Shown: piece after piece, positions 1 to 64,000 of the stretch
Numbering within the stretch: the stretch's first letter is position 1
Layout: each line of letters starts with the position of its first letter
NCBI GenBank assembly: GCA_903878085.1
Contig: CAIRGJ010000046.1
Span: 124,001-188,000, forward strand
Direction: 5' to 3'
Origin: an uncultured Hyphomicrobiales bacterium
Lineage (GTDB): Bacteria > Pseudomonadota > Alphaproteobacteria > Rhizobiales > Xanthobacteraceae
DNA length: 64,000 nt
Translations under genes and position numbers: made by a program
Notes under the pieces: model-generated
Database searches by the model: none
The model's input: only the letters and a program-made list of their open reading frames with translations
Told to the model about the DNA's origin: nothing

Positions 1-649
1 TCGATTGCTCCGGCGCCTCGCGCACCGCGGCCGGCAGCAGCATGTCGAAATGCGCAATCGGATCGGGCGCCGTCGTGAAAGTGAATTTGTCGTCGGCGCC
101 GATCCCGATCTGGCGTTCGTGCCAGCCGCGCGTGGTCTTGACCGCCTGATTGATCGGCAGCGCGTCGAAGAATTCGTTGGCGATGATGATGGCGGGACCT
201 TTCGGCACGTCCTCAAGCGTCGCATGCCACGACTTGGCGACGCCCCACGGCTCCAGCGTGCGTTCCTGCGCGCTCTTTAACGCCGGACTGATCTCGACCA
301 GATGTACCGCGAGGGCGTCGCGAAACGCCGGGATCATCTGCACCGCGCGCAAGGCGTCGCTCATCAATGTGCCACGGCCGGGGCCGAGTTCGATGATGCG
401 GATGTTTTCCGGTGCGCCCATCTGGGTCCAGACGGTGGCCATCCACAGCCCGATCAGCTCGCCGAACATCTGGCTGATTTCCGGCGCGGTGATGAAGTCG
501 CCGCGGCTGCCGAGCGGGTCGCGGGTGATGTAATAGCCGTGCTCGGGATCGCCGAGGCACAGGCCCATATATTCTCCGACCGGCATCGGGCCGGCGGCGG
601 CGATGCGCCGGCGGATTTCGGTTTCGAGCGGCGAGTGTTCCGCCATCAT
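1..649 (-). CDS. MidA/NDUFAF7-family class I SAM-dependent methyltransferase (3' end beyond window)
   Basis: About 216 N-terminal residues are visible; the gene runs off the left edge. The frame starts at ATG 649 (a second ATG follows at 646). The family's conserved N-terminal block GDFITAPEISQMFGE lies at about residues 50-64, the SAM-binding motif ELGPGRGTLM at 87-96 and NEFFDALPI at 158-166. This order is typical of COG1565/DUF185 proteins (MidA; mitochondrial NDUFAF7 methylates an arginine of complex I). The bacterial substrate is not known. It lies directly downstream of lgt on the same strand, the usual order in Bradyrhizobium relatives, so the two are probably co-transcribed across the palindromic repeat at 667-741. 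Confidence 0.9.
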   Translation of the reverse strand, partial: MMAEHSPLETEIRRRIAAAGPMPVGEYMGLCLGDPEHGYYITRDPLGSRGDFITAPEISQMFGELIGLWMATVWTQMGAPENIRIIELGPGRGTLMSDALRAVQMIPAFRDALAVHLVEISPALKSAQERTLEPWGVAKSWHATLEDVPKGPAIIIANEFFDALPINQAVKTTRGWHERQIGIGADDKFTFTTAPDPIAHFDMLLPAAVREAPEQS

Positions 650-666
650 TGGCTCCGCGCTTTCAT

Positions 667-741
667 ACGCATGATCTTAACCGAAAACCGGTTCCCACCC
701 TCGGATCAAGTCCGAGGGTGGGCTTTTTCGAGATCATGCGC
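667..741 (-). repeat. Dispersed palindromic repeat, copy 1 (long form)
   Basis: The ends read GCGCATGATCTCG and AAGATCATGCGT on the minus strand, enclosing the core ACCGGTTTTCGG shared with copies at 1657, 12309, 25003 and 29825. The centre is an extra 12-bp stem (694-705 with 711-722). The lgt stop codon (TGA, 736-734) lies inside the element, so the repeat supplies the last lgt codons and its stop. A T-run follows the central stem only on the plus strand, where no gene needs a terminator. Confidence 0.85.
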
Positions 742-1567
742 GTATCGGGTGCTTCAGCGCGTAAACAATAAAGCCGACGCCGGCGAGGAACAGCGGGATC
801 GACAGCAACTGTCCCATGGTCGCGCCGCCCCACAGGAAGCCGAGCTGGGCATCGGGCTCGCGGAAGAATTCGCAGATGCTGCGCGCGATCGCATAGACCA
901 CGGCGAAGCTACCGATGATCAGGCCCGGCCGCTTCAGCGCGCCGGCGCGCATCAGCACGAACAGCACCGCCAGCAGCACCAGGCCTTCTAGCGCTGCTTC
1001 ATAGAGTTGGCTCGGATGCCGCGGTAGCGGCCCGCCGTTGGGGAACACCATGGCCCAGGGGACGTCGGCGGGACGGCCCCACAATTCGCCGTTGATGAAA
1101 TTGGCGATGCGGCCGAGAAAAATGCCGACGGGGCCGACCGCGCAGGTGATGTCGCCGAGCGACAAGATCGGCAGGCCGCGTTTCTTGGCAAACAGCACCA
1201 CCGCCAGCACGCAGCCGGTGAAACCGCCGTGGAACGACATGCCGCCGTTCCACAGTTGCACGATCTCCAGCGGATGCGCGGCGAAATGGCCGAGGTTGTA
1301 AAACAGCACGTAGCCGATGCGGCCGCCGAGGATGATGCCGAGCGTCACCCAGACCACGAAATCGTCGAAATCGAGCACGGTCAGCGGCGCCGAATTCTTT
1401 GAAGCATTGCCGCCCCACAGCGTCTCGGCGCGGACCAGCGCGCGGGCATAGACCCAGCCGAGCAGGATGCCGACGATATAAGCCAGCGCGTACCAGCGGA
1501 TGGCGAAGGGCCCGAGGTGCACCAGCACCGGATCGAAGGCAGGGAACGGAATAACGAGAAGGGGCAT
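734..1567 (-). CDS. lgt: Prolipoprotein diacylglyceryl transferase
   Basis: 277 residues. Lgt is the inner-membrane enzyme that moves a diacylglyceryl group from phosphatidylglycerol to the lipobox cysteine of prolipoproteins, the first step of lipoprotein maturation. Visible family marks are seven likely membrane segments, SFHGG (111-115), the Lgt signature [13 protein letters not shown] (152-164), RHPSQLYE (183-190) and [11 protein letters not shown] (229-239). Length is normal for the family. The last residues and the stop codon are encoded by the palindromic repeat at 667-741, so the original C-terminus may have been replaced. The MidA-like gene follows on the same strand. Confidence 0.97.
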
Positions 1568-1656
1568 TGCGAGGTCCGGACAAGTTGGTTCGATGGTAAC
1601 AGCAAGTAGCAGAACGGGTCTTGCGGCGCGATGACGGTATCGCCATTGTTATGCAA

Positions 1657-1728
1657 GCGCATGATCCCGAAAAGCATGTCCTCGGCTTGATCGGGGATGG
1701 GTACCGGTTTTCGGACAAGATCATGCGC
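1657..1728 (+). repeat. Dispersed palindromic repeat, copy 2 (long form, 72 bp)
   Basis: Begins GCGCATGATCCCGAAAAG and ends with the inverse, TCGGACAAGATCATGCGC. It has the same length as the copy at 25003-25074 and differs from it at about four positions. It lies in the divergent region between lgt and the UbiK-like gene, ending 24 bases before that gene's ATG, so it may fall within its 5' leader. Confidence 0.85.
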
Positions 1729-1752
1729 AAGGAATAGCGCCGGAGAGCAACC

Positions 1753-2052
1753 ATGACCCAGACCAGCAACCGCATATTCGACGAGATGGCGCGCCTGATG
1801 AATGACGCTGCCGGCGTCGCCACCGGGGTGCGGCGCGAATTCGACACGCTGTTCCGCGCCCAGGCCGAGCGTATCCTGCGCGACCTCGACATGGTCCAGC
1901 GCGAGGAGTTCGAGGCGGTCAAGGACATGGCCCGCTTGGCGCGCGAGGAAAACGAGGCCCTGAAGGCGCGGATCGAGGCGCTGGAGGGTAAGAAGGGCGC
2001 GAGCCCGGCGGCTAAAAAGGGCGCTGCGCCGTCCGATCCGACCGGATTGTAG
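1753..2052 (+). CDS. UbiK-family (BMFP domain) accessory factor
   Basis: 99 residues with a conserved helical N-terminus (RIFDEMARLMNDAAG) and a predicted coiled coil at about 55-86, followed by a short Lys/Ala/Pro tail. This is the pattern of the BMFP/YqiC/UbiK family. In enterobacteria UbiK is an accessory factor for aerobic ubiquinone biosynthesis that binds UbiJ and lipids; homologues also show membrane-fusogenic activity in vitro. A role in ubiquinone synthesis here is inferred from the family only. The start ATG has GGAGAG a few bases upstream. A short terminator follows the stop immediately. Confidence 0.88.
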   Translation: MTQTSNRIFDEMARLMNDAAGVATGVRREFDTLFRAQAERILRDLDMVQREEFEAVKDMARLAREENEALKARIEALEGKKGASPAAKKGAAPSDPTGL

Positions 2053-2069
2053 CCCGCAAAGGGCTTTTT
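2051..2069 (+). terminator. Intrinsic terminator after the UbiK-like gene
   Basis: Stem AGCCC/GGGCT with a five-base loop, followed by TTTTT; the stem overlaps the stop codon. The stem is short (5 bp), so termination may be partial. Confidence 0.55.
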
Positions 2070-2089
2070 GCCCTTTCCTTGCCGTTTCC

Positions 2090-2118
2090 TTGCCCTTTCC
2101 GGCACCCGCCGCTATAAG
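2090..2118 (+). promoter_or_regulatory. Sigma-70-type promoter for rplY
   Basis: TTGCCC at 2090-2095 and TATAAG at 2113-2118 are separated by exactly 17 bases. This is a good match to a housekeeping promoter in this group and predicts a start near 2125, leaving a leader of about 95 bases before rplY. Confidence 0.6.
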
Positions 2119-2122
2119 CCAG

Positions 2123-2192
2123 CCCGAACGTCGGCCCCCGGCACCCCTGGAGGCTTGCCGCGTTCGTGGGCGGCCGAAAAAGCCGCCTTTTT
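2123..2192 (+). promoter_or_regulatory. Candidate attenuator in the rplY leader
   Basis: A 6-bp stem GGCGGC/GCCGCC (2169-2174 with 2182-2187) is followed directly by TTTTT (2188-2192), i.e. an intrinsic terminator 28 bases before the rplY ATG. An alternative long-range stem pairs CCCGAACG (2123-2130) with CGTTCGTGGG (2161-2170, one bulge) and uses the GGG needed for the terminator's left arm. The two structures therefore compete. This is the layout of a ribosomal-protein leader or other attenuator; the ligand is unknown. Confidence 0.45.
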
Positions 2193-2219
2193 CCATTGGC
2201 TTAAACTAAGGATCTGATC

Positions 2220-2972
2220 ATGGCGTCCGTCCAAGAGTTGAAAGCGACGGTGCGTCCGAAAGGCGGCAAGGGGGCCGCTCGGGCAGCACGTCGGTCCGGC
2301 AATGTGCCGGGCGTAATTTACGGTGAAAACAAGCCCCCGATGATGGTCCAGATCGACCATGCCGAACTGCGCAAGCGTATCTACGCCGGGCGCTTCCTCA
2401 CAACGCTGTTCCATGTCGATGTGGACGGCACCAAGCATCGCGTGATCCCGCGCGACTTCCAGCTCGATCCGGTGAAGGATCTGCCGGTGCACGTGGATTT
2501 CCTGCGCGTCTCGGAAGGCGCCATGATCCGCGTCAAGGTCGCGGTGCACGTGCTCAACGCCGAGCAGTCGCCCGGTGTGAAGCGCGGCGGCGCGGTCAAC
2601 GTCGTCACCCACACCGTCCAGGTCATGTGCCCGGCCGAATCGATTCCGGAATCGATCGACGTCGACATCGGCGATGTCGATATCAACCACTCCAAGCATC
2701 TCAGTGACGTGAAGCTGCCGCCGAACGTGCGCGTGATCGCCCAAGGCGACATCACGCTGGTCACGGTGGTGCCGCCGTCCGGTTACGCGGAAGAACTCAA
2801 GGCCGCCGCCGATGCTGCTGCCGCGGCTGCTGCCGCTGCTGCCGCCTCTGCTGCTGCCGGTACCGCACCCGGTGCTGCCGGTGCCGCGCCTGCGGCCGGT
2901 GCCGCGCCTGCTGCCGGTGGCGCTCCTGCCGCCGGCGCCGCTCCTGCGGGCGGCGGTGCAGCCAAGAAGTAA
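2220..2972 (+). CDS. rplY: 50S ribosomal protein L25 / general stress protein Ctc
   Basis: 250 residues. L25 binds 5S rRNA in the large subunit. The N-terminal RNA-binding domain (about 1-95) contains GNVPGVIYG at 27-35; the second beta-rich domain of the long Ctc/TL5 form spans about 100-190. From about residue 194 the protein ends in an Ala/Gly/Pro low-complexity tail closing with AKK, which makes it longer than most L25 proteins. AAGGA precedes the ATG. The upstream promoter and terminator-like hairpin suggest transcription attenuation. pth and ychF follow on the same strand, after a strong hairpin. Confidence 0.96.
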   Translation: MASVQELKATVRPKGGKGAARAARRSGNVPGVIYGENKPPMMVQIDHAELRKRIYAGRFLTTLFHVDVDGTKHRVIPRDFQLDPVKDLPVHVDFLRVSEGAMIRVKVAVHVLNAEQSPGVKRGGAVNVVTHTVQVMCPAESIPESIDVDIGDVDINHSKHLSDVKLPPNVRVIAQGDITLVTVVPPSGYAEELKAAADAAAAAAAAAAASAAAGTAPGAAGAAPAAGAAPAAGGAPAAGAAPAGGGAAKK

Positions 2973-3014
2973 CGCGGCGTAATTTTCGCCGCGTACTTTC
3001 GCTGCATATAAACA

Positions 3015-3048
3015 AAGCCCGTCCCGGATTCATCCGGGGCGGGTTTCA
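3015..3048 (+). terminator. Terminator after rplY
   Basis: Imperfect long stem AGCCCGTCCCGGA / TCCGGGGCGGGTT with a four-base loop. A smaller perfect hairpin (ACGCGGCG/CGCCGCGT, 2972-2994) precedes it, starting at the stop codon. The two in tandem probably separate rplY from pth. Confidence 0.6.
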
Positions 3049-3134
3049 AATAGCTTCCTTAGCTGGTCGCGTTTTCTGCGGCGAACCGGCCTCCACTTCG
3101 CCGGAAAACGCTCCGACACAAAGCCGGTGAAGCC

Positions 3135-3752
3135 ATGCTGCTTTTCGTCGGCCTCGGCAATCCCGGCGAACGCTACGTCGCCAACCGCCACAACATCGGT
3201 TTCATGGCGGTGCAGGCGATCGCCAGCCGTCACAACATCGCGCCGTGGCGCCGCAAATTCCAGGGCGTATTGGTGGAAGGCATCATCGGCGGCGACAGGG
3301 TGCTGCTGCTGCTGCCGGGCACCTTCATGAACGAGTCCGGGCGCGCGGTGGCCGAAGCGGTGCATTTCTACAAGATCGGCCTCGGCGACATCGTGGTGTT
3401 TCACGACGAACTCGATTTGCCGGCGGCCAAGCTGCGGGTGAAAACTGGCGGCGGCAATGCCGGTCACAACGGCCTGCGTTCGATCTCGGCGCATATCGGC
3501 AACGACTATCGCCGCGTGCGCATCGGCATCGGGCATCCGGGCGACAAGAAGCTCGCGGCGGCTTACGTGCTGCAGGATTTTGCCAAGGACGAAGGCCCCT
3601 GGGTGGAAACGATGTGTGACGTTATCGCCGACAATGCCGCCGTGCTGGCCGAGGGCAAGGATTCGACGTTTCAGAACAAAGTGCATCTCGCCATGGACGC
3701 CAAAGGCTTTAAAGATTTGGGCTCCGGCGGCGCGGACGATAGTAAGGACTAA
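3135..3752 (+). CDS. pth: Peptidyl-tRNA hydrolase
   Basis: 205 residues; releases tRNA from prematurely dropped peptidyl-tRNA. Family motifs are complete: GLGNPGERY (6-14), NRHNIGF (17-23), FHDELDLP (89-96) and [12 protein letters not shown] (106-117). By alignment with E. coli Pth, Asn9, His19, Asp91 and Asn112 correspond to Asn10, His20, Asp93 and Asn114. The C-terminus is a charged tail. The stop is six bases before ychF, so the two are an operon, an arrangement common in alphaproteobacteria. Confidence 0.97.
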
Positions 3753-3758
3753 GCGATC

Positions 3759-4865
3759 ATGGGATTCAAATGCGGCATCGTCGGCCTGCCCAATGTCGGC
3801 AAGTCGACCCTCTTCAACGCGCTGACGCAGACGGCGGCGGCGCAGGCGGCGAATTATCCGTTCTGCACCATTGAGCCGAATGTCGGCGAGATCGCGGTGC
3901 CGGACCCGCGCATGGAAAAACTCGCGGCGCTGGCGGGGTCGGAGCAGATCATTCCGACCCGCATCACCTTCGTCGACATCGCTGGCCTGGTGCGCGGCGC
4001 GTCGAAAGGCGAAGGGCTCGGCAACAAGTTCCTCGCCACGATCCGCGAGGTCGATGCCATCGTTCACGTCGTGCGCTGTTTCGAGGATAGCGACATCACC
4101 CATGTCGAAGGCAAGATCGATCCGACCGCCGACATCGAGATTATCGAGACCGAGCTGATGCTCGCCGATCTCGACAGTCTGGAAAAGCGCGTCGACGCGC
4201 TGGAGAAAAAGGCCAAGGGTAGCGGCGAGGACGCCAAACTCGCCAAGGAAACGCTCGATCTGGTCAACCGCTCGCTGGTGCTATTGCGCGAGGGCAAGCC
4301 GGCGCGTCTGGTCGAACGCAAGCCCGACGAGGAAAAGCTGTTTCATTCGCTCGGCCTTTTGACCTCGGCGCCGGTTTTGTACGCCTGCAACGTCGAGGAA
4401 GGCGCGGCGGCGACCGGCAACGAGTTCTCCCGCAAGGTCGAGGAACTGGCCAAGAAGGAAGGCGCGGTCGCGGTGGTGATTTCGGCCAAGATCGAGTCGG
4501 AAATCGCGACCTTGCCGGCGGCCGAGCGCGCCGACTTTCTCGAGGCGGTGGGCTTGAAGGAAACCGGGCTCGACCGGCTGATCCGCGCCGGCTACGGGCT
4601 GCTGCATCTGGTGACCTATTTCACCGTCGGGCCGAAGGAAACGCGGGCCTGGACCATCACCCATGGCACCAAGGCGCCGCAGGCGGCCGGCGTGATCCAT
4701 ACCGATTTCGAGCACGGCTTCATCCGCGCCGAGACCATCGGTTATGACGATTATATTCGCACCGGCGGCGAAGTCGGCGCCAAAGAGGCCGGCAAGATGC
4801 GGCTTGAGGGCAAGGAATACGTCGTTGCCGACGGCGACGTGATGCATTTCAGGTTTGCGAATTAG
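3759..4865 (+). CDS. ychF: Redox-regulated ATPase YchF (Obg-like)
   Basis: 368 residues, full length. The P-loop GLPNVGKST is at 9-17, and [14 protein letters not shown] carries the G3 region. A helical coiled-coil segment is inserted around 130-160, and a TGS domain forms the C-terminus. The G4 motif reads NVEE instead of NKxD, the known hallmark of YchF/OLA1 proteins, which prefer ATP. YchF associates with ribosomes and affects oxidative stress responses in E. coli. It is co-transcribed with pth. Confidence 0.97.
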
Positions 4866-4913
4866 CACCGGTGGCGGTGTGACAAGCGCAGGTCTGCCGG
4901 GTTAGAAAGCCGC

Positions 4914-5369
4914 ATGCCGAAGCTGCATTGGGAAGATTTCCAGCCGGGCGCCGTCGCCATTTATGGTCCACGGCTGGTGACACGCGAGGAAATCGTCGCC
5001 TTCGCCGCCGAGTTCGATCCGCAGCCGATGCACCTCGATGAGGCCGCGGCGAGCGCCACTATTCTCGGCGGGCTTGGCGCGTCGGGCTGGCACACCTGCT
5101 GCCTGACGATGCGGATCATCGCCGACGGTTTTCTTCTCAATTCCACGTCGATGGGCGCGCCCGGCATCGAGGAAGTGCGCTGGCTGGCGCCGTTGCGGCC
5201 GGGCACGCGCATCCGCGTCCGCGCCACCGTGCTCGACACCCGCGCCTCGAAGAGCCGCCCCGAGATGGGCCTGGCGAAAATGAACTTCGAGGTGCTCGAC
5301 GATGCCGACGCTATCGTCATGACGTTAATCACCACCTTCATGCTGGGCCGCCGCGAGGTGCCGGCGTGA
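4914..5369 (+). CDS. MaoC-family hot-dog dehydratase (first of pair)
   Basis: 151 residues with the MaoC hydratase block EFDPQPMHLDEAAA (33-46). Asp35 and His40 fit the catalytic Asp/His pair of (R)-specific enoyl-CoA hydratases. GASGWHT follows, as usual in this family. It overlaps the second MaoC gene by four bases (GTGA). Two adjacent single hot-dog proteins suggest a heterodimer, or sequential hydratases acting on acyl-CoAs; the substrate cannot be read from sequence. Confidence 0.9.
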   Translation: MPKLHWEDFQPGAVAIYGPRLVTREEIVAFAAEFDPQPMHLDEAAASATILGGLGASGWHTCCLTMRIIADGFLLNSTSMGAPGIEEVRWLAPLRPGTRIRVRATVLDTRASKSRPEMGLAKMNFEVLDDADAIVMTLITTFMLGRREVPA

Positions 5370-5848
5370 AATATTTCGAGGACCTCGAGGTCGGCGACGT
5401 CACGGCGATCGGCCGCCACACCTTCACCGCCGACGAGATCAAGGCTTTCGCGCAGCGTTTCGATCCGCAATTGTTTCACCTCGACGAAGCCGCGGCCGAG
5501 GCCTCCCATTTCGGGGCGCTGTGCGCGTCGGGCTGGCACACCGCCGTGATCTGGATGCGGCTGATGATCGATCACCGTCGCGGTCTCGTGGAAGCGGCGC
5601 GCGCGCGCGGCGAGCTGGTCGCCGCCATCGGCCCGGCGCTCGGCCTGCGCGATATGAAATGGCTCAAGCCGGTCTATGTCGGCGATACGATCGAATATAA
5701 AGCCGAAGTCACCGGATTGCGCACGTCCGGCAGCCGGCCGCGTTCGGGGCTGATGACGACGTTCTCGACCGGCGTCAATCAGAACGGCGAGCCTGTGATT
5801 TCGTTCGTGAGCACCACCTTCGTCGAGCGCCGTCCGGAACAGCCATGA
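5366..5848 (+). CDS. MaoC-family hot-dog dehydratase (second of pair)
   Basis: 160 residues, GTG start inside the stop of the preceding gene. RFDPQLFHLDEAAAEA (31-46) carries the Asp33/His38 pair, and ALCASGWHTA follows. It is clearly related to the neighbouring MaoC gene (shared FDPQ..HLDEAA and ASGWHT blocks), so the two probably arose by duplication. It overlaps the MFS gene by four bases (ATGA), so all three genes are translationally coupled. Confidence 0.9.
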   Translation: MKYFEDLEVGDVTAIGRHTFTADEIKAFAQRFDPQLFHLDEAAAEASHFGALCASGWHTAVIWMRLMIDHRRGLVEAARARGELVAAIGPALGLRDMKWLKPVYVGDTIEYKAEVTGLRTSGSRPRSGLMTTFSTGVNQNGEPVISFVSTTFVERRPEQP

Positions 5849-7044
5849 CCGCATCCGGCGAAACCGCGATCGCCGCCAAAAGCGACGAGCGCCGTGCCGC
5901 CGGTGTCGCCTGCGGCGCCCATGCGCTGCACGACGGCTACACCGACCTCATTTATGTGCTGCTACCGATCTGGCAGAGCGAGTTCGGCCTCGGCTTTGCC
6001 GCCCTGGGCCTGATGAAGACGGTATTCTCCGGCACGCTCGCCGGCTTTCAGATTCCATCGGGCTTGCTGGCCGAACGCTTCGGCGCGCCGCTGGTGCTGG
6101 CGCTCGGCACCGCCCTGGCGGGCTTCGGCTATTGCCTCGCCGGGTTGAGCAACGGCGTGATGTGGCTGGTGGCCTCTTTGTTTGTCGCCGGGCTCGGCGC
6201 CAGCACCCAGCACCCGCTGGCATCGACGCTGATTGCGCATGCCTTCTCGGGCGCACGGTCGCGCGCCGCGCTTGGCACTTATAATTTCGCTGGCGACATC
6301 GGCAAGATGAGCGTTCCGGCGGCGGCGTCGCTGCTGTTCGTGGTGCTGCCGTGGCGCGAGGCGGTGGCGCTGCTCGGCGGCATCGGCATCGTGGCGGCGA
6401 TCGTCATCTTTATCGTCATGCCGCGGTATCGCGACGAGCATTTGCCGGCGAAGACAGAAGCCGCCGCGCGTGGCTCCCGTACGAGCGGCTACGGCTTTCC
6501 GTTGCTGCTGTCGATCGGCGTGATCGACAGCGCCACGCGCATGGCGTTTCTGACGTTTCTGCCGTTCGTGCTGACCGCCAAGGGCGCCAGCCTGCCGACC
6601 GTCGGCCTGGCACTGACGCTGGTGTTTGCCGGCGGCGCGGCCGGCAAACTGGTCTGCGCCTGGATCGGCGCGCGCATCGGCACGGTGGCGACGGTGTGGC
6701 TGACCGAGACAGTGACCGCGCTGGGCATCGTCGCGCTGTTGCCGCTGTCGCTTGAGGCGTCGTTGATCCTGTTGCCGATTGTCGGCATCGCGCTCAATGG
6801 CACCTCGTCGGTGCTCTATGGTTCGGTGCCCGATCTGGTGACGCCGGCGAAGCGGCAGCGCGCCTTCGGCATTTTCTACACCGGCACCATCGGGGCGGGC
6901 GCGGTGTCGCCGGCGATCTATGGTTTGCTCGGCGACGCGGTCGGCGTGACGTCGGCGCTGGTGGTCGTTGCCGCCGTGGTGCTGCTGACGCTGCCGATCA
7001 CGCTGGTGCTGCGCCCCGCGCTGGTGACCGCTACCGAGTCTTGA
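5845..7044 (+). CDS. MFS transporter (fosmidomycin-resistance-like)
   Basis: 399 residues with about twelve hydrophobic segments. The N-terminus HALHDGYTDLIYVLLPIW resembles the Fsr/FsR-like branch of the major facilitator superfamily, which includes fosmidomycin-resistance exporters. Translational coupling to the two MaoC genes suggests it moves a substrate or product of that short pathway. The 3' end overlaps the convergent gene on the other strand by 14 bases. Specific cargo is unknown. Confidence 0.85.
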   Translation: MTASGETAIAAKSDERRAAGVACGAHALHDGYTDLIYVLLPIWQSEFGLGFAALGLMKTVFSGTLAGFQIPSGLLAERFGAPLVLALGTALAGFGYCLAGLSNGVMWLVASLFVAGLGASTQHPLASTLIAHAFSGARSRAALGTYNFAGDIGKMSVPAAASLLFVVLPWREAVALLGGIGIVAAIVIFIVMPRYRDEHLPAKTEAAARGSRTSGYGFPLLLSIGVIDSATRMAFLTFLPFVLTAKGASLPTVGLALTLVFAGGAAGKLVCAWIGARIGTVATVWLTETVTALGIVALLPLSLEASLILLPIVGIALNGTSSVLYGSVPDLVTPAKRQRAFGIFYTGTIGAGAVSPAIYGLLGDAVGVTSALVVVAAVVLLTLPITLVLRPALVTATES

Positions 7045-7417
7045 TCTTGACCTGGGTGACGACGGCGGACGGCAGCACGTCGAGATAAGGCCCGAGCAGA
7101 AAAGCCTCGCCCGACCCTTTGCCGTACATGCGGTCGTGCGCGTCCATCATCGCGCGCACCGGGCGCCCGCAGGCCGCAATCGAATCCACGATCAGGTCGT
7201 TGATCTCGCCCGGGTGCATACCGGGGCTATAGCGCGGATCGCCGGCGATCTTGCGCAGGATGCAATCGGTCGCCGTGCGCACCAGCGGCAGCAGCGCGGC
7301 GTCCTTCTGGCGCACCGACATTTGCAGCCAGGGGTTTGGATCGGGGGCGGCGGGAGTTTCGGTAGCAAGCGAGACATTCAACACAAGCGACAAGCCAACC
7401 ATCGCTTCGAGAATCAT
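7031..7417 (-). CDS. Hypothetical exported protein
   Basis: 128 residues starting with a hydrophobic signal-like segment (MILEAMVGLSLVLNVSLA). The rest is soluble, with CILRKIAGDPRYSPGMHPGEINDLIVDSIAACGRP holding two well-spaced cysteines that could form a disulfide. Codon use matches its neighbours and the frame is open throughout, so it looks like a real gene. I do not recognise a family. It converges on and overlaps the MFS gene. Confidence 0.65.
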   Translation of the reverse strand: MILEAMVGLSLVLNVSLATETPAAPDPNPWLQMSVRQKDAALLPLVRTATDCILRKIAGDPRYSPGMHPGEINDLIVDSIAACGRPVRAMMDAHDRMYGKGSGEAFLLGPYLDVLPSAVVTQVKIKTR

Positions 7418-7913
7418 CCAGGGGCCTCGCGAATCAATTTCGCATCGTTGGTACCAAGCGCGGAGTCGCGCCGCACGCGAAACTTGAATCGCCGACGCAG
7501 ATGCCGCGCCGCCGTGGAGTCTGAGTCACATCGGCGCTAATAGAACGAACCGAGTCCGAAACGCGCTAAGCGATTCAAATCGCGGCGTTTTATCGCTCTG
7601 CGGCGCTCGTCTGAAATCGTTAACGCCGGCGGAACCCAGGCGAACGTCGCCAGAAACGCGTCATGCGTGCATGATGGTGAACGACGGCGTTGTGTTGGTC
7701 GATCCTGCAACCGGCGAAGCGGCCGGCAAACTCGCCGAGTAATGTCGATGTGGCAGCGGTTAAACGGCCCGGCATTTTTCTGCGCCGGGTCGCGCCGCCC
7801 GTTTTAAGAACTGCAGCATTTACCTTGCCCGGGCGGGGCAGACATGCGGCGCGCTCAGACGCTGGATTTTCGGCGCTTTAGGGGGCATATTAGACCCTCA
7901 GGAGCCTTGAGTT
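7418..7913. other. Gene-free stretch of about 500 bases
   Basis: No convincing gene. A 23-codon plus-strand frame (7671-7742, MMVNDGVVLVDPATGEAAGK...) may be a relic or a very small peptide, without a ribosome site. Small palindromes occur, such as GCGATTCAAATCGC near 7570. The right end must contain the promoter of the 90-residue gene at 7914. Confidence 0.4.
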
Positions 7914-8186
7914 ATGTCGATGATCAACTACCGCGCGCCTTCGGAATTATTTCCCAGCCGCAGCCGAAAATCGCGCCGTCCCATTGGATACAAGCGTTTT
8001 CCGACCGCGGCGGAAGCGATCCGTTTTGCCATTGAGGAATTGCCGCCCGAACTATTGCTCGGAGCCTATCTCGAGGTCGAAGAAAAGCGCTTCGACGGCA
8101 ACGGTATCCGTCAACTTTATGACAGCGTCGACTATCCGCTGCCGCGCAAGGCCGTCAAACCGATCAAGGCCGTCGCCGCAAACTAA
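7914..8186 (+). CDS. Conserved hypothetical protein, 90 residues
   Basis: Small, soluble, basic protein with an acidic middle ([25 protein letters not shown]) and a basic C-terminus. It has no signal peptide or membrane segment. AGGAGCC lies upstream of the ATG. I think similar short proteins occur widely in Bradyrhizobium relatives, but no function is known to me. A hairpin with stem TCCCTTA/TAAGGGGGA (near 8219-8238) follows the stop. Confidence 0.7.
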
Positions 8187-8302
8187 CCTTACCCGCAACC
8201 GCAACTCGCCGAGAGGCTTTTCCCTTAGTAAGGGGGAACCTGTTCGGCTTTGGCGCGTTCAATCGCATGCCAGCGCATTTCTGCAATCTATTGGAGCTAG
8301 CC

Positions 8303-8464
8303 GTGGCCGATACGAAGTCCCTCAGCACGATCGGCCTGATGCTCGGCGCCGCCGCCATGATGGTGATGATGGTCGGCGCCTTTGTGGTGTTCGATCACCT
8401 GACCGGACGTCTGAATATCGAGGACGGTTTGAGCGTCATCAGCCAGCCGGCGGCTGCGCGCTAA
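8303..8464 (+). CDS. Small single-pass membrane protein
   Basis: 53 residues from a GTG start with TGGAG seven bases upstream. The open frame extends upstream to an ATG at 8267, but that start has no ribosome site. One hydrophobic helix (TIGLMLGAAAMMVMMVGAFVV) spans about residues 9-29, followed by a short polar tail. It is followed by a good hairpin at 8499-8514. Function unknown. Confidence 0.6.
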   Translation: MADTKSLSTIGLMLGAAAMMVMMVGAFVVFDHLTGRLNIEDGLSVISQPAAAR

Positions 8465-8498
8465 GTCGCTCCGGAAATTTCATCCGCCTGCCAAAAAG

Positions 8499-8520
8499 CC
8501 CCGCCGAAGCGGGGAGTCTT
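8499..8520 (+). terminator. Terminator-like hairpin
   Basis: Perfect stem CCCCGC/GCGGGG with CGAA tetraloop, then AGTCTT. It follows the small membrane protein gene; the T-tract is weak. Confidence 0.5.
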
Positions 8521-8742
8521 GGTGGGAGGAGTCTCCGAAAGCATCACGGGACAGTTGGCTGCTTTCGCAGTGCCTACAATTTAGGCTGCGTCGCGCGCCG
8601 GCCGGTGGTTGCCGGCTACGCCGCGCTCGGCCATCCACAGCTCAACGCGCAGCGCAGTCCAATTCTGCGCCTTTGTGTCGTCGAATTAATGCAACTTTGC
8701 CGCCTGTGGGCCGTTGTTGCCTCCACAGCCCCTGGAGGCCTT

Positions 8743-9609
8743 ATGAACAAATCTCACCGTCATCTGATGCTGGCCACCGCGCTGGCGACGAGTCTTGCCG
8801 CCGTAGTGCCGCTCGCGCCCGGTTCGGCGCTCGCCCAAGAAATGCCAACGGTCACCACCAATCCCGGCTTCAAGCCCGGCACCGGGCAGATCAATCCCGG
8901 CGAAACGCTCGCCGCGCCCTCAAGCTCCATCGATATCCGCAAGATTCCGAGCCACGCCGAAGCGGTTGCCGCGCTGATGTCGGCCGACGATCCGGTCAGC
9001 GCGCTTGGAGCCGAGGTCCCGAAACCAGCGAATAGCGCCAACACGCAGGCGACCGAGAATAAGACAATCAGTCCGCCGGGCGCCGGCGATGTGACGACGG
9101 CAACGCAGGGTCAGGCTGCTATCGGTGGTCCGATGTCGCCGGGTGCGTCATCCGGCGGCGGCTCGAACGGGCCGGCACCGGCCGGCGGTCCGCCAGCCGC
9201 TGCGCAAGGCGCGTCGGCGACCACCGGTGTCGGCAGCCGCGCTGCGGATCCGCATCGGCCCGGTCCGATCGGCGCAACCGGTCAAACGCTGCCGGCAAAA
9301 TTCTCCAGCCGGAACGACGTCCTCGACCGCTTGCCGATCATGGCATGGCCGCAGCGTCTGACCGATCAGGAGCGCCAGCAGATTTTTCAGGCGGTGATGG
9401 CGGACAAAGCGCAGGCGGCGGCTAATGCCGATGCGCTGGGCCCCGCCAGCGAACTGTCGACTGAACAGGCGCTGACCGGGATGCATGCGCTGCCGGACAG
9501 CGTGAGCGGTATCGGCACGTTGAAGAAACTGGCTTACGTCAAAGGCAAGACCAAGGTGCTGCTGGTCGAAATGTCGACCCGTATCGTGGTGGATGAGATA
9601 ACTTTATAA
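8743..9609 (+). CDS. Hypothetical secreted protein with Gly/Pro/Ala-rich middle
   Basis: 288 residues from ATG 8743, chosen because CTGGAGG lies just upstream and a clear Sec signal peptide follows (hydrophobic run then ALAQ, cleavage near residue 32). The middle (about 105-185) is low-complexity Gly/Ser/Ala/Pro. The C-terminal 50 residues (KLAYVKGKTKVLLVEMSTRIVVDEI) resemble the C-terminal element of DUF1236-type periplasmic proteins of rhizobia; this is a loose likeness. The reading frame is open far upstream of this start, but that part has no protein-like character. A strong bidirectional hairpin follows. Confidence 0.7.
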   Translation: MNKSHRHLMLATALATSLAAVVPLAPGSALAQEMPTVTTNPGFKPGTGQINPGETLAAPSSSIDIRKIPSHAEAVAALMSADDPVSALGAEVPKPANSANTQATENKTISPPGAGDVTTATQGQAAIGGPMSPGASSGGGSNGPAPAGGPPAAAQGASATTGVGSRAADPHRPGPIGATGQTLPAKFSSRNDVLDRLPIMAWPQRLTDQERQQIFQAVMADKAQAAANADALGPASELSTEQALTGMHALPDSVSGIGTLKKLAYVKGKTKVLLVEMSTRIVVDEITL

Positions 9610-9617
9610 AAAATCGA

Positions 9618-9666
9618 CGACACCAGGAGCGCCATCGCCGGGATGCGGCGATGGCGCTTGGTGTCG
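9618..9666. terminator. Long bidirectional terminator hairpin
   Basis: About 20-bp stem (CGACACC...GCGCCATCGCCG with CGGCGATGGCGC...GGTGTCG) between two convergent genes whose stops are at 9609 and 9673. An A-run precedes it on the plus strand, giving a T-run for minus transcripts. Confidence 0.7.
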
Positions 9667-9672
9667 AGCCGA

Positions 9673-10146
9673 TCAGACAAGCGATCGCTGCGTCGGTTTG
9701 TTCGGCACGCTTTTCCATTGCTCGAGACTGTCGGCGATCACTTTCATCGCCGTCATCGAGGCGTGGCTCAGGCTGGCATAGCCGGCGATTTCACGGCTGA
9801 CGCGCTCGCCCTCGGCGCGCAGCATGTCGCGGATGCCTTGCAGTTCGAGGATGACGCGGTCGATTTCTTCCATCGACGCGCCCGACACGCGCCGGATCAG
9901 CGAATTCAGATTGTCGGTGGCCGGATCGGCCGCGGCCGGTTCGGCGTCGTTGCGCGGCTTGCGCAGGAACGACACGTCGCGCCGGACGAATTCCCGGATC
10001 TCGCCTTCGAACGCATTCGCCGCCGCCTGATCGATATCGCTCAGTTTTTCCGGCGCCGCCCGCCGATCCGCCGGAGCGAATTTCTCCGGACCGCTTTTGT
10101 CGGTGCCGAGCTTGTCGGCACCAAGCCGCTCTCTGATCGCCGTCAT
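9673..10146 (-). CDS. Conserved hypothetical helical protein
   Basis: 157 residues, no signal peptide. The N-terminal 45 residues are charged and probably disordered. From about 45 on the sequence is amphipathic helical (EIREFVRRDVSFLRKP; GASMEEIDRVILELQGIRDMLRAEGERVSREIAGYASLS), likely forming a helical bundle or coiled coil. Similar short proteins occur in Bradyrhizobium relatives without known role. TAGGAGTTG just before the ATG is a good ribosome site. Confidence 0.7.
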   Translation of the reverse strand: MTAIRERLGADKLGTDKSGPEKFAPADRRAAPEKLSDIDQAAANAFEGEIREFVRRDVSFLRKPRNDAEPAAADPATDNLNSLIRRVSGASMEEIDRVILELQGIRDMLRAEGERVSREIAGYASLSHASMTAMKVIADSLEQWKSVPNKPTQRSLV

Positions 10147-10318
10147 GAGTCAACTCCTACACAGGCGCAATGGACGTTGCGCTGACGCTCCCCATCCCGG
10201 CACCGATTGCCGCATGCGAGTGGGGCGGCGGTGGGGCAGGGCGGGGGCGGCTTAGCGGCGCTGTGGATGGCGAATTGCGGCGTAAAAGCCCGCGCGGCGA
10301 TCGATTCAATCCGAAAAA

Positions 10319-11254
10319 CTACCAATTCAGCTTGAAACGGGCGGTGATGCTCTTGCTGGCCGTGGTCTGGCCGAAATCGGTGACCGCGGTGGTGACGTTG
10401 AGCGGGCCGTAGATATTCTGCTCGGCGCTGAACTGGTTATGGGTGACCGGGTCGGTGCTGCTGTTGGCCAGTTTGGCGCCGAAGCTGGTGCCGGTCGGCA
10501 GAATGTCGAACTTGGCCATGCGCTCGCTGCCCCAGACCTGCGGCGTCGGCGTCACGCCGGTCGTTACGGGCAGCGTGACCCACGGAATGGTCGAGGCCGC
10601 CGGCGACGACGCGCTGAAGGTCTCGGTCACCGAATAACTGTTCTGCAGCGTCACCGAAAACCGGCTGCCGACCGGCATCGAATGCTTGAACGTGGTGCCG
10701 AGGCGGCCCTGATCGTTGCTCGGATCGACGCGCGCATCGACGGTCGCGAGACTGGGCACCACGCCGACCGAGGCCCAGGCGGCGCCAGTGCCGCGCGTGT
10801 CGGCCGCGCCCGCGTTCCACGGATCGGGACTGTAGGTCAGCGACGGCGCCGCGCGCAGGCCGAGATCGGCGCCGACCTTGGCGTCCCAATCGATCGGCAG
10901 CGGCTGCTTCAACACCATCGTCGACGAGCCGTCCGGCCGGTCGGTGCGGCTGGCGTCGAGACCTTTCGGTCCGGCAAGACTGGGCAGGCGGAGGCGCTTA
11001 ACCGGCATGGCGGCCGAACGGCCCGACGGGTCGGCCGACAGCGCATTGCTGAGGGCGGCGCTTTCTTCCGGCGTGAGTTCGGCTTCCGGCGTGATTTGGG
11101 TGGCGGTCGATGCATCCAGCGGATCGGACGGCGGCGACGCGACGGCAGTGTTCGCGTCGGGCAGCAGCGGCGCGGCATCCTGCGCCAGCGCGGCCGCGGG
11201 TGCGAGCGCTACAGCGAGCACACATCCAAGACGTTGGATCGAGCGCAACCGCAT
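10319..11254 (-). CDS. Exported hypothetical protein, probable outer-membrane beta-barrel
   Basis: 311 residues with a clear signal peptide (CVLAVALAPAAALAQ, cleavage near 25). After a linker (25-110), the C-terminal two thirds alternate polar and hydrophobic residues in strand-like stretches (RFSVTLQNSYSVTETF; SKSITARFKLNW). The protein ends in an aromatic residue (W), as outer-membrane barrels usually do. No family name can be given with confidence. Confidence 0.7.
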   Translation of the reverse strand: MRLRSIQRLGCVLAVALAPAAALAQDAAPLLPDANTAVASPPSDPLDASTATQITPEAELTPEESAALSNALSADPSGRSAAMPVKRLRLPSLAGPKGLDASRTDRPDGSSTMVLKQPLPIDWDAKVGADLGLRAAPSLTYSPDPWNAGAADTRGTGAAWASVGVVPSLATVDARVDPSNDQGRLGTTFKHSMPVGSRFSVTLQNSYSVTETFSASSPAASTIPWVTLPVTTGVTPTPQVWGSERMAKFDILPTGTSFGAKLANSSTDPVTHNQFSAEQNIYGPLNVTTAVTDFGQTTASKSITARFKLNW

Positions 11255-11389
11255 TCCCGAAGTACTCCCCCGCGATGTCGTGACCGGAACGCCGATATCG
11301 GCACGGACCGGTTAAACGTCGGTTGCGTTTTTGCCATCGAACTTTGTGCAAACTGCGGCAAAGATGCGAGGGCCGCCCGCGGCCTCCGG

Positions 11390-11746
11390 TTAACTGCAAC
11401 GCGCGGCGATTGCCTCATTAATGTGCTCGACATCGGCGTCGAGACGGCCGAGTTCGCGGTCGCGATCGGGGCCGGTCCTGCACAGCGCCGTGACCGCGCG
11501 AAACTTCGTCATTTCGAGGAAATAGAGCCGGGTGGCGCTGCAGATTTCGGCGCCCGGTTTGAGGTCCTTCAGCCGGGCCTTTAACGTTGCGATGCTGGCC
11601 GTGACGGCGGCGAGACTGCGTTCGCAGCCCGGCTGCTCGATGGGGGTCGCGGGGCTGGCCGGCGCCGCCAGCAAGGCCAGCGCGAAGGCCGCCGGCACGA
11701 TCAACGCGACGAAATAGACGAACGCGAGCACAAAGCGTTTCAACAT
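11390..11746 (-). CDS. Hypothetical exported or membrane-anchored protein
   Basis: 118 residues. An N-terminal hydrophobic helix (FVLAFVYFVALIVPAAFALALLA) serves as signal or anchor. The periplasmic part has three to four cysteines (GCERS, AEICSA, ALCRTG, ARCS at the very end), which could form two disulfides, and a helical segment LAAVTASIATLKARLKDLK. GGAGGGG lies just upstream of the ATG. Function unknown. Confidence 0.65.
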   Translation of the reverse strand: MLKRFVLAFVYFVALIVPAAFALALLAAPASPATPIEQPGCERSLAAVTASIATLKARLKDLKPGAEICSATRLYFLEMTKFRAVTALCRTGPDRDRELGRLDADVEHINEAIAARCS

Positions 11747-11915
11747 GGCACCACCCCTCCAGCGATACCCGTTGGTCGGGCGGGGCGGCGGAAAGGTTCA
11801 AGGCGAAATCGTGGTGAGGGCTGGGCGCACTATACGCTGGCGCAGCGGACGCAATGCATCCTGCCGGCCACGCTCGGCGGCCGCGCCAAGTAGCGCTTGT
11901 TTCTTCGAGTAGCGC

Positions 11916-12053
11916 CTACTTCTTGGCGCCGGACGAGGCGGTGCTGGTGCCGGACATCTGCGACGCCTTGTAGGCGGACACGTGTTTCGGCTTGTCCTTG
12001 TCGGCCTTCGGCTTTTTCTTTTCCTTGACCGTGCGCGTCTGACCCTTAGCCAT
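11916..12053 (-). CDS. Small lysine-rich protein (45 residues)
   Basis: The frame reads MAKGQTRTVKEKKKPKADKD, then KPKHVSAYKASQMSGTSTAS and SGAKK. A strong ribosome site, AGAGGAG, lies eight bases upstream of the ATG. Very basic at the N-terminus and Ser/Thr-rich at the end. Short MAKGQ-type lysine-rich proteins are, to my knowledge, common and uncharacterised in Hyphomicrobiales. Nucleic-acid or membrane binding is possible from the charge but unproven. Confidence 0.7.
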   Translation of the reverse strand: MAKGQTRTVKEKKKPKADKDKPKHVSAYKASQMSGTSTASSGAKK

Positions 12054-12166
12054 GGCGAATCTCCTCTGGTTTCAGCGTTGCGGATGCTGATACGGCGCCG
12101 CCCGCTCCGCAAGGGGCAGACCCGCCTTCGTCCCCGGTTTGCAGGGCTGAGCGAAGGATCCCTCGT

Positions 12167-12213
12167 GCCCCGGACGCGGCGCAGCATGAAATGATGCGCC
12201 GCTGATCCGGGGC
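12167..12213. repeat. Palindromic element, GCCCCGGA type
   Basis: Ends GCCCCGGA and TCCGGGGC are perfect inverses. Internal arms GCGGCGCAGCAT and GATGCGCCGC extend the stem. It has the look of a dispersed Bradyrhizobium-type intergenic palindrome. Confidence 0.65.
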
Positions 12214-12238
12214 CGTTCCAAGGTATGAATGTGCGAAG

Positions 12239-12286
12239 GTCCCGGGTCTGCAGCGCATCGTTAAAACGCTGCGCTGCGCCCGGGAC
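12239..12286. repeat. Palindromic element, GTCCCGGG type
   Basis: Perfect terminal inverse repeat GTCCCGGG/CCCGGGAC with imperfect inner arms CTGCAGCGCATCG and CGCTGCGCTGCG, loop near 12262. Confidence 0.65.
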
Positions 12287-12308
12287 AGGCGGCGGGGATT
12301 CTTTAGTT

Positions 12309-12357
12309 GCGCATGATCTTGGCCGAAAACCGGTACCCACTTTTCGGGATCATGCGC
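12309..12357 (-). repeat. Dispersed palindromic repeat, copy 3 (short form, 49 bp)
   Basis: Minus strand begins GCGCATGATCCCGAAAAGTG and ends TTCGGCCAAGATCATGCGC, with the core ACCGGTTTTCGG. It abuts the stop codon of the lipoprotein gene: the G of TAG is the first base of the element. Confidence 0.85.
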
Positions 12358-12674
12358 TAGCTCTTCGGCGCCGCGGCCGTCTTCATCTTGTCGTCGATGC
12401 ACTTGTTGACGATGTCGGCGCGCTTATCGAGATTGGCGGCGGCGCTGCCTTTTTCGGTGCCCATCCAGCATTCGGAAGCGGCGCGCGACCGTGTCATCGG
12501 CGGCTCCGGCGGCTTTGCAGGCTCCGCCGGCTTGGCGGGCGCGCTCAGCGCCGCGAAAGGACCGGGCGTGCCGTCGGTTTCGCAACCGGCTAGCAGCGCG
12601 GCGGCCGCCACGAGCAGCGCCAAGGCGGGCAAGCTGCGGAATTTGTTGCGGGATTTCGAAGCCGTCATCGTCAT
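12357..12674 (-). CDS. Small hypothetical lipoprotein
   Basis: 105 residues. The signal segment ends in a lipobox (LLAGC, Cys30), so it should be lipidated by Lgt/LspA. A Pro/Ala/Glu-rich linker (45-60) is followed by a short domain with two further cysteines (SECWMG, NKCIDD). Its TAG stop overlaps the first base of the palindromic repeat, so the 3' end may have been trimmed by repeat insertion. Function unknown. Confidence 0.75.
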   Translation of the reverse strand: MTMTASKSRNKFRSLPALALLVAAAALLAGCETDGTPGPFAALSAPAKPAEPAKPPEPPMTRSRAASECWMGTEKGSAAANLDKRADIVNKCIDDKMKTAAAPKS

Positions 12675-12767
12675 GAATCCGGGTGGCTGCGTGAATCGCT
12701 TGCCGGCGTTCTTTATCGGCCGTTTTCGCGCTTCGGCAATGGTTTTTTGCAGGCCGCCGCCTTGGCC

Positions 12768-12968
12768 TCACAGATTGTCGGTGAAATACAGCCAGCCGAG
12801 CAGCCACAATCCCCAACCCGCGACCGCGCCCGCCGCCGCGCCCCAGAGGCGATGCCGCCGCCACAGCAGGGCGCCGGCGATGACGCCGATGAGCAGGCCC
12901 GGCGCGCCGAGGATCAGCGCGATCGCGGCGATGTCGAGCGGATGGTTGAGGATGCCGATGTCGGACAT
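12768..12968 (-). CDS. Small two-helix membrane protein
   Basis: 66 residues with two hydrophobic helices (about 14-35 and 42-62) separated by a short basic loop WRRHRLW, then YFTDNL. The positive loop predicts both termini on the periplasmic side. No family recognised. The lipoprotein gene follows on the same strand. Confidence 0.6.
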   Translation of the reverse strand: MSDIGILNHPLDIAAIALILGAPGLLIGVIAGALLWRRHRLWGAAAGAVAGWGLWLLGWLYFTDNL

Positions 12969-13229
12969 AAGTTGGTCTCGGGAGCGAGGCGGGCGCAGCG
13001 CCCGCGGGCGCCGTATCCCACCCCGCTGTTACGATGTCTCATGACAACGCCCTCGCGTGGATGGGATGACGTGGAGAGGTATATAATCATAAGAAAAGAA
13101 GTCACGACAGCTAGGAAAGTTTGATCGGGTGCCTCCCAACGATGCCTGCGAAGTTGACTCAATTGAAAGTTGCGGGTTCAGTTGGCAAGTATTGGGGGAA
13201 GGTGCTTTCTTTGCGCTTATTGAGTTCTG

Positions 13230-13719
13230 ATGGTGAGTACTAAAAGGCCGAACAAGGATCAGCGTTTCCAGAGGCTGTTAGAGGCCGGTTTCTTCCCAAA
13301 CGATTTGCCTCCGCCTTTTACGTCCTCAGATTTTGCGAAATATCGAAAGCACCTAAAAAAGGTTTGGCCCACACAAGCCCTGGCACAATTTGCGAGTGCG
13401 CCGGAGTTTTATTCGGTCCCGCGTTTTGGCCGCGCGCGCAGGCGCTTTTCGATAATAAATCCAATTAATCATTTTAAGGTCTCGTCAATCATAGCAAACG
13501 AGTGGGTGGATATACGAAGCCACTCTTAAGGGTTGGCTCGCCAAAAACAGTCCTTGCTTTGTTGATGCTCATCCGTTGTTTGGGCCGATGCTAAAAAGGC
13601 ATGTCAGCTTCTATGACGAAAAAAGAAACATTACAAAGGCGATAAAAGAGCTTAGTCGTCAGCGAATTCACGATAGATTGGCAAGGCTTATTTTTGAAAA
13701 CGTCGAGGACTATTTCTAG
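13230..13719 (+). pseudogene. Broken reverse-transcriptase-like gene in an AT-richer island
   Basis: The first frame (13230-13529, 99 codons) reads RLLEAGFFPNDLPPPFTSSDFAKY near its start, then PRFGRARRRFSIINPINHFKVSSIIANEW. This resembles the N-terminal part of defence-associated reverse transcriptases, just before the catalytic palm. It stops at 13529, but a second frame continues from about 13495 (WIYEATLKGWLAKNSPCFVD) to a stop at 13719, implying a frameshift near 13510 and possibly an internal deletion. No YxDD catalytic motif remains. The region 13060-13740 is clearly poorer in G+C than both neighbours, as expected for transferred DNA. Assignment to the RT family is from memory of motifs and is tentative. 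Confidence 0.5.
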
Positions 13720-13746
13720 TTATTGCGAACTTTCACGAAAGCATAG

Positions 13747-16536
13747 TCACCGCCCCCGCTTCTTAAACCCGCCATGCATCCCCGGCCTTCCAAGTTTGCT
13801 GCGCGGCGAGTCGGGGCGGAGCGGCTTGACCTCGTGGCCGACCGCGATGCCCATTTCATCCAATGACGGCTTATGGGGTCGGTTGACCGCCCTCCGCAAT
13901 TTCGAATCCTGCGCCGTCATCACGTTGCGCACGGTCGGATTGTCGACCACCGCCAGCTCGGTCTGGCGCAGCCGCTTGAGCTCATCGCGCAGGCGCGCGG
14001 CTTCCTCGAAGTCGAGATCGCTAGCTGCCGCGTGCATGCGCTTTTCCATGTCGGCCAGCACGGTCTCGAAATTGTGCCCGATGGTGGCGGCGTCGCCGAA
14101 CTCGCCTTCGCTGGCGCCGCCGGTCGAGATCAGCACGTGGTCGCGCTCATAGACCGAGTCCATGATGTCGTGGATCGAGCGCTTGATGCTCTCCGGCGTG
14201 ATGTTGTTGGCGGTGTTGTACTCGACCTGCTTTTCGCGGCGCCGGTTGGTCTCCTCGATGGCGCGCTGCATCGAACCGGTGACCTTGTCGGCATAAAGCA
14301 CCACCTTGCCGTCGACGTTGCGCGCGGCGCGGCCGATGGTCTGGATGAGCGACGTCTCGCTGCGCAGGAAGCCTTCTTTATCGGCGTCGAGAATGGCGAC
14401 CAGCGCGCATTCCGGAATGTCGAGGCCCTCGCGCAGCAAATTGATGCCGATCAGCGCGTCGAAGGCGCCGAGCCGCAAATCGCGGATGATCTCGATGCGC
14501 TCCAGCGTGTCGATGTCGGAGTGCATGTAGCGCACGCGGATGCCCTGCTCGTGCAGATATTCGGTGAGGTCTTCCGCCATGCGCTTGGTCAGCACCGTGA
14601 CCAGCGAGCGGTAGCCGGCCAGCGCCACCTGCCGCACTTCGCCGACCAGGTCGTCGACCTGCGTGCGCGCCGGGCGGATTTCGACCGGCGGGTCGATCAA
14701 GCCGGTGGGGCGGATCACCTGCTCGACGAAGACGCCGCGCGCCTCGTTCATTTCCCAATGGCTCGGCGTCGCCGACACCGCGACGGTCTGCGGCCGCATC
14801 TCGTCCCACTCTTCAAAGCGCAGCGGCCGGTTGTCCATGCAGGAGGGCAGGCGGAAGCCATATTCGGCCAGCGTCGCCTTGCGGCGGAAGTCGCCGCGGA
14901 ACATGCCGCCGAGTTGCGGCACGGTGACGTGGCTCTCGTCGGCGAACACCAAGGCGTTGTCGGGGACGTATTCGAACAGAGTCGGCGGCGGTTCGCCCGG
15001 CTTGCGGCCGGTGAGATAGCGCGAATAGTTTTCGATGCCGGCGCAGGCGCCGGTGGCGTCCATCATTTCGAGATCGTACATCGTGCGCTGTTCGAGCCGC
15101 TGCGCCTCGAGCAGGCGGCCGGCGGCGTTGAGCTGGTCGAGCCGCGCGCGCAGCTCCTGCTTGATGCCGAGCATGGCCTGCACCAGCGTCGGCCGCGGCG
15201 TGACATAATGCGAATTGGCGTAGACCTTGACGAATTCCAGCTCGTCGGTCTTTTGCCCGGTGAGCGGATCGAATTCGTGGATCGACTCGATGTCGTCGCC
15301 GAACAAAGACACGCGCCAGGCGCGGTCCTCGTAATGCGCCGGAAAAATCTCGATGGAGTCGCCGCGCACGCGGAACGAGCCGCGGAAGAAGTCGGCCTGC
15401 GTGCGCTTGTATTGCAGCGCCACCAGATCGGCCATCAACTGGCGCTGCGAGATGGTGCCACCCTGCTTGATGGTGAAGGTCATGGCCGAATAAGTTTCGA
15501 CCGAGCCGATGCCGTAAATGCACGAAACGGAAGCCACGATGATGACGTCGTCGCGTTCCAACAGCGCACGTGTCGCACTGTGGCGCATGCGGTCGATCTG
15601 CTCGTTGATCGAGGATTCCTTCTCGATGAAGGTGTCGGTGCGCGGCACGTAGGCTTCCGGCTGGTAGTAGTCGTAATAAGAGACGAAATATTCCACGGCA
15701 TTGTCGGGGAAGAACGACTTGAACTCGCCGTAGAGCTGCGCCGCCAGCGTCTTGTTCGGCGCCAGAACGAGCGCCGGGCGCTGCGTCGCCTCGATCACCT
15801 TGGCCATGGTGAAGGTTTTGCCGGAGCCGGTGACGCCAAGCAGCACCTGCGTCCGATCGTGGCGGTTGACGCCTTCGACCAGTTCCTTGATGGCGTGCGG
15901 CTGGTCGCCCTTGGGTTCGAAGCTGGATTGGATGACAAAAGGCCTGCCGCCTTCGGACTTTTCCGGCCGCGGCGGCCGGTGCGGCGTCCACGGCTGCGCG
16001 GTGAATTCGGGACGTCCCTCGCGCAGCAGCCGCTCCAGCGATGTGGCGGTGGCGGCCACGCCCATCGACGCCAGCCCCCCGGCCCCTGTCGGCAGATCGG
16101 CCTTCGGCAGCCGGTATTTCGGATCGCCGCCGCGCGCGATGCGCTCGGCTTCGCGGGCGGACGCCGCGTGCGGATCGGCCGGCGCGTCATCACCAAGATC
16201 GTCACCAAGGCCTAGTTCCTGCGCCAAGGCCGGATCGAGCCCGGTCACTGGCGCGCCGGTGTAGTCGCTCTGCGGGGCTTCGTCGAAGCCGCTGGTCTTC
16301 GATTTGCGCGCCTGATGGGCAGCGGAAAAATCCTTGCGGCGGTCGAACGAATTATCCGGCGGTTGCTGCAGCCCTGAGTTCGCCCCGGTGCCGGACCCCA
16401 TGCCGGCGGTGCCCTTGTTGATCGCGGGATTGAGCAGATCGGCCAACGCATCTGGCGTTGGCGGTGCGTCGGGCCGCGACGCCTTGGCGCGCGTGGGCCG
16501 CGCTGGGTCTTTTGGTTTTTTCGGGGGCTTGGACAT
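13747..16536 (-). CDS. uvrB: Excinuclease ABC subunit B
   Basis: 929 residues from ATG 16536. UvrB is the damage-verifying helicase-like subunit of nucleotide excision repair. The core begins at about residue 200 ([17 protein letters not shown]), with Walker A GVTGSGKT, the beta-hairpin region [17 protein letters not shown], helicase motifs DESHV and QTIGRAARN, and a C-terminal UVR motif ([16 protein letters not shown]) that contacts UvrC. The E. coli protein has 673 residues; this one adds about 200 at the N-terminus, rich in Pro, Asp and Ala, and a basic tail ending GGFKKRGR. The frame is open upstream of 16536, but that part is antisense to the Bug gene and is rejected. Confidence 0.96.
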
Positions 16537-16647
16537 CGTCGGAATATGGGGCGAGTCTGGGCCGGGCGAAAGGGCGGGCGGAAAACGCCTTTCCCGGCCG
16601 CGCGCGGATGCTAGGCTGTCGTCAACGTAAAACACTGGGGGGAAGCG

Positions 16648-17598
16648 ATGTCCGGCACCAAATTCACACGGCGCATGCTGCTGGCGGGGGCGATGGCGGC
16701 GCCCTTCGTGCGCGGCGCCAATGCGCAAGCGACGTGGCCCAATCGCCCGGTGCGGGTGATGGTGCCCTATCCGCCGGCCGGCGGCGCCGACACCACGGCG
16801 CGGATCATCTACAACAAACTCAGCCAGACGCTGGGCCAGCAATTCGTGGTCGAGAATAAAGGCGGCGCCGGTGGCACTATCGCCGAGGCGCTCGTCGCCA
16901 AGGCCGACCCCGACGGCTACTTCATCCTGCACGACGCCACGGCGTTTTCGGTAAATGGCGCGCTCTATCCGAACCTGTCGTTCGACTATGCCAAGGATTT
17001 CGACCCGGTTGGCTTGGTGTCGCTGGTGCCCAACATCCTGGTAGTGACGCCGACGCTTCCGGTCAACACCATGGCCGACGTCATCGCCTACGCCAAGGCG
17101 CAGCCCGGCGGCATCGAGATGGCGTCGTCCGGCAACGGCACGTTGCAGCATCTGTCGCTCGAGATGTTCCGATTCATGACCGGGGTTCATGTTAATCACG
17201 TGCCCTATCGCGGCGGCGCCGTCGCGCTGACCGACGTGATGGCGGGGCAGGTGAAGTTCTTCTTCTCCAACGGCTCGTCGGTGGTCGGCCTGATCAAAGG
17301 CGGCAAGGTCAAAGCCATCGCGCATACCGGCAAAGGCCGGCTTGCCAGCCTGCCCGATATTCCGCCGGTGTCGGATACGATCCCCGGCTTCGAGGCTTAC
17401 GAGTGGAACGGCGTCTTCGTGCCGCACGGTACGCCGGCCGAGATCGTCAAGAAGCTCAACGGTGCGGTGAAGGAGGCGCTGGCCTCGGCCGACGTCAAGG
17501 AACGCTTCGAGCAGCTCAACATCGACAGCCGCGCCACCACGCCGGAAGAATTCCGCGCCTTCGTCAAAGAGCAGACCGAGCGTTGGGCAAGGTGGTGA
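16648..17598 (+). CDS. Bug/TctC-family tripartite tricarboxylate transporter receptor (3' frameshift)
   Basis: 316 residues. A twin-arginine-like signal ([20 protein letters not shown]) precedes the mature receptor; the Bug landmarks [15 protein letters not shown] and [24 protein letters not shown] are present. Such periplasmic receptors bind carboxylates and related small molecules. The frame ends TERWARW, whereas adding one G in the GGG run at 17585-17587 restores the usual [14 protein letters not shown] ending at 17624. That restored stop would overlap the start of the next gene. So a one-base deletion (real or an assembly error) trims about ten residues. No TctA/TctB genes are adjacent, as is common for orphan Bug receptors. 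Confidence 0.9.
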
Positions 17599-17620
17599 AG
17601 GAAGCGAATATCAAGTTGGG

Positions 17621-18526
17621 TTGAGCGTGTCAGACGAACCGCCGCGCATCGCCGGGCCGGTGGCGCATCCGCGCAAGCCGCGCATTCTGCCGCCGCCGGG
17701 CGCCTGGGATACGCACGCGCATATCTTCGGTCCGCCGGACAAATTCCCCTACACAGCGGGGCGCGGCTACACGCCGCCAGACGCGCCGGCGGAGAACTTC
17801 ATCGCGCTGCTCGATCATCTCGGCTTCGCGCGCGGCGTCGCGGTGCAGGGCAACGCGCATGGCTACGACAACCGCGTGCTGCTCGATGCGCTGGCGCGCT
17901 ATCCGCAACGGCTGCGCGGCGTCGCCATCACCGATACGCGCATCAAGCCGGAAACGTTGCGCGATTGGCACACAATCGGCATGCGCGGTCTGCGCTTTCA
18001 TTTGTTTTCGGACGCCGGCAAGCCCGGCTATGTGCGTGGCGTCGGGCTCGACGTGTTCGAAGTGTTCCGTAAGGTGATGGCCGAGCTTGGCTGGGTCATG
18101 CAGATTTTCTGCGACTGGCGGCTGATGCAGGACCTGGCGCCGGTGGTGCGCGCGATCGCGCGCGACATGCCGGTGATCGTCGATCACATGCTGCATATTC
18201 CCGCGGCGCGCGGCATTGGCGATGCGAATTTTCAGGTGCTGCTCAAGCTGGTGGGCGAGGGCCACGCCCATGTGAAGCTGTCGGCGCCGTACCGGATGTC
18301 GGCGCGGTTTCCCGATTATCCGGACGCCAAGCCGTTCCACGATGCGCTGGTTAGCGCCAATCCCGAACGGCTGATGTGGGGCACCGACTGGCCGCATCCC
18401 TCGATCGCGGCGCAAGTGATGCCGGACGACGGCCACTTGCTGGACCTGCTCATGGATTGGACGCCGGACGCCGGGGCGCGGCGGCGGATATTGGTCGACA
18501 CGCCGCAAAGATTGTTCGGCGGATAG
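17621..18526 (+). CDS. Amidohydrolase family protein, 2-pyrone-4,6-dicarboxylate lactonase-like
   Basis: 301 residues from TTG 17621 (GTG at 17627 is the alternative). DTHAHIFGP near residue 30 gives the HxH metal-site motif of the amidohydrolase_2 superfamily; DHMLHIP and GTDWPHP supply the later His and Asp. The overall pattern (DTHAHIFGP, FPYTAGRGYTPPDAP) is that of 2-pyrone-4,6-dicarboxylate (LigI-type) and related lactonases. The real substrate may be another lactone. The start overlaps the frame-corrected stop of the Bug gene, suggesting an uptake-plus-hydrolysis pair. Confidence 0.85.
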   Translation: MSVSDEPPRIAGPVAHPRKPRILPPPGAWDTHAHIFGPPDKFPYTAGRGYTPPDAPAENFIALLDHLGFARGVAVQGNAHGYDNRVLLDALARYPQRLRGVAITDTRIKPETLRDWHTIGMRGLRFHLFSDAGKPGYVRGVGLDVFEVFRKVMAELGWVMQIFCDWRLMQDLAPVVRAIARDMPVIVDHMLHIPAARGIGDANFQVLLKLVGEGHAHVKLSAPYRMSARFPDYPDAKPFHDALVSANPERLMWGTDWPHPSIAAQVMPDDGHLLDLLMDWTPDAGARRRILVDTPQRLFGG

Positions 18527-18532
18527 CGCCGT

Positions 18533-18982
18533 TCAAGGTAGTTTGTCGGTCTTTGCCTTGATGGCGTCGATACGGCTGCTCGCGGTTGCGCTGGCGGTTT
18601 CCAAGGCGGCGAGCCGATTGTCGATTGATTGCGGCGCCGCGGCAGCGTTGGCGATGACCTTCATCTGGTCAGAGAGTTGTTTGTAGCCGTCGGCAAGATT
18701 TTTAAAATTTTCGCTCAGGTTTGACACATCAGCGGTGGCAGCCTTGAGGTCGGTAGAAGCTCTTTCGACGTCGGGCGCCCTTACGTAGAGCAGTAGCTTC
18801 GGAAAAAAGAGGATGACGGCGGATGCAATGGCGGCGATCAGCAGCCAAAAGCCGACGTTCGGCATGGGTTTCGTCGGCATCTCACCGCCGAAGTAGGCGA
18901 TAAAGCTTCCCGCCAGTGTCGCCACGAAAAATAGCCGAAGCGGCCAGGTCAATCCCGACAGATTGTCTTTGTTGACAGCCAT
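18533..18982 (-). CDS. Hypothetical membrane protein with coiled coil
   Basis: 149 residues. Two transmembrane helices (about 14-32 and 43-66) are followed by a long amphipathic helical part (STDLKAATADVSNLSENFKN and LAALETASATASSRIDAIKA) likely to form a coiled coil. Ends in KTDKLP. It is convergent with the amidohydrolase gene, six bases away. Function unknown; local codon use is slightly less GC-biased than its neighbours. Confidence 0.7.
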   Translation of the reverse strand: MAVNKDNLSGLTWPLRLFFVATLAGSFIAYFGGEMPTKPMPNVGFWLLIAAIASAVILFFPKLLLYVRAPDVERASTDLKAATADVSNLSENFKNLADGYKQLSDQMKVIANAAAAPQSIDNRLAALETASATASSRIDAIKAKTDKLP

Positions 18983-19077
18983 GCCTGCGCCCCCCGGCTT
19001 GTGTCACCGCCGCGGATGCTACAATCACAGGATGTGTTGTGCAACCGCATATCGCCTGCCGAGTGTCTTGGTAGTCT

Positions 19078-20241
19078 TTAGGCCGCCTTTTTCCAGAGAT
19101 GCTTCGAGGCCAGCGCCGCGCCTTCGGCCAGCGATTGCAGCTTCATCCAGACGATCTTGGTGTCGACCTGGACTCTTCCGGCAAAGGTGCCGAAGCCGCA
19201 ATCGACGCCGCCTATCAGGTTTTCGCGGCCGACCGCGCTGGCGAAATTCATGAGCCGGTCGGCGACCAGTTCCGGGTGCTCGACGGTGTTCACGGTGGAG
19301 TCGATCACGCCCGGAATGATGACCTTGCCAGCCGGCAACTTCACATCGCGCCAGATTTTCCATTCGTGCTCGTGACGGCCGTTAGCGGCGGGGAACGACA
19401 CTGCGGTCGGTTTCGCGGTGAGTACGATATCGACGATATCGATCAGCGGGATGTCGTGGTGGCGCGGCGACATGGTCGAGCCCCAGCACACGTGCATGCG
19501 CATGCGATCGGCCGGAATGTCGGCGACTGCGTGGTTGAGCGCGGCGACGTTGGTGGCGATGATCTTGCGAAAATTAGCGAGCCCCTGGTCGCGATAAGTG
19601 GTGTGCCACAGCATCGCCAGGTCGGGGCAATCGAGCTGCAGCAGGAAGCCGGCGTCGACAATGGCTTTGTATTCGCGCTTCATCACGTCGGCGAGCGCGA
19701 ACACATATTCTTCCTCGGTCTTATAGTGCTTGTTCTTCAGATAACGTGCGATCTGGCCGGGCGACGGCGAGGTCATGAACAGTTCTTCGGCCAAATTTGG
19801 ATTCATGGCGCCCGCTATCGCGCCTTTCGACAGCTCAATATCGGCCAGCGCCGCCGGCCAGTCCTTCCAGCCGACGTCGCTGCTGCACATCGGGCGATGC
19901 TGGAACGGCGAGGCAAACTGTTTGAGGATTTCCGCGAGCTCCGGGAATTCCGGCTCGCCGGTGCCGAGCGGCGGCGAACTCTCGCCCTCGAATCCGGCCA
20001 GCCGGTCGAGCACATGCACGGTGTAATCGGTGCGGCCCTGCTCGCCGTCATTGATAATGTCGATGCCGCACTCGACCTGCTTGCCGACCACATAGGCAAT
20101 GGCCTCGCGCACCGCGGCGTTCAGCTCGGCTTTGCGCTTGCCGGGATTGGCCTGCTCGGCGAGCAGCAGTTCGACGACCTTGGCGGTGCGCGGCAGGCTG
20201 CCGGTGTGGGTGGTGAGAATGCGGTCGGTGCTGCGTTTCAT
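19078..20241 (-). CDS. Cobalamin-independent methionine synthase-like (MetE C-terminal domain) protein
   Basis: 387 residues, about half a MetE. The N-terminus RILTTHTGSLPRT and the Zn-site elements HVCWGS (His-x-Cys) and VDCGFGTFAG (Cys near the C-terminus) match the C-terminal catalytic barrel of MetE. Stand-alone barrels of this kind transfer methyl groups from other donors or act in catabolic demethylation; a folate-binding N-terminal barrel is missing. The ABM monooxygenase gene lies 36 bases upstream on the same strand, so they are probably co-transcribed. Actual donor and acceptor are unknown. Confidence 0.85.
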   Translation of the reverse strand: MKRSTDRILTTHTGSLPRTAKVVELLLAEQANPGKRKAELNAAVREAIAYVVGKQVECGIDIINDGEQGRTDYTVHVLDRLAGFEGESSPPLGTGEPEFPELAEILKQFASPFQHRPMCSSDVGWKDWPAALADIELSKGAIAGAMNPNLAEELFMTSPSPGQIARYLKNKHYKTEEEYVFALADVMKREYKAIVDAGFLLQLDCPDLAMLWHTTYRDQGLANFRKIIATNVAALNHAVADIPADRMRMHVCWGSTMSPRHHDIPLIDIVDIVLTAKPTAVSFPAANGRHEHEWKIWRDVKLPAGKVIIPGVIDSTVNTVEHPELVADRLMNFASAVGRENLIGGVDCGFGTFAGRVQVDTKIVWMKLQSLAEGAALASKHLWKKAA

Positions 20242-20277
20242 TGTCGTTTCTTCCCGGCAACGCCGTTCTTGTTTAAA

Positions 20278-20577
20278 TTAGAATCCGTGCACGGTTTCAC
20301 GGACATGCTCGACGTCGGGCGGCGCGGCGAAACAGTGGCCGACCAGCTTGCGCCATTCCTGAAAATCGGGCGAACCGCGGAAGTCGATGGTGTGGTTTTC
20401 CAGCGTGTCCCATTTGACGAACAACCGGTAGCGCTGCGGCTTTTCGTGCGAGCGCTGCAGCGTCATGCCGATGCAGCCTTTGGCGCGCTTGAACAGCGGC
20501 GCGGCGTTTTTCACGCCGGCTTCGAAGTCGGCTTCCATGCCGGGTTTCACGTCGATCTGCGCGATTTCCATGAGCAT
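20278..20577 (-). CDS. Antibiotic biosynthesis monooxygenase (ABM) domain protein
   Basis: 99 residues, a single ferredoxin-like ABM domain: MLMEIAQIDVKPGMEADFEAG at the start, then FKRAKGCIGMTLQRS, RYRLFVKWDTLENHTIDFRGS and FQEWRKLV. Such proteins are cofactor-free monooxygenases, heme-degrading enzymes or quinol-related stress proteins (YgiN-like). The heme-degrading Asn/Trp pattern cannot be confirmed. It is upstream of the MetE-like gene in the same direction. Confidence 0.85.
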   Translation of the reverse strand: MLMEIAQIDVKPGMEADFEAGVKNAAPLFKRAKGCIGMTLQRSHEKPQRYRLFVKWDTLENHTIDFRGSPDFQEWRKLVGHCFAAPPDVEHVRETVHGF

Positions 20578-20662
20578 GGCGGGCCTCCGATAGCGGGGCC
20601 GGCATTATGAGTGTTCAGCCGACCGCCGCAAGGGCGGGCCGCGGCCCACTCTCGTAGAATGA

Positions 20663-21685
20663 CTAAAACGCCCGCATCCGGTGCAGCGCCCAGTAGCTGA
20701 CCGCGCTGGCGGCAAGCGCCACGCCCAGCGCCAGCCAGGTACCGCCGTCGGTGTTCTGAAACAACATGTCCTTGGTGTTCATGCCGAAGAAGCCGGTGAC
20801 CAGCGTCGGCGGCAGGAAGCAGGCGGTGAGGATCGACAGCGTGAACAGGCGGCGGTTGGTGATCTCGATCATCTTGGCGGCGACCTCGTCGATCAACAGC
20901 CGGGCGCGGTCGTGCAGCGAGCCGACTTCGTGATCGATGGCGTCGAGCTTTTGCGCCAGCGCGCGGATCGCCTGCGCCACCGGCGCATTGTCGGAGCTCA
21001 TGCGATGTTCGACGCGGTGAAACATCGCGCGCAATTGCGCCAGATGGCGGTGCACCCGCACGGCCTGGAGCCGCACGCGGCCGACTCGCGGCCGTTCGTC
21101 GGCGAAGCCGCCGTGCATCACGCGGTCCTCGATGTTGTCGAGCTCGTTGCCGAGTTCCTCGGCCATGCGGCCGACGGCGTCGGCGAACTGATCGATCACG
21201 GCATCAAGAAAGGACACCGGCGTGAGGAAGCGTTTGCCGGCCTCGATGCCGCGGCGCACGGTCTCGACCGAATGCAGCGGCGTGCGGCGCGCGCTGACGA
21301 TCACCCGGTCGGTCATGACGAAGCGCAGCCGCACGATGGAATCGGTGGCGTGCGCGATCTCCTGCTGCAGATCGGGCACCACGCCGACGATCTCGTTGCC
21401 AAGCAGATCCATGCGCATGTGTTCTTCCGGCCCAAGCAACAACTCGCGGGCGAGGTCCGACAGGCGGGCGTTGTGCGATATCCAGGCGCGGCAGCGGGTG
21501 TCGGCGAGCGACAGGTGCACCCAGGTCCAGCCGTCGGCGCTCGCCAGGGCTTGATCGACCGACCCGCTCGGCAGCTGCGCGCCGGCGCCGTCGGCGGCGA
21601 AGCGATAGACCCAGACGATGCCGGATTCAGGCGACGCCTCGGCGGGTTCGGTGTGGCCGCCTGCGGCGGTACGGGTGTTCAGCAT
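20663..21685 (-). CDS. CorA/ZntB-family divalent metal transporter (first paralogue)
   Basis: 340 residues. A long cytoplasmic domain (1-275) precedes two C-terminal membrane helices. The family motif GMN occurs in FFGMNTKDM between them. The N-terminal pattern (GIVWVYRFAADGAGAQL, WTWVHLSLADTRCRAWI) fits ZntB, a zinc channel/transporter, better than magnesium CorA. A second family member lies at 27627-28661, sharing WIWIHLSL..TRARDWI-type blocks, so they are old duplicates. Confidence 0.9.
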   Translation of the reverse strand: MLNTRTAAGGHTEPAEASPESGIVWVYRFAADGAGAQLPSGSVDQALASADGWTWVHLSLADTRCRAWISHNARLSDLARELLLGPEEHMRMDLLGNEIVGVVPDLQQEIAHATDSIVRLRFVMTDRVIVSARRTPLHSVETVRRGIEAGKRFLTPVSFLDAVIDQFADAVGRMAEELGNELDNIEDRVMHGGFADERPRVGRVRLQAVRVHRHLAQLRAMFHRVEHRMSSDNAPVAQAIRALAQKLDAIDHEVGSLHDRARLLIDEVAAKMIEITNRRLFTLSILTACFLPPTLVTGFFGMNTKDMLFQNTDGGTWLALGVALAASAVSYWALHRMRAF

Positions 21686-21757
21686 GGCATCCTCGCGCTC
21701 GGTCGTTGTGCGCGAGTTGAGGCGGTGGCCGATGACAGGACGATGACAGCGAGGGCG

Positions 21758-23605
21758 CTATTCCGCAGCCTGTCGCGGGCCGATATCGATGAAGCCGCCG
21801 GATTGGTGCCGCCACAGCGACGCGTAATGACCGCCTTGTTGCAGCAGGCTTTGATGCGTGCCCTGCTCGACGATGCGGCCCTGATCCATAATCACCAGAC
21901 GATCCATCCGCGCGATGGTCGACAGCCGATGCGCGATGGCGACCACGGTCTTGCCGCGCATCAGCACGTCCAGGCTCGATTGAATCGCGGCTTCGACCTC
22001 GCTGTCGAGCGCCGAAGTCGCCTCGTCGAGCAGCAAGATCGGCGCATCCTTCAGAATCACGCGGGCGATCGCGATGCGCTGACGTTGTCCGCCGGACAGC
22101 TTGACGCCGCGCTCGCCGACATGGGCGTCATAGCCGCGCCGCCCGAGTTGGTCCTCGAGGTCGAGGATGAAGTCGTGCGCATGCGCCATCTGCGCAGCGG
22201 CGACGAGATCGGCTTCGCTGGCGTCCGGCCGCCCGAAGCGGATATTGTCGCGGATCGAGCGGTGCAGCAGCGAGGTGTCCTGCGTGACGACGGAGACCTG
22301 GGTGCGCAGGCTTTCCTGCGTCACCTCGGCGATATTCTGGCCGTCGATCAGGATGCGGCCGCCTTCGATCTCGAAGAAGCGCAACAGCAGGTTGACGATG
22401 GTCGACTTGCCGGCGCCCGAGCGGCCGACCAGGCCGATCTTCTCGCCCGGTTTGACGTCGAGCGTCAGCCCGTCGATCAAGCCGCTCTCACGGCCGTAGC
22501 CGAAGCGGACATTGTCGAACAGGATTTCGCCGCGCGTGACCACGAGCGGCTTGGCGTCCGGGATATCAACCAGCGTGTGCGGCTTGGCGATGGTCAACAT
22601 GCCTTCCTGCACCACGCCGATGTTTTCAAAGATGCCCGTCACCTGCCAGGCGACCCAGCCGGAGGCGCTGACGATCTGCATGGCCATCGGCAGTGCCATC
22701 GCCACCGTGCCCACGCCAACATGGCCCTGACGCCACAGCACGATGGCGAAGGCGCCGGTCCCCGTGATCAACAAGGCATTGAGCGCGGTCAGCGTCAGGG
22801 CGAACAGCGTGTTGAGACGGAGCTGCTCGTGGAAGCGGTCGGTGTGATGATCGATGGCGTCGCGGACGTAAGCCTCTTCGTCCCTGGCGCGCGCGAACAG
22901 CTTGACCGTGACGATGTTGGTGTAGGTATCGACGATACGGCCGGTCAGCATCGAGCGCGCTTCGGACATGACCTTGGAGCGGTCGCGCATGCGCGGCACG
23001 AAGAAGCACAGCATGCCGATATAGCCGGCAAACCACAGCACCACCGGCAGCGCCAGCCAGGGCTCGGCGGCGGCGAGCAGGATCAACGAACTGGTGCCGT
23101 AGATCAGGATGAACCAGACCGCGGTCAGCAGCGACACCAGGCTTTCGCGAATGGCCGGGCCGGTCTGCATCACCCGCGTGGCGATGCGGCCGGCGAAGTC
23201 GTTCTGGAAGAAGGCCCATGACTGGCGCACCACGTGCCAGTGGTTCTGCCAGCGGATGCGGTTCGCCACGTTGGCGGCGATCGCCTGGTTCATGAACAAA
23301 TGCTGGGTGGTCACGGCAAGCGGCCGCAGGGCGAGCAGCGCCACGGCCATGCCGGCCAGCATCGGCCACGAATTCGTCAGAAAATCTTCCGGGTTGCTGT
23401 GGCTGACTAGATTGACCACCTGGCCGATGAAGACAGGAACGGCGATGTCGAGCAGCGCCACAATAAAGCCGATGGCGAATAGGCCGATGAACAAGGGCTT
23501 GGCCTGCTTGGCAAAATGCCAATAGAACGCCACCAGTCCGGCCGGCGGCTCGGACCGCTCCGGTGTCGAGACCGTCGGCAGCAGTTTTTCAAAAAAGCGA
23601 AACAT
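21758..23605 (-). CDS. ABC exporter, fused permease and ATPase (MsbA-type)
   Basis: 615 residues from ATG 23605 (the frame is open to 23656, but MFRFFEKLLP is the natural start). The six-helix transmembrane domain (about 30-325) is followed by a nucleotide-binding domain with Walker A GRSGAGKST, signature LSGGQRQR and Walker B ILLLDEATSALD, then the H-loop AIAHRLSTI. Half-transporters of this type dimerise and export lipids, peptides or drugs. The substrate cannot be told from sequence. A perfect hairpin at 23625-23650 separates it from the GST gene. Confidence 0.93.
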   Translation of the reverse strand: MFRFFEKLLPTVSTPERSEPPAGLVAFYWHFAKQAKPLFIGLFAIGFIVALLDIAVPVFIGQVVNLVSHSNPEDFLTNSWPMLAGMAVALLALRPLAVTTQHLFMNQAIAANVANRIRWQNHWHVVRQSWAFFQNDFAGRIATRVMQTGPAIRESLVSLLTAVWFILIYGTSSLILLAAAEPWLALPVVLWFAGYIGMLCFFVPRMRDRSKVMSEARSMLTGRIVDTYTNIVTVKLFARARDEEAYVRDAIDHHTDRFHEQLRLNTLFALTLTALNALLITGTGAFAIVLWRQGHVGVGTVAMALPMAMQIVSASGWVAWQVTGIFENIGVVQEGMLTIAKPHTLVDIPDAKPLVVTRGEILFDNVRFGYGRESGLIDGLTLDVKPGEKIGLVGRSGAGKSTIVNLLLRFFEIEGGRILIDGQNIAEVTQESLRTQVSVVTQDTSLLHRSIRDNIRFGRPDASEADLVAAAQMAHAHDFILDLEDQLGRRGYDAHVGERGVKLSGGQRQRIAIARVILKDAPILLLDEATSALDSEVEAAIQSSLDVLMRGKTVVAIAHRLSTIARMDRLVIMDQGRIVEQGTHQSLLQQGGHYASLWRHQSGGFIDIGPRQAAE

Positions 23606-23624
23606 CGTCGTTCTCAATACAAAG

Positions 23625-23650
23625 ACGCGCGGCGTTTCCACGCCGCGCGT
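23625..23650 (-). terminator. Perfect hairpin after the GST gene
   Basis: Eleven-base perfect stem ACGCGCGGCGT/ACGCCGCGCGT with a four-base loop, followed by TCTTTGT on the minus strand. It sits between the GST gene and the ABC exporter. Confidence 0.6.
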
Positions 23651-23713
23651 TATCATAGGGGTTATTCCGCCAGGCTAGAAACGCATCGTGTCGATAGCGT
23701 GGCATTCCCGGCG

Positions 23714-24418
23714 TCAGGCGCGGGCGTATTTGCCGCGGCCGAAGTAGCGGTCCTTGTCGTCGTCGGTGGCGTTGTCGCGCGCCGATTTGATGGCACCGAT
23801 CTTGACATAAGCGCGCTTGACCGCATCGCGCGCTGCGATCTTGTCGATCCAGGCCTTGACGTGCGGATACTTGTTCATGTCGATATTGAGGAGTTCGAAA
23901 TTTCGCAGCCACGGGAAGGCGGCAATGTCGGCGATCGTGTAGTCGTCACCGATAACATAAGCCTGCTTGCTCAGGCGTTCGTCATAAACGGTGTAGAGCT
24001 TGTTCAGCATCGTACGGTAGCGGCTAATCGCGTAATCCTGCCCCGGACCGGCGAAGCGGCTGAAGTGTACCGCTTGTCCAGCCATCGGGCCGAGATTGGC
24101 CATCTGCACCATCAGCCACTGGATCACGTCGTAGCGTTTGACCGGGTCGTGCGGAATGAATTTGCCGGTCTTTTCGGCAAGATACATCAGAATCGCGCCG
24201 GACTCGATCAGTGTGTAGGGCTTGCCGCTGGGTCCGTCGTGATCGACGATCGCGGGCACCTTCTGCAAAGGGTTAAGCTTTGTGAATTCCGGCGTGAACT
24301 GCTCGGCTTTCCAGACGTCGACGAGCTTGGTGTTGTAGGGCAGCTCGCATTCCTCGAGCATGATGAAAATCTTCTGCACGTTCGGGCTGGTCAGCGCGTA
24401 AAGGTCGATCATGGGCAT
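23714..24418 (-). CDS. Glutathione S-transferase family protein (YfcG/nu-class-like)
   Basis: 234 residues. The N-terminal thioredoxin-like domain has LTSPNVQKIFIMLEE and KVPAIVDHDG, with the glutathione-contact motif LIESGAILMYLAEK; an all-helical C-terminal domain follows with YTIADIAAFPWLRN. The TSPN.K start and SPN-type helix recall E. coli YfcG/YghU, which have disulfide-bond reductase activity. A C-terminal acidic extension (NATDDDKDRYF) is unusual. It is probably transcribed on its own. Confidence 0.92.
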   Translation of the reverse strand: MPMIDLYALTSPNVQKIFIMLEECELPYNTKLVDVWKAEQFTPEFTKLNPLQKVPAIVDHDGPSGKPYTLIESGAILMYLAEKTGKFIPHDPVKRYDVIQWLMVQMANLGPMAGQAVHFSRFAGPGQDYAISRYRTMLNKLYTVYDERLSKQAYVIGDDYTIADIAAFPWLRNFELLNIDMNKYPHVKAWIDKIAARDAVKRAYVKIGAIKSARDNATDDDKDRYFGRGKYARA

Positions 24419-24483
24419 GTCTCTGTGAAAGCCGCGGACTGCGGCGGGCGTTTATAGCGGAACAAGGAAGGGGTTGTCGCGGC

Positions 24484-24680
24484 TCAGGCGGGCGGCGGCG
24501 CGCTTGCGGCGGCCGCCTTGCGCAGGCAGGTCGGGCACAGGCAGTCCTCATTCGCCCGGCCGTCGGCATCGGCAGGCGATAGGGCTCGGCCGCGCACCAG
24601 CAACCGCCCGCAAGATTGCATTCGAACGCCGTGTCGCAACGGGCGCAGGTGAGCTGTCGAGGTGGGGTCGCGGTTTGCAT
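24484..24680 (-). pseudogene. Cysteine-rich CWC family protein, frameshifted
   Basis: The frame starts MQTATPPRQLTCARCDTAFE, then CNLAGGCWCAAEPYRLPMP, the exact Cys pattern of the CWC family. It then runs into arginine-rich nonsense. In the next frame the expected ending appears: RANEDCLCPTCLRKAAAASA and a stop at 24484. One base is missing near 24555-24565. Joined, the protein would be about 65 residues with a four-to-seven Cys putative zinc site. It could be a genuine recent mutation or an assembly error. Function of the family is unknown. Confidence 0.75.
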
Positions 24681-24739
24681 GATCGATCCCGAGAGTGGAT
24701 GGTCATATTACGGAATCGAATCAGCCATAATGCAAGGCC

Positions 24740-25003
24740 ATGCCAAACACGCCGCTTCTTGATGCCATCGGCGTGTCCGCCGCGATCCTGACCACGCTGT
24801 GCTGGTTGCCGCAGGCACTCAAGGTATTTCGCGACAAGGAAACCCGCGCCATATCGCTGCCTGCGACCGTCACGCTGAATGCCGGTATTTTGCTGTGGCT
24901 GGTCTATGGCATCGGCATCGGCGACTGGCCGGTGATTGGCGCCAACGCGGTATCGTTCGTGCTGATGTCCGCCATCATCGCCATGAAGCTGCGCTACGGA
25001 TAG
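24740..25003 (+). CDS. SemiSWEET-type small sugar transporter
   Basis: 87 residues with three transmembrane helices. LCWLPQALKVFRDKETRAISL carries the PQ-loop proline-glutamine motif and the characteristic ISL turn, and LLWLVYGIGIGDWPVIGAN matches the third helix. SemiSWEETs dimerise to make a sugar uniporter. The stop TAG shares its last base with the palindromic repeat at 25003-25074. Confidence 0.92.
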   Translation: MPNTPLLDAIGVSAAILTTLCWLPQALKVFRDKETRAISLPATVTLNAGILLWLVYGIGIGDWPVIGANAVSFVLMSAIIAMKLRYG

Positions 25004-25074
25004 CGCATGATCCGGAAAAGCATGTCCTCGACTTGATCTGGGATGGGGACCGGTTTTCGGACAAGATCATGCGC
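25003..25074 (+). repeat. Dispersed palindromic repeat, copy 4 (long form, 72 bp)
   Basis: Begins GCGCATGATCCGGAAAAG and ends TTCGGACAAGATCATGCGC. It differs from copy 2 at about four positions. Its first base is the last base of the SemiSWEET stop codon. Confidence 0.85.
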
Positions 25075-25089
25075 AACTAACGCATAAAA

Positions 25090-25116
25090 AGCCGCCGCCC
25101 TTGCGAGGCGGCGGCT
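25090..25116 (-). terminator. Terminator after the MBL hydrolase gene
   Basis: Ten-base perfect stem AGCCGCCGCC/GGCGGCGGCT with a seven-base loop; on the minus strand the stem is followed by TTTTT, so it serves the minus-strand gene ending at 25136. Confidence 0.75.
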
Positions 25117-25135
25117 GAATTTCAGGTCGTAACGA

Positions 25136-26050
25136 TCAGGTGCCGCGGCCCCACAATCCGCAATAACGCCGCGCCACCATGCCCAAGCCCGCTTCGTAGC
25201 CCGGCAGCGTGGCGTATTTAGGCATCTTGAATTCCTTCTCGGCGGCGTCCCAGCACTTGCCGTCCTGGCCCATTTTCTTCATTTCGGCGGACGCCTCTTG
25301 ATAAAGCGTCAGCACGTTCTGCGCGTCCTGCTTGGTGCCGAGCCGGCCGGCAGGCTGGCCGGGATGGCCCGGGATCAGCCGGTCCCAGTCCAGCGCCATC
25401 ACCTTCTTGATGAAGGCTTCCGATTCGATCGGAAAGAAGTCGATCATGCCGCGGCCCGGAAAGGTGCCGACCGGAATGGTGTCGACGACGAACACGATCT
25501 TCTCTTTCGGCAGCCGCATCACGATGTTGGAGTCGGAATGGTTGGCGCCAAGATAGAGCAGTTCGACGGTGGTGCCGCCGAGCGTGATGGTCTTCTTGCC
25601 GTCGAAGGTTTCGTCCGGCAGCACGGTGTTCGGATCGCCGAGCGGCGCCAGATGCGTCTTGACGTTCTTGTGCGCGACGATGCGGGCGCCGGCGTCCTTG
25701 AACGCCTTGCCGCCGGCGATGTGATCGTAGTGGTGGTGGCTGTAGATCAGATATTTGATCGGCTGGTTGGTGACCTTCTTGATCTCGTCGACATAAGTCT
25801 GCCCGCCGGTCGGCCGTCCATAGGCGATCGGATCGGTGGCGATCACGCCGGCCTTGGTGACGACGAACATCGACTGATGGCCGCCGTTGCGGAAGATGTA
25901 AACGTTGTCGGTGCCTTCGACCTTCGTAGTGGCGAATGGTGGCGGGCTTTGCGCCGCCGCGGGTGCGGCAAATGCGACTGCGGACAACGCAGCCAAAGCT
26001 CCCAAGAACTTGGCTCCCAAGAACTTGGCGGCCGCGAGTTGGACCTTCAT
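25136..26050 (-). CDS. Exported MBL-fold metallohydrolase
   Basis: 304 residues with a signal peptide ending AAPAAAQ. The metallo-beta-lactamase metal motif is complete: HHHYDHIAGG, a later NHSDSN and LIPGHPGQP. The substrate cannot be inferred; this branch includes quinoprotein-associated and SoxH-like hydrolases. The signal peptide contains KFLGAKFLGA, encoded by a perfect 15-bp tandem duplication (25998-26027). A good terminator follows. Confidence 0.9.
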   Translation of the reverse strand: MKVQLAAAKFLGAKFLGALAALSAVAFAAPAAAQSPPPFATTKVEGTDNVYIFRNGGHQSMFVVTKAGVIATDPIAYGRPTGGQTYVDEIKKVTNQPIKYLIYSHHHYDHIAGGKAFKDAGARIVAHKNVKTHLAPLGDPNTVLPDETFDGKKTITLGGTTVELLYLGANHSDSNIVMRLPKEKIVFVVDTIPVGTFPGRGMIDFFPIESEAFIKKVMALDWDRLIPGHPGQPAGRLGTKQDAQNVLTLYQEASAEMKKMGQDGKCWDAAEKEFKMPKYATLPGYEAGLGMVARRYCGLWGRGT

Positions 26051-26187
26051 GGTGTCTCCCCTGATGGCGCGGTTTTTTAAGCATTATTCCGCACTGCGGG
26101 ACGCGCCGGCCCGATGACGGATGGTCACGAGCATAAACGCTGGGGAGCGATTGTTATTCCCCGTCACGATGCGGCCGAATGCCGCCG

Positions 26188-26931
26188 CTATTGCGACTCG
26201 CCGCCGCCGACATAGCCGCCGATCTTCCAGGCGCCGCCGTCCTTGACGTAGCAGAGCTGGTCGTTGCCGATCGGCGCCACGGCATCGATGGTCACGAAGC
26301 CCGGCTTGCCGGACGGCGTGATGATGCGCTGATAAGCCGCCGATCCCGTCTTGTTGTCCGGCGCGACCCGCACGAACATGGGACCGAGCTTGTCGATCAC
26401 CGGCGCACTTGCCTGCGCCGTCGCGTGCACCTCGGTTAAGGGCGACATGGTGTAGCCCCATTCCGAAGCGTCGGACTGCGTCGTCTTGATCAATTCGCTG
26501 AACGCCGCGGCGTTGTAGGCCGGTTCGGCCGGAGCGCAGATCGCGCCTTTATAGATTGGCGAAGGCGAGGCGGTAGGATCGTCGGTGTAGCTGAACAGGA
26601 TGTCCCAGCCGGCGCCGTCTTTGCTGTTCAGGCTTAGCGCGGTGGCCAGATTGTCGATGCCGGATTTGCGCTTGTCGGCGCGGTCGCGATTGTCGCGCTG
26701 CCAGAAGAAGCCCTGCGCCACCACGAGGCGCGTAAGCGCACCGCGATCTTTTTTCTGCGTGGCTTCGCCGATCTGCTTGCGCAGGGCCTCGAAGGCCGGA
26801 TCGGCGACCGGCACCGGCGGCGCGATGGCGACCGCCTTGTAGGGTTTCGGCGGCGCCGGTTGCGCGGACGCCGCCAACGACACCACGGCCGACAGCACGG
26901 CTGCGGTCCATAACGAAACCGGCACTCGCAT
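26188..26931 (-). CDS. Exported protein with SH3-like C-terminal domain
   Basis: About 247 residues from ATG 26931, chosen because a signal peptide starts there (VSLWTAAVLSAVVSLAASAQ); an ATG at 26958 would add nine residues. A helical middle (AFEALRKQIGEATQKKDRGA) is followed by a block with HATAQASAPVIDKLGPMFVRV and GKPGFVTIDAVAPIG, matching bacterial SH3-type cell-wall or protein-binding modules. Two cysteines (GAICAP, QLCYV) may pair. Role unknown. Confidence 0.7.
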   Translation of the reverse strand: MRVPVSLWTAAVLSAVVSLAASAQPAPPKPYKAVAIAPPVPVADPAFEALRKQIGEATQKKDRGALTRLVVAQGFFWQRDNRDRADKRKSGIDNLATALSLNSKDGAGWDILFSYTDDPTASPSPIYKGAICAPAEPAYNAAAFSELIKTTQSDASEWGYTMSPLTEVHATAQASAPVIDKLGPMFVRVAPDNKTGSAAYQRIITPSGKPGFVTIDAVAPIGNDQLCYVKDGGAWKIGGYVGGGESQ

Positions 26932-27233
26932 GGGTCTGATCTTGGCCCTAATCCCCATGGCCCCAGCCTAGCATAGCGGCAGGTGGGCCATCCGGGGCGG
27001 CGCGCATAAAAATGCGGTCCCGAAGGCAGGGGCTGCCGTGCGGGACCGCGAAGAGGGGCTTACTCAGTTACGCAACTAAACGACAGTCCAGACATTTAAG
27101 AACGAGGCCGTGACGGCCCCAAGACGGCCCCATGACAGCCGCTGTGGATCGCCCCCCGTCCGAACCGCTATACCGGCAGTCCGGCAACCGCCAAGAATCG
27201 CCAAGAATCGCCAAGAACCTCCGAGAAAACCCA
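26932..27233. other. Divergent intergenic region with a minus-strand terminator-like hairpin
   Basis: No gene is supported. A 9-bp stem (27014-27022 with 27041-27049) is followed on the minus strand by ATTTTTATG, although no annotated minus-strand gene ends here. A small transcript on the minus strand is possible. Three tandem copies of CGCCAAGAAT lie at about 27189-27219, just before the DUF486 gene. Confidence 0.4.
27014..27049 (-). terminator. Orphan terminator-like hairpin
   Basis: GCGGTCCCG/CGGGACCGC stem with an inner GGCAG/CTGCC stem; a T-run follows on the minus strand. Confidence 0.45.
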
Positions 27234-27587
27234 ATGCTCCTGAACTGGTCCTATCTGACGCCGATCGCGCTACTGGTCGGCTCCAACGTGTTTATGACGA
27301 CCGCCTGGTACTGGCATCTGCGCTTCAAGGAAGTGACGCTCTGGCAGGTGATCCTGATCTCGTGGGGGCTGGCTTTCATCGAATATTGCCTGGCGGTGCC
27401 GGCCAACCGGCTCGGCAGCGCGGTCTATTCGGCGGCCCAGCTCAAGACCATGCAGGAGGTGATTACGCTCCTGGTGTTCGCGGTGTTCTCCATTCTCTAT
27501 CTCAAGCAGGGCATCACCTGGAACCAGGTGATCGGCTTTGCCTTGATCGCCTCGGGGGCCTTCTTCGTGTTCCGCGGGCCCTTCTGA
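27234..27587 (+). CDS. DUF486 (DMT-like) small membrane protein
   Basis: 117 residues from ATG 27234 (MLLNWSYLTPIALLVGSNVF), the usual start for DUF486; the frame is open to 27132 but the extra part is unlike the family. Four transmembrane helices with the conserved AWYWHLRFK, FIEYCLAVPANRLG and QLKTMQEVITL motifs. DUF486 proteins are related to drug/metabolite transporters (EamA/SMR-like); substrate unknown. Convergent with the second CorA/ZntB gene. Confidence 0.9.
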   Translation: MLLNWSYLTPIALLVGSNVFMTTAWYWHLRFKEVTLWQVILISWGLAFIEYCLAVPANRLGSAVYSAAQLKTMQEVITLLVFAVFSILYLKQGITWNQVIGFALIASGAFFVFRGPF

Positions 27588-27626
27588 TCGCCGCGCTCAA
27601 CGTGGCGTAGTCATTTGCCGGCGTGA

Positions 27627-28661
27627 TTACCGCGTAATGCGCAGCGCGCGCATCACGGCGTAGACCAGCACGCTGGACAGAATGATCAGGCCCATCGCCC
27701 AGATGAAGCCGCCGCCGTCTTTGGTGAACGGCAGGTCGGATACGTTCATGCCGAAAATGCCGGAGATCAATGTCGGCGGCAGCAGGAAGGCGGTCAGCAC
27801 CGTCAGCACGAACAGATGGCGGTTGGTTTCGGCCGCGACCTTGGCGGCGATCTCGTCCTGCAACAGCCGGGCGCGTTCCTGGATCGCGACAATTTCCTGA
27901 TCGAGACTGTCGAGCCGCTGCGCCAAGCGACCGGAAGTGACGCCTATCCGCGTCGGCGCACTGATTTCACTCGGCACCGACCAGCGGCGGAACAACAGGC
28001 GTAATGTCGAAAGCTGGCGGTGGATGCGCACCGCGGTGCGTCTTGTTGGGCCGAGCTTGGCGCGCGCGCCGGCGGAGGCATCGTCGATCAGGCTTTCCTC
28101 GATGGCGTTGAGCGTGTCGGACAATTCCTGCGCCACCATCGCAACCGCGTCGGCGAAATGGCTGACGATCTCTTCCAGCAGCGCGATGGCGTCGGGAAAT
28201 TTCTTGCCCTTGCCGAGCGCGTCGAGGGTGCGCTGGATGGCGCCGAGCGCGGCGCGCCGCCCGCTCACCACCAGCGTGTCGGTCAGGGCGAAATGCAGGC
28301 GGCCTAGCTCGCGGGTTTCGCCGGCGAATTCCCGCAGCAGGTCGGCAAACACGCCGGCGACGCCGCCCTCGATCGGTTCCAGCAATTGATGGTCGTCATC
28401 GGAGAGGAGAATGGCGCGGGCGCGGTCCGGCAGCGGCGCGGTATGTGCGATCCAGTCGCGGGCGTGGGTTGCGGTAAGCGATAGGTGGATCCAGATCCAG
28501 CCGCCGGGCTCGGCCAGCGCCGCGGGAATGTCGCGCGCAGTGAGGGGCTCGGCCTGGCCGTCGCGGAATCGATAGGTGAAACCCAGGCCCGGAAATTCCG
28601 GGTCGGACTGCGCCGTGACGGTTTGATCCGGTTCGACGTTGGCCGCAATTAAAGTTGACAT
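27627..28661 (-). CDS. CorA/ZntB-family metal transporter (second paralogue)
   Basis: 344 residues from ATG 28661 (an ATG at 28697 would add 12). It has the same layout as the protein at 20663-21685: cytoplasmic domain, then two C-terminal membrane helices with FGMNVSDL. GWIWIHLSLTATHARDWI and LSDTLNAIEESLIDD match the paralogue's pattern. ZntB-type zinc transport is the best guess, not proven. A small two-helix membrane protein lies upstream on the same strand. Confidence 0.88.
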   Translation of the reverse strand: MSTLIAANVEPDQTVTAQSDPEFPGLGFTYRFRDGQAEPLTARDIPAALAEPGGWIWIHLSLTATHARDWIAHTAPLPDRARAILLSDDDHQLLEPIEGGVAGVFADLLREFAGETRELGRLHFALTDTLVVSGRRAALGAIQRTLDALGKGKKFPDAIALLEEIVSHFADAVAMVAQELSDTLNAIEESLIDDASAGARAKLGPTRRTAVRIHRQLSTLRLLFRRWSVPSEISAPTRIGVTSGRLAQRLDSLDQEIVAIQERARLLQDEIAAKVAAETNRHLFVLTVLTAFLLPPTLISGIFGMNVSDLPFTKDGGGFIWAMGLIILSSVLVYAVMRALRITR

Positions 28662-28741
28662 GGCCCGCTGCCCCGCGCGTGACACCACGCGGATCATGCA
28701 AATTCCGCGCCGGGCTGGGGCGGTCGGCCGATAAGCGGGTT

Positions 28742-29026
28742 TTAGCGGTGCGTGCGCCGGCGGGCGGCAAAGGTGATGCCGCCGATGCCGATGAACAGCA
28801 GCCCGAGCAGCAGGGCGACTACGAACAGGCTGCCTTCATTGTCGATGATGCCGTCGACGGCGCTGGCCCGGGCGATGCCGACCGAGACCACGGTCGCGGC
28901 GACGATCGTGCCCAAGGCCAGGACCGCGCTGGCGATCAGCGAGGCAATGGCGACGGTGCCTCGTTCCTGGCCGAGGCTGTGGCCAGCCGGGGCGATGAAA
29001 CCAGTGCCTTCCAGGGGAGTGCTCAT
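28742..29026 (-). CDS. Hypothetical two-helix membrane protein
   Basis: 94 residues. Polar N-terminus (1-24), then helices at about 25-50 and 66-86 and a basic end (AARRRTHR). The basic end predicts that the termini face the cytoplasm. It lies just upstream of the second CorA/ZntB gene in the same direction. No family recognised. Confidence 0.6.
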   Translation of the reverse strand: MSTPLEGTGFIAPAGHSLGQERGTVAIASLIASAVLALGTIVAATVVSVGIARASAVDGIIDNEGSLFVVALLLGLLFIGIGGITFAARRRTHR

Positions 29027-29179
29027 GGCGTCCTACGGATTCAACGGGGAAATCACTTGTACGATTTCACCAACCTAACGCGCGAAACGGGCGTTGGTTC
29101 GACGCCATTGCGGCGCAGCCGGTCAGGAAGCACGGCGTTTTCGTGGCTTTTATGGTTAAGAAAAGGTTAACGGCGCGGA

Positions 29180-29812
29180 TTACTGCGCCGCTGCCAGCCG
29201 TTCGCGCTGCCAGTCCATCGGCACATAGCCGGGTTCGTTGGCGACCCGGTCGAGCCAGTCGCGCACCGCGGGGAAGCGCGACAGGTCGAAGTCGCACTGA
29301 TTGGCGATGTGGGTGAAAGCGTACAGCGCGATGTCGGCGATGGTGAAGCGGTCGGCGACAAAATACGGATGCAGGTTGAGATGCATCTCCATCACGCCGA
29401 GCGCGCGATAGCCGTTTTCCATCCAGTCCTCGAGCGCGTGACTCTGCAAGTCGCGGCCGCCTTTGATCAGCGCCAGCCAGAAATAGGCAGCGCCGATATT
29501 CGGCTCCAGGCTGTGCTGCTCGAAGAACATCCACTGCAAAGCTTCGGCACGCCCAATGCGATCTTCCGGCGCCAGCGTCGAGCCGCCGGCGACGTACCAT
29601 AGGATCGCGTTGGACTCGGCGAGATGGCGGTCGGGCGCGACTTCCAGCAGCGGCACCTGGCCGTTCGGATTCTTGGCGAGGAATTCCGGCGTGCGGCTTT
29701 CGCCCTGCAGAATGTCGACCTCGACCAGCTTGTACGGAATGCCGAGCCGGGCCAGCGCCAGGCGGACCTTGTAGCTATTGCCGGATTTCTGCATTGAATA
29801 GAGCGTGTACAT
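29180..29812 (-). CDS. Glutathione S-transferase family protein
   Basis: 210 residues from ATG 29812 (MYTLYSMQKSGNSYKVRLAL); the frame is open further up, but that part runs through a palindromic repeat and is not protein-like. The thioredoxin-like domain has GQVPLLEV and LAESNAILWYVA (the glutathione-binding ES motif); the helical domain has FTIADIALYAFTHIA. It is only distantly related to the GST at 23714. Substrate unknown. Confidence 0.92.
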   Translation of the reverse strand: MYTLYSMQKSGNSYKVRLALARLGIPYKLVEVDILQGESRTPEFLAKNPNGQVPLLEVAPDRHLAESNAILWYVAGGSTLAPEDRIGRAEALQWMFFEQHSLEPNIGAAYFWLALIKGGRDLQSHALEDWMENGYRALGVMEMHLNLHPYFVADRFTIADIALYAFTHIANQCDFDLSRFPAVRDWLDRVANEPGYVPMDWQRERLAAAQ

Positions 29813-29824
29813 ATTTTTCGCCTC

Positions 29825-29873
29825 GCGCATGATCTTATCCGAAAACCGGTGCCCACTTTTCGGGATCATGCGC
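29825..29873 (+). repeat. Dispersed palindromic repeat, copy 5 (short form, 49 bp)
   Basis: Starts GCGCATGATCTTATCCG, ends TTTTCGGGATCATGCGC. Same 49-bp form as the copy at 12309. It lies 12 bases upstream of the GST start codon, so it may be in that gene's leader. Confidence 0.85.
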
Positions 29874-30022
29874 AGAGAACCCCGAACGGCTTTGTCCGCG
29901 CCGGATAGAGCGAGCAAAGTCCGGCAACAACAAGGCCGGGACGCGACGATTTTTTTAAAACGTTTCTTATCTGCGACGCATAACGAACGACGTGAACTAC
30001 GCAACGTGCCGTTACGAAAATT

Positions 30023-30298
30023 TTATTCCGCAGCTATTCTGTGCGCGCGGGCATATTCCATCAGCGCGCCGTCGATCGGCATGCCGTCGTCGCGCGCCAG
30101 GTGCCGTATGCTTTTGTGCGCGGCGAAAGCGGTGCGCGGCGCGCCGGATTTTTCGCGCCCGACTTCGGGACGATCGAGCTTGAGGATGTTGTCGGCCTCA
30201 TACCGCAGCAGCGCGATCTCTTCCTCGGAAAAACAATCCGGGAAGAAGACGTAACCCTGCTCGTCGAAAGCCTTGATCTGCTCCGGCGTGAGCTTCAT
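30023..30298 (-). pseudogene. Internally deleted phytanoyl-CoA dioxygenase (PhyH) remnant
   Basis: 91 codons, intact frame. The first 60 residues (MKLTPEQIKAFDEQGYVFFP, FSEEEIALLRYEADNI, KSGAPRTAFAAHK) match the N-terminus of PhyH/ectoine-hydroxylase-type dioxygenases of about 280 residues. Then only short pieces follow: ARDDGMP and PIDGALM, which in intact proteins lie far apart (around TWARDDGMP and PINGPLM). The HxD...H iron ligands are missing, so it cannot be an active dioxygenase. It may be decaying, or a small protein in its own right. Confidence 0.6.
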
Positions 30299-30351
30299 GG
30301 GCGCGCTCCCTATGACGGTGGCGGCCGTTCATCCGGCTCTTGAGTTGCAGT

Positions 30352-31584
30352 CTACGGCGCGCGCCGGAAAACGCCACTGGCTTGCAGCGCGCCGGTCTCG
30401 CTTATGGCGCGGTGCAGCAACGCGGCGAAGGCCAGTAGCATGGCGGGAACCGCCAGAGGTATCAGCGTCATTTCGGGCACCGAGCGGGCGATCAGCGGAA
30501 CAATCCACAACAAAGCTAAAATTGTTTTTTCCCACGCGACGAAGCCGCGGGCCATGCCGTCGACGCAGAAGTAAGCGATGGCCGGCGCCAGCAGCATCAG
30601 GTCGTAGTCGAGACTGTAGGGCGTCGCCAGCAGGCAGCCTACGGCGAGAGCTGCAGCCTTCAGCGTATAAGCGGCGGGCGAGCGCCACAGCCAAACCAGT
30701 GCGGCAGCGATGGCCGCGGTCACCAAGCCTTGCGCCGCATAGGCAAGCGTCAGGCCGCCGTCCCACATCCGCACCCAGGAGAACACGCTCTGGATTTTGT
30801 ACCAGCCGGTCTGGCCTTGCTCGAGTACGATGTCGCGGGTGAATTTGGTCGAGGCCAGGAACGCGGTCCACACCTCTGTGCCGAAAGCGAGCGTTACCGC
30901 GAGCGCCAGCAGCGCCACGGTCGCGGCGGCGGCGAAGACGACGCGCCAGCGTCCGCTTACGATCAGCACCAGCGGAATCAGCAGACCGAATTGCGGCTTG
31001 TAGGCGAGCAGGCCGAACAGCACGCCGGCTAGCCACGGCCGTCTGTCGAGTTGCATCAGCGCTGCGCCGAACAAGGCGGCGGTGAGGAAGCCGTTATGCG
31101 CCTGACCGATATTGATGAACACCGCCGGAAAGGCGAGGGCGAGCAGGAGCCAGAGCGGGTCTCGCGTGCCGAGAATTGACCGTATCGACCAAAGATAAAG
31201 CCCGAGCGTCGTGCCCTGCCATGCGATCAGCGCCAGCCAATACGGCATCGTTGCCAGCAGCGCCGCGAGTCCGAGGAAAAACGGCGGGTAGTGCCAGCCG
31301 TGAAACGGCGTCGCCTGCCCGAAGATCGCCTGCTCGCGGGCATATTGCCGGACCGGGTCGAACGGCGCAGCCGGGAGGCCGTCGAGGACGTAAGTGCCGG
31401 CGGCGTAGACGTTGGAGAAGTCGGCGCCGAGCGGCCGGCCGAAGCGGTCGTTGAGGCCGTTGGAGGTGGCGACCAGGAAACCGGCGCCAAGCACCGAGGC
31501 CGCCAGCACGACAAGCGCGATCCGCCGCACCCGTTCGCGGGTCACCCAGGCGCCGGAGCGCAGAAGGTCAATGAAACCAGCCAT
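30352..31584 (-). CDS. GT87-family (DUF2029) polyprenyl-phosphate sugar glycosyltransferase
   Basis: 410 residues with about ten transmembrane helices. The first external loop contains GADFSNVYAAGTYVLDG and HGWHYPPFFL, the pattern of GT87 (PimE-like) GT-C enzymes in which an early Asp is catalytic; LLAYKPQFGLLIPLVL and ATPYSLDYDLMLLAPA are typical later motifs. Such enzymes add mannose or other sugars from polyprenyl phosphates on the periplasmic face. Acceptor unknown. Divergent from the aminotransferase gene. Confidence 0.88.
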   Translation of the reverse strand: MAGFIDLLRSGAWVTRERVRRIALVVLAASVLGAGFLVATSNGLNDRFGRPLGADFSNVYAAGTYVLDGLPAAPFDPVRQYAREQAIFGQATPFHGWHYPPFFLGLAALLATMPYWLALIAWQGTTLGLYLWSIRSILGTRDPLWLLLALAFPAVFINIGQAHNGFLTAALFGAALMQLDRRPWLAGVLFGLLAYKPQFGLLIPLVLIVSGRWRVVFAAAATVALLALAVTLAFGTEVWTAFLASTKFTRDIVLEQGQTGWYKIQSVFSWVRMWDGGLTLAYAAQGLVTAAIAAALVWLWRSPAAYTLKAAALAVGCLLATPYSLDYDLMLLAPAIAYFCVDGMARGFVAWEKTILALLWIVPLIARSVPEMTLIPLAVPAMLLAFAALLHRAISETGALQASGVFRRAP

Positions 31585-31719
31585 AACCGATGGTTTAGCA
31601 GCGGCCGATTAAGGGAGGGTTAGGCCATCAACAGACTTGATGAATGCATCATTGTTTTGCGGCTTGCTGCCGCGCTTTCGGCCCATTACGACAGTACATC
31701 AATGACCTTAAACACCTGA

Positions 31720-32940
<1,221 letters not shown>

Positions 32941-32956
32941 CCGCTCATTCCCGCGC

Positions 32957-32984
32957 GCCAACATCGGGTCTACCCGATGTTGGC
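32957..32984. repeat. Perfect palindromic hairpin
   Basis: Twelve-base perfect stem GCCAACATCGGG/CCCGATGTTGGC with loop TCTA, first of three hairpins after the aminotransferase gene. Confidence 0.6.
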
Positions 32985-32996
32985 CTCTCAACGATG

Positions 32997-33022
32997 CACA
33001 AGTCGGCTAAAGCCGACTTGTG
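32997..33022. repeat. Perfect palindromic hairpin
   Basis: CACAAGTCGGCT and AGCCGACTTGTG separated by two A residues; second of the three hairpins. Confidence 0.6.
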
Positions 33023-33054
33023 GCGGGAATCCAGTTCTTTGGCTTAAGTACTGG

Positions 33055-33074
33055 GTCCCCGCTTTCGCGGGGAC
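33055..33074. repeat. Palindromic hairpin, GTCCCCGC type
   Basis: GTCCCCGC/GCGGGGAC with loop TTTC, third in the series. The surrounding text (TACTGGGTCCCCGC) is a common intergenic motif in Bradyrhizobium relatives as far as I recall. Confidence 0.55.
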
Positions 33075-33137
33075 GAACGGTTGGAGCGTGTGGCTAATAG
33101 CCGAGCGAATCAATCACACCTTCGCTAATCTGCCGGC

Positions 33138-34136
33138 ATGATTCGCCGCCTCCTCGCCGTCCTTCCCCTCATCGCCACGCTCATCACCTCCGCCTCGGCG
33201 CAGGAGCGCGTGACCATTGGCACGCAACGGTCGGTCACCAGCGGCGCGCTGTTTCTGGCGGCGACGCAGGGCTACTTCAAGGCCGAAGGTCTCGACCTCG
33301 AGATGACGGCCTATCCCACCGCGCAGAACGTGGTCGAAGCGCTCGCCGGCGGCGCCACCGATTTTGGCGTCGCCGAATTCACCGGGGCAGCGTTCAATCT
33401 CGCCGGCAAGGGCGCCATCAAGGCGATCGCCGCGCAGGTGCGCGAGAAACGCGACTACGACGGCAACGAGATCGTTGCCTCCAATGCCGGCTATGCCAAG
33501 GGCGTGCGCAAGCCCGAGGATCTTGCCGGCAGATCCTTCGCCGTCGCCGATCTCGGCGCGGTGTCGCATTTTCAACTCGGCCAGATCGCTCGCGTCAAGC
33601 ACTTCGATCTCGCCAGCGTCACGCTAAAGCCGAAGGGCTCAGTCGATGGCGTGGCGCTCGCGATTGTGAACGGTGACGTCGATGCGGCCATCCTGCCGGC
33701 GCAATATGCGCGCGAACTGCTGACCGCGAGCCAGGGCAAGCTGGTCGGCTGGGTTTCGGAACTGGACGAGGCGCAGTTGGGCGCGCTGTTCGTGTCGGCC
33801 ACGACCATTTCCGCGCGCCGCGCGACGGTTGAAAAATTTCTGCGCGCCTACCGGCGCGGCGCCGCCGAGTATGCTGCGGCGCTGATGCGGCTCGACAAAT
33901 ACAGCAAGCGCGTCAACGACGCGAAGGCGCTGGCCGCGGCGGCGTCGATTGCGCGCTATGTCTATCCGGGCAAAAACGACGTTGCCGGCGTGGTGCAGGC
34001 GGCCGCTTATTACATGGACCCGGAGGCGCGGCTCGATACCGCCGACATCGAGCGCCAGGTCGAGTGGTATAAATCGCAAGGCCTGATCGACCGCAGCGTC
34101 GCAGCGCGCGATGTCGTGGATTTGGGCTTTAAATAA
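33138..34136 (+). CDS. NMT1/SsuA-type ABC transporter substrate-binding protein
   Basis: 332 residues with a signal peptide (LLAVLPLIATLITSASAQ). The mature protein has the NMT1 layout: VTIGTQRSVTSGALFLAATQGYFKAEGLDLEM, GATDFGVAEFTGAAFNLAGKG and a second lobe with GDVDAAILPAQYAREL. Such receptors bind sulfonates, taurine, nitrate, pyrimidine precursors or aromatic compounds. No permease or ATPase gene is next to it, so it is an orphan receptor or shares a distant transporter. Confidence 0.9.
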   Translation: MIRRLLAVLPLIATLITSASAQERVTIGTQRSVTSGALFLAATQGYFKAEGLDLEMTAYPTAQNVVEALAGGATDFGVAEFTGAAFNLAGKGAIKAIAAQVREKRDYDGNEIVASNAGYAKGVRKPEDLAGRSFAVADLGAVSHFQLGQIARVKHFDLASVTLKPKGSVDGVALAIVNGDVDAAILPAQYARELLTASQGKLVGWVSELDEAQLGALFVSATTISARRATVEKFLRAYRRGAAEYAAALMRLDKYSKRVNDAKALAAAASIARYVYPGKNDVAGVVQAAAYYMDPEARLDTADIERQVEWYKSQGLIDRSVAARDVVDLGFK

Positions 34137-34273
34137 AACTCGTCATGCCCGCTATGCGGCGATGACGGCATGAGACACGAATCCGCCCTTGCCAGCCCCG
34201 GCTTTGCCTGAGACGATGCCCAAATTAGGGCCGGTTTACCGAGGTCCACTCCCGGCCAGCAAGGGAGGTTGCC

Positions 34274-36334
34274 ATGGGCACGATTCCCAACTCTATAAAA
34301 GTGAAGGGTTCCCGGTGCATTGCACTGGTGGGCCCGTTCCAAAGCGGTAAAACTACGCTCCTCGAAGCGATCCTGGCGCGCACCGGCGCGATCCCGCGCC
34401 AAGGTATGGTGGACGTCGGCACCACCGTTGCCGACGCCAGCAAGGAAGCCCGCCAGCACAAGATGAGTGTCGAGGCGACCTTCGCCACCACCGAATTCAT
34501 GGGCGAAAGTTACACGTTTATCGATTGCCCCGGTTCGATCGAGTTCATCCACGACATGCGCAGCGTGCTGCCGGCGGTCGATGCCGCGGTCGTGGTCTGC
34601 GAGGCCGACGACAAAAAGGTGCCGCAGCTGCAATTGATCCTGCGCGAACTCGAAGACCAGAACATTCCGCATTTCCTGTTTCTCAACAAGATCGACAAGG
34701 CCGACCGCCGCGTGCGCGAGACGCTCAAGCTGCTGCAGCCGGCGTCGCGCGTCCCCCTGCTGCTGCGGCAGATTCCGATCTGGAAGAACGACATCATCTC
34801 CGGCTTCGTCGATCTCGCGCTGGAGCGGGCCTTTGTCTACAAGGAGCACGCCGCGTCCGAGATCGTCGCCCTCGACGGCGAGGATCGCGATCGCGAGAAG
34901 GAAGCGCGCTTCTCCATGCTGGAGACGCTGGCCGATCACGATGACGAGCTGATGGAGCAACTGCTCGAGGACATCGAGCCGCCGCGCGACAAGATCTTCG
35001 ACGATCTCGCCAAGGAATTGCGCGACCGCATTGTCTGTCCGGTGCTGCTCGGCGCCGCGATCCGCAGCAACGGCGTGCTGCGTCTGCTGAAGGCGTTGCG
35101 CCATGAGGCGCCCGGCGTGGCGGAAACCGCGGCGCGTCTCGGCGTCAAACACGGCTACGACGCGGTGGCGCTGGTGCTGAAGACTTTCCACACCGCCCAT
35201 GGCGGCAAGATGTCGATGGTCCGATTGCTCACCGGCGACGCCGGTGACGGCACGACTTTCTCAACGCCGAGTACAGAAGTCGGACGCATATCCGGCGTGT
35301 TCACCGCAATGGGCCCGAACTTCGTCAAGCGCGGGCAGGCCTCGACCGGCGACACCGTTGCCTTCGGCAAGCTCGATTCTGCCAAGACCGGCGACACGCT
35401 GTCGTCCGGCCGGCAGGCGCGCGGCGCGATAGTGAAGGTTATTCCCTATCGGCCGGTGCTGGCTATCGCGGTGCAGGCCAAGGAGCGCAAGGACGACGTC
35501 AAGCTCGGCGCCGCCTTCACCAAGCTCACCGAGGAAGACCCTTCGCTCTCGGTCGTGCACAACGCCGAGAGTCACGAGGTGGTGATTTGGGGCCAGGGCG
35601 AGATGCATCTGCGCGTCACCGTTGAGCGGCTGGCCGAGCGCTACGCGGTGCCGGTGACGACACGCACGCCGTCGGTCGGCTATCGCGAGACCATCCGCAA
35701 GCCGGTCACGCTGCGTGGCCGGCACAAGAAGCAGTCGGGCGGTCACGGTCAGTTCGGCGACGTGGTGCTGGAGATCAAGCCGCTGCCGCGCTCGGCCGGT
35801 TTCAAGTTCGAGGACAAGATCACCGGCGGCGTGGTGCCACGCAATTACATTCCGGCAGTGGAGGAGGGCGTCATCGACGCTCTCAAGCACGGCCCGCTCG
35901 GCTTCCCGGTGGTCGACGTTGCGGCGGCGCTGATCGACGGCTCGTTTCACACGGTGGACTCGTCCGACATGGCGTTCCGTGCGGCGGGCCGCATCGCCAT
36001 CGTCGAAGGCCTGCCGCAGTGCCAGCCGGTGCTGCTGGAGCCGATCCATCTGGTCGAGATCGCCTGCCCGACCGACGCCACCGCCAAGATAAACGCCATT
36101 CTGTCCGGCCGCCGCGGCCATATTCTGGGGTTCGACACCCGCGAGGACTGGCCGGGCTGGGACATGGTGCGGGCGCAGATGGCGGAAGCCGAGATCGGCG
36201 ACCTCATCATCGAAGTGCGCTCGGCCACCGCCGGCGTCGGCTCGTTCACGTTCAAATTCGACCACATGGCCGAATTGACCGGCCGCCAGGCAGATCAGAT
36301 CGTGGCGGCGAGAAAGAATGCGGCGGCGGCTTAA
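34274..36334 (+). CDS. Elongation factor G-like translational GTPase
   Basis: 686 residues with EF-G domain order: G domain (1-260), beta-barrel domain II (about 290-380), then III, IV and V. The P-loop is GPFQSGKTTLLEAI rather than the AHIDAGKTT of true EF-G; G3 is DCPGSIEF rather than DTPGH; G4 NKID is intact. The catalytic His after DxPG is replaced by Ser, so GTP hydrolysis may differ. The domain IV stretch SGGHGQFGDVVLEIKP is conserved. This is the second EF-G type (often called EF-G-like or FusA2), not the housekeeping factor. Monocistronic by position. Confidence 0.88.
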   Translation: MGTIPNSIKVKGSRCIALVGPFQSGKTTLLEAILARTGAIPRQGMVDVGTTVADASKEARQHKMSVEATFATTEFMGESYTFIDCPGSIEFIHDMRSVLPAVDAAVVVCEADDKKVPQLQLILRELEDQNIPHFLFLNKIDKADRRVRETLKLLQPASRVPLLLRQIPIWKNDIISGFVDLALERAFVYKEHAASEIVALDGEDRDREKEARFSMLETLADHDDELMEQLLEDIEPPRDKIFDDLAKELRDRIVCPVLLGAAIRSNGVLRLLKALRHEAPGVAETAARLGVKHGYDAVALVLKTFHTAHGGKMSMVRLLTGDAGDGTTFSTPSTEVGRISGVFTAMGPNFVKRGQASTGDTVAFGKLDSAKTGDTLSSGRQARGAIVKVIPYRPVLAIAVQAKERKDDVKLGAAFTKLTEEDPSLSVVHNAESHEVVIWGQGEMHLRVTVERLAERYAVPVTTRTPSVGYRETIRKPVTLRGRHKKQSGGHGQFGDVVLEIKPLPRSAGFKFEDKITGGVVPRNYIPAVEEGVIDALKHGPLGFPVVDVAAALIDGSFHTVDSSDMAFRAAGRIAIVEGLPQCQPVLLEPIHLVEIACPTDATAKINAILSGRRGHILGFDTREDWPGWDMVRAQMAEAEIGDLIIEVRSATAGVGSFTFKFDHMAELTGRQADQIVAARKNAAAA

Positions 36335-36440
36335 TCGGCCACATAGGTGCGCTGCTATAAATTTGCAACCGAAGGTATTATGTGCAAGCCTCGCGCGGGG
36401 TTGTTTCCGGCTCGATGATTTTTAAAAAGCCGCGCGCGCC

Positions 36441-38372
36441 ATGTTTCCGAACGCTTATCTTTATCGCTTCAGTCCGGCGGTGCTGAACAAGGCCGCGCCG
36501 ATGCCGATGACGCTCACGGTGTGGCTCGACGCCGCGCCGTCGTCGGTGAGCCTGAAGATTCACCACAACACGCCGAACGAGACGATCGTGCCGATGACGG
36601 CTGCCGATCCGTCGGGCAAAGTGTTCCACTGCACGCTACAGCCCAATATGATTCCTGCCGGTCCGAACAATGCGCAGCGGGTCTATATCGGGCAAATCGT
36701 GCCGATGCCCGGCGACAATTCCACCGAGCTGGTCACGACAATCGACGTGCTCACCGCCTCTGTGCTGCAAATATCGACGCAACCGGTTGCGGCCGACGTC
36801 CAGTTCTCCGAGCACCTCTTCAACATCATTGTGCCGGCCTTTCCGGACGACTTCGGCAAGTTGCCGATCGGCGAGCAGCAGACGCAGATATTCAAGCTAT
36901 CCAATAGTTTCTATGCGCACTTCGACGACGATTACGACTTCCTCCATATCGTGCTGGCCGGCTCATACGCCGCAAACCGCGGCCACATTGCCGTGCGCAA
37001 CGATGCGAAGGGTATCGGCAAAAACCTGTTCGACAATACGCCGCTATTCGGCAGCAAAGGCCGTTTACTCGGTATCACCATGTTTCCGATCTCGTGGCTT
37101 TTCGACGGCGCCGATCGCGCGGTCATGCACGAGCTCGGCCACCAATGGATCAACGCAATGGATTTCCCGCCGTTTGGTCAAAGCATTCCGCATTGGCCGC
37201 TGTCGGACCTTGCGACCGATCTCTTGGGCTACAGCAAGAAAAATGAGGAGGGGCTGCAATTCGACTTCGACCTGCAGCCGGTAGCCGGCGGCAAATACCA
37301 GCTCACGGCCAGCGATCAGCCCAGGGTTTATTCGGACCTCAGCCTTTATCTGATGGGACTGCTGCCGGCGAACCAGGTGAAACCGCATTTCGTATTCGCC
37401 AATCAGAATCAGACGCCGGTCGACAACGGGACCCTATTGGGGCCGGTCACGACGGTCACCATCAACGATGTCATCGCCGGGGCCGGCCAGGTGCGCTCTC
37501 CCGATGCCAGCCAATCGCAGAAACGTTTTCGCGTCGCCACAATTCTGGTAACCAAGACCGGGTTTGCCGATCCGGATCAGATGCGGCTCTACGACTACTT
37601 TGCCGCGCGCGCGGGGGCCAAGACCGTCCAGACCAACGCCAATGGCGCCGGTCTCACCAATCCGTTCTATCTCGCCACCAAAGGTCACGGCCGGCTCGAT
37701 CCACGGATCAAGCGAAACATTTTGGTCGACTCCTCGCGCGACGGCGGCGTGTGGTGGTATCCGCAGCAATCGGGGTTCAACGCCAATGCGCCGCATCAAG
37801 GCAAAGCGCTGGCCGACCACCTGCGCTCGCTCGGTCACAAAGTGATGGAGCTGCCGCGCCCGACCACCATCACGCCCGCGCTGTTGTCGGATTTCGACAT
37901 TGTCATTCGCGTCGCCGGCGTTGGCAGCTATACGGCGGCGGAGCTCAACGCCTACGACGCGTGGGTGAAGGACTTCGGCAGCCTGCTGCTGCTCGTTGAG
38001 CACCACCCGCAGGATGCCTTGGCGTCGCATTTCGGGCTGCAGTTCAAGTCGATCGTCCGAGGCAAGCAGAATCTGTCGAATTTCACGCCGCATCCGGTCA
38101 CTGTCGGTGTCGGCCCTCTATTCTATCCGGGCGGCAGCGGGCTGACCGCGCATCCGCCGACCGCGACGGTGCTCGGCAAACTGTCGGCCGACAGCTTCCT
38201 CGACCTCAACGACAATCAGAAACAGGACGCCGGCGAGCCGTCGGCACCGGCGGCCCTGGGCGTGATGCCGTTCGGCGACGGCCGCATCGTATTCTGCGGC
38301 GATGCCAATTTGTGGGAGCAGGTGCCGCAGCCGCTGGTCAAGAATACCTTGCACTGGTTCGCCGCGCCGTGA
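36441..38372 (+). CDS. Large putative HExxH metalloprotease with amidotransferase-like C-terminal half
   Basis: 643 residues, no signal peptide seen. A zinc-protease motif HELGHQW is at residues 230-236, preceded by a beta-rich part with HIVLAGSYAANRGHIAVRND and followed by PHWPLSDLATDLLGY. From about 430 the sequence changes to a Rossmann-like part: NILVDSSRDGG, LADHLRSLGHKVMELPRP, LLSDFDIVIRVAGVGSYTAA, LLLLVEHHPQD and FCGDANLWEQVP. This recalls DUF4350/ThuA-like glutamine-amidotransferase folds used as ligand modules, without a clear catalytic triad. Such a fusion is unfamiliar to me. SFLDLNDNQKQDAGEP resembles a calcium-binding dockerin or type-III-like loop. Function not known; metalloprotease activity is inferred. 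Confidence 0.7.
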   Translation: MFPNAYLYRFSPAVLNKAAPMPMTLTVWLDAAPSSVSLKIHHNTPNETIVPMTAADPSGKVFHCTLQPNMIPAGPNNAQRVYIGQIVPMPGDNSTELVTTIDVLTASVLQISTQPVAADVQFSEHLFNIIVPAFPDDFGKLPIGEQQTQIFKLSNSFYAHFDDDYDFLHIVLAGSYAANRGHIAVRNDAKGIGKNLFDNTPLFGSKGRLLGITMFPISWLFDGADRAVMHELGHQWINAMDFPPFGQSIPHWPLSDLATDLLGYSKKNEEGLQFDFDLQPVAGGKYQLTASDQPRVYSDLSLYLMGLLPANQVKPHFVFANQNQTPVDNGTLLGPVTTVTINDVIAGAGQVRSPDASQSQKRFRVATILVTKTGFADPDQMRLYDYFAARAGAKTVQTNANGAGLTNPFYLATKGHGRLDPRIKRNILVDSSRDGGVWWYPQQSGFNANAPHQGKALADHLRSLGHKVMELPRPTTITPALLSDFDIVIRVAGVGSYTAAELNAYDAWVKDFGSLLLLVEHHPQDALASHFGLQFKSIVRGKQNLSNFTPHPVTVGVGPLFYPGGSGLTAHPPTATVLGKLSADSFLDLNDNQKQDAGEPSAPAALGVMPFGDGRIVFCGDANLWEQVPQPLVKNTLHWFAAP

Positions 38373-38446
38373 CGCTCCCGCAGCCGTGACTTGCCTGTGA
38401 ACGTCGGGGGCCGTACCTCTGGACCGCCATTCACAGGGGTCCGAAG

Positions 38447-39421
38447 ATGAACGTCATTCGCCGCCGCGGCTGGGAAATTCCGGAGCGGGAGCTCACGCCC
38501 GAGCATCTGTTCTTCAACCGCCGCAGCTTTCTGGCCGGCTCGGCGAGCGCGCTGGCTGTGGCGCCTGCCGCGGCTTTGGCACAGCGGGTCACCGATGCCG
38601 CCGATCTGCCGGACCCGAGCGCCGGCCTCTATCCGGCCAAGCGCAACGAGAAATATGTCCTCGATCGTCCGATCACCGACGAGAAGATCAACGGCAGCTA
38701 CAATAATTTCTACGAATTCAACTCCACGAAGAACGTCGCCGCGCAGGCCCAGGCGTTGCCGATCCGGCCGTGGATGGTGAAGATCGACGGCATGGTCGAG
38801 AAGCCGATCGAGATCGGCATCGACGAGCTGATGCGCAAGATGACGCTCGAGGAGCGCACCTACCGGCACCGCTGCGTCGAAGCGTGGAGCATGGCGATAG
38901 CCTGGTCCGGTTTCCCCGTGGCGAAGCTGGTTGAATTCGCGAAGCCCTTAAGCTCGGCGAAATATCTGCGGATGGAGACCTTCAACAATCCGAAAGTCGC
39001 GCCAGGCTTGAAGCAGAGCTGGTATCCGTGGCCCTATATCGAGGGCTTGAGCATGGCGGAAGCAACCAACGATCTCGCCTTCCTCGCCACCGGCGCTTAC
39101 GGCCACCCGATGGCAAAGCAGCACGGCGCACCGTTGCGGCTGGCGGTGCCGTGGAAATACGGTTTCAAATCGATCAAGTCGATCGTGCGCTTTTCCTTTG
39201 TCGAGGAGCGTCCGAAAGGAATGTGGGAAGCGTTGCAGGCGTCGGAATACGGCTTCTGGGCCAACGTCAATCCGGAGGTGCCGCATCCGCGCTGGAGCCA
39301 GGCTAGCGAGGAAATCATCGGCACGGGCGAGCGCAAGCCGACGCTTAAGTTCAACGGCTACGGCGAGTTCGTCGCCGATATCTACAAAGGCATGGAAAGC
39401 GGCGAGCGGCTGTGGGCGTAG
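38447..39421 (+). CDS. msrP: Protein-methionine-sulfoxide reductase catalytic subunit MsrP (YedY)
   Basis: 324 residues. A twin-arginine signal (NRRSFLAGSASALAVAPAAA) indicates Tat export with its molybdopterin cofactor. The molybdenum-ligating cysteine is Cys143 in YRHRCVEAWSM, and PWKYGFKSIKSIVRFSF is the usual sulfite-oxidase-fold motif. MsrP repairs oxidised periplasmic methionines, drawing electrons from the heme membrane protein MsrQ. No msrQ gene is adjacent; the next gene is a DUF2189 protein. Confidence 0.95.
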   Translation: MNVIRRRGWEIPERELTPEHLFFNRRSFLAGSASALAVAPAAALAQRVTDAADLPDPSAGLYPAKRNEKYVLDRPITDEKINGSYNNFYEFNSTKNVAAQAQALPIRPWMVKIDGMVEKPIEIGIDELMRKMTLEERTYRHRCVEAWSMAIAWSGFPVAKLVEFAKPLSSAKYLRMETFNNPKVAPGLKQSWYPWPYIEGLSMAEATNDLAFLATGAYGHPMAKQHGAPLRLAVPWKYGFKSIKSIVRFSFVEERPKGMWEALQASEYGFWANVNPEVPHPRWSQASEEIIGTGERKPTLKFNGYGEFVADIYKGMESGERLWA

Positions 39422-39564
39422 AGGCAACCGATGTTGCGGTGCGATATCCGCAACGCGCGCAATTGTGATGACACGGTGCCGCTTTGGCGTGGTAGCTACG
39501 AGTCACCGAGGCTCGTGGCGTGACCCAGAGCCGATCCGGCTCTAGCGTCATTTGCGCTCACGAG

Positions 39565-39586
39565 CTCCTGAGCCACGCGTCAGGAG
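39565..39586 (+). promoter_or_regulatory. Hairpin covering the ribosome site of the DUF2189 gene
   Basis: Seven-base stem CTCCTGA/TCAGGAG with an eight-base loop. The right arm contains the AGGAGG ribosome site 6-7 bases before the ATG at 39593, so the folded mRNA would hide it. Confidence 0.45.
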
Positions 39587-39592
39587 GCTACG

Positions 39593-40477
39593 ATGGCCTA
39601 TTCGCACGTTCTGCTCGGCGCCGAGACAAGTCCAACCCACGTTACGGTTCGCCGCATCGGCATTAGCGATCTCAAGGATGCACTCAGGCTAGGCTTCGCC
39701 GATTTCTATGCGATGCCGACGCACGCCATATTTTTCTGCTTGATCTATCCCATCATCGGCCTCGTCGCAGCGAGGCTCGCCTTCGGCTATTCGGTGCTGC
39801 CGCTGATCTACCCATTGGCGGCCGGATTTGCGCTGGTCGGACCTTTTGCGGCGCTTGGTCTCTACGAATTGAGCCGGCGGCGTGAAGCGAGTCTCGATTT
39901 ATCGGTGACGCGCAGCTTTGACGTGCTTCAGTCCTCGTCGATCGGCGCCATCGTCGCGCTGGGGCTTCTGTTCCTGACCGTGTTCGGTGTCTGGCTTGCT
40001 GTCGCGAACGCCATCTACATCGCGACGTTCGGTTATGCCGAGCCCGCCTCGCTCATCCAGTTTGCGCGCGATGTACTGACGACGCGGGAAGGCTGGACGC
40101 TGATCGTTCTCGGCAACGGTATCGGTCTGCTGTTCGCGGCGCTCGCGCTGACGATCGGCGCGGTGTCGTTTCCGTTGCTGGTCGACCGCGATGTCGGCGC
40201 CGCGGTGGCCTTGATGGCATCAATCCAGGTGGTCCTGAAAAATCCGGTGACCATGGCGGTATGGGGCCTGCTCGTCGCGGCGCTGCTATTTGCCGGCTCG
40301 CTGCCGTTCTTTCTCGGCCTGACGGTCGTCGTACCGGTGCTGGGCCATGCGACCTGGCATCTGTACCGCAAGGCCGTCGACACCGAACTGAGCGAACGCC
40401 CGAGTTTCCCGCCGCCCCCGACCGGCCGGCGTTACGCGGCGGATTTTCCGGCCAATCTTTTCCCGTGGGCCAAATAG
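39593..40477 (+). CDS. DUF2189 integral membrane protein
   Basis: 294 residues with about six transmembrane helices. The N-terminus VRRIGISDLKDALRLGFADF and LAAGFALVGPFAALGLYELSRRRE, and the repeated-module helices SFPLLVDRDVGAAVALMASI, are typical of DUF2189. Many alphaproteobacteria carry one near cytochrome oxidase or redox genes. Function unknown. Its ribosome site is predicted to be sequestered in a hairpin. It follows msrP by 171 bases. Confidence 0.9.
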   Translation: MAYSHVLLGAETSPTHVTVRRIGISDLKDALRLGFADFYAMPTHAIFFCLIYPIIGLVAARLAFGYSVLPLIYPLAAGFALVGPFAALGLYELSRRREASLDLSVTRSFDVLQSSSIGAIVALGLLFLTVFGVWLAVANAIYIATFGYAEPASLIQFARDVLTTREGWTLIVLGNGIGLLFAALALTIGAVSFPLLVDRDVGAAVALMASIQVVLKNPVTMAVWGLLVAALLFAGSLPFFLGLTVVVPVLGHATWHLYRKAVDTELSERPSFPPPPTGRRYAADFPANLFPWAK

Positions 40478-40504
40478 ACAGATCGGGCGGGGAAGGCGAC
40501 GCGC

Positions 40505-42151
40505 TCAAGCGGCCTTGCGCATCTTCTTGCCGGGCTGCTTATTCGGCGTTGCGGCCTCTGCGGCGCGCGTGTCGCCGCTTTTTGTCAGCTTGAAAACGGC
40601 CAGCGCCTGCATCAGCTTTTCACCCTGCTGCTCCAAGCTGCCAGTCGCGGCGGCGGCCTCTTCCACCAGCGCGGCATTTTGCTGGGTGACGCCGTCCATT
40701 TGCATGACGGCATCGTTGACTTGAGTAATGCCGGAGCTTTGTTCCGCCGAGGCCGACGAAATATCGCCCATGATCCCCGTCACATGACTGACCGAATCGA
40801 TGATATCTTTCATTGTCGCGCCGGCGTCGCGCGCCAGAATCGTCCCGGCGTTGACCTTTTCAACTGAATTATCGATCAACTTCTTGATTTCCGTCGCAGC
40901 CACTGCGGAGCGTTGCGCCAGATCGCGCACTTCGGTCGCAACCACGGCGAAACCACGGCCAGCTTCGCCGGCCCGCGCGGCTTCGACGGCGGCGTTGAGC
41001 GCCAGCAGATTGGTTTGCGAGGCGATGCCGTTAATGATGCCGACGATATCGGAAATCTTCGCGGCCGATTCGCTGATTTCGTTAATCGTCGAGACGACCT
41101 TCGTCATGATCTCACCGCCTTTTTTGGCGGTGGCCATAGCGCTGCCGGCAAGGCCGCTGCCCTGATTGGTATGCTCGGCGTTTTTCTGAACCGTGGCGGC
41201 CAATTGCTCCATGCTCGCGGCCGTCTCTTCGAGGGCCGCGGCCTGCGAATCGGTCCGGGCCGACAGATCGGTGTTGCCGACAGAGATCTCACGCGTCGCC
41301 GTCTGCATGGTGGCGAAATTATCGCGGACATCGCCAATGATGCACTGCAAGTTGGTGTTTACCTGGCGCACCGCACGAATCATCTGGCCGATTTCGTCCG
41401 TGCGCTCCACAACGATGCTTGCGGTCAGATCGCCGCCGGCTATGCCCTGCGCCGTTTTGAGCACCATGTTGATCGGAGCGACGATCTTGCTGGCCAAGAA
41501 ATACCAGGACAAGGCGGTCACAGTCATGGCGGCGGCCGCCAGCGCGCTCAGCCAGATGTGCAGCCCCGAGGCCACAATGGTTTCGGAAGACCACGCGGCC
41601 CAGCCGATGCCGCCGCATATGAGGAGCAGCAACGATTGCGCAAAGGCGATGCGTTGGCCGAGCGAGAGTTGACTGCGCGCGATCAGCCGGCCGAGCAGGC
41701 CGCCGCGCACGACTTGGCCCTGGCGAAGCGCCAGGTGGCCCGGGTTCTCCATCTCTTTCTTATAAAGCTTGGTGGCTGCGTCAACCTGCTCGCGCGACGG
41801 TTTGGTGCGCACGGAGATGTATCCGGTCGCCACGCCGTTCGCCATGATCGGCGTAACGGTCGCCTGCACCCAATAATAGTCGCCGTTCTTGCGCCGGTTT
41901 TTCACCATAGCGGTCCACGGCAGGCCGGACTTGATGGTTGCCCACAGATCGCCGAAGGCCGCAGGCGGCATATCGGGGTGGCGCACCATGTTGTGCGGTG
42001 AGCCGATCAACTCTTCTTCGGAAAAGCCGCTGACCTCGATGAAATACGGGTTCGCGTATGTGATTCTGCCTTTAAGATCCGTCGTCGAATAGATGGATCG
42101 GCTTCCATCGAATTGAAATTCGACATTGTTTACCGGCGAATTGATGCGCAT
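40505..42151 (-). CDS. PAS-domain methyl-accepting chemotaxis protein (Aer-like)
   Basis: 548 residues from ATG 42151 (GGAG six bases upstream; an ATG at 42163 lacks a site). The N-terminal PAS domain ([36 protein letters not shown]) has the Aer-type layout for redox or energy taxis. Two membrane helices at about 165-215, a HAMP region, and the MA signalling domain with hairpin tip [20 protein letters not shown]. Signals through CheA/CheW to the flagella. No other chemotaxis genes lie nearby. Direct repeats upstream may be an operator. Confidence 0.93.
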
Positions 42152-42240
42152 CGAATGCTCCATTGAATATGAAGACTCTGAACGATAGCCTTGATTAATG
42201 ATAAATTATATCTTGCCGTTTGTTAGTTCGTTAATGGCTG

Positions 42241-42289
42241 GAAAAATTCTCGGCATACTAGTTTAATGAAAAAATTCTCGGCATCCTAG
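42241..42289. repeat. Direct repeat pair in the chemoreceptor/creA divergent region
   Basis: GAAAAATTCTCGGCATACTAG at 42241-42261 and a copy with one extra A and one change at 42268-42289. The pair is spaced about 27 bases, roughly 2.5 helical turns, in an AT-rich promoter region. Confidence 0.6.
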
Positions 42290-42383
42290 AATCATAATCA
42301 GCATAACAAATTTCGCTCTCTCCTCTTTCGCCGCGAGTTCACGGCTCATATCTCCACCGCGTCCATCTCGCGGGAGGTTTTCT

Positions 42384-42899
42384 TTGCGCGGTCTCATTGC
42401 CAGTCTCGTTGCCGCCTTTATCGTGCTGAGCGCCGCGCCGTCGCGCGCGGCGGAAGAGCCGGATCTCATCTTCAAACGCTCGACGGTGTTCAAGTGGCTG
42501 ACGCCGAACGACAAACTCGCGACCTACGGGCTCGACGATCCGGAAGTCGATGGCGTCGCCTGCCACTTCACGGTGCCGGAACGCGGCGGCCTGAAAGGCT
42601 GGATCGGCGTCGCCGAGGAAGTGTCCGATATTTCGCTGGCCTGCCGGCAGATCGGGCCGATCAAGTTCAAGGCCAAGTCCGAGCAGGGCGAGGACGTCTT
42701 CCGCAGGCGCCGCTCATTGTTCTTCAAGAAGATGCAGATCGTCCGCGGCTGCGATGTGAAACGTAACGTGCTGGTTTACATGGTCTATAGCGACCGGCTC
42801 ATCGAAGGCTCGCCGAAAAACTCCACCTCCACCGTGCCGGTGCAGCCGTGGGGCGGGCAGGGCGAGGTCGAAAAATGCGCGGATTGGGTGACGAACTAG
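42384..42899 (+). CDS. CreA-family exported protein
   Basis: 171 residues from a TTG start with GGGAGG seven bases before it. Signal peptide (LIASLVAAFIVLSAAPSRAA), then EVDGVACHFTVPERGGLKGWIG and SDISLACRQIGPI, the CreA pattern with three to four conserved cysteines (GVACH, LACRQ, RGCDV, EKCAD). CreA proteins are periplasmic and of unknown function. HdeD follows on the same strand after 37 bases. Confidence 0.9.
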   Translation: MRGLIASLVAAFIVLSAAPSRAAEEPDLIFKRSTVFKWLTPNDKLATYGLDDPEVDGVACHFTVPERGGLKGWIGVAEEVSDISLACRQIGPIKFKAKSEQGEDVFRRRRSLFFKKMQIVRGCDVKRNVLVYMVYSDRLIEGSPKNSTSTVPVQPWGGQGEVEKCADWVTN

Positions 42900-42936
42900 G
42901 CTATCGTGGCCGCAGGGGCCTAAGGAGTTCACCACC

Positions 42937-43509
42937 ATGTCCATCAATCCGCCTGACATCGAACGTGCGGTCGCCAATGCGCTACATCGGCATTGGAAGC
43001 TCTATCTGATCGAAGGCATCGTGCTGGTTGCGCTCGGCCTGATTGCCATCCTGGTGCCGCCGATCGCCACCTTGGCGGTGACGCTTCTATTCGGCTGGCT
43101 GTTCCTGATCAGCGGAGTCATGGGGCTGATCACGACATTCTATATGCGACACGCGCCGGGCTTCTGGTGGGCGCTGATTTCGGCCGCGATCGGCATCCTG
43201 GTCGGCGCGGCACTGTTGGCGCAGCCGCTGCAAGGCGCGTTGTCGCTCACGCTGGTGCTGGCAGTGTTCTTTGCGATCGAGGGCGTGGTCTCGATCATGT
43301 TCGCGCTCGATCACAAGCGCGAATTATCCGGCCGCTGGGGCATGATGCTGTTCAGCGGTCTTGTCGATCTGGTGCTGGCGGTGATGATCATCGCCGGTCT
43401 GCCGAGCACCGCCGCCTGGGCGATCGGACTTCTGGTCGGCATCAATATGGTGTTCGGCGGCACGGCGCTGATCGGCATGGCGCTGCACGCCAAAAACGCC
43501 GCGCCGTAA
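42937..43509 (+). CDS. HdeD family acid-resistance membrane protein
   Basis: 190 residues, six transmembrane helices in three hairpins: LYLIEGIVLVALGLIAILVP, LLFGWLFLISGVMGLI, FWWALISAAIGILVGAALL. This is the HdeD (DUF308) pattern; E. coli HdeD supports acid resistance at high cell density. TAAGGAG precedes the ATG. It converges with tctA, 15 bases away. Confidence 0.92.
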   Translation: MSINPPDIERAVANALHRHWKLYLIEGIVLVALGLIAILVPPIATLAVTLLFGWLFLISGVMGLITTFYMRHAPGFWWALISAAIGILVGAALLAQPLQGALSLTLVLAVFFAIEGVVSIMFALDHKRELSGRWGMMLFSGLVDLVLAVMIIAGLPSTAAWAIGLLVGINMVFGGTALIGMALHAKNAAP

Positions 43510-43524
43510 CGCGGCATCGTCTTT

Positions 43525-45057
43525 TTATTGCTGCACTTCGCCGGCTTCGACCTCGGCCAACGTGGCGCGCCAGTCGCGGCGTTTCATCATGAAGGTGTAA
43601 GCCGACAGCGCCAGCATGATGGCGGACACGATCAGCAGTCCGAGTGAGATCGGCCGCATGAAGAAGATGGTGTAGTCGCCGTTCGACATGATCAGCGACT
43701 GGCGCAGGCTCTGCTCGAAGATCGGCGAGATCACCAGGCCGAGCACCAGCGGGGCGGGGTCGAAGGAGAATTTCTTCAGCGCATAGCCGAGTATGCCCAT
43801 GATCAGCATGATGTAGACGTCGACCACCGAGTGGCTCACCTCGTAGACGCCGACGATGCAGAACATGATGATCAGCGGATAGAGATAGGCGTAAGGGATC
43901 CGCAGCACCGTCACGAACAGGCCGACCAGCGGCAGGTTGAGTGCCAGCAGCATCAGATTGCCGACATACATTGAGGCGACGAAGCCCCAGAATACGTCCG
44001 GGTGCTCGCTGACCAATTGCGGCCCCGAATTGACGCCGTGCACCATCAGCGCGCCGATCAGCACCGCGGTGATGGGGCCAGTCGGGATGCCGAGCGCCAG
44101 CATCGGCACAAAGGCGCCGGTCGAGGCCGAGTTGTTGGCGGACTCCGGCCCGGCGACGCCGGCCACCGCGCCTTTGCCGAATTCTTCCGGATGTTTCGAG
44201 ACGCGGCGCTCCAGCGCATAAGACAGGAAGCTGGAGATAATGTGCGCCGAGCCCGGGATGATGCCGATGATGAAACCGAGGCCGCTGCCGCGGATGATCG
44301 GCCAAAAGGATTCGCGCCATTCCTGGCGGTTCGGCAGCAATTCACGGAATTTCGGCGTGATGACTTCGCCGACCACGGTGTGGCTCGGCGTCGACAGGAT
44401 TTCGCCCAAACCGAACAGGCCGACCGCGACCGGCACGATGCCGATGCCGTCGCCGAGTTCGGCGAGATCGAAGCTGTAGCGGAAATGGCCGGTCATGTTG
44501 TCGATGCCGATCATGCCGAGCAGCAGCCCGATGCAGGCCATCAGCAGGGTGCGCACCAGCGACGACGACGACATGTAAGCGAGGAAGATCAGGCCGAGGA
44601 TCAGCATCGCGGTGTATTCGGGCGGGCCGAATTTCAGCGCGATGGTGGCGAGCGGCGGCGCCACCAGCGTCAGCATGATGACGCCGAAGGTGCCGGCGAC
44701 CCAGGAGCCGACCGCGGCGATGCACAGCGCGGCGCCGGCGCGGCCCTTTTTGGCCATGGCGTTGCCGTCGATACAGGTCATCACCGACGAGGCTTCGCCC
44801 GGAATGCGCATCAGGATCGAGGTGGTGGAGCCGCCATATTGCGAGCCGTAATAGATGCCGGCGAGCATGATCACCGCCTGCGTGGCGTTGAGCCCGAAGG
44901 TGACCGGCAGCAGGATCGAGATGCCCGACAAAGGCCCGATGCCCGGCAGCACGCCGACCAGCGTGCCGACCAGGCAGCCGAGGAAGGCGTACCAGAGATT
45001 GTCCGGCTGAAATGCGATGGCAAAGCCATGCATCAGGCTGATGAAAGTGCTGTCCAC
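43525..45057 (-). CDS. tctA: Tripartite tricarboxylate transporter large permease TctA
   Basis: 510 residues with about twelve membrane helices. The N-terminal GTLVGVLPGIGPLSGISILL and GSTTSILMRIPGEASSVMTC motifs, and their repeat around VAGPESANNSASTGAFVPML and IPTGPITAVL, are diagnostic of TctA. Together with TctB and a Bug receptor it imports citrate or another carboxylate using an ion gradient. It lies 10 bases after tctB. Confidence 0.96.
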   Translation of the reverse strand: MDSTFISLMHGFAIAFQPDNLWYAFLGCLVGTLVGVLPGIGPLSGISILLPVTFGLNATQAVIMLAGIYYGSQYGGSTTSILMRIPGEASSVMTCIDGNAMAKKGRAGAALCIAAVGSWVAGTFGVIMLTLVAPPLATIALKFGPPEYTAMLILGLIFLAYMSSSSLVRTLLMACIGLLLGMIGIDNMTGHFRYSFDLAELGDGIGIVPVAVGLFGLGEILSTPSHTVVGEVITPKFRELLPNRQEWRESFWPIIRGSGLGFIIGIIPGSAHIISSFLSYALERRVSKHPEEFGKGAVAGVAGPESANNSASTGAFVPMLALGIPTGPITAVLIGALMVHGVNSGPQLVSEHPDVFWGFVASMYVGNLMLLALNLPLVGLFVTVLRIPYAYLYPLIIMFCIVGVYEVSHSVVDVYIMLIMGILGYALKKFSFDPAPLVLGLVISPIFEQSLRQSLIMSNGDYTIFFMRPISLGLLIVSAIMLALSAYTFMMKRRDWRATLAEVEAGEVQQ

Positions 45058-45067
45058 GGGTGCGGTC

Positions 45068-45508
45068 CTAGAAACTGAATTCGGGAAGGGGGGTCTTCAG
45101 GCCATAGACGAAAGAAACATAGGTGAAGGCGACGATCGCGAGCGAATAAACGACGGCGCGTATCGGATTGCGCCGTTCGATCACCAGCAGCAGCGTGACC
45201 ATCATCAGCAGCATGGTGAAAAAGAAGCCGAGATGCTCATATAGCCCGATCGCAATGGAGGCGATCGCGGTCACCAGCAAGGCGTGCTTGCCGTCGTCCC
45301 AGGCCAGTTCGGAGAACGCCGGGCTTTCGCCGCCACGCAGCACCAGCAGTAGACCGAACAGGATGGTCAGGCTGGCGACGATCTTGGGCAGAAAGCCGGA
45401 CCCCGGCATCGACAATTGGCCGGTCGGCAGATCGCCGCTCAGCGCGATGATCGCCGCGCCGAAAATGACAAACGCGGCGCCGGCGACATGATCGGCTCGA
45501 AGCTTCAT
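45068..45508 (-). CDS. tctB: Tripartite tricarboxylate transporter small permease TctB
   Basis: 146 residues, four membrane helices (GAAFVIFGAAIIALS, LPKIVASLTILFGLLLVL, LVTAIASIAIGLYEHLGFF, VVYSLAIVAFTYVSFVYGL) with GQLSMPGSGFLPKI typical of TctB. Its ATG overlaps the stop of the DUF559 gene, and the hairpin of that cassette provides the GGAGGGG just upstream. So insertion of the cassette replaced the original translation start region. Confidence 0.9.
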   Translation of the reverse strand: MKLRADHVAGAAFVIFGAAIIALSGDLPTGQLSMPGSGFLPKIVASLTILFGLLLVLRGGESPAFSELAWDDGKHALLVTAIASIAIGLYEHLGFFFTMLLMMVTLLLVIERRNPIRAVVYSLAIVAFTYVSFVYGLKTPLPEFSF

Positions 45509-45942
45509 GTGGCGCCCCTCCCCCGCGAACGCTTGTGAGCGCGGGGAGGGGTCGGGGGTGGGGGGCCCTGAACCGCTTGCTCGGTCATTGCTTGGTGGAT
45601 GACGATCATGACGCCTTCAATATTGTCCATAACTTCGTGGTTCCAGAAATGTAGCACGCGATAACCGTTCGACTGCAAATAGTTGGATCGTTCGCAATCG
45701 CGTTCTACTGAGCTCGGTGCCGTGTGAGTTTCGCCGTCAATTTCAACGACGAGCCTTCTTTGATGACATGCAAAGTCCGCGAAAAATGGTCCAATCGGCG
45801 ATTGTCTCCTGAAGTGCGAGGAGCCGAAATCAATCTGTCTCAAGCACCGCCACAGCTTTCTTTCCGGCTCGCCGACTTCGCGGCGTAATGAGCGAGCCTT
45901 AGTAACGCGTTCGTGCCGGCCCTTTCGATTGGTTGCAATCAT
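45505..45942 (-). CDS. DUF559 endonuclease-domain protein (cassette A)
   Basis: 145 residues from ATG 45942. The DUF559/Vsr-like fold has ERKLWRCLRQ, FRRQSPIGPFFADFACHQ (44-61), VVEIDGETH (65-73; acidic residues fit the PD-(D/E)XK pattern) and GYRVLHFWNHEV (93-104). The last 20 residues (PPPPTPPRAHKRSRGRGAT) are read from the palindrome 45515-45564, so they are a by-product of the repeat. The gene is bracketed by 21-bp perfect inverted repeats. Its stop overlaps the tctB ATG. A close relative is at 47123. Nuclease activity is inferred from the fold. Confidence 0.88.
   Translation of the reverse strand: MIATNRKGRHERVTKARSLRREVGEPERKLWRCLRQIDFGSSHFRRQSPIGPFFADFACHQRRLVVEIDGETHTAPSSVERDCERSNYLQSNGYRVLHFWNHEVMDNIEGVMIVIHQAMTEQAVQGPPPPTPPRAHKRSRGRGAT
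45515..45564. repeat. Left end of cassette A: hairpin plus inverted repeat
   Basis: CCCCTCCCCCGC pairs with GCGGGGAGGGG (one bulge), then TCGGGGGTGGGGG. The hairpin covers the start region of tctB. Confidence 0.7.
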
Positions 45943-45949
45943 CGAACAG

Positions 45950-45989
45950 CCCCCACCCCCGACCCCTCCCACGCTGCGCGGGGGAGGGG
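45950..45989. repeat. Right end of cassette A: inverted repeat plus hairpin
   Basis: CCCCCACCCCCGACCCCTCC followed by C and ACGCTGCGCGGGGGAGGGG; inverse of the left end. Confidence 0.7.
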
Positions 45990-45997
45990 AGGAGAGA

Positions 45998-46978
45998 TTA
46001 TCCCTGCTTGCCGATGGAGATGACCGCTTCGTCGGTGCGCTTGCCGTCCTCGTCCCAGAATTTCTGGAAGTCCGGGCCGTCGAGATAGGCCAGTTCCTGC
46101 CCCGCATTGGCGAGCACGGTCAGAAAGGCTTCGCTGTGCGCAGCTTGCTTGATGGCGGCCCGCAGCGTGGACACGATCGGCGCCGGCGTCGCCTTCGGCG
46201 CGAAGATGCCGACCCACAGATAATACTCGACGTCGTAGCCGAGCTCCTTGAGCGTCGGCACGTCGGGCAAGAACTTGGAACGCGTAGCGCCGAACGAGGC
46301 CAGCGCGCGCAGCTTGCCGGATTTAACATGGGCCAGCGCCGCCGACACCGATTGCGTCGTCACTTGCGCGTTGTTGCCGAGGATCGAGGTGATGGCGGGA
46401 CCGCCACCATTGGTCGGCAAATGGCGCAGCTTCAGCGGGCCGGTCGCGCGCTCGAGATAGGCCAGCGGCAGGTGCGTCGCGCCGTAGAGCCCGCCGGAGC
46501 TGAACACCAGCGTGCTGTCCGGCTTCTTGGCGGCCTCGATGAATTCTTTCAGCGTCTTGTACGGCTGCTGGTCGTTGACCAGCAGCAGCACCGGGTCGGC
46601 GACCAGGCGCGCCAGCGTGACGAAATCGGAACGCGAGGTTTTCACCGGCCGGCCGAACAGCTTGTCGACCTCGGCGTAACCGGAGATCCCGGTGTTGTGC
46701 GACAGCAAGGTGTAGCCATCCGGCTTGGCGGTGGCGCCGACCTGGGCGCCGACCTGGCCGGCGGCGCCGGCTTTTGTCTCGACCACGATCGGCTGCTTGA
46801 GGATCGGCTCCATCGTCGAAGCCAGCGGACGGGTCACGATGTCGTTGATGCCGCCCGGAGGAAAGGCGTTGATGATGGTGATGGCATGCGAGGGAAAGGC
46901 ATCCTGCGCCAGGGCAGGGCCGGCCGCCAGCGCAGCGGCCGATGCGGTCGTGCCGATGACGAAACTGCGGCGATCCAT
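45998..46978 (-). CDS. Bug/TctC-family substrate receptor (copy 1 of the TTT locus)
   Basis: 326 residues from ATG 46978, preceded by GGAGG at five bases; an ATG four codons earlier is less likely. Signal MDRRSFVIGTTASAAALAAG with double Arg suggests Tat export. Mature part AFPSHAITIINAFPPGGIND and VETKAGAAGQVGAQ are Bug landmarks. About two thirds of residues match the receptor at 47560, so they are duplicates. It is the receptor most likely to serve the TctAB permease downstream, with cassette A in between. Confidence 0.92.
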   Translation of the reverse strand: MDRRSFVIGTTASAAALAAGPALAQDAFPSHAITIINAFPPGGINDIVTRPLASTMEPILKQPIVVETKAGAAGQVGAQVGATAKPDGYTLLSHNTGISGYAEVDKLFGRPVKTSRSDFVTLARLVADPVLLLVNDQQPYKTLKEFIEAAKKPDSTLVFSSGGLYGATHLPLAYLERATGPLKLRHLPTNGGGPAITSILGNNAQVTTQSVSAALAHVKSGKLRALASFGATRSKFLPDVPTLKELGYDVEYYLWVGIFAPKATPAPIVSTLRAAIKQAAHSEAFLTVLANAGQELAYLDGPDFQKFWDEDGKRTDEAVISIGKQG

Positions 46979-47082
46979 TGAATCCTCCAATCATTTATTT
47001 TGCCGAACGCGGCCGGCATTTTTTCAAAGTCTAGAGCAGGGCGGCCGATGCGCCAAACACCAAATGCGAAGCAGCGGTCGTT

Positions 47083-47119
47083 CCCCTCCCCCGCGTAGCG
47101 TGGGGAGGGGTCAGGGGTG
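47083..47119. repeat. Left end of cassette B
   Basis: Hairpin CCCCTCCCCCGCG/CGTGGGGAGGGG (47083-47110) followed by TCAGGGGTG. Confidence 0.65.
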
Positions 47120-47122
47120 CTG

Positions 47123-47500
47123 CTATCGATCGATGACCATTGATAATTGAATTGCTGTCATAACGCCGTCGAGATTTGTCATGACATCATCATTCAAGAA
47201 GCGAAGGACGCGGTAGCCCTGTGAACGAAAATAGTCCGATCTTGATTCATCGCGCGTGGTCGCTCCAGGCAAGGCGTGGGTTTCGCCATCGATTTCGATT
47301 GCAAGTCTGATTTGATGGCAGGCGAAGTCTGCGAAATAAGGACCTATCGGTGCTTGCCTGCGGAAGTGGGAACCGTCAATCGAACGAATATCTCTTAGGG
47401 CCCACCATAATTTTCGCTCTGGCTCAGTCATGTCGCGCCGCAGGCGACGAGAGTGCACGATACGTTCGTGACGCTTCTGTCGAAGAACGTTAGCTGTCAC
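47123..47500 (-). CDS. DUF559 endonuclease-domain protein (cassette B)
   Basis: 125 residues from GTG 47500; an ATG at 47527 lies inside the C-rich repeat and would add an all-glycine N-terminus, so the GTG is preferred. Family blocks are the same as in cassette A: ERKLWWALRD, FRRQAPIGPYFADFACHQ, IEIDGETH and GYRVLRFLNDDV. It is roughly 60% identical to the cassette A protein by eye. Here the C-terminus (LSMVIDR) stops before the repeat. Confidence 0.85.
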   Translation of the reverse strand: MTANVLRQKRHERIVHSRRLRRDMTEPERKLWWALRDIRSIDGSHFRRQAPIGPYFADFACHQIRLAIEIDGETHALPGATTRDESRSDYFRSQGYRVLRFLNDDVMTNLDGVMTAIQLSMVIDR

Positions 47501-47507
47501 GGCAATA

Positions 47508-47554
47508 CCCCCACCCCCACCCCCCACCCCACCCCACGCTTCGCGGGGGAGGGG
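47508..47554. repeat. Right end of cassette B
   Basis: Runs of CCCCCAC ending in CCCCACGCTTCGCGGGGG and AGGGG; the strongly C-biased run could be prone to slippage. Confidence 0.6.
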
Positions 47555-47559
47555 AGTCG

Positions 47560-48543
47560 CTATCCCTGAACGCGGCCGATGTCGCGCACGGCATCTTCGA
47601 TGCGCGCGGCGTCGGCATCCCAGAATTTGGCGAATTCCGGCGCATCGAGATATTCGACCTCCTGGCCGAGATTGGTCATGGCATTTTTGAACGTGTCGGT
47701 GTCCGCGGCCTGCTTGAGCACGGTGCGCAGATAAGTGATGACCGGCTGCGGCGTGCCTTTGGGCGCGAACATGCCGACCCAGAGATAATATTCGACGTTG
47801 TAGCCGAGCTCTTTCATGGTCGGCACGTCGGGCAGCGCCTTGGTGCGATTGGCGCCGAACAGCGCCAGCGGCTTGGCCTTGCCGGCCTTGATCTGCGCCA
47901 GGCAGGCCGACACCGACGACACCAGCACTTGCGCATTATTGCCGAGGAACGAGGTGAGCGCCGGGCCGCCGCCATTGGTCGGCAGATGGCGGAATTTCAG
48001 GCCGCCGGCGGCCTTCATGTACAGCGCCATCGGGATATGCAGCGCGCCGTAAAGTCCCGACGAACTGAAGATGATCTGATCGGGCCGCTTCTTGGCGTCG
48101 TCGGTGAGATCCTGCAGCGTCTTGTAGGGCTGCTGGTCGTTGACGATCAGCACGCAGGGGTCGGCGACAAAGCGCGCGATCGGAATGAAATCGGCACGGG
48201 TGAACTTGACCGGCCGGCTGAATAGCTTGTCGACTTCGGCAAAACCGGAGATCGAGGTGATGTGCGACAGTAGCGTGTAGCCGTCGGGCTTGGCTGAGGC
48301 CGCGACCTGCGCACCGACCGCGCCGGCGGCGCCGGCTTTGGTTTCGATCACCACCGGCTGCTTGACGATCGGTTCGAGCACCGCGGCGAGCGGGCGCGTC
48401 ACGACGTCGGAGGCGCCGCCGGGCGGAAACGGGTTGATGACCGTGATGGCGTGCGACGGATAGGCGTCCTGCGCGAAAGCCGGCCGAACGGTAAGGCTTG
48501 CGGCGGCAGCGGCGCTGCCGCCAACGAATGTGCGTCGGTCCAC
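47560..48543 (-). CDS. Bug/TctC-family substrate receptor (copy 2 of the TTT locus)
   Basis: 327 residues with the double-Arg signal MDRRTFVGGSAAAAASLTVR, then DAYPSHAITVINPFPPGGAS and VIETKAGAAGAVGAQ. It is highly similar to the receptor at 45998 (TNGGGPA, NVEYYLWVG, LPDVPT, GLYGA and KPDGYTLLSH blocks). TGGGAGGGA precedes the ATG. Two receptors for one permease could broaden substrate range. Confidence 0.93.
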   Translation of the reverse strand: MDRRTFVGGSAAAAASLTVRPAFAQDAYPSHAITVINPFPPGGASDVVTRPLAAVLEPIVKQPVVIETKAGAAGAVGAQVAASAKPDGYTLLSHITSISGFAEVDKLFSRPVKFTRADFIPIARFVADPCVLIVNDQQPYKTLQDLTDDAKKRPDQIIFSSSGLYGALHIPMALYMKAAGGLKFRHLPTNGGGPALTSFLGNNAQVLVSSVSACLAQIKAGKAKPLALFGANRTKALPDVPTMKELGYNVEYYLWVGMFAPKGTPQPVITYLRTVLKQAADTDTFKNAMTNLGQEVEYLDAPEFAKFWDADAARIEDAVRDIGRVQG

Positions 48544-48650
48544 GGAATCCCTCCCAAGATTTTGATTTATCGGCCTTTTGGCCGGCCTTGTTTATTGGGG
48601 CGGATGCTATCGCCCGGGAGCATCAGCAATCAAGCATCAATGCCAAGCTT

Positions 48651-49424
48651 CTATTCAATGATTGCCACCGCCCGCGTCCAGCCGGCGGAACCGCCGCGCA
48701 CTTTCACCGGAAAGCAGCTCACCATGAAGCCCTTTGACGGTAACGCCTCCAGATTGTGCAGTTTCTCGATGTGGCAGTAGCCGATCTCGCGGCCGGCCCT
48801 ATGGCCCTCCCAGATCAGCTTGGGATCGTGAGTCTCGGCGTATTTCTTCATGGTGTGAACAAAGGGCGCGTCCCAGCTCCAGCCATCGGTGCCGGTGACG
48901 CGCACGCCGCGCTCGGTCAGATAGAGCGTCGCCTCGCGGCCCATGCCGCAGCCTTTGGCGACATAATCGGGCTGGCCATAGGCCGTGCCGGCGCTGGTGT
49001 TCACGACCACGATTTCAAGCGGCGAAAGTTCATGACCGATGCGCATGAGTTCGGCCTCGACGTCGGCCGCGCTCGCCACATAACCATCGGCGAAGTGGCG
49101 GAAGTCGAGCTTCACGGCGGGCTGGAAGCACCATTCCAACGGCACCTCGTCGATGGTCAGTGCCCGCTTGCCGTGGTCCATGGTCGAGGCGAAATGATAG
49201 GGCGCGTCGAGATGGGTGGTGCAATGGGTCGACAGCTTGACCCATTCGAAACCCCAGCCCTCGCCGTCGGGCAGGTCTTCCTTTTTCAGTCCGGGAAAGA
49301 ATTTCAGAACATCCGGCGCGGTGTCCTGATGATTGAGATATTCGATGGTCGGGCCGTAACCTGGTGGATCTGCGGCGACGTCGTTTTCAAGCGGAACCGA
49401 GATGTCGATGAGCTTGCGCGGCAT
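48651..49424 (-). CDS. Cyclase family protein (kynurenine formamidase-like)
   Basis: 257 residues. The metal motif [14 protein letters not shown] and the later [21 protein letters not shown] fit the cyclase/KynB family (PF04199), which hydrolyses N-formylkynurenine or related amides using metal. Start [20 protein letters not shown] is typical. Precise substrate unknown; it is divergent from the DUF1330 gene and upstream of the Bug genes. Confidence 0.9.
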
Positions 49425-49501
49425 TTCACAATGACCGATGTATGGGGCGACAGATTAAAGTCACTCTCAATCACTGTAACGAACCTGTCCAGGAGAGAAA
49501 C

Positions 49502-49795
49502 ATGCCCGCTTATTGGGTCGCACGTTCCAAGATCAACGATCCGGTCGAGTACAAGAAATACACCGACCAGGTGCCGGCCATCATCGCCAAGTTCGGCGGC
49601 AAAGTGCTGGCGCGCGGCGGCAAATTCCAGATCATGGAAGGTCCCGACAAATTCCATCGTTTTATCGTCATCGAATTTCCGACCATGGAGCAGGGCGTCG
49701 CCTGCTTTAAGTCGCCGGAATATGACGCGGCCGCCGCCTACCGGCGCCGTAACAATGTCGGCGAAGTCGAAACCATCATGGTCGAAGGCGTCTGA
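49502..49795 (+). CDS. DUF1330 domain protein
   Basis: 97 residues from ATG 49502 (GGAGAG upstream), a ferredoxin-like dimeric alpha-beta barrel protein: AYWVARSKINDPVEYKKYTD, FGGKVLARGGKFQIMEG and FIVIEFPTMEQGVACFKSPE are the family blocks. The frame is open further upstream to 49442 but without a site. Function unknown; members often accompany catabolic genes. Confidence 0.93.
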   Translation: MPAYWVARSKINDPVEYKKYTDQVPAIIAKFGGKVLARGGKFQIMEGPDKFHRFIVIEFPTMEQGVACFKSPEYDAAAAYRRRNNVGEVETIMVEGV

Positions 49796-49963
49796 CGTCT
49801 CACTTTCGCCCATAGTGGGGCGGAAGCAGCGCTGAGTTTACTTTTTGCGCTGCGAAAGCCCGGCCAATGGCGGGTTTATAGCCCTCGGACGGGATGGACC
49901 ATTGCGCGCCGCGCTGGCATGATCCGGCAGTTAAAAAAAACAAAACCTTGGGAGGGAACATCT

Positions 49964-51241
49964 ATGTTGCACGAACTGAAATCTCGGACATTAGCCGGCG
50001 TCGGCGGGGCCGCAGCGGCCTTTGCGATGATCATGGTGTCCGCCTTTAGCCCCGCTGTGGCGCAGGACAAAGAGCCGATCAAGATCGGCTTCAGCATGGC
50101 GCTGACCGGGCCGCTCGCCGCCAATGGCAAGCAAGCGCTGCTCGGCATGAGGATCTGGGAAGAAGAAACGAATGCTAAAGGCGGTCTGATCGGCCGCCCG
50201 GTCAAGCTGGTCTACTACGATGACCAGTCGAATCCATCGGTCGTGCCGGGCATCTACACCAAGCTGCTCGACGTCGACAAAGTCGATCTGGTGATCAGCG
50301 GCTATGCGACCAACATGGTGGCGCCGGCGATGCCGATCGTCATCCAGAAGAAGAAGACCTTCATCAGCCTGTTCGCGCTCGATGTGAACGCCGAGTTCAA
50401 ATACAAGAACTACTTCTCGGTACTTCCGACGGGACCGTCGACCAAGCCCTCATTCACCGAAGGCCTGTTCCAGGTCGCGATGCAGCAGAACCCGAAGCCG
50501 ACCACGGTGGCGCTGACCTCCGAGGACGCGGAATTTTCGCGCAACGCCTGCGAAGGCGCGCGTGAGAACGCCAAGACCTTCGGCGTCAAGATCGTCTACG
50601 ACAAGAGCTTCCCGCCCGGAACCACCGACTTCTCGCCGATCGTGCGCGCGCTGCAAGCCTCGAACGCCGACATCGTGGTGGTGTGCTCCTATCCGCTGTC
50701 GTCGGTCGGCATCACGCTGGCGGTGAGCGAAGCCAACTACAAGCCGAAGATCATCGGCGGCGCCATGGTCGGTCTGCAGGCCACGGTGTTCAAGCAGAAG
50801 CTCGGCTCCAAGCTCAACGGCATCGTCAACTACGAGACCTGGGTGCCGTCCGATAAAATGATGGTGCCGGCCGCCGACTTCTTCAAAAAATACCAGGGCC
50901 GTGCGGCCGCCGAAGGTGTCGATCCGCTCGGCTACTATCTCGGCGGCTGGGGTTATGCTTATGCCTCCGTGGTCGGCGACGCGATTGCCGGCACCAAGAG
51001 CGTCGACGATGCCAAGATCGCCGACTACTTCCGCAAGACCACCTTCAAGACCATCATGGGCAGCTGGAGCTACAGCCCCGGCGGCGAGTGGACCAAGTCC
51101 GGCATGATGCAGGTGCAGTATCACGGCGTGAAGGACGGCAACGATCTCGAGCAGTGGCGCGGCATGGCGGTGCAGACCGTGTTGACGCCGTCCGACCTTG
51201 CCACCGGCAAGGTAATATATCCATACGAAAAGGCGAAGTGA
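49964..51241 (+). CDS. Branched-chain-amino-acid-type (Liv) ABC substrate-binding protein
   Basis: 425 residues from ATG 49964 (GGGAGGGA nine bases upstream). Signal peptide ends SPAVAQ. The receptor has IKIGFSMALTGPLAANGKQALLG and VKLVYYDDQSNPSVVPGIYTKLL, the Peripla_BP_6 layout. Ligand may be an amino acid or an aromatic/carboxylic compound. A strong terminator follows, and the matching permease-ATPase genes (51356-54651) are convergent on the other strand. Confidence 0.93.
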   Translation: MLHELKSRTLAGVGGAAAAFAMIMVSAFSPAVAQDKEPIKIGFSMALTGPLAANGKQALLGMRIWEEETNAKGGLIGRPVKLVYYDDQSNPSVVPGIYTKLLDVDKVDLVISGYATNMVAPAMPIVIQKKKTFISLFALDVNAEFKYKNYFSVLPTGPSTKPSFTEGLFQVAMQQNPKPTTVALTSEDAEFSRNACEGARENAKTFGVKIVYDKSFPPGTTDFSPIVRALQASNADIVVVCSYPLSSVGITLAVSEANYKPKIIGGAMVGLQATVFKQKLGSKLNGIVNYETWVPSDKMMVPAADFFKKYQGRAAAEGVDPLGYYLGGWGYAYASVVGDAIAGTKSVDDAKIADYFRKTTFKTIMGSWSYSPGGEWTKSGMMQVQYHGVKDGNDLEQWRGMAVQTVLTPSDLATGKVIYPYEKAK

Positions 51242-51284
51242 ACACGGCTTAAACGATCACTCACACGCTTTAAGGCCAACTGAA

Positions 51285-51320
51285 AACGGCGCGGGAGCAA
51301 TCCCGCGCCGTTATTGTTTT
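51285..51320. terminator. Terminator between the receptor and livF genes
   Basis: Perfect 12-bp stem AACGGCGCGGGA/TCCCGCGCCGTT with loop GCAA, followed by TTGTTTT on the plus strand. It sits between convergent genes and may serve both strands. Confidence 0.8.
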
Positions 51321-51355
51321 CAGCTCTCCCCATGAAGCACGGGAGGGAGGGGAGT

Positions 51356-52087
51356 TCACATCCCCAAATAAAACTGGCGGATCAGATCGTTGTTGTTGAG
51401 TTCGTCGGCAGAGCGGCCCTCGAAGGCGATCTTGCCGTGCACGATGACATAGCCGCGGTCGGCGATGCGGATGGCCTGTGTGAAGTTCTGCTCCGCCATT
51501 AGCACCGTGAGATGGTAGTGCTCCTTGAGCTGCTTGATGGCGTCGATGGTGCGCGCGACCAGCAGCGGCGCCAGACCGACCGACGGCTCATCGACCAGTA
51601 GAATACGCGGCGCCAGCATCAGCGCGCGCGCCAGCGCCAGCATCTGCTGCTCGCCGCCACTCATCGAGCCGGCCAACTGATGGCGACGTTCCGCCAGCCG
51701 CGGAAACGCCTCGAAGCAGAACTCGCGGTTGCTGTTGATCTGCGCGCGGGCCTTGGGCCGCGAGGCGCCGAGCAGCAGATTTTCCTCGACCGTCAGTTTC
51801 GGGAACAACCGGCGGCCTTCCGGCACCAGCGCGATGCCGAGATCGACGATCTGCTCGGTCGGCATGCCGACCAGATTGTGCTTCACGCCGTCGATGTCGG
51901 CGATGATGCGGCCTTCGGCGGGCTTCACGATGCCCATGATGCACTTCATCAGTGTGCTTTTGCCGTTGCCGTTGGTGCCGAGCAACGCGACCGTCTCGCC
52001 CGCATTGGCGGTGATCGACACGTCATGGATGACGCGCACCGCGCCATAGGCGGCGTGGACGTTTTCGATGGTGAGACTACTGGCCAA
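51356..52087 (-). CDS. livF: Liv-type ABC transporter ATPase LivF (first cluster)
   Basis: 243 residues. Walker A LLGTNGNGKSTLMK, signature SGGEQQMLALARAL, Walker B ILLVDEPSVGLAP and switch His in the VLMAEQN region are all present. The start overlaps the end of the livG gene by 11 bases. It pairs with LivG on the inner face of the permease. Confidence 0.95.
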   Translation of the reverse strand: MASSLTIENVHAAYGAVRVIHDVSITANAGETVALLGTNGNGKSTLMKCIMGIVKPAEGRIIADIDGVKHNLVGMPTEQIVDLGIALVPEGRRLFPKLTVEENLLLGASRPKARAQINSNREFCFEAFPRLAERRHQLAGSMSGGEQQMLALARALMLAPRILLVDEPSVGLAPLLVARTIDAIKQLKEHYHLTVLMAEQNFTQAIRIADRGYVIVHGKIAFEGRSADELNNNDLIRQFYLGM

Positions 52088-52817
52088 GATACGCCCTCAC
52101 CACTTCGGGGTCGCGCACGACGTCTTGCGGCAATCCGTCGGCGACCTTCTTGCCGGACACCAGCACCGCGAGGCGCTGCGAAAAGCTCATCACCGCGCTC
52201 ATGATGTGTTCGATCATGATCACGGTAATGCCGCGCTCGTTCAGCCGCATCAGCAGCTTGAGGATGTCGTCGATTTCGGAATGCGACAGGCCGGCCATGG
52301 CTTCGTCGGCGATCAAGAGCTTCGGCTCCGCCGCCACCGCGCGCGCCAGTTCGAGCTTGCGCATCTCAACCTGGGTGAGATCGCGCGGCATCTGCTTGGC
52401 CTTGGCGGCTAAGCCCACCATTTCCAGCAACTCGAGGCAGCGCGCATCGAGATCGCCGGTCGAGCGCAGCGGCCCCATGCGGGCGTGCACGGTATAGAGC
52501 AGCGGAACGCGCAGATTGTCGAGAAGGTTCATGCTGTGGAACGGACGCGGCAATTGGAAGCTGCGCGCGACGCCGCGGTGGGTGCGCTGATGCGCCGCCA
52601 GGCCGTCGAGCTTGTGACCGTCGAACCGCACGCTGCCGGTTTCATTCTGCAATGTGCCGCAGATGCAATTGACCAGCGTGCTCTTGCCCGAGCCGTTCGG
52701 CCCGATCAGGCCGAGCCTTTCGCCCGGCATGACTTGCAACTCAATGCCGTCGAGCGCGACAAAGCCGCCGAACCGCTTGGAGATGTTGTCGATGTGCAGC
52801 AGGGCATTTGCGGTCAT
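52077..52817 (-). CDS. livG: Liv-type ABC transporter ATPase LivG, unusual signature motif
   Basis: 246 residues. Walker A is normal (IGPNGSGKSTLVN). The ABC signature reads LTQVEMRKLELARA instead of LSYGQQRRLEIARA; the Walker B is LLIADEAMAGLS, with Ala after Glu where Pro is usual. LivG relatives with LTxxxRKRLELARA-type signatures exist, so this may be a recognised sub-branch rather than a defect. Overlaps livF by 11 bases and livM by 4. Confidence 0.93.
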   Translation of the reverse strand: MTANALLHIDNISKRFGGFVALDGIELQVMPGERLGLIGPNGSGKSTLVNCICGTLQNETGSVRFDGHKLDGLAAHQRTHRGVARSFQLPRPFHSMNLLDNLRVPLLYTVHARMGPLRSTGDLDARCLELLEMVGLAAKAKQMPRDLTQVEMRKLELARAVAAEPKLLIADEAMAGLSHSEIDDILKLLMRLNERGITVIMIEHIMSAVMSFSQRLAVLVSGKKVADGLPQDVVRDPEVVRAYLGQ

Positions 52818-53779
52818 GGCCGCCTCCAGGCGCGCAGGCGTTCCTGCACCAACCCGACAATGCCGTTGGGGGCGATGATGACGAAGCCGACCAGCATCAG
52901 GCCGACGATCAGCAGGTTGACCGCCGATGAAATCGTCACGGTGGCATATTGCTGCGCTGAGCCGAGCAGGATGGCGCCGACCAGCGGTCCGATCCAGCTT
53001 GTGGTGCCGCCGATCATCGGCATGGCGATCGAGTTGACCGCGTATTCAAGGCCGAAGGCCGAGGACGGCTGCAGGTAGCCGATGTAATAGGGGAACGGCG
53101 CGCCGGCCATGCCCATGAAGGCGCCCGAGATCGTTGTGGCGATCAGCTTGACGCGAAGCGTCGGCACGCCCGAGGCCTCGGCGGCCATCTCATCGTCGCG
53201 AATGGTAGCGAAGCCGAAGCCGAGCTGCGCGCGCTCGATGGTGCGCGCCGTGATCAGCGCGAGGACCGCCAGCGACAGCATCAGGAAGAACAGATACTCG
53301 ATGTAGTTTATCTCATAGCCGGCGAACTCCAGCGTCTCCGGCCGGATAATATAGGCGCCACGCGAGCCGCCAACGAAATCCCAGTTGACCACCAGCGTCT
53401 GCAGCACCACCGCCAGCGCCAGCGTGGCAATGGCGAAGAACGAGCCGCGCAGCCGCAGCGTCAGATACCCCATGCCGAGCCCGGCGATGCCGGACACCGC
53501 GGCGCCGATCACGATCAGCAGCGGGATCGGCAGGGGATAGAATTTGTGCATGAACACAGAACTATAGGCGCCCATCGCGAAGAACGCGGCCGAGCCGAAG
53601 TTCACGTAGCCGCAATAGCCGCCGAGGATGTTCCACGCCGTCGCCAGCACGATGAATTGCAGGATCGTGTAGCTGGCGAAGTACAGGTAATCGACATGGA
53701 CCCAGTGCGCGAAGGCCATGACCATGGCGCCAACTGCGATCGTTATCAGTGAAAATTTTGCCGTGTTCACAGCGATCAC
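52814..53779 (-). CDS. livM: Liv-type ABC permease LivM (first cluster)
   Basis: 321 residues with about ten membrane helices; AWNILGGYCGYVNFGSAAFF and GSFFAIATLALAVVLQT, and the family's EAASxxG-type region (AAEASGVPTLRVKLIATTIS). Four-base overlaps with livH and livG make one translation unit. Partner of LivH in the membrane channel. Confidence 0.94.
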   Translation of the reverse strand: MIAVNTAKFSLITIAVGAMVMAFAHWVHVDYLYFASYTILQFIVLATAWNILGGYCGYVNFGSAAFFAMGAYSSVFMHKFYPLPIPLLIVIGAAVSGIAGLGMGYLTLRLRGSFFAIATLALAVVLQTLVVNWDFVGGSRGAYIIRPETLEFAGYEINYIEYLFFLMLSLAVLALITARTIERAQLGFGFATIRDDEMAAEASGVPTLRVKLIATTISGAFMGMAGAPFPYYIGYLQPSSAFGLEYAVNSIAMPMIGGTTSWIGPLVGAILLGSAQQYATVTISSAVNLLIVGLMLVGFVIIAPNGIVGLVQERLRAWRRP

Positions 53780-54651
53780 CGTCCGAAAAGGCCCGCTGGC
53801 CGGAAGGCCAGCGTGAGCAGGAGAAAGCCGAACGATACGGCAGGTGCCCAGGACGGGCCGTAGAACGTCGCGGTCAGGCTCTCGACGACGCCAAGCAGCA
53901 TCGCCGCAATCAGCGTGCCGGGCATGCTGCCGAGGCCGCCGAGCACGCAGATCGCGAACACCCGGCCGATATATTCACGGCCGACCGAGGGTTCGATCGG
54001 CTGGATGATGATCAGCAGCGCACCGGCCACCGCCGCGGTCGCGATCGACAGGCCGAAGGCGATGCGCTTGATGCGGATCGGATCGACCGCCATCAGTTGC
54101 AGCGCCAGTTGATCCTGCGACACCGCCATGATGGCGCGGCCGATGAAGGTGCGGGTGACGAACAATTGCAGGCCGGTGAACAGCGCCAGCGCCGCCAGGC
54201 ATGGCACCAGCATGCGCAGCGGCAGATCGACAATGCCGATATGGATGCTGGGCCCGATATAGGCGGCCTCGACGTAACGATAATCGACGCCGAACACCAG
54301 GATCAGCGTCACTTCGGTGACGAACAGCAGCCCGAAGAAGAAGGCGAGGCCGCGCAGCGATTCCTGACCGCGCTTTTCGAACGACAGGTAATAGACCTGA
54401 TAAACCGCGCTGCCGAGCAGGAAGAACACTGGCATCGCGAGGATGCTGATCAGAATTGGATCGACGCCGAAATTGATGTTGAAGAAATAGGCGATGTAGG
54501 AGCCGAGAATGACAAAGGCCGGATGCGCGATATTGACGATGTCGAGCATGCCGAACGAGATCGACACGCCGGCGGTGACGGCGGCGTAGAAAGCGCCGAG
54601 CAGAAGTCCGGCAGCAATCGCGTTCAGCAGCAAATCCCAGGAAATATCCAT
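53776..54651 (-). CDS. livH: Liv-type ABC permease LivH (first cluster)
   Basis: 291 residues from ATG 54651 (the frame is open to 54861, but MDISWDLLLNAIAAGLLLGA is the family start). Motifs GVSISFGMLDIVNIAHPAFV and IVISQDQLALQL-like MAVSQDQLALQLMAVDP are LivH landmarks. It is the first gene of a compact livHMGF operon reading toward the convergent receptor gene. Confidence 0.94.
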   Translation of the reverse strand: MDISWDLLLNAIAAGLLLGAFYAAVTAGVSISFGMLDIVNIAHPAFVILGSYIAYFFNINFGVDPILISILAMPVFFLLGSAVYQVYYLSFEKRGQESLRGLAFFFGLLFVTEVTLILVFGVDYRYVEAAYIGPSIHIGIVDLPLRMLVPCLAALALFTGLQLFVTRTFIGRAIMAVSQDQLALQLMAVDPIRIKRIAFGLSIATAAVAGALLIIIQPIEPSVGREYIGRVFAICVLGGLGSMPGTLIAAMLLGVVESLTATFYGPSWAPAVSFGFLLLTLAFRPAGLFGR

Positions 54652-54889
54652 ACCACTCTCAACCAGCGTATTCGTTTCAGCAGATCGTGTTGTCTTGGTG
54701 TGGCCCGCGCAAGGCGTGGGCGGTTGCGATCTGACTGTCGAACAGGCCGGTCTGTTTCCCCTTTGAAACGATGTTTTTTTATGTCGCCCGCGTTTTCGGT
54801 CCGGGCTTGCGGCGCAGTTTGCAGGATGGCGGCTGGCTTGGCTAGCCAATTGATCGATCAATAAGACAACGAAGCGGACAAGACGACGA

Positions 54890-54926
54890 AGCGCCCACCG
54901 CCGGGGTGTCCCGGGTGGCGGGCGCT
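54890..54926 (-). terminator. Terminator-like hairpin after the cupin gene
   Basis: AGCGCCC pairs with GGGCGCT, extended by ACC/GGT and GCC pairings with a bulge; no strong T-run. Nothing else recognisable in 54652-54889 except the livH promoter region. Confidence 0.5.
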
Positions 54927-54942
54927 GTAACGAAATGGGCGA

Positions 54943-55395
54943 TCAGGCCGCTGCGGCTTGTGGCCGCACGCCCTCGGGCAGCGGCATCGGCCTGTTGGCG
55001 CTGTCTTTGAACTCGACGGTCATGAACACCATTTCCTTGTCGCCGATATTCTCAAGATCGTGCACCTTGAACTCGTCTTTGCCGTAGGTCTCGTGGCGGG
55101 TTTCGCCCGGCGCATAGGTGTATTCGACGGTGGTGCCGTCATGCACGTGCTGCCGGCCTTTGCCACCGGATACCGCGGTCCAGAAATAATCCAGCACATG
55201 GCGGTGGAACCCGACGCGCTCGCCGGGGGCAAGCCGGATGATCCAGACCCGGCTGCGTTCGTTTTCCGACAGCAGCGTCGAACCGACGCAGGGGTTCGGG
55301 TTCTTGGCTTCGCGCTCGAACTCGGCGGCGATGTCCGCCGGCCAGGCTGACTTGTCTTTTTTCTCAGCTGCCTTATCGAGCATGGACATGGCCAT
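54943..55395 (-). CDS. Small cupin-like protein
   Basis: 150 residues. Beta-rich with RLAPGERVGFHRHVLDYFWTA (the G-x-x-x-x-F-H-x-H cupin motif), QHVHDGTTVEYTYAPGETR and HDLENIGDKEMVFMTVEF. Cupins of this sort bind metal through the histidines; enzymes or sensors both occur. GGAGG precedes the ATG by seven bases. It is divergent from the FAD monooxygenase gene, which may share its pathway. Confidence 0.85.
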   Translation of the reverse strand: MAMSMLDKAAEKKDKSAWPADIAAEFEREAKNPNPCVGSTLLSENERSRVWIIRLAPGERVGFHRHVLDYFWTAVSGGKGRQHVHDGTTVEYTYAPGETRHETYGKDEFKVHDLENIGDKEMVFMTVEFKDSANRPMPLPEGVRPQAAAA

Positions 55396-55468
55396 GGGAA
55401 TTCCTCCGGTGCGATTTAGCTGTCATATATAACAAAACCTCGGGAACGGAAAGCGTGAGGTAATTGAA

Positions 55469-56689
55469 TTGACCGGTTCTGGGACAAAGCGGGCGGTGGT
55501 GATTGGCGGCTCGATGAGTGGGCTGCTGAGCGGAATCTCGCTGCGGCGGGCCGGGTGGGACGTCGACATTTATGAGCGCGTCGAAGGCGAATTATCCGGT
55601 CGCGGCGCGGGCATCGTGGCCCAGCAAGAATTGATCGAACGGCTGCGCGGGCTCGGTTTTGCCACCGACGATCTCGGCGTCCATATCACCACCCGCAAGA
55701 TCATCGATGCGCAGGGCCGCCTGACCGAGCAATTCGAATGCCCACAGGTGCTGACCGCGTGGGAGCGCGTCTATCGATTGTTGCGCGACGCCTTTCCGCC
55801 GGAGCGTTATCACCGCGGTCGCGGGCTCGCCAAGCTAACGCAGACACCGCGCGCGGTAACCGCGCATTTTTCCGATGGTGAAACCATCGAAACGGACTTG
55901 CTGATCGGCGCCGACGGCATCCGTTCGACGGTGCGCCAGCAATGCCTTCCGGAGGCTATGCCACGCTATTCCGGCTACAGCGCCTGGCGCGCGCTCATCG
56001 CGGAAGACGCCATTCCGCCCGACACACATCGCGAGCTGTTCGAGTTCATGTCATTCGGCCTGCCGCCGGGCGAGCAGTTCCTCGGCTATCCGGTGGCCGG
56101 TCCCGATAACGATCTGCGGCCCGGGCATCGCCGTTTCAATGTGGTGTGGTACCGCCCGGCCGACGAGCACACCAAGCTGCAATGGCTGCTGACCGACGAC
56201 AGCGGCAAGACCCATGCGATCTCGATTCCGCCGCCGCTGATCCGCCGCGATGCGATCGCGGAAATGCGCGCCGACGCCGAACGATTGCTGGCGCCGCACT
56301 TCCGGCAAATCGTGCGACTGATCGAAGAACCGATCTTGCAGCCGATCTACGATCTGGAGTCGCCGCGCATGGCGTTCGGCCGTGTCGCGATTGCCGGCGA
56401 TGCGGCTTTTGTCGCGCGCCCGCATGTCGCGGCCGGCGTGTCGAAAGCGGCCGACGACGCTGCGGCGCTGGTCGGCGCGCTGGAGGCGGAGCCCGACGTC
56501 GAGACCGCGCTCAAGCGTTACGAGGCTGCGCGGCTGCGCGAAAATTACCGCATCATCGAGCGCGCCCGCCATCTCGGCGCCTATCTGCAGGCGACCAAAA
56601 CCCAGGAAGAGCAGGCACGCGCCGGCCGGCACAGCACTGATGGCGCTGTGATCGCGGAAACCGCGACGCTGGATTTTCTTTACGCCTGA
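55469..56689 (+). CDS. FAD-dependent aromatic monooxygenase (2,6-dihydroxypyridine hydroxylase-like)
   Basis: 406 residues from TTG 55469 (GTGAGG upstream). FAD motifs: VVIGGSMSGLLSGISLRRAG with the following Asp/Glu, LIGADGIRSTVR and the third motif AIAGDAAFVARPHVA. The fold is group A flavoprotein hydroxylase. Resemblance of SMSGLLSGISLRRAGWDVDI and RGAGIVAQ to 2,6-dihydroxypyridine 3-monooxygenase suggests a pyridine or related ring as substrate; this is tentative. Overlaps the 3' end of the membrane protein gene by 10 bases. Confidence 0.88.
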   Translation: MTGSGTKRAVVIGGSMSGLLSGISLRRAGWDVDIYERVEGELSGRGAGIVAQQELIERLRGLGFATDDLGVHITTRKIIDAQGRLTEQFECPQVLTAWERVYRLLRDAFPPERYHRGRGLAKLTQTPRAVTAHFSDGETIETDLLIGADGIRSTVRQQCLPEAMPRYSGYSAWRALIAEDAIPPDTHRELFEFMSFGLPPGEQFLGYPVAGPDNDLRPGHRRFNVVWYRPADEHTKLQWLLTDDSGKTHAISIPPPLIRRDAIAEMRADAERLLAPHFRQIVRLIEEPILQPIYDLESPRMAFGRVAIAGDAAFVARPHVAAGVSKAADDAAALVGALEAEPDVETALKRYEAARLRENYRIIERARHLGAYLQATKTQEEQARAGRHSTDGAVIAETATLDFLYA

Positions 56690-57639
56690 CGCCGCTTAGC
56701 GCGCTGCGTCAAGGTTTCGCCGGTGATGGCGCCGAGTTGGCGCAGGCTGACGCTGTTGAGCGGGAATTCCAGCAGCACATGGGTCAGGCTCAAGCTGAGC
56801 AACAGCGCGAAGCCGAGCACGTAATCGTAGAAATAAAACGCCGTCGCACCGCCGCTGAGCGCGCCGATCAGGGCCAGCCGCGCCTTCGGCACGTCGGCCC
56901 AGTGGATGACCTCGGCTTTGATAAACCAGTTGAGGTAATGATAGGTGTAAACAAACGACAGCAAGCCGGTGAGTCTCGCGTCGAGCTTTAAGTCGGGCAT
57001 GCCGAGCGCGCGGCCGAGCGCCTGCGGCACATTGCCGAATGACTCCTGCGCCAATGAAGCGAGCGCCGAGATCGCGGTCGCCGCCGACGGCGGCACGGTC
57101 ACGATCAGCAGCAGCGCCGCGAGATAGAGCGCGACCAACGCGAATTGCGCCGGGCTGCGCGAACGTGCAGCGCCCAGCACCATGAACACCAGCGTGAATA
57201 GCGAGACATGGACGAGCGTCGGCAGCAGAACGCCGACAATCGCAAAGCCGGGGCCGTGGCTGTAGAGATAGAATGTCGCGGCGATCGCCAGCATCGCCAG
57301 GATCATGGCCTGCAGCGCGGTGCGCGCGCCGGCGAGGATGGCGCACGCGACGAGCGCGATCCAGACCACGACACCGAACCAGAAGGCGTTCTCGACAAAG
57401 CTGACCGCCAGCGACACGATGATCAACGCCAGCGCGATGCCGCGATGCGGGAGGAAATATTTGCGGTCGTGCAGCCAGGAGATTTCGGTGAGGTAGTGCG
57501 CCGGGCCGAGAAAGACGTAAGACAGCAGCACCAGCTCGAACGGCAACAGGTAACTCAAAGCCAGTGCGGCGAGCATTAGCACAACATGCGCCACGTCGGT
57601 GCGGCCGAGCAGCGCCGGTCCGGTTGCAGTCTTTCCCAT
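56680..57639 (-). CDS. Polytopic membrane protein with conserved-looking His motifs
   Basis: 319 residues, about nine membrane helices. Histidines sit at membrane borders: FLGPAHYLTEISWLHDRKYF, LPHRG, VHVSLFTLVF, YTYHYLNWFIKAEVIHWADV and SLTHVLLEFPLN. The HY, HD and H.ExxH-like pattern is reminiscent of metal-dependent membrane enzymes (carotenoid oxygenases of the Brp/Blh type, fatty-acid desaturases), but I cannot assign a family. Its role is unknown. Confidence 0.7.
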   Translation of the reverse strand: MGKTATGPALLGRTDVAHVVLMLAALALSYLLPFELVLLSYVFLGPAHYLTEISWLHDRKYFLPHRGIALALIIVSLAVSFVENAFWFGVVVWIALVACAILAGARTALQAMILAMLAIAATFYLYSHGPGFAIVGVLLPTLVHVSLFTLVFMVLGAARSRSPAQFALVALYLAALLLIVTVPPSAATAISALASLAQESFGNVPQALGRALGMPDLKLDARLTGLLSFVYTYHYLNWFIKAEVIHWADVPKARLALIGALSGGATAFYFYDYVLGFALLLSLSLTHVLLEFPLNSVSLRQLGAITGETLTQRAKRRQA

Positions 57640-57700
57640 TCGCTCACGTTAGTTGAGTGAGAGAAAAGCGGCAACCGGAGACCCGGACGCTATGTGCGAC

Positions 57701-58765
57701 TCACATGCCAAGCAGTTTTTTGGCGTTGCCGCCGGCCAGCGCGGCCCGGGTGGCGTCGTCAAAGCCTTCGACCGAGTTGATGTGGCCGATCGGATCGTAT
57801 TCCAGCATGTCAAACGGATAGTCCGTGCCCATGACGATGTGCTCGGCGCCGTAGGTCTTCACCAGCGTTTCGAGCTGTAGCGGTGTGAACACCACGGTGT
57901 CGAAATAGATCTGCTTGAGATAGCTGGTCGGCGGCTTCGGCAGATTGGCCTGGCAGTCCGAGCGCGCGCCCCAGGCGTGATCGATACGGCCGGAATAGGC
58001 GCCGAGATAACCACCGCCATGCATGGCGTAGATCTTCAGTTTCGGGTGGCGTTCCAGCACGCCGTCGAAGATCAGATAGTGCAAAGCGAGCGTGGTCTCG
58101 AACGGGTTACCAATGATGTTGTTGAAGTAGAAACGCGACAGCCGCTGGCCTTCGGTGAAGCCGTTGGGATGGATGATGACCAGCGCGCCTAGTTCCTCGG
58201 CCTTCTTCCAGAACGGAGCGAAGGCAGGATCGGACAATTCCTTGCCATTGACGTTGGTGAGAATTTCGACGCCTTTGAACTTGAGCGTCTTCATGACGTA
58301 TTCGAGTTCCTTGGCGGCTTCATTGCCGTCCTGCATCGGCACGTTGCCGATCGGAATGAAGCGGTCGGGGTGCTTGGCGACGAATTCGGCGACGCCGTCA
58401 TTGATCATACGCGCGGCCGGCACGGCATATTCGAGCGCCACGGTGTGATAAAGCTGCGGCGGCGGCGGCATCACCACCTGCATGTCGACGCCCATGTGAT
58501 CCATGGTCTTGAAGCGTTCGTCGTAGCCGGTCATCGCGCCGCGAATGTCGCCTTCCTGCTTGGCGTTGATCTCTTTGGTCTCGGCCGAGGAGAAATGCGC
58601 GAGCGGAATGGTCGAGACGTCGAGATGCGGCTTGATGAATTCGGCGGCGCGCGGCACCGCAATATGCGTGTGGGCGTCGATGGTGGTGCCCTTCGGCCGT
58701 TTGTCGCGACCCGGCGTGCCGTGTTTGCGTGCCGCGGTGTTCGCGTATTTATTCCAGATCGCCAT
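57701..58765 (-). CDS. Amidohydrolase_2 (ACMSD-like) metal-dependent hydrolase
   Basis: 354 residues from ATG 58765 (GAGGG upstream). TIDAHTHIAVP gives the HxH; IHPNGFT, YAMHGGGYLGAY and MGTDYPFDM provide the later metal-site His and Asp. The arrangement fits 2-amino-3-carboxymuconate semialdehyde decarboxylase-type proteins, which are decarboxylases or hydratases of ring-cleavage products. Its position beside two Liv importers and an aromatic monooxygenase suggests aromatic catabolism. Confidence 0.9.
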   Translation of the reverse strand: MAIWNKYANTAARKHGTPGRDKRPKGTTIDAHTHIAVPRAAEFIKPHLDVSTIPLAHFSSAETKEINAKQEGDIRGAMTGYDERFKTMDHMGVDMQVVMPPPPQLYHTVALEYAVPAARMINDGVAEFVAKHPDRFIPIGNVPMQDGNEAAKELEYVMKTLKFKGVEILTNVNGKELSDPAFAPFWKKAEELGALVIIHPNGFTEGQRLSRFYFNNIIGNPFETTLALHYLIFDGVLERHPKLKIYAMHGGGYLGAYSGRIDHAWGARSDCQANLPKPPTSYLKQIYFDTVVFTPLQLETLVKTYGAEHIVMGTDYPFDMLEYDPIGHINSVEGFDDATRAALAGGNAKKLLGM

Positions 58766-58836
58766 TTCCATTCCCTCGGTTTTTCGTTGGCCGCGACAGT
58801 GGCGTTTGCAGTAACCCGCCGCGCTCAAGTTTTCAA

Positions 58837-59551
58837 TTAAAACACGCCGAGATGCTGGCGCAGGTCGACGCCGTCTTTGTCCAATGCGGCGGGCGTCGAA
58901 ACCACCGCGACGCGGCCGGTGTTGAGGATCACGATGTCGTCGGCGACGTCGAACACCAGCTTGGGGTTCTGCTCGACCAGCACGATCGACAAGCCGCTCT
59001 CCTTGAGCTTGCGGATGGTCGCCATCACCTCGGCGACGATCTGCGGCGCCAGTCCCTCGGACGGCTCGTCCATTAGCAGCACGCGCGGGCTGCCCATCAG
59101 CGCGCGGCCGATCGCCAGCATCTGCTGCTCACCGCCGGACAGATGCGCGGCAATCTGGCTGCTGCGCTCCTTCAGTCGCGGAAATATCCCGAACACGGTG
59201 TCTTCGGTCCAAGGGGCGTGCCTGCTAACGCCGGCTTCCGGCTTGCGGGCAGCGACGATCAGGTTTTCGCGCACCGTCAGGCTTTTGAAGATGCGGCGGC
59301 CCTGCGGTACCAGCGCGACGCCGCGCGCCGCGATCATTTCCGGCGACAGTCCCGTGACCGGTACACCGAATACGCGCACTTCGCCGCGGCGCGGCGGCAG
59401 CAGGCCCATGGTGACGTTCATGCAGGTCGATTTGCCGGCGCCGTTGCGGCCCAGGAGGCCGAGCATGCGCGCCTCGCCGAGTTCGAACGACACGTCCGCC
59501 AGCACGTGGCTATCGCCGTAGAAGGCGTCGATATGTTCGAGGCTGAGCGCG

Positions 59552-59562
<11 letters not shown>
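58837..59562 (-). CDS. livF: Liv-type ABC transporter ATPase LivF (second cluster)
   Basis: 241 residues with Walker A LLGRNGAGKSTCMN, signature LSGGEQQMLAIGRAL and Walker B VLLMDEPSEGLAP. Overlaps livG by 11 bases. Last gene of the second liv cluster, read toward the amidohydrolase gene. Confidence 0.95.
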
Positions 59563-60285
<723 letters not shown>

Positions 60286-60289
<4 letters not shown>

Positions 60290-61269
60290 GGTGCGCCCTC
60301 CGTCTTGGCGGCAACCGGCGCGCGTTTGCGCGTGGCCAACCGCCACAGCCGCGTGGTGCCGGGCACCAGGCCGTCCGGCATCAAGATGACGATGGCGACG
60401 AAGATGGCGCCGAGCAGGAAATTCCAGCGCTCGATGAAGCCCGACACCACGGTTTTGACGATGACCACCAGCCCGGCGCCGACGATCGGGCCGAGCAACG
60501 TACCCGGTCCGCCGGCGATCACCATCAGCAGCACTTCGGCGGAGGAGGTCAGCGCCAGCGTCTGCGGGCTGATAAACTGGGTGTAGTAGACGAACAGGAT
60601 GCCCGACACGGCGGTCAACAGGCCGGAGAACAGGCAGGCGTAAAACCGGATCGCCCAGACGTGATAGCCGAGCGCATTCATGCGGCGCGGCTGGTCGCGG
60701 GTGCCGCGCAGCGCCGCGCCTAACGGCGAGCGCACGAATATCGCCATGACCACGACCACCAGCAGGAACACGATCAGCGTGGTGAAATAGAAGTTCGTCG
60801 CGTTCGACAGCGAATAGCCGAACGGCGCCGGGCGCTTCGGCACATTGATGCCGTTGTCGCCGCCAGTCAGGCTGATCCAGCGATAGGCCAGGCCCCACAG
60901 GATTTCGCCCAGCGCCAGTGTGATCATGATGAAGCCGATGCCGGTCGAGCGCAGCGACAGTACGGCATAGACCGCCATTGAGGCGACGCCGACGAGCAGC
61001 GCCACCAGGATCGACTCGGTGTGGCCATAGCCCAGTTGCAGCATGTAGCCGGTGGCGTAGGCGGCGACGCCGAACAACCCGGCATGGCCCAGCGAGGTCA
61101 GCCCGGCATAACCGACCAGCACATTGAGGCCGAGCGCGAACACGGCGTAGAGCAGAATCTGGCTGGCGACGTTGATGTAATAGATGCCGCCCATCCACAA
61201 CGGCAACGTCGCCAGTGCCGCGACCGCGATGATAATGGCGAAGACGCGCAGGCTCATGGTTGAATTCAT
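60286..61269 (-). CDS. livM: Liv-type ABC permease LivM (second cluster)
   Basis: 327 residues, about ten membrane helices; LNVLVGYAGLTSLGHAGLFG and STGIGFIMITLALGEILWGL are family marks. A basic C-terminal tail (ATRKRAPVAAKTEG) is in the cytoplasm. Four-base overlap with livH. The start could also be four codons later (MSLRVFAI). Confidence 0.94.
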
Positions 61270-62138
61270 GGCACGTGCCTGCCGAACAGGCCCTGCGGCC
61301 GCAACAGCAACACCAGCAGCATCGGCATGAACAGCACGAAGTAGGCGAGCTCAGGCAACAGCGCCTGGCCGAAATTATAGATGAAGCCGACAATGATGCT
61401 GCCGACGAAGGAGCCGAGCAGGCTGCCGGAGCCGCCGAGAATGACGACCACCAGCGCCAGCGGCAGCATGTCCTGATCGAGCCCGGGATAGACCGACAGA
61501 ATCGGCCCGCCGATGATACCGGCGAAGGCGGCAAGCCCCGCGCCGAGCGCGAACACGATGGTGAAGAGCTGCGACACGCGGATGCCGACGACTCGCGCCA
61601 TGTCGGGATCGTCGACGCCGGCGCGAATCATGGCGCCGAGCCGGGTGCGGTCGAGCAGCAGCCACAACGCGATCGCGACCAGCGCGGCGATGACAATGAT
61701 CGCCAGCCGGTACATCGGAAACGCGATGGTGCCGAAGCGGACAAAGCCGCCGAGGCCGTCCGGCGTGGCGACGTTGAGCGGATCGCCGCCCCACATCATC
61801 AGGCAGAAATCGGCGGCCATGAACGACAGGCCGAGCGTCACCAGCACCTGTGCCAGCTGATCGCCGGGCAAGCGGCGCAGCAGCAGGCGTTCGGCCAGCG
61901 CGCCGAGCGCGGCCACGGCCAGCGTCGCCAGGATCGCGGCGAGCCAGAAATTTAATTTAAAGCCGAGCAGGCCGACCACGAAGGTCGCGCCGACATAGGC
62001 GCCGAGCATGAACAGCGAGCCGTGCGTCAGATTCGGAATCCGCATCAGCCCGAAGATCAGCGAGAAGCCCGCCGACAGCAGAAACAACAGCCCGCCGAAC
62101 GTAACGCTGTTGACCGTCAGCACCAGCCAGAAATTCAT
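61266..62138 (-). CDS. livH: Liv-type ABC permease LivH (second cluster)
   Basis: 290 residues with LFLLSAGFSLIFGLMRIPNLTHG and LVLVTLGLSF-type sequences; the VGIRVSQLFTIVFALGAGLA region is typical of LivH. It heads the livHMGF set, behind a strong hairpin that separates it from the receptor gene. Confidence 0.94.
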   Translation of the reverse strand: MNFWLVLTVNSVTFGGLLFLLSAGFSLIFGLMRIPNLTHGSLFMLGAYVGATFVVGLLGFKLNFWLAAILATLAVAALGALAERLLLRRLPGDQLAQVLVTLGLSFMAADFCLMMWGGDPLNVATPDGLGGFVRFGTIAFPMYRLAIIVIAALVAIALWLLLDRTRLGAMIRAGVDDPDMARVVGIRVSQLFTIVFALGAGLAAFAGIIGGPILSVYPGLDQDMLPLALVVVILGGSGSLLGSFVGSIIVGFIYNFGQALLPELAYFVLFMPMLLVLLLRPQGLFGRHVP

Positions 62139-62172
62139 AGCCTAACTATTCCCGCACCCGCCGCAACAATAA

Positions 62173-62199
62173 CCGCGGGCGCCAATGCGGCGCCCGCGG
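62173..62199 (-). terminator. GC-rich hairpin between the receptor and livH
   Basis: Perfect 11-bp stem CCGCGGGCGCC/GGCGCCCGCGG with a five-base loop, then TTATTGTT on the minus strand. It may stop most transcription after the receptor gene, giving more receptor than permease. Confidence 0.7.
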
Positions 62200-62211
62200 C
62201 GTGACTGTCGT

Positions 62212-63453
62212 CTACGACTTCATCGGCGGGTAGTTGCGCGAATAGACCGGCGCCGCCAGGAACTTTTTCTCGTCATAGGTCCAGAACTGACTGATGTTGT
62301 GATAGGTCTTGACCGTCTTGTTGACGTATTTGCCATTCGCCTTTTCGAGATGGCGGATGAAGAAGTCGCCGACCACGTTGCCGAAATGGTCGTACTTGAT
62401 CGCGCCGCGCGGCGTGTCCTTCAGTTCGACCGAACGCAGGGCCTTGATGAAGGCGTCCTTGTCGTCGGACTTGCCGTTGCTCTTTTCCAACCCGGCGGCG
62501 ACCGTCTGGGCGGCGACATAAAGTCCCGCGGCGTAGAAGCCCGGATCGACGCCATAGTCCTTCTGCATCGCCGCGACGAAGCGCTTGTTGCCGTCGGTGT
62601 CGAGGTCGAGCGTGTAGGGGCAGGATGAGTACATGCCGAGCGCCTCGTCGCCGAAGCTGCGCAGCAGCGCATCGTCGCCGCCGGTTTCGCCGGTCACCAC
62701 CGGGTATTTCAGGCCGGCCGCGGCGTAGGTCTTCAGGAAGCGCAGCGGGTTCGAGCCGGCAAAGCCCTGGCACACGCCGTCGCAGTCGCCGATCTGAGCG
62801 ACGAAAGGCGTGTAATCCGGCGTCACCAGTGGCGGCCAGATTTTGTTGACGATCTTGCCACCGGCTTCCTCGAAGGTCTGCTGGAAGCCGCCCATCTGTT
62901 CATGACCGAAGGCGAAGTCTTCGGAGATCGTCACAATCCGCTTCAGCTTTAGTTCTTTGGCGGCGAAATCGGCCATCGGATGCATCGCTTGTGCGGAGGT
63001 GGCCGACGGGCGCAGGAAGTAGGGGTTCGGCCGGCGCTGCGTCATGTCCTCGGCGCCGGCGAGGCTGAGCATCGGCGTCTTCTGCTCGGTGATGTAGTCG
63101 GTGACGGCGAGCAGCTCGAAAGCGGCGAGCGGCCCGAGAATGGCATCGACCTTTTCGCGCTCGATCAGTTCCTGGGCCTTGGTCTTGGTGCCGGCCGGAT
63201 TGCCGCCGGTGTCGGCGGAGATGAATTCAACCTTGCGGCCGGCGAAGGTGTAGTTCTTTTCCTTCAGGTAAGTGACGACGCCCTGCTCCATCTGGATACC
63301 GCCCTGCGCCAGCGGGCCGGTCTTGACGGTGAGCAGGCCAAGCTTGAACGGTGCGGCTTGCGCGAGTGCCGGCGTCGGAAATTTGAATGTTGCGAGCGCT
63401 GCGCCGGCAGCGGTACCGGCCATGAATTTACGGCGAGAGAGCTTACGAGACAT
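62212..63453 (-). CDS. Liv-type ABC substrate-binding protein (second cluster)
   Basis: 413 residues from ATG 63453 (GGGAG upstream); the frame is open to 63567 but MSRKLSRRKFMAGTAAGAAL gives a proper Tat-like signal (RRKFMAG). Mature domain: FKLGLLTVKTGPLAQGGIQM, VDAILGPLAAFELLAVTDYI and SEDFAFGHEQMGGFQQTFE. It is the receptor of the second liv cluster. A 252-base gap follows on its 5' side, before a further livF. Confidence 0.94.
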   Translation of the reverse strand: MSRKLSRRKFMAGTAAGAALATFKFPTPALAQAAPFKLGLLTVKTGPLAQGGIQMEQGVVTYLKEKNYTFAGRKVEFISADTGGNPAGTKTKAQELIEREKVDAILGPLAAFELLAVTDYITEQKTPMLSLAGAEDMTQRRPNPYFLRPSATSAQAMHPMADFAAKELKLKRIVTISEDFAFGHEQMGGFQQTFEEAGGKIVNKIWPPLVTPDYTPFVAQIGDCDGVCQGFAGSNPLRFLKTYAAAGLKYPVVTGETGGDDALLRSFGDEALGMYSSCPYTLDLDTDGNKRFVAAMQKDYGVDPGFYAAGLYVAAQTVAAGLEKSNGKSDDKDAFIKALRSVELKDTPRGAIKYDHFGNVVGDFFIRHLEKANGKYVNKTVKTYHNISQFWTYDEKKFLAAPVYSRNYPPMKS

Positions 63454-63705
63454 TGCATTTCTCCCATGATCGCCCCTCGAGGGGCTGAATTTTTGATTGG
63501 CCTGCTCGACCATTTTTTGTCGTTGAGCAGATTTCATCTGCGCGCCGGCAACCCTACGCCGGTGCATCGAACCGCGCCATCATCGGCAAGCGCTTCCACG
63601 ATGTAAGGCCCGATTGCTCGAGGCCGCGCGGCAGCCGGCTTCGCCTGTTGCGAGACGGTGGCAAGTCAGGCCCTTGTAATTTTCGCAGCGCCGCTTGGCG
63701 GCGCA

Positions 63706-64000
63706 CTAAATGCCGAGATAGCTCGACTTGATCTCGTCGTTGGCCCGAAGTTCGGCCGGCTTGCCGGAATAGACCACCTGGCCCTTACTCATGACATGGA
63801 CGAAGTCGACCAGCTTGAGCGCCAGGTGCGCGTTCTGCTCGACCAGCAGGATCGACAGGCCTTGCTCCTTGAGCTTTCCAATCGCTTCCCACAGGCCCTG
63901 AATAATGATCGGGGCCAGGCCTTCAGACGGCTCGTCCATGATCAGACAATCCGGATTGGTCATCAGCGCGCGGCCGATTGCCAGCATCTGCTGCTCGCCG
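63706..64000 (-). CDS. livF: Liv-type ATPase LivF, third copy (5' part beyond window)
   Basis: About 98 C-terminal residues are visible. The end of the ABC signature (GEQQMLAIGRALM) is at the right border, followed by Walker B CLIMDEPSEGLAP and the switch region ILLVEQNAHLAL. It lies upstream of the receptor gene and has the same orientation, so the cluster at the right edge may hold a second pair of ATPases or a neighbouring importer. Confidence 0.92.
   Translation of the reverse strand, partial: GEQQMLAIGRALMTNPDCLIMDEPSEGLAPIIIQGLWEAIGKLKEQGLSILLVEQNAHLALKLVDFVHVMSKGQVVYSGKPAELRANDEIKSSYLGI

Follow-up and report, generated by a model that had tools for sequence, protein, structure and literature searches.

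Stand-alone DUF559 nuclease genes framed by inverted TM repeats form a candidate mobile unit in an uncultured Hyphomicrobiales bacterium

Two genes encoding DUF559 proteins lie close together in the window, a 64,000 nt stretch of contig CAIRGJ010000046.1, each within a cassette bounded by inverted repeats (Table 1); they raise the question of whether a nuclease gene is here travelling with its own palindromes, as a first-pass annotation of the sequence proposed. The identification of both genes was borne out by Pfam (E values of 2e-32 and 2.9e-32 for A and B respectively), and the encoded proteins are 58.6% identical; besides DUF559, Pfam gives only the sub-cut-off relative MTES_1575 for them. 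The 21 bp perfect inverted repeat described in cassette A was recovered (45544-45564 with 45950-45970), whilst cassette B has a 38 bp inverted repeat (89%; 47082-47119 with 47518-47555). Gene A does read through its left repeat, which encodes the C terminus of the protein as had been claimed, and its stop codon overlaps the start of tctB; the reading frame of gene B ends ahead of its repeat. Both cassettes follow a Bug gene in identical orientation, although the spacing of 6-8 bases given for the distance from the Bug stop codon holds, by eye, for A (8 bases) but not for B (about 4).

Table 1. Positions of the two cassettes, their repeats and neighbouring genes in the window
Feature	Position	Strand	Basis
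Cassette A, two inverted TM repeats around a DUF559 gene, Bug1|tctB junction	45515..45989	-	filled/empty comparison
TM repeat, cassette A 3' end: hairpin, loop TCG, mirror tail GGGGTGGGG toward gene	45515..45564	+	mirror test 9/9
DUF559 gene A, 145 aa	45505..45942	-	Pfam
TM repeat, cassette A 5' end, inverted relative to 3'-end repeat	45948..45990	-	mirror test 8/9
Cassette B, second DUF559 cassette, Bug2|Bug1 junction	47082..47555	-	
TM repeat, cassette B 3' end, short tail	47082..47119	+	mirror test weak, 6/9
DUF559 gene B, 125 aa, GTG start	47123..47500	-	AlphaFold2 model, pLDDT 85
TM repeat, cassette B 5' end	47506..47555	-	mirror test 8/9
tctB, site marker to the right of cassette A	45068..45508	-	Pfam TctB
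Bug1 (TctC family), between cassettes A and B	45998..46990	-	Pfam
Bug2 (TctC family), next to cassette B on its upstream side	47560..48543	-	Pfam

A hairpin is present at each cassette end, as annotated, but these are not plain palindromes, since a mirror-symmetric purine tail is added to each; the symmetry extends to nine, eight and eight of nine positions at three ends, and to six at the left end of B. The stem-tail pattern GGGAGGGGTCRGGGGTG, allowing up to three mismatches, matches the window four times, against 0.33 expected from shuffled sequences, and these four matches are the four cassette ends, with their tails directed toward the genes. When up to two mismatches were permitted, 38 matches were found in the genome from which the window comes, compared with one for the reversed pattern. 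The cassette ends have the layout of box C/PIT/TM elements: a pyrimidine-purine hairpin with the purines in its 3' arm, a short loop and a mirror-symmetric, G-rich tail, present in many intergenic copies, some of them arranged as inverted pairs (PMC4666352, in its available part). The same part of that source describes such box C/PIT/intrastrand-triplex motifs in more than 260 bacterial genomes with the mobiliser not known, reports an intrastrand triplex in vitro for the E. coli motif, and states that its authors, in 2015, had not at any time detected mobility functions near the sites in E. coli. It names no associated gene, whereas the repeats described here frame one encoding a nuclease, and their base sequence varies by lineage. 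Inspection of the four cassette ends in the window and of the genome copies printed showed neither a GTAG nor a CGTC tag, and a known RNA family was rejected as an identity for the repeat, with no Rfam match at the gathering threshold in five sources.

Copies without the gene, which had been suggested as something to look for, do exist: 33 of the 38 genomic matches lie on contigs lacking a DUF559 match. Among 23 gene-less sites sampled from the 38 (eight were not fetched, and seven fetched loci were set aside as DUF559 ends, a contig end or second members), 16 show an inverted partner whose score exceeds that of every one of 23 controls, a number that falls to three at a stricter score of 18. 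One inward repeat pair in the same genome surrounds a gene of the anthrone-oxygenase family.

The association between the repeats and stand-alone DUF559 genes was then measured by an inverted-repeat score of the flanks, used as the main measure because a strict TM detector misses lineages in which a second hairpin lies between stem and tail; the latter found no inward match at 25 of 75 loci in the genome_contigs set, and an inward match at 24 of 57 in the genus set. For the best 80 of 363 relatives, the score reached or exceeded the 99th percentile of 640 control segments at 64 of 77 scorable loci, the other three being too near a contig end. Within the genus the framing is nearly complete: 64 stand-alone matches were found at E < 1e-29, of which 60 were fetched (the remainder being the window's own two, the already seen L157 and one further) and three of these dropped as unscorable, and 56 of the 57 left are framed, 48 by an inverted-repeat score above 20, a limit derived from the controls of the phylum-wide sample, and the others through an inward repeat; the last of the 57 was judged to be framed by eye. 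In the strict-detector scan, which dropped 5/80 loci, 2/30 in the family set and 3/30 Vsr loci and drew its controls from the 80-locus set only, 800 control segments had an inward or outward repeat in at most 0.5% of cases per side and direction, with none inward on both sides. DUF559 genes are hence bordered by palindromes far more often than controls, in favour of the first-pass proposal. Chance or base composition was rejected as an explanation by the shuffles, the reversed pattern, the 640, 600 and 800 control segments and the Vsr genes, none of 27 of which has an inward repeat.

This framing does not extend to all members of the family. No long-frame, or fused-type, DUF559 gene of the genus is framed (0/20, from 27 available), and across the phylum-wide sample the inverted-repeat score exceeds every control at only 12 of 30 loci, strict inward repeats are found on both sides in only four of the 30, and outward repeats are also common (10 on the left, seven on the right). 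DUF559 genes without repeats, named beforehand as an observation that would speak against the proposal, therefore do occur, in the long-frame subfamily and in part of the more distant stand-alone genes. Twelve plasmid and phage loci, chosen by us among 49 records with matches, are similarly mixed: plasmid cassettes score 50 and 54 in Deinococcus and 57 in Pseudanabaena, the latter being the only one of four cyanobacterial loci with clear framing, whilst five of the 12 score 11 or less and one scores 16. Carriage by phage was rejected, as only two among 50,697 phage records contain a relative and the one fetched has no inverted-repeat framing. In E. coli, ycjD is followed on the 3' side by a single repeat, which points away from the gene, and the 139 bp printed 5' of it contain none, making it a remnant case at most; in some E. 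coli the site holds the eef operon instead, according to the available part of PMC12817139, and no conclusion was drawn from repeat counts there, because phylogroup confounds them.

Comparison of orthologous junctions revealed both filled and empty sites at four of them, the empty sites having been suggested as a check on mobility. The Bug|tctB junction was compared in 12 relatives, of which three are filled, seven are empty, one has a single repeat and one a truncated repeat. At pheS|pheT (26 of 27 pheT loci), four are filled and 17 are empty with the genes tightly overlapping, other DNA lacking DUF559 being found in four of the 26 gaps. The glyQ|glyS junction, covering 25 of 28 glyS loci and with only 67 bases upstream at the own locus, is occupied by nucleases of two distinct types, depending on the species. 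All the cassettes compared at Bug|tctB, pheS|pheT and Bug2|Bug1 lie between genes. No clear target-site duplication, such as a classical IS or MITE would leave, could be seen by eye at those filled sites of pheS|pheT and Bug|tctB that were printed, the relatives being too diverged for base-exact empty sites to be defined. Movement of the cassette is well supported.

The Bug2|Bug1 junction also bears on how the window came to have two cassettes. The placement of each behind a Bug gene, with one shared orientation, and the 64.5% identity of Bug1 and Bug2 would be expected had one old insertion been copied through tandem duplication of Bug and cassette together. However, the Bug2-Bug1 pair is found in 10 relatives, all 10 of which have a cassette-free junction of 57-124 bp, and hence the two Bug genes stood side by side before cassette B arrived. 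Tandem duplication is accordingly highly improbable and was rejected; the cassette is indeed present twice, as annotated, but not through duplication of this kind.

The repeat type tracks the nuclease type. In a matrix of 145 of the 153 proteins kept after two short family loci and one locus with an internal stop had been dropped, similarity between proteins correlates with similarity between flanks (r = 0.40, with none of 300 permutations as high), and does so among pairs below 65% identity (r = 0.36; 0/300 permutations). The own partner end is the best match in 36 of 51 elements, and for the own-genome gene L003 the nearest genes are L145 and those of the Rhizobium group, with the same style of repeat by eye. 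The link between the copy number of the repeats and DUF559 is loose, and moderate after correction: subtracting two repeats per gene shrinks it to medians of 1.30 against 0.25 per Mb (p = 0.006), and gives p = 0.023 within the genus. Some repeat-rich genomes have no DUF559 match (G073 with 32 repeats, G094 with 37, G145 with 21 and G077 with 23; two patterns). Mobilisation by RAYT or IS200-type enzymes was rejected within the genus, none of 28 genomes of which has a Y1_Tnp match over the cut-off, with one weak match below it (G522).

The predicted fold of DUF559 is PD-(D/E)XK-like, near those of I-Bth0305I and Vsr. The best fold match is a putative endonuclease-like protein (3hrl), followed by the homing endonuclease I-Bth0305I (3r3p; E = 1.3e-5 by profile and 2.4e-4 by Foldseek), whose entry is named 'mobile intron protein' and which belongs to the EDxHD class; Vsr (1vsr) is also among the matches. 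Eleven columns are invariant in 48 sequences, including E28, D58, E69, D71 and H75, consistent with an EDxHD or PD-(D/E)XK catalytic fold. Unlike I-Bth0305I, which is found in coding-sequence introns, the DUF559 cassettes are intergenic with inverted repeats at both ends; unlike Vsr (PF03852), stand-alone DUF559 genes are framed, and protein A falls far below the cut-off of the Vsr model TIGR00632 (24.6 bits against 97.85), which B does not match at all. The genes are under purifying selection, with a median dN/dS of 0.11 over the 23 of 47 pairs having finite dS, the other 24 being saturated. Stand-alone matches (E < 1e-29) number from zero to seven per genus genome, with none in seven of 28, whilst 27 of the 28 have one long-frame copy. 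The own long-frame copy is a fusion to a SpoU-type methylase by Pfam, the fusion being confirmed for this copy only; such a fusion has been noted before (PMC1829167), and shares the Pfam domain with the stand-alone genes but lacks their repeats.

RAYTs are Y1 HUH transposases encoded by low-copy genes bordered by inverted palindromes, the repeat type pairing with the enzyme type. The first-pass annotation drew an analogy with this system, which stands insofar as a low-copy nuclease gene lies between its own inverted palindromes, many gene-less single or paired copies are found elsewhere, and repeat type pairs with enzyme type. It fails for the repeats, which have triplex-type tails and the box C/PIT/TM layout in place of GTAG or CGTC tags, and for the enzyme, which is PD-(D/E)XK-like and unrelated to RAYT, there being no Y1 enzyme in the unit. 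Hence we consider it fairly probable that the cassette is a RAYT/REPIN-like mobile unit with an unrelated homing-type PD-(D/E)XK nuclease, on the grounds of the paired-repeat framing, presence and absence at junctions, similarity between repeats and nucleases, purifying selection and the lack of Y1/RAYT enzymes over the cut-off in 28 genus genomes; the original idea of a nuclease gene travelling with its palindromes is therefore supported, the tests having been mostly favourable. The unit would consist of a DUF559 gene enclosed by inverted TM repeats with G-rich tails pointing inward, of which the gene-less pairs and single dispersed intergenic copies may be non-autonomous derivatives. The nuclease would recognise repeats of its own type in hairpin, triplex or duplex form and cut either there or at a target beside a gene end; through repair or copying, a new site could then receive the cassette or just a pair of repeats. 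Cutting and target choice would thereby both fall to DUF559, and we infer that movement is driven by the nuclease and not by some other factor.

Alternatively, DUF559 might be a Vsr-like host repair or maintenance nuclease, not a mobility gene, with the adjacent repeats acting as terminators or processed structures. The fold and the purifying selection would suit such a role, as would the position of some cassettes between otherwise tightly joined genes; furthermore, the Caulobacter DUF559 protein VsrA has been argued to be a mismatch-repair enzyme, being induced with the DNA-damage response and damaging when the methyltransferase ScmA is missing (PMC12907096, in its available part). We nevertheless regard this as unlikely, given the patchy presence of the genes, the empty sites in gene pairs that otherwise overlap, the unframed state of both true Vsr and fused-type DUF559 genes, and the lack of any PF03852 match in the own genome. 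It is also quite unlikely that another factor spreads the repeats, with DUF559 a passenger or a gene tolerant of flanking insertions: the repeat-rich genomes lacking DUF559 and the pair around the anthrone-oxygenase-family gene point that way, but the near-complete framing in the genus against its rarity in controls, the tracking of nuclease type by repeat type, and a Y1/RAYT search of 28 genus genomes that yielded just the weak, sub-cut-off G522 match all argue against it.

A broader proposal, that DUF559 proteins are the missing mobilisers of the box C/PIT/intrastrand-triplex superfamily across phyla, with stand-alone genes as autonomous masters, TM pairs as miniatures and methylase-fused forms as domesticated, is one we hold tentatively, at slightly under an even chance. 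If true, these would be a separate kind of small mobile element, with triplex-forming ends and an enzyme of the PD-(D/E)XK homing type in place of a DDE, HUH, serine or tyrosine enzyme. The DUF559 gene may thus be the missing spreader of a triplex-forming repeat and, with a nuclease gene regularly found inside repeat pairs, the origin of the repeat becomes directly testable. A function is also suggested for a widespread 'domain of unknown function', and a homing-type nuclease would join the few enzymes by which bacterial palindromes are spread.

All the genes of the locus lie on the minus strand, and the first-pass annotation's description of two hairpin-ended DUF559 units, each of about 475 bp, is borne out by their coordinates and by the inverted copies at their ends. 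At each end a hairpin leads into a G-rich tail, and the tails face the DUF559 gene. A stem-plus-tail pattern matched four times in the window, always at a cassette end, against 0.33 matches expected, and 38 times in the whole 4.4-Mb genome, against one match for the reversed pattern.

Features of the Bug-tct locus and its two DUF559 cassettes
Feature	Coordinates	Strand	Position
Bug2	47560-48543	minus	first in minus-strand order
Cassette B	47082-47555		Bug2-Bug1 junction
DUF559-B	47123-47500	minus	3' of Bug2, 5' of Bug1
Bug1	45998-46990	minus	between DUF559-B and DUF559-A
Cassette A	45515-45989		Bug1-tctB junction
DUF559-A	45505-45942	minus	between Bug1 and tctB
tctB	45068-45508	minus	after DUF559-A
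tctA		minus	after tctB; named by position and sequence

The ends comprise a stem, a three-base loop and a purine tail that is a mirror image of the stem's 3' arm, with 9, 8 and 8 of the 9 mirror positions matched at three ends and 6 of 9 at the left end of cassette B. In form, they match the box C, PIT or TM intrastrand-triplex repeats of PMC4666352, whose authors saw no mobility functions near the E. coli copies, and they may likewise form a triplex. Repeat copies also occur apart from the nuclease gene, a point that the first-pass annotation had proposed to test: 33 of the 38 matches are on contigs lacking a DUF559 match. At 16 of 23 gene-less sites examined, an inverted partner within 160 bp scored above the highest of 23 controls, three reaching the stricter partner score of 18. 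One inward-facing pair of window-type repeats (locus L029 of this genome, C23:138825-139455) surrounds an anthrone-oxygenase-family gene (PF08592) rather than DUF559; this gene may be there by chance or as a captured passenger. At the Bug-tctB junction of a relative (L150, genome G206), a lone TM repeat precedes a palindrome of another kind, which contains CGTCATGCCCGG and brings CGTC-type REPs to mind. PMC5082802 describes the Bradyrhizobium repeats Br-REP1 and Br-REP2; PMC3733652, on RAYT and TIRYT genes, states that CGTC repeats have no association with transposase genes.

Most of the closer relatives of these genes are framed by such repeats. Amongst the best 80 of 363 DUF559 relatives, 77 were scorable, and in 64 of these the inverted repeat formed by the flanks scored no lower than the 99th percentile of 640 control segments (median score 34; control mean 10.9). 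A strict detector found an inward-facing repeat on at least one side at 50 of 75 loci in this set of the best 80 (both sides at 34), 21 of 28 in the family set (both at 14) and 19 of 30 in the phylum set (both at 4). It found none at 27 loci of Vsr, the mismatch endonuclease used as a control, for which the highest inverted-repeat score was 15; control segments gave at most 4 hits in 800 per side and direction, and none was inward on both sides. Outward repeats were also frequent in the phylum set (10 left and 7 right of the 30 loci), where the inverted-repeat score exceeded all 600 controls in 12 cases.

The genus, represented by 28 genomes that are each at least 90% complete, offers the cleanest comparison. 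Stand-alone DUF559 matches (E < 1e-29) number 0 to 7 per genome, with none in seven. Sixty such loci were fetched and 57 were scorable: 48 had a score above 20, 56 had either such a score or an inward repeat, and the last was framed by eye. By contrast, the long-frame DUF559 (362-522 aa), present once per genome in 27 of the 28, was framed at none of the 20 fused-type loci fetched in the genus. In this genome's copy (L004, contig C41, 8747-9052), DUF559 makes up the C-terminal domain of a SpoU-type methylase, a kind of fusion already noted in PMC1829167, and the methylase-fused form may be domesticated. The first-pass test of whether DUF559 genes are consistently bordered by palindromes comes out positive for stand-alone loci in the genus and negative for the fused type.

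The layout extends to plasmids of Deinococcus (inverted-repeat scores 21, 50 and 54) and Pseudanabaena (57); two alphaproteobacterial loci in the plasmid and phage set scored 24 and 29, and framing was weak or absent at 6 of the 12 plasmid and phage loci fetched. Two Deinococcus plasmids share a similar hpa gene cluster and carry DUF559 at different junctions within it. On cyanobacterial plasmids, DUF559 adjoins a DUF1156 gene (L222, L226) or a BREX PglX methyltransferase gene (L229), in each case lacking clear framing; these are possibly a defence-linked subfamily. The E. coli fabI-sapF junction (L115, L218) contains ycjD where part of the species has the eefRABCD operon. One box C repeat lies beside ycjD, and the K-12 stretch searched was at least 80% covered in 3333 of 5426 E. 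coli genomes.

From genome to genome, a given gene junction may hold or lack the unit of a DUF559 gene and paired repeats. Including cassette B, the Bug2-Bug1 junction is 569 bp long; in relatives with both Bug genes it spans 57-124 bp and is free of DUF559 in all ten compared. Hence the two Bug genes were already paired before cassette B arrived. On the evidence of these ten empty relatives the cassette was gained in this lineage, and it did not arise along with a Bug duplication. Twelve Bug-tctB loci were found among 40 genomes searched: three have a full cassette (this genome, G199 and G208), a single repeat and a truncated repeat account for one locus each, and the other seven carry none of these. 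The empty sites sought in relatives by the first-pass annotation exist at both junctions. Of 26 pheS-pheT junctions, 17 are four-nucleotide overlaps, four contain a cassette, one a short repeat-like remnant and four other DNA. Three of the 25 glyQ-glyS junctions examined have DUF559 no more than 900 bp upstream of glyS, and this genome probably has a fourth such cassette, split between the end of contig C9 (glyQ, repeats and a DUF559 gene cut short) and the start of C21 (repeat, then glyS). The first 570 or so bases of C9 (L003, 1-570) look AT-rich and unrelated to the remainder, and the contig may be a chimera cutting through the cassette. The glyQ-glyS cassette of G127 has the repeat style of the window, whilst those of G211, G214 and this genome pair a different nuclease type with a different repeat style. 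Inspection by eye revealed no clear target-site duplication at filled junctions, the relatives being too diverged to give base-exact empty sites.

The type of repeat goes with the type of nuclease. Protein and flank similarity were correlated across 145 loci (rank r 0.40), as they were for pairs below 65% identity (r 0.36), with none of 300 permutations as high in either case. At 121 of the 145 loci, the nearest protein relative below 70% identity had more similar flanks than the median of the other loci. Part of this agreement may stem from sites that related hosts have in common. DUF559-A and DUF559-B are nearest to genes whose repeats are of the window's style; the C9 gene is nearest to L145 and genes of the Rhizobium/Agrobacterium group, with a repeat style alike by eye. 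In 36 of the 51 cases, a left end matched its own right end better than those of other elements in the same genome, with medians of 32 and 16.

Among 198 family genomes searched with two repeat patterns, the median was 3.07 repeats per Mb in the 150 that have a strong DUF559 match (E under 1e-25) and 0.58 in the other 48 (within-genus permutation p 0.0002). Subtracting two repeats per DUF559 match left medians of 1.30 and 0.25 (p 0.006; within-genus p 0.023). Some genomes without a match are repeat-rich (G073, 32; G094, 37; G145, 21; G077, 23). In genus g41 of family f1, type II repeats number 30 (G073), 33 (G094) and 20 (G145) with no DUF559 match, which may reflect a different enzyme or recent loss. 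The copy-number link is present, though loose, as it would be if repeats persist after their enzyme is lost, and does not by itself identify the mover of the repeats.

Eleven residues (R21, E28, W32, R48, A57, D58, F59, E69, D71, G72 and H75) are invariant across 48 sequences, and stand-alone copies are under purifying selection (median dN/dS 0.11, from the 23 of 47 pairs with finite dS). Profile searches matched 3hrl (8.5e-33), which is a putative endonuclease-like protein, and 3r3p (1.3e-5), which is the catalytic domain of I-Bth0305I, a homing endonuclease of the type named EDxHD. The same two structures headed a Foldseek search with an AlphaFold2 model (pLDDT 85), which placed E. coli Vsr fifth (5e-3), behind a mitoribosome protein. 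The E. coli member YcjD had been assigned to the PD-(D/E)XK superfamily by 2005, according to PMC1189080.

The main rival explanation is that DUF559 is a host repair nuclease, as is argued for Caulobacter VsrA in PMC12907096. Among the matches listed, the titles and abstracts of open-licence literature contained no report of DUF559 joined to TM repeats. Y1_Tnp, the domain of RAYT and IS200-like transposases, scored above cut-off in none of the 28 genomes of the genus; a single match below it came from G522. RAYTs spread REPINs, whereas here a homing-type nuclease together with repair is proposed for that role. By analogy, the nuclease would act on its own repeat or target, and spread through its action and repair would carry cassettes and bare repeat pairs alike.
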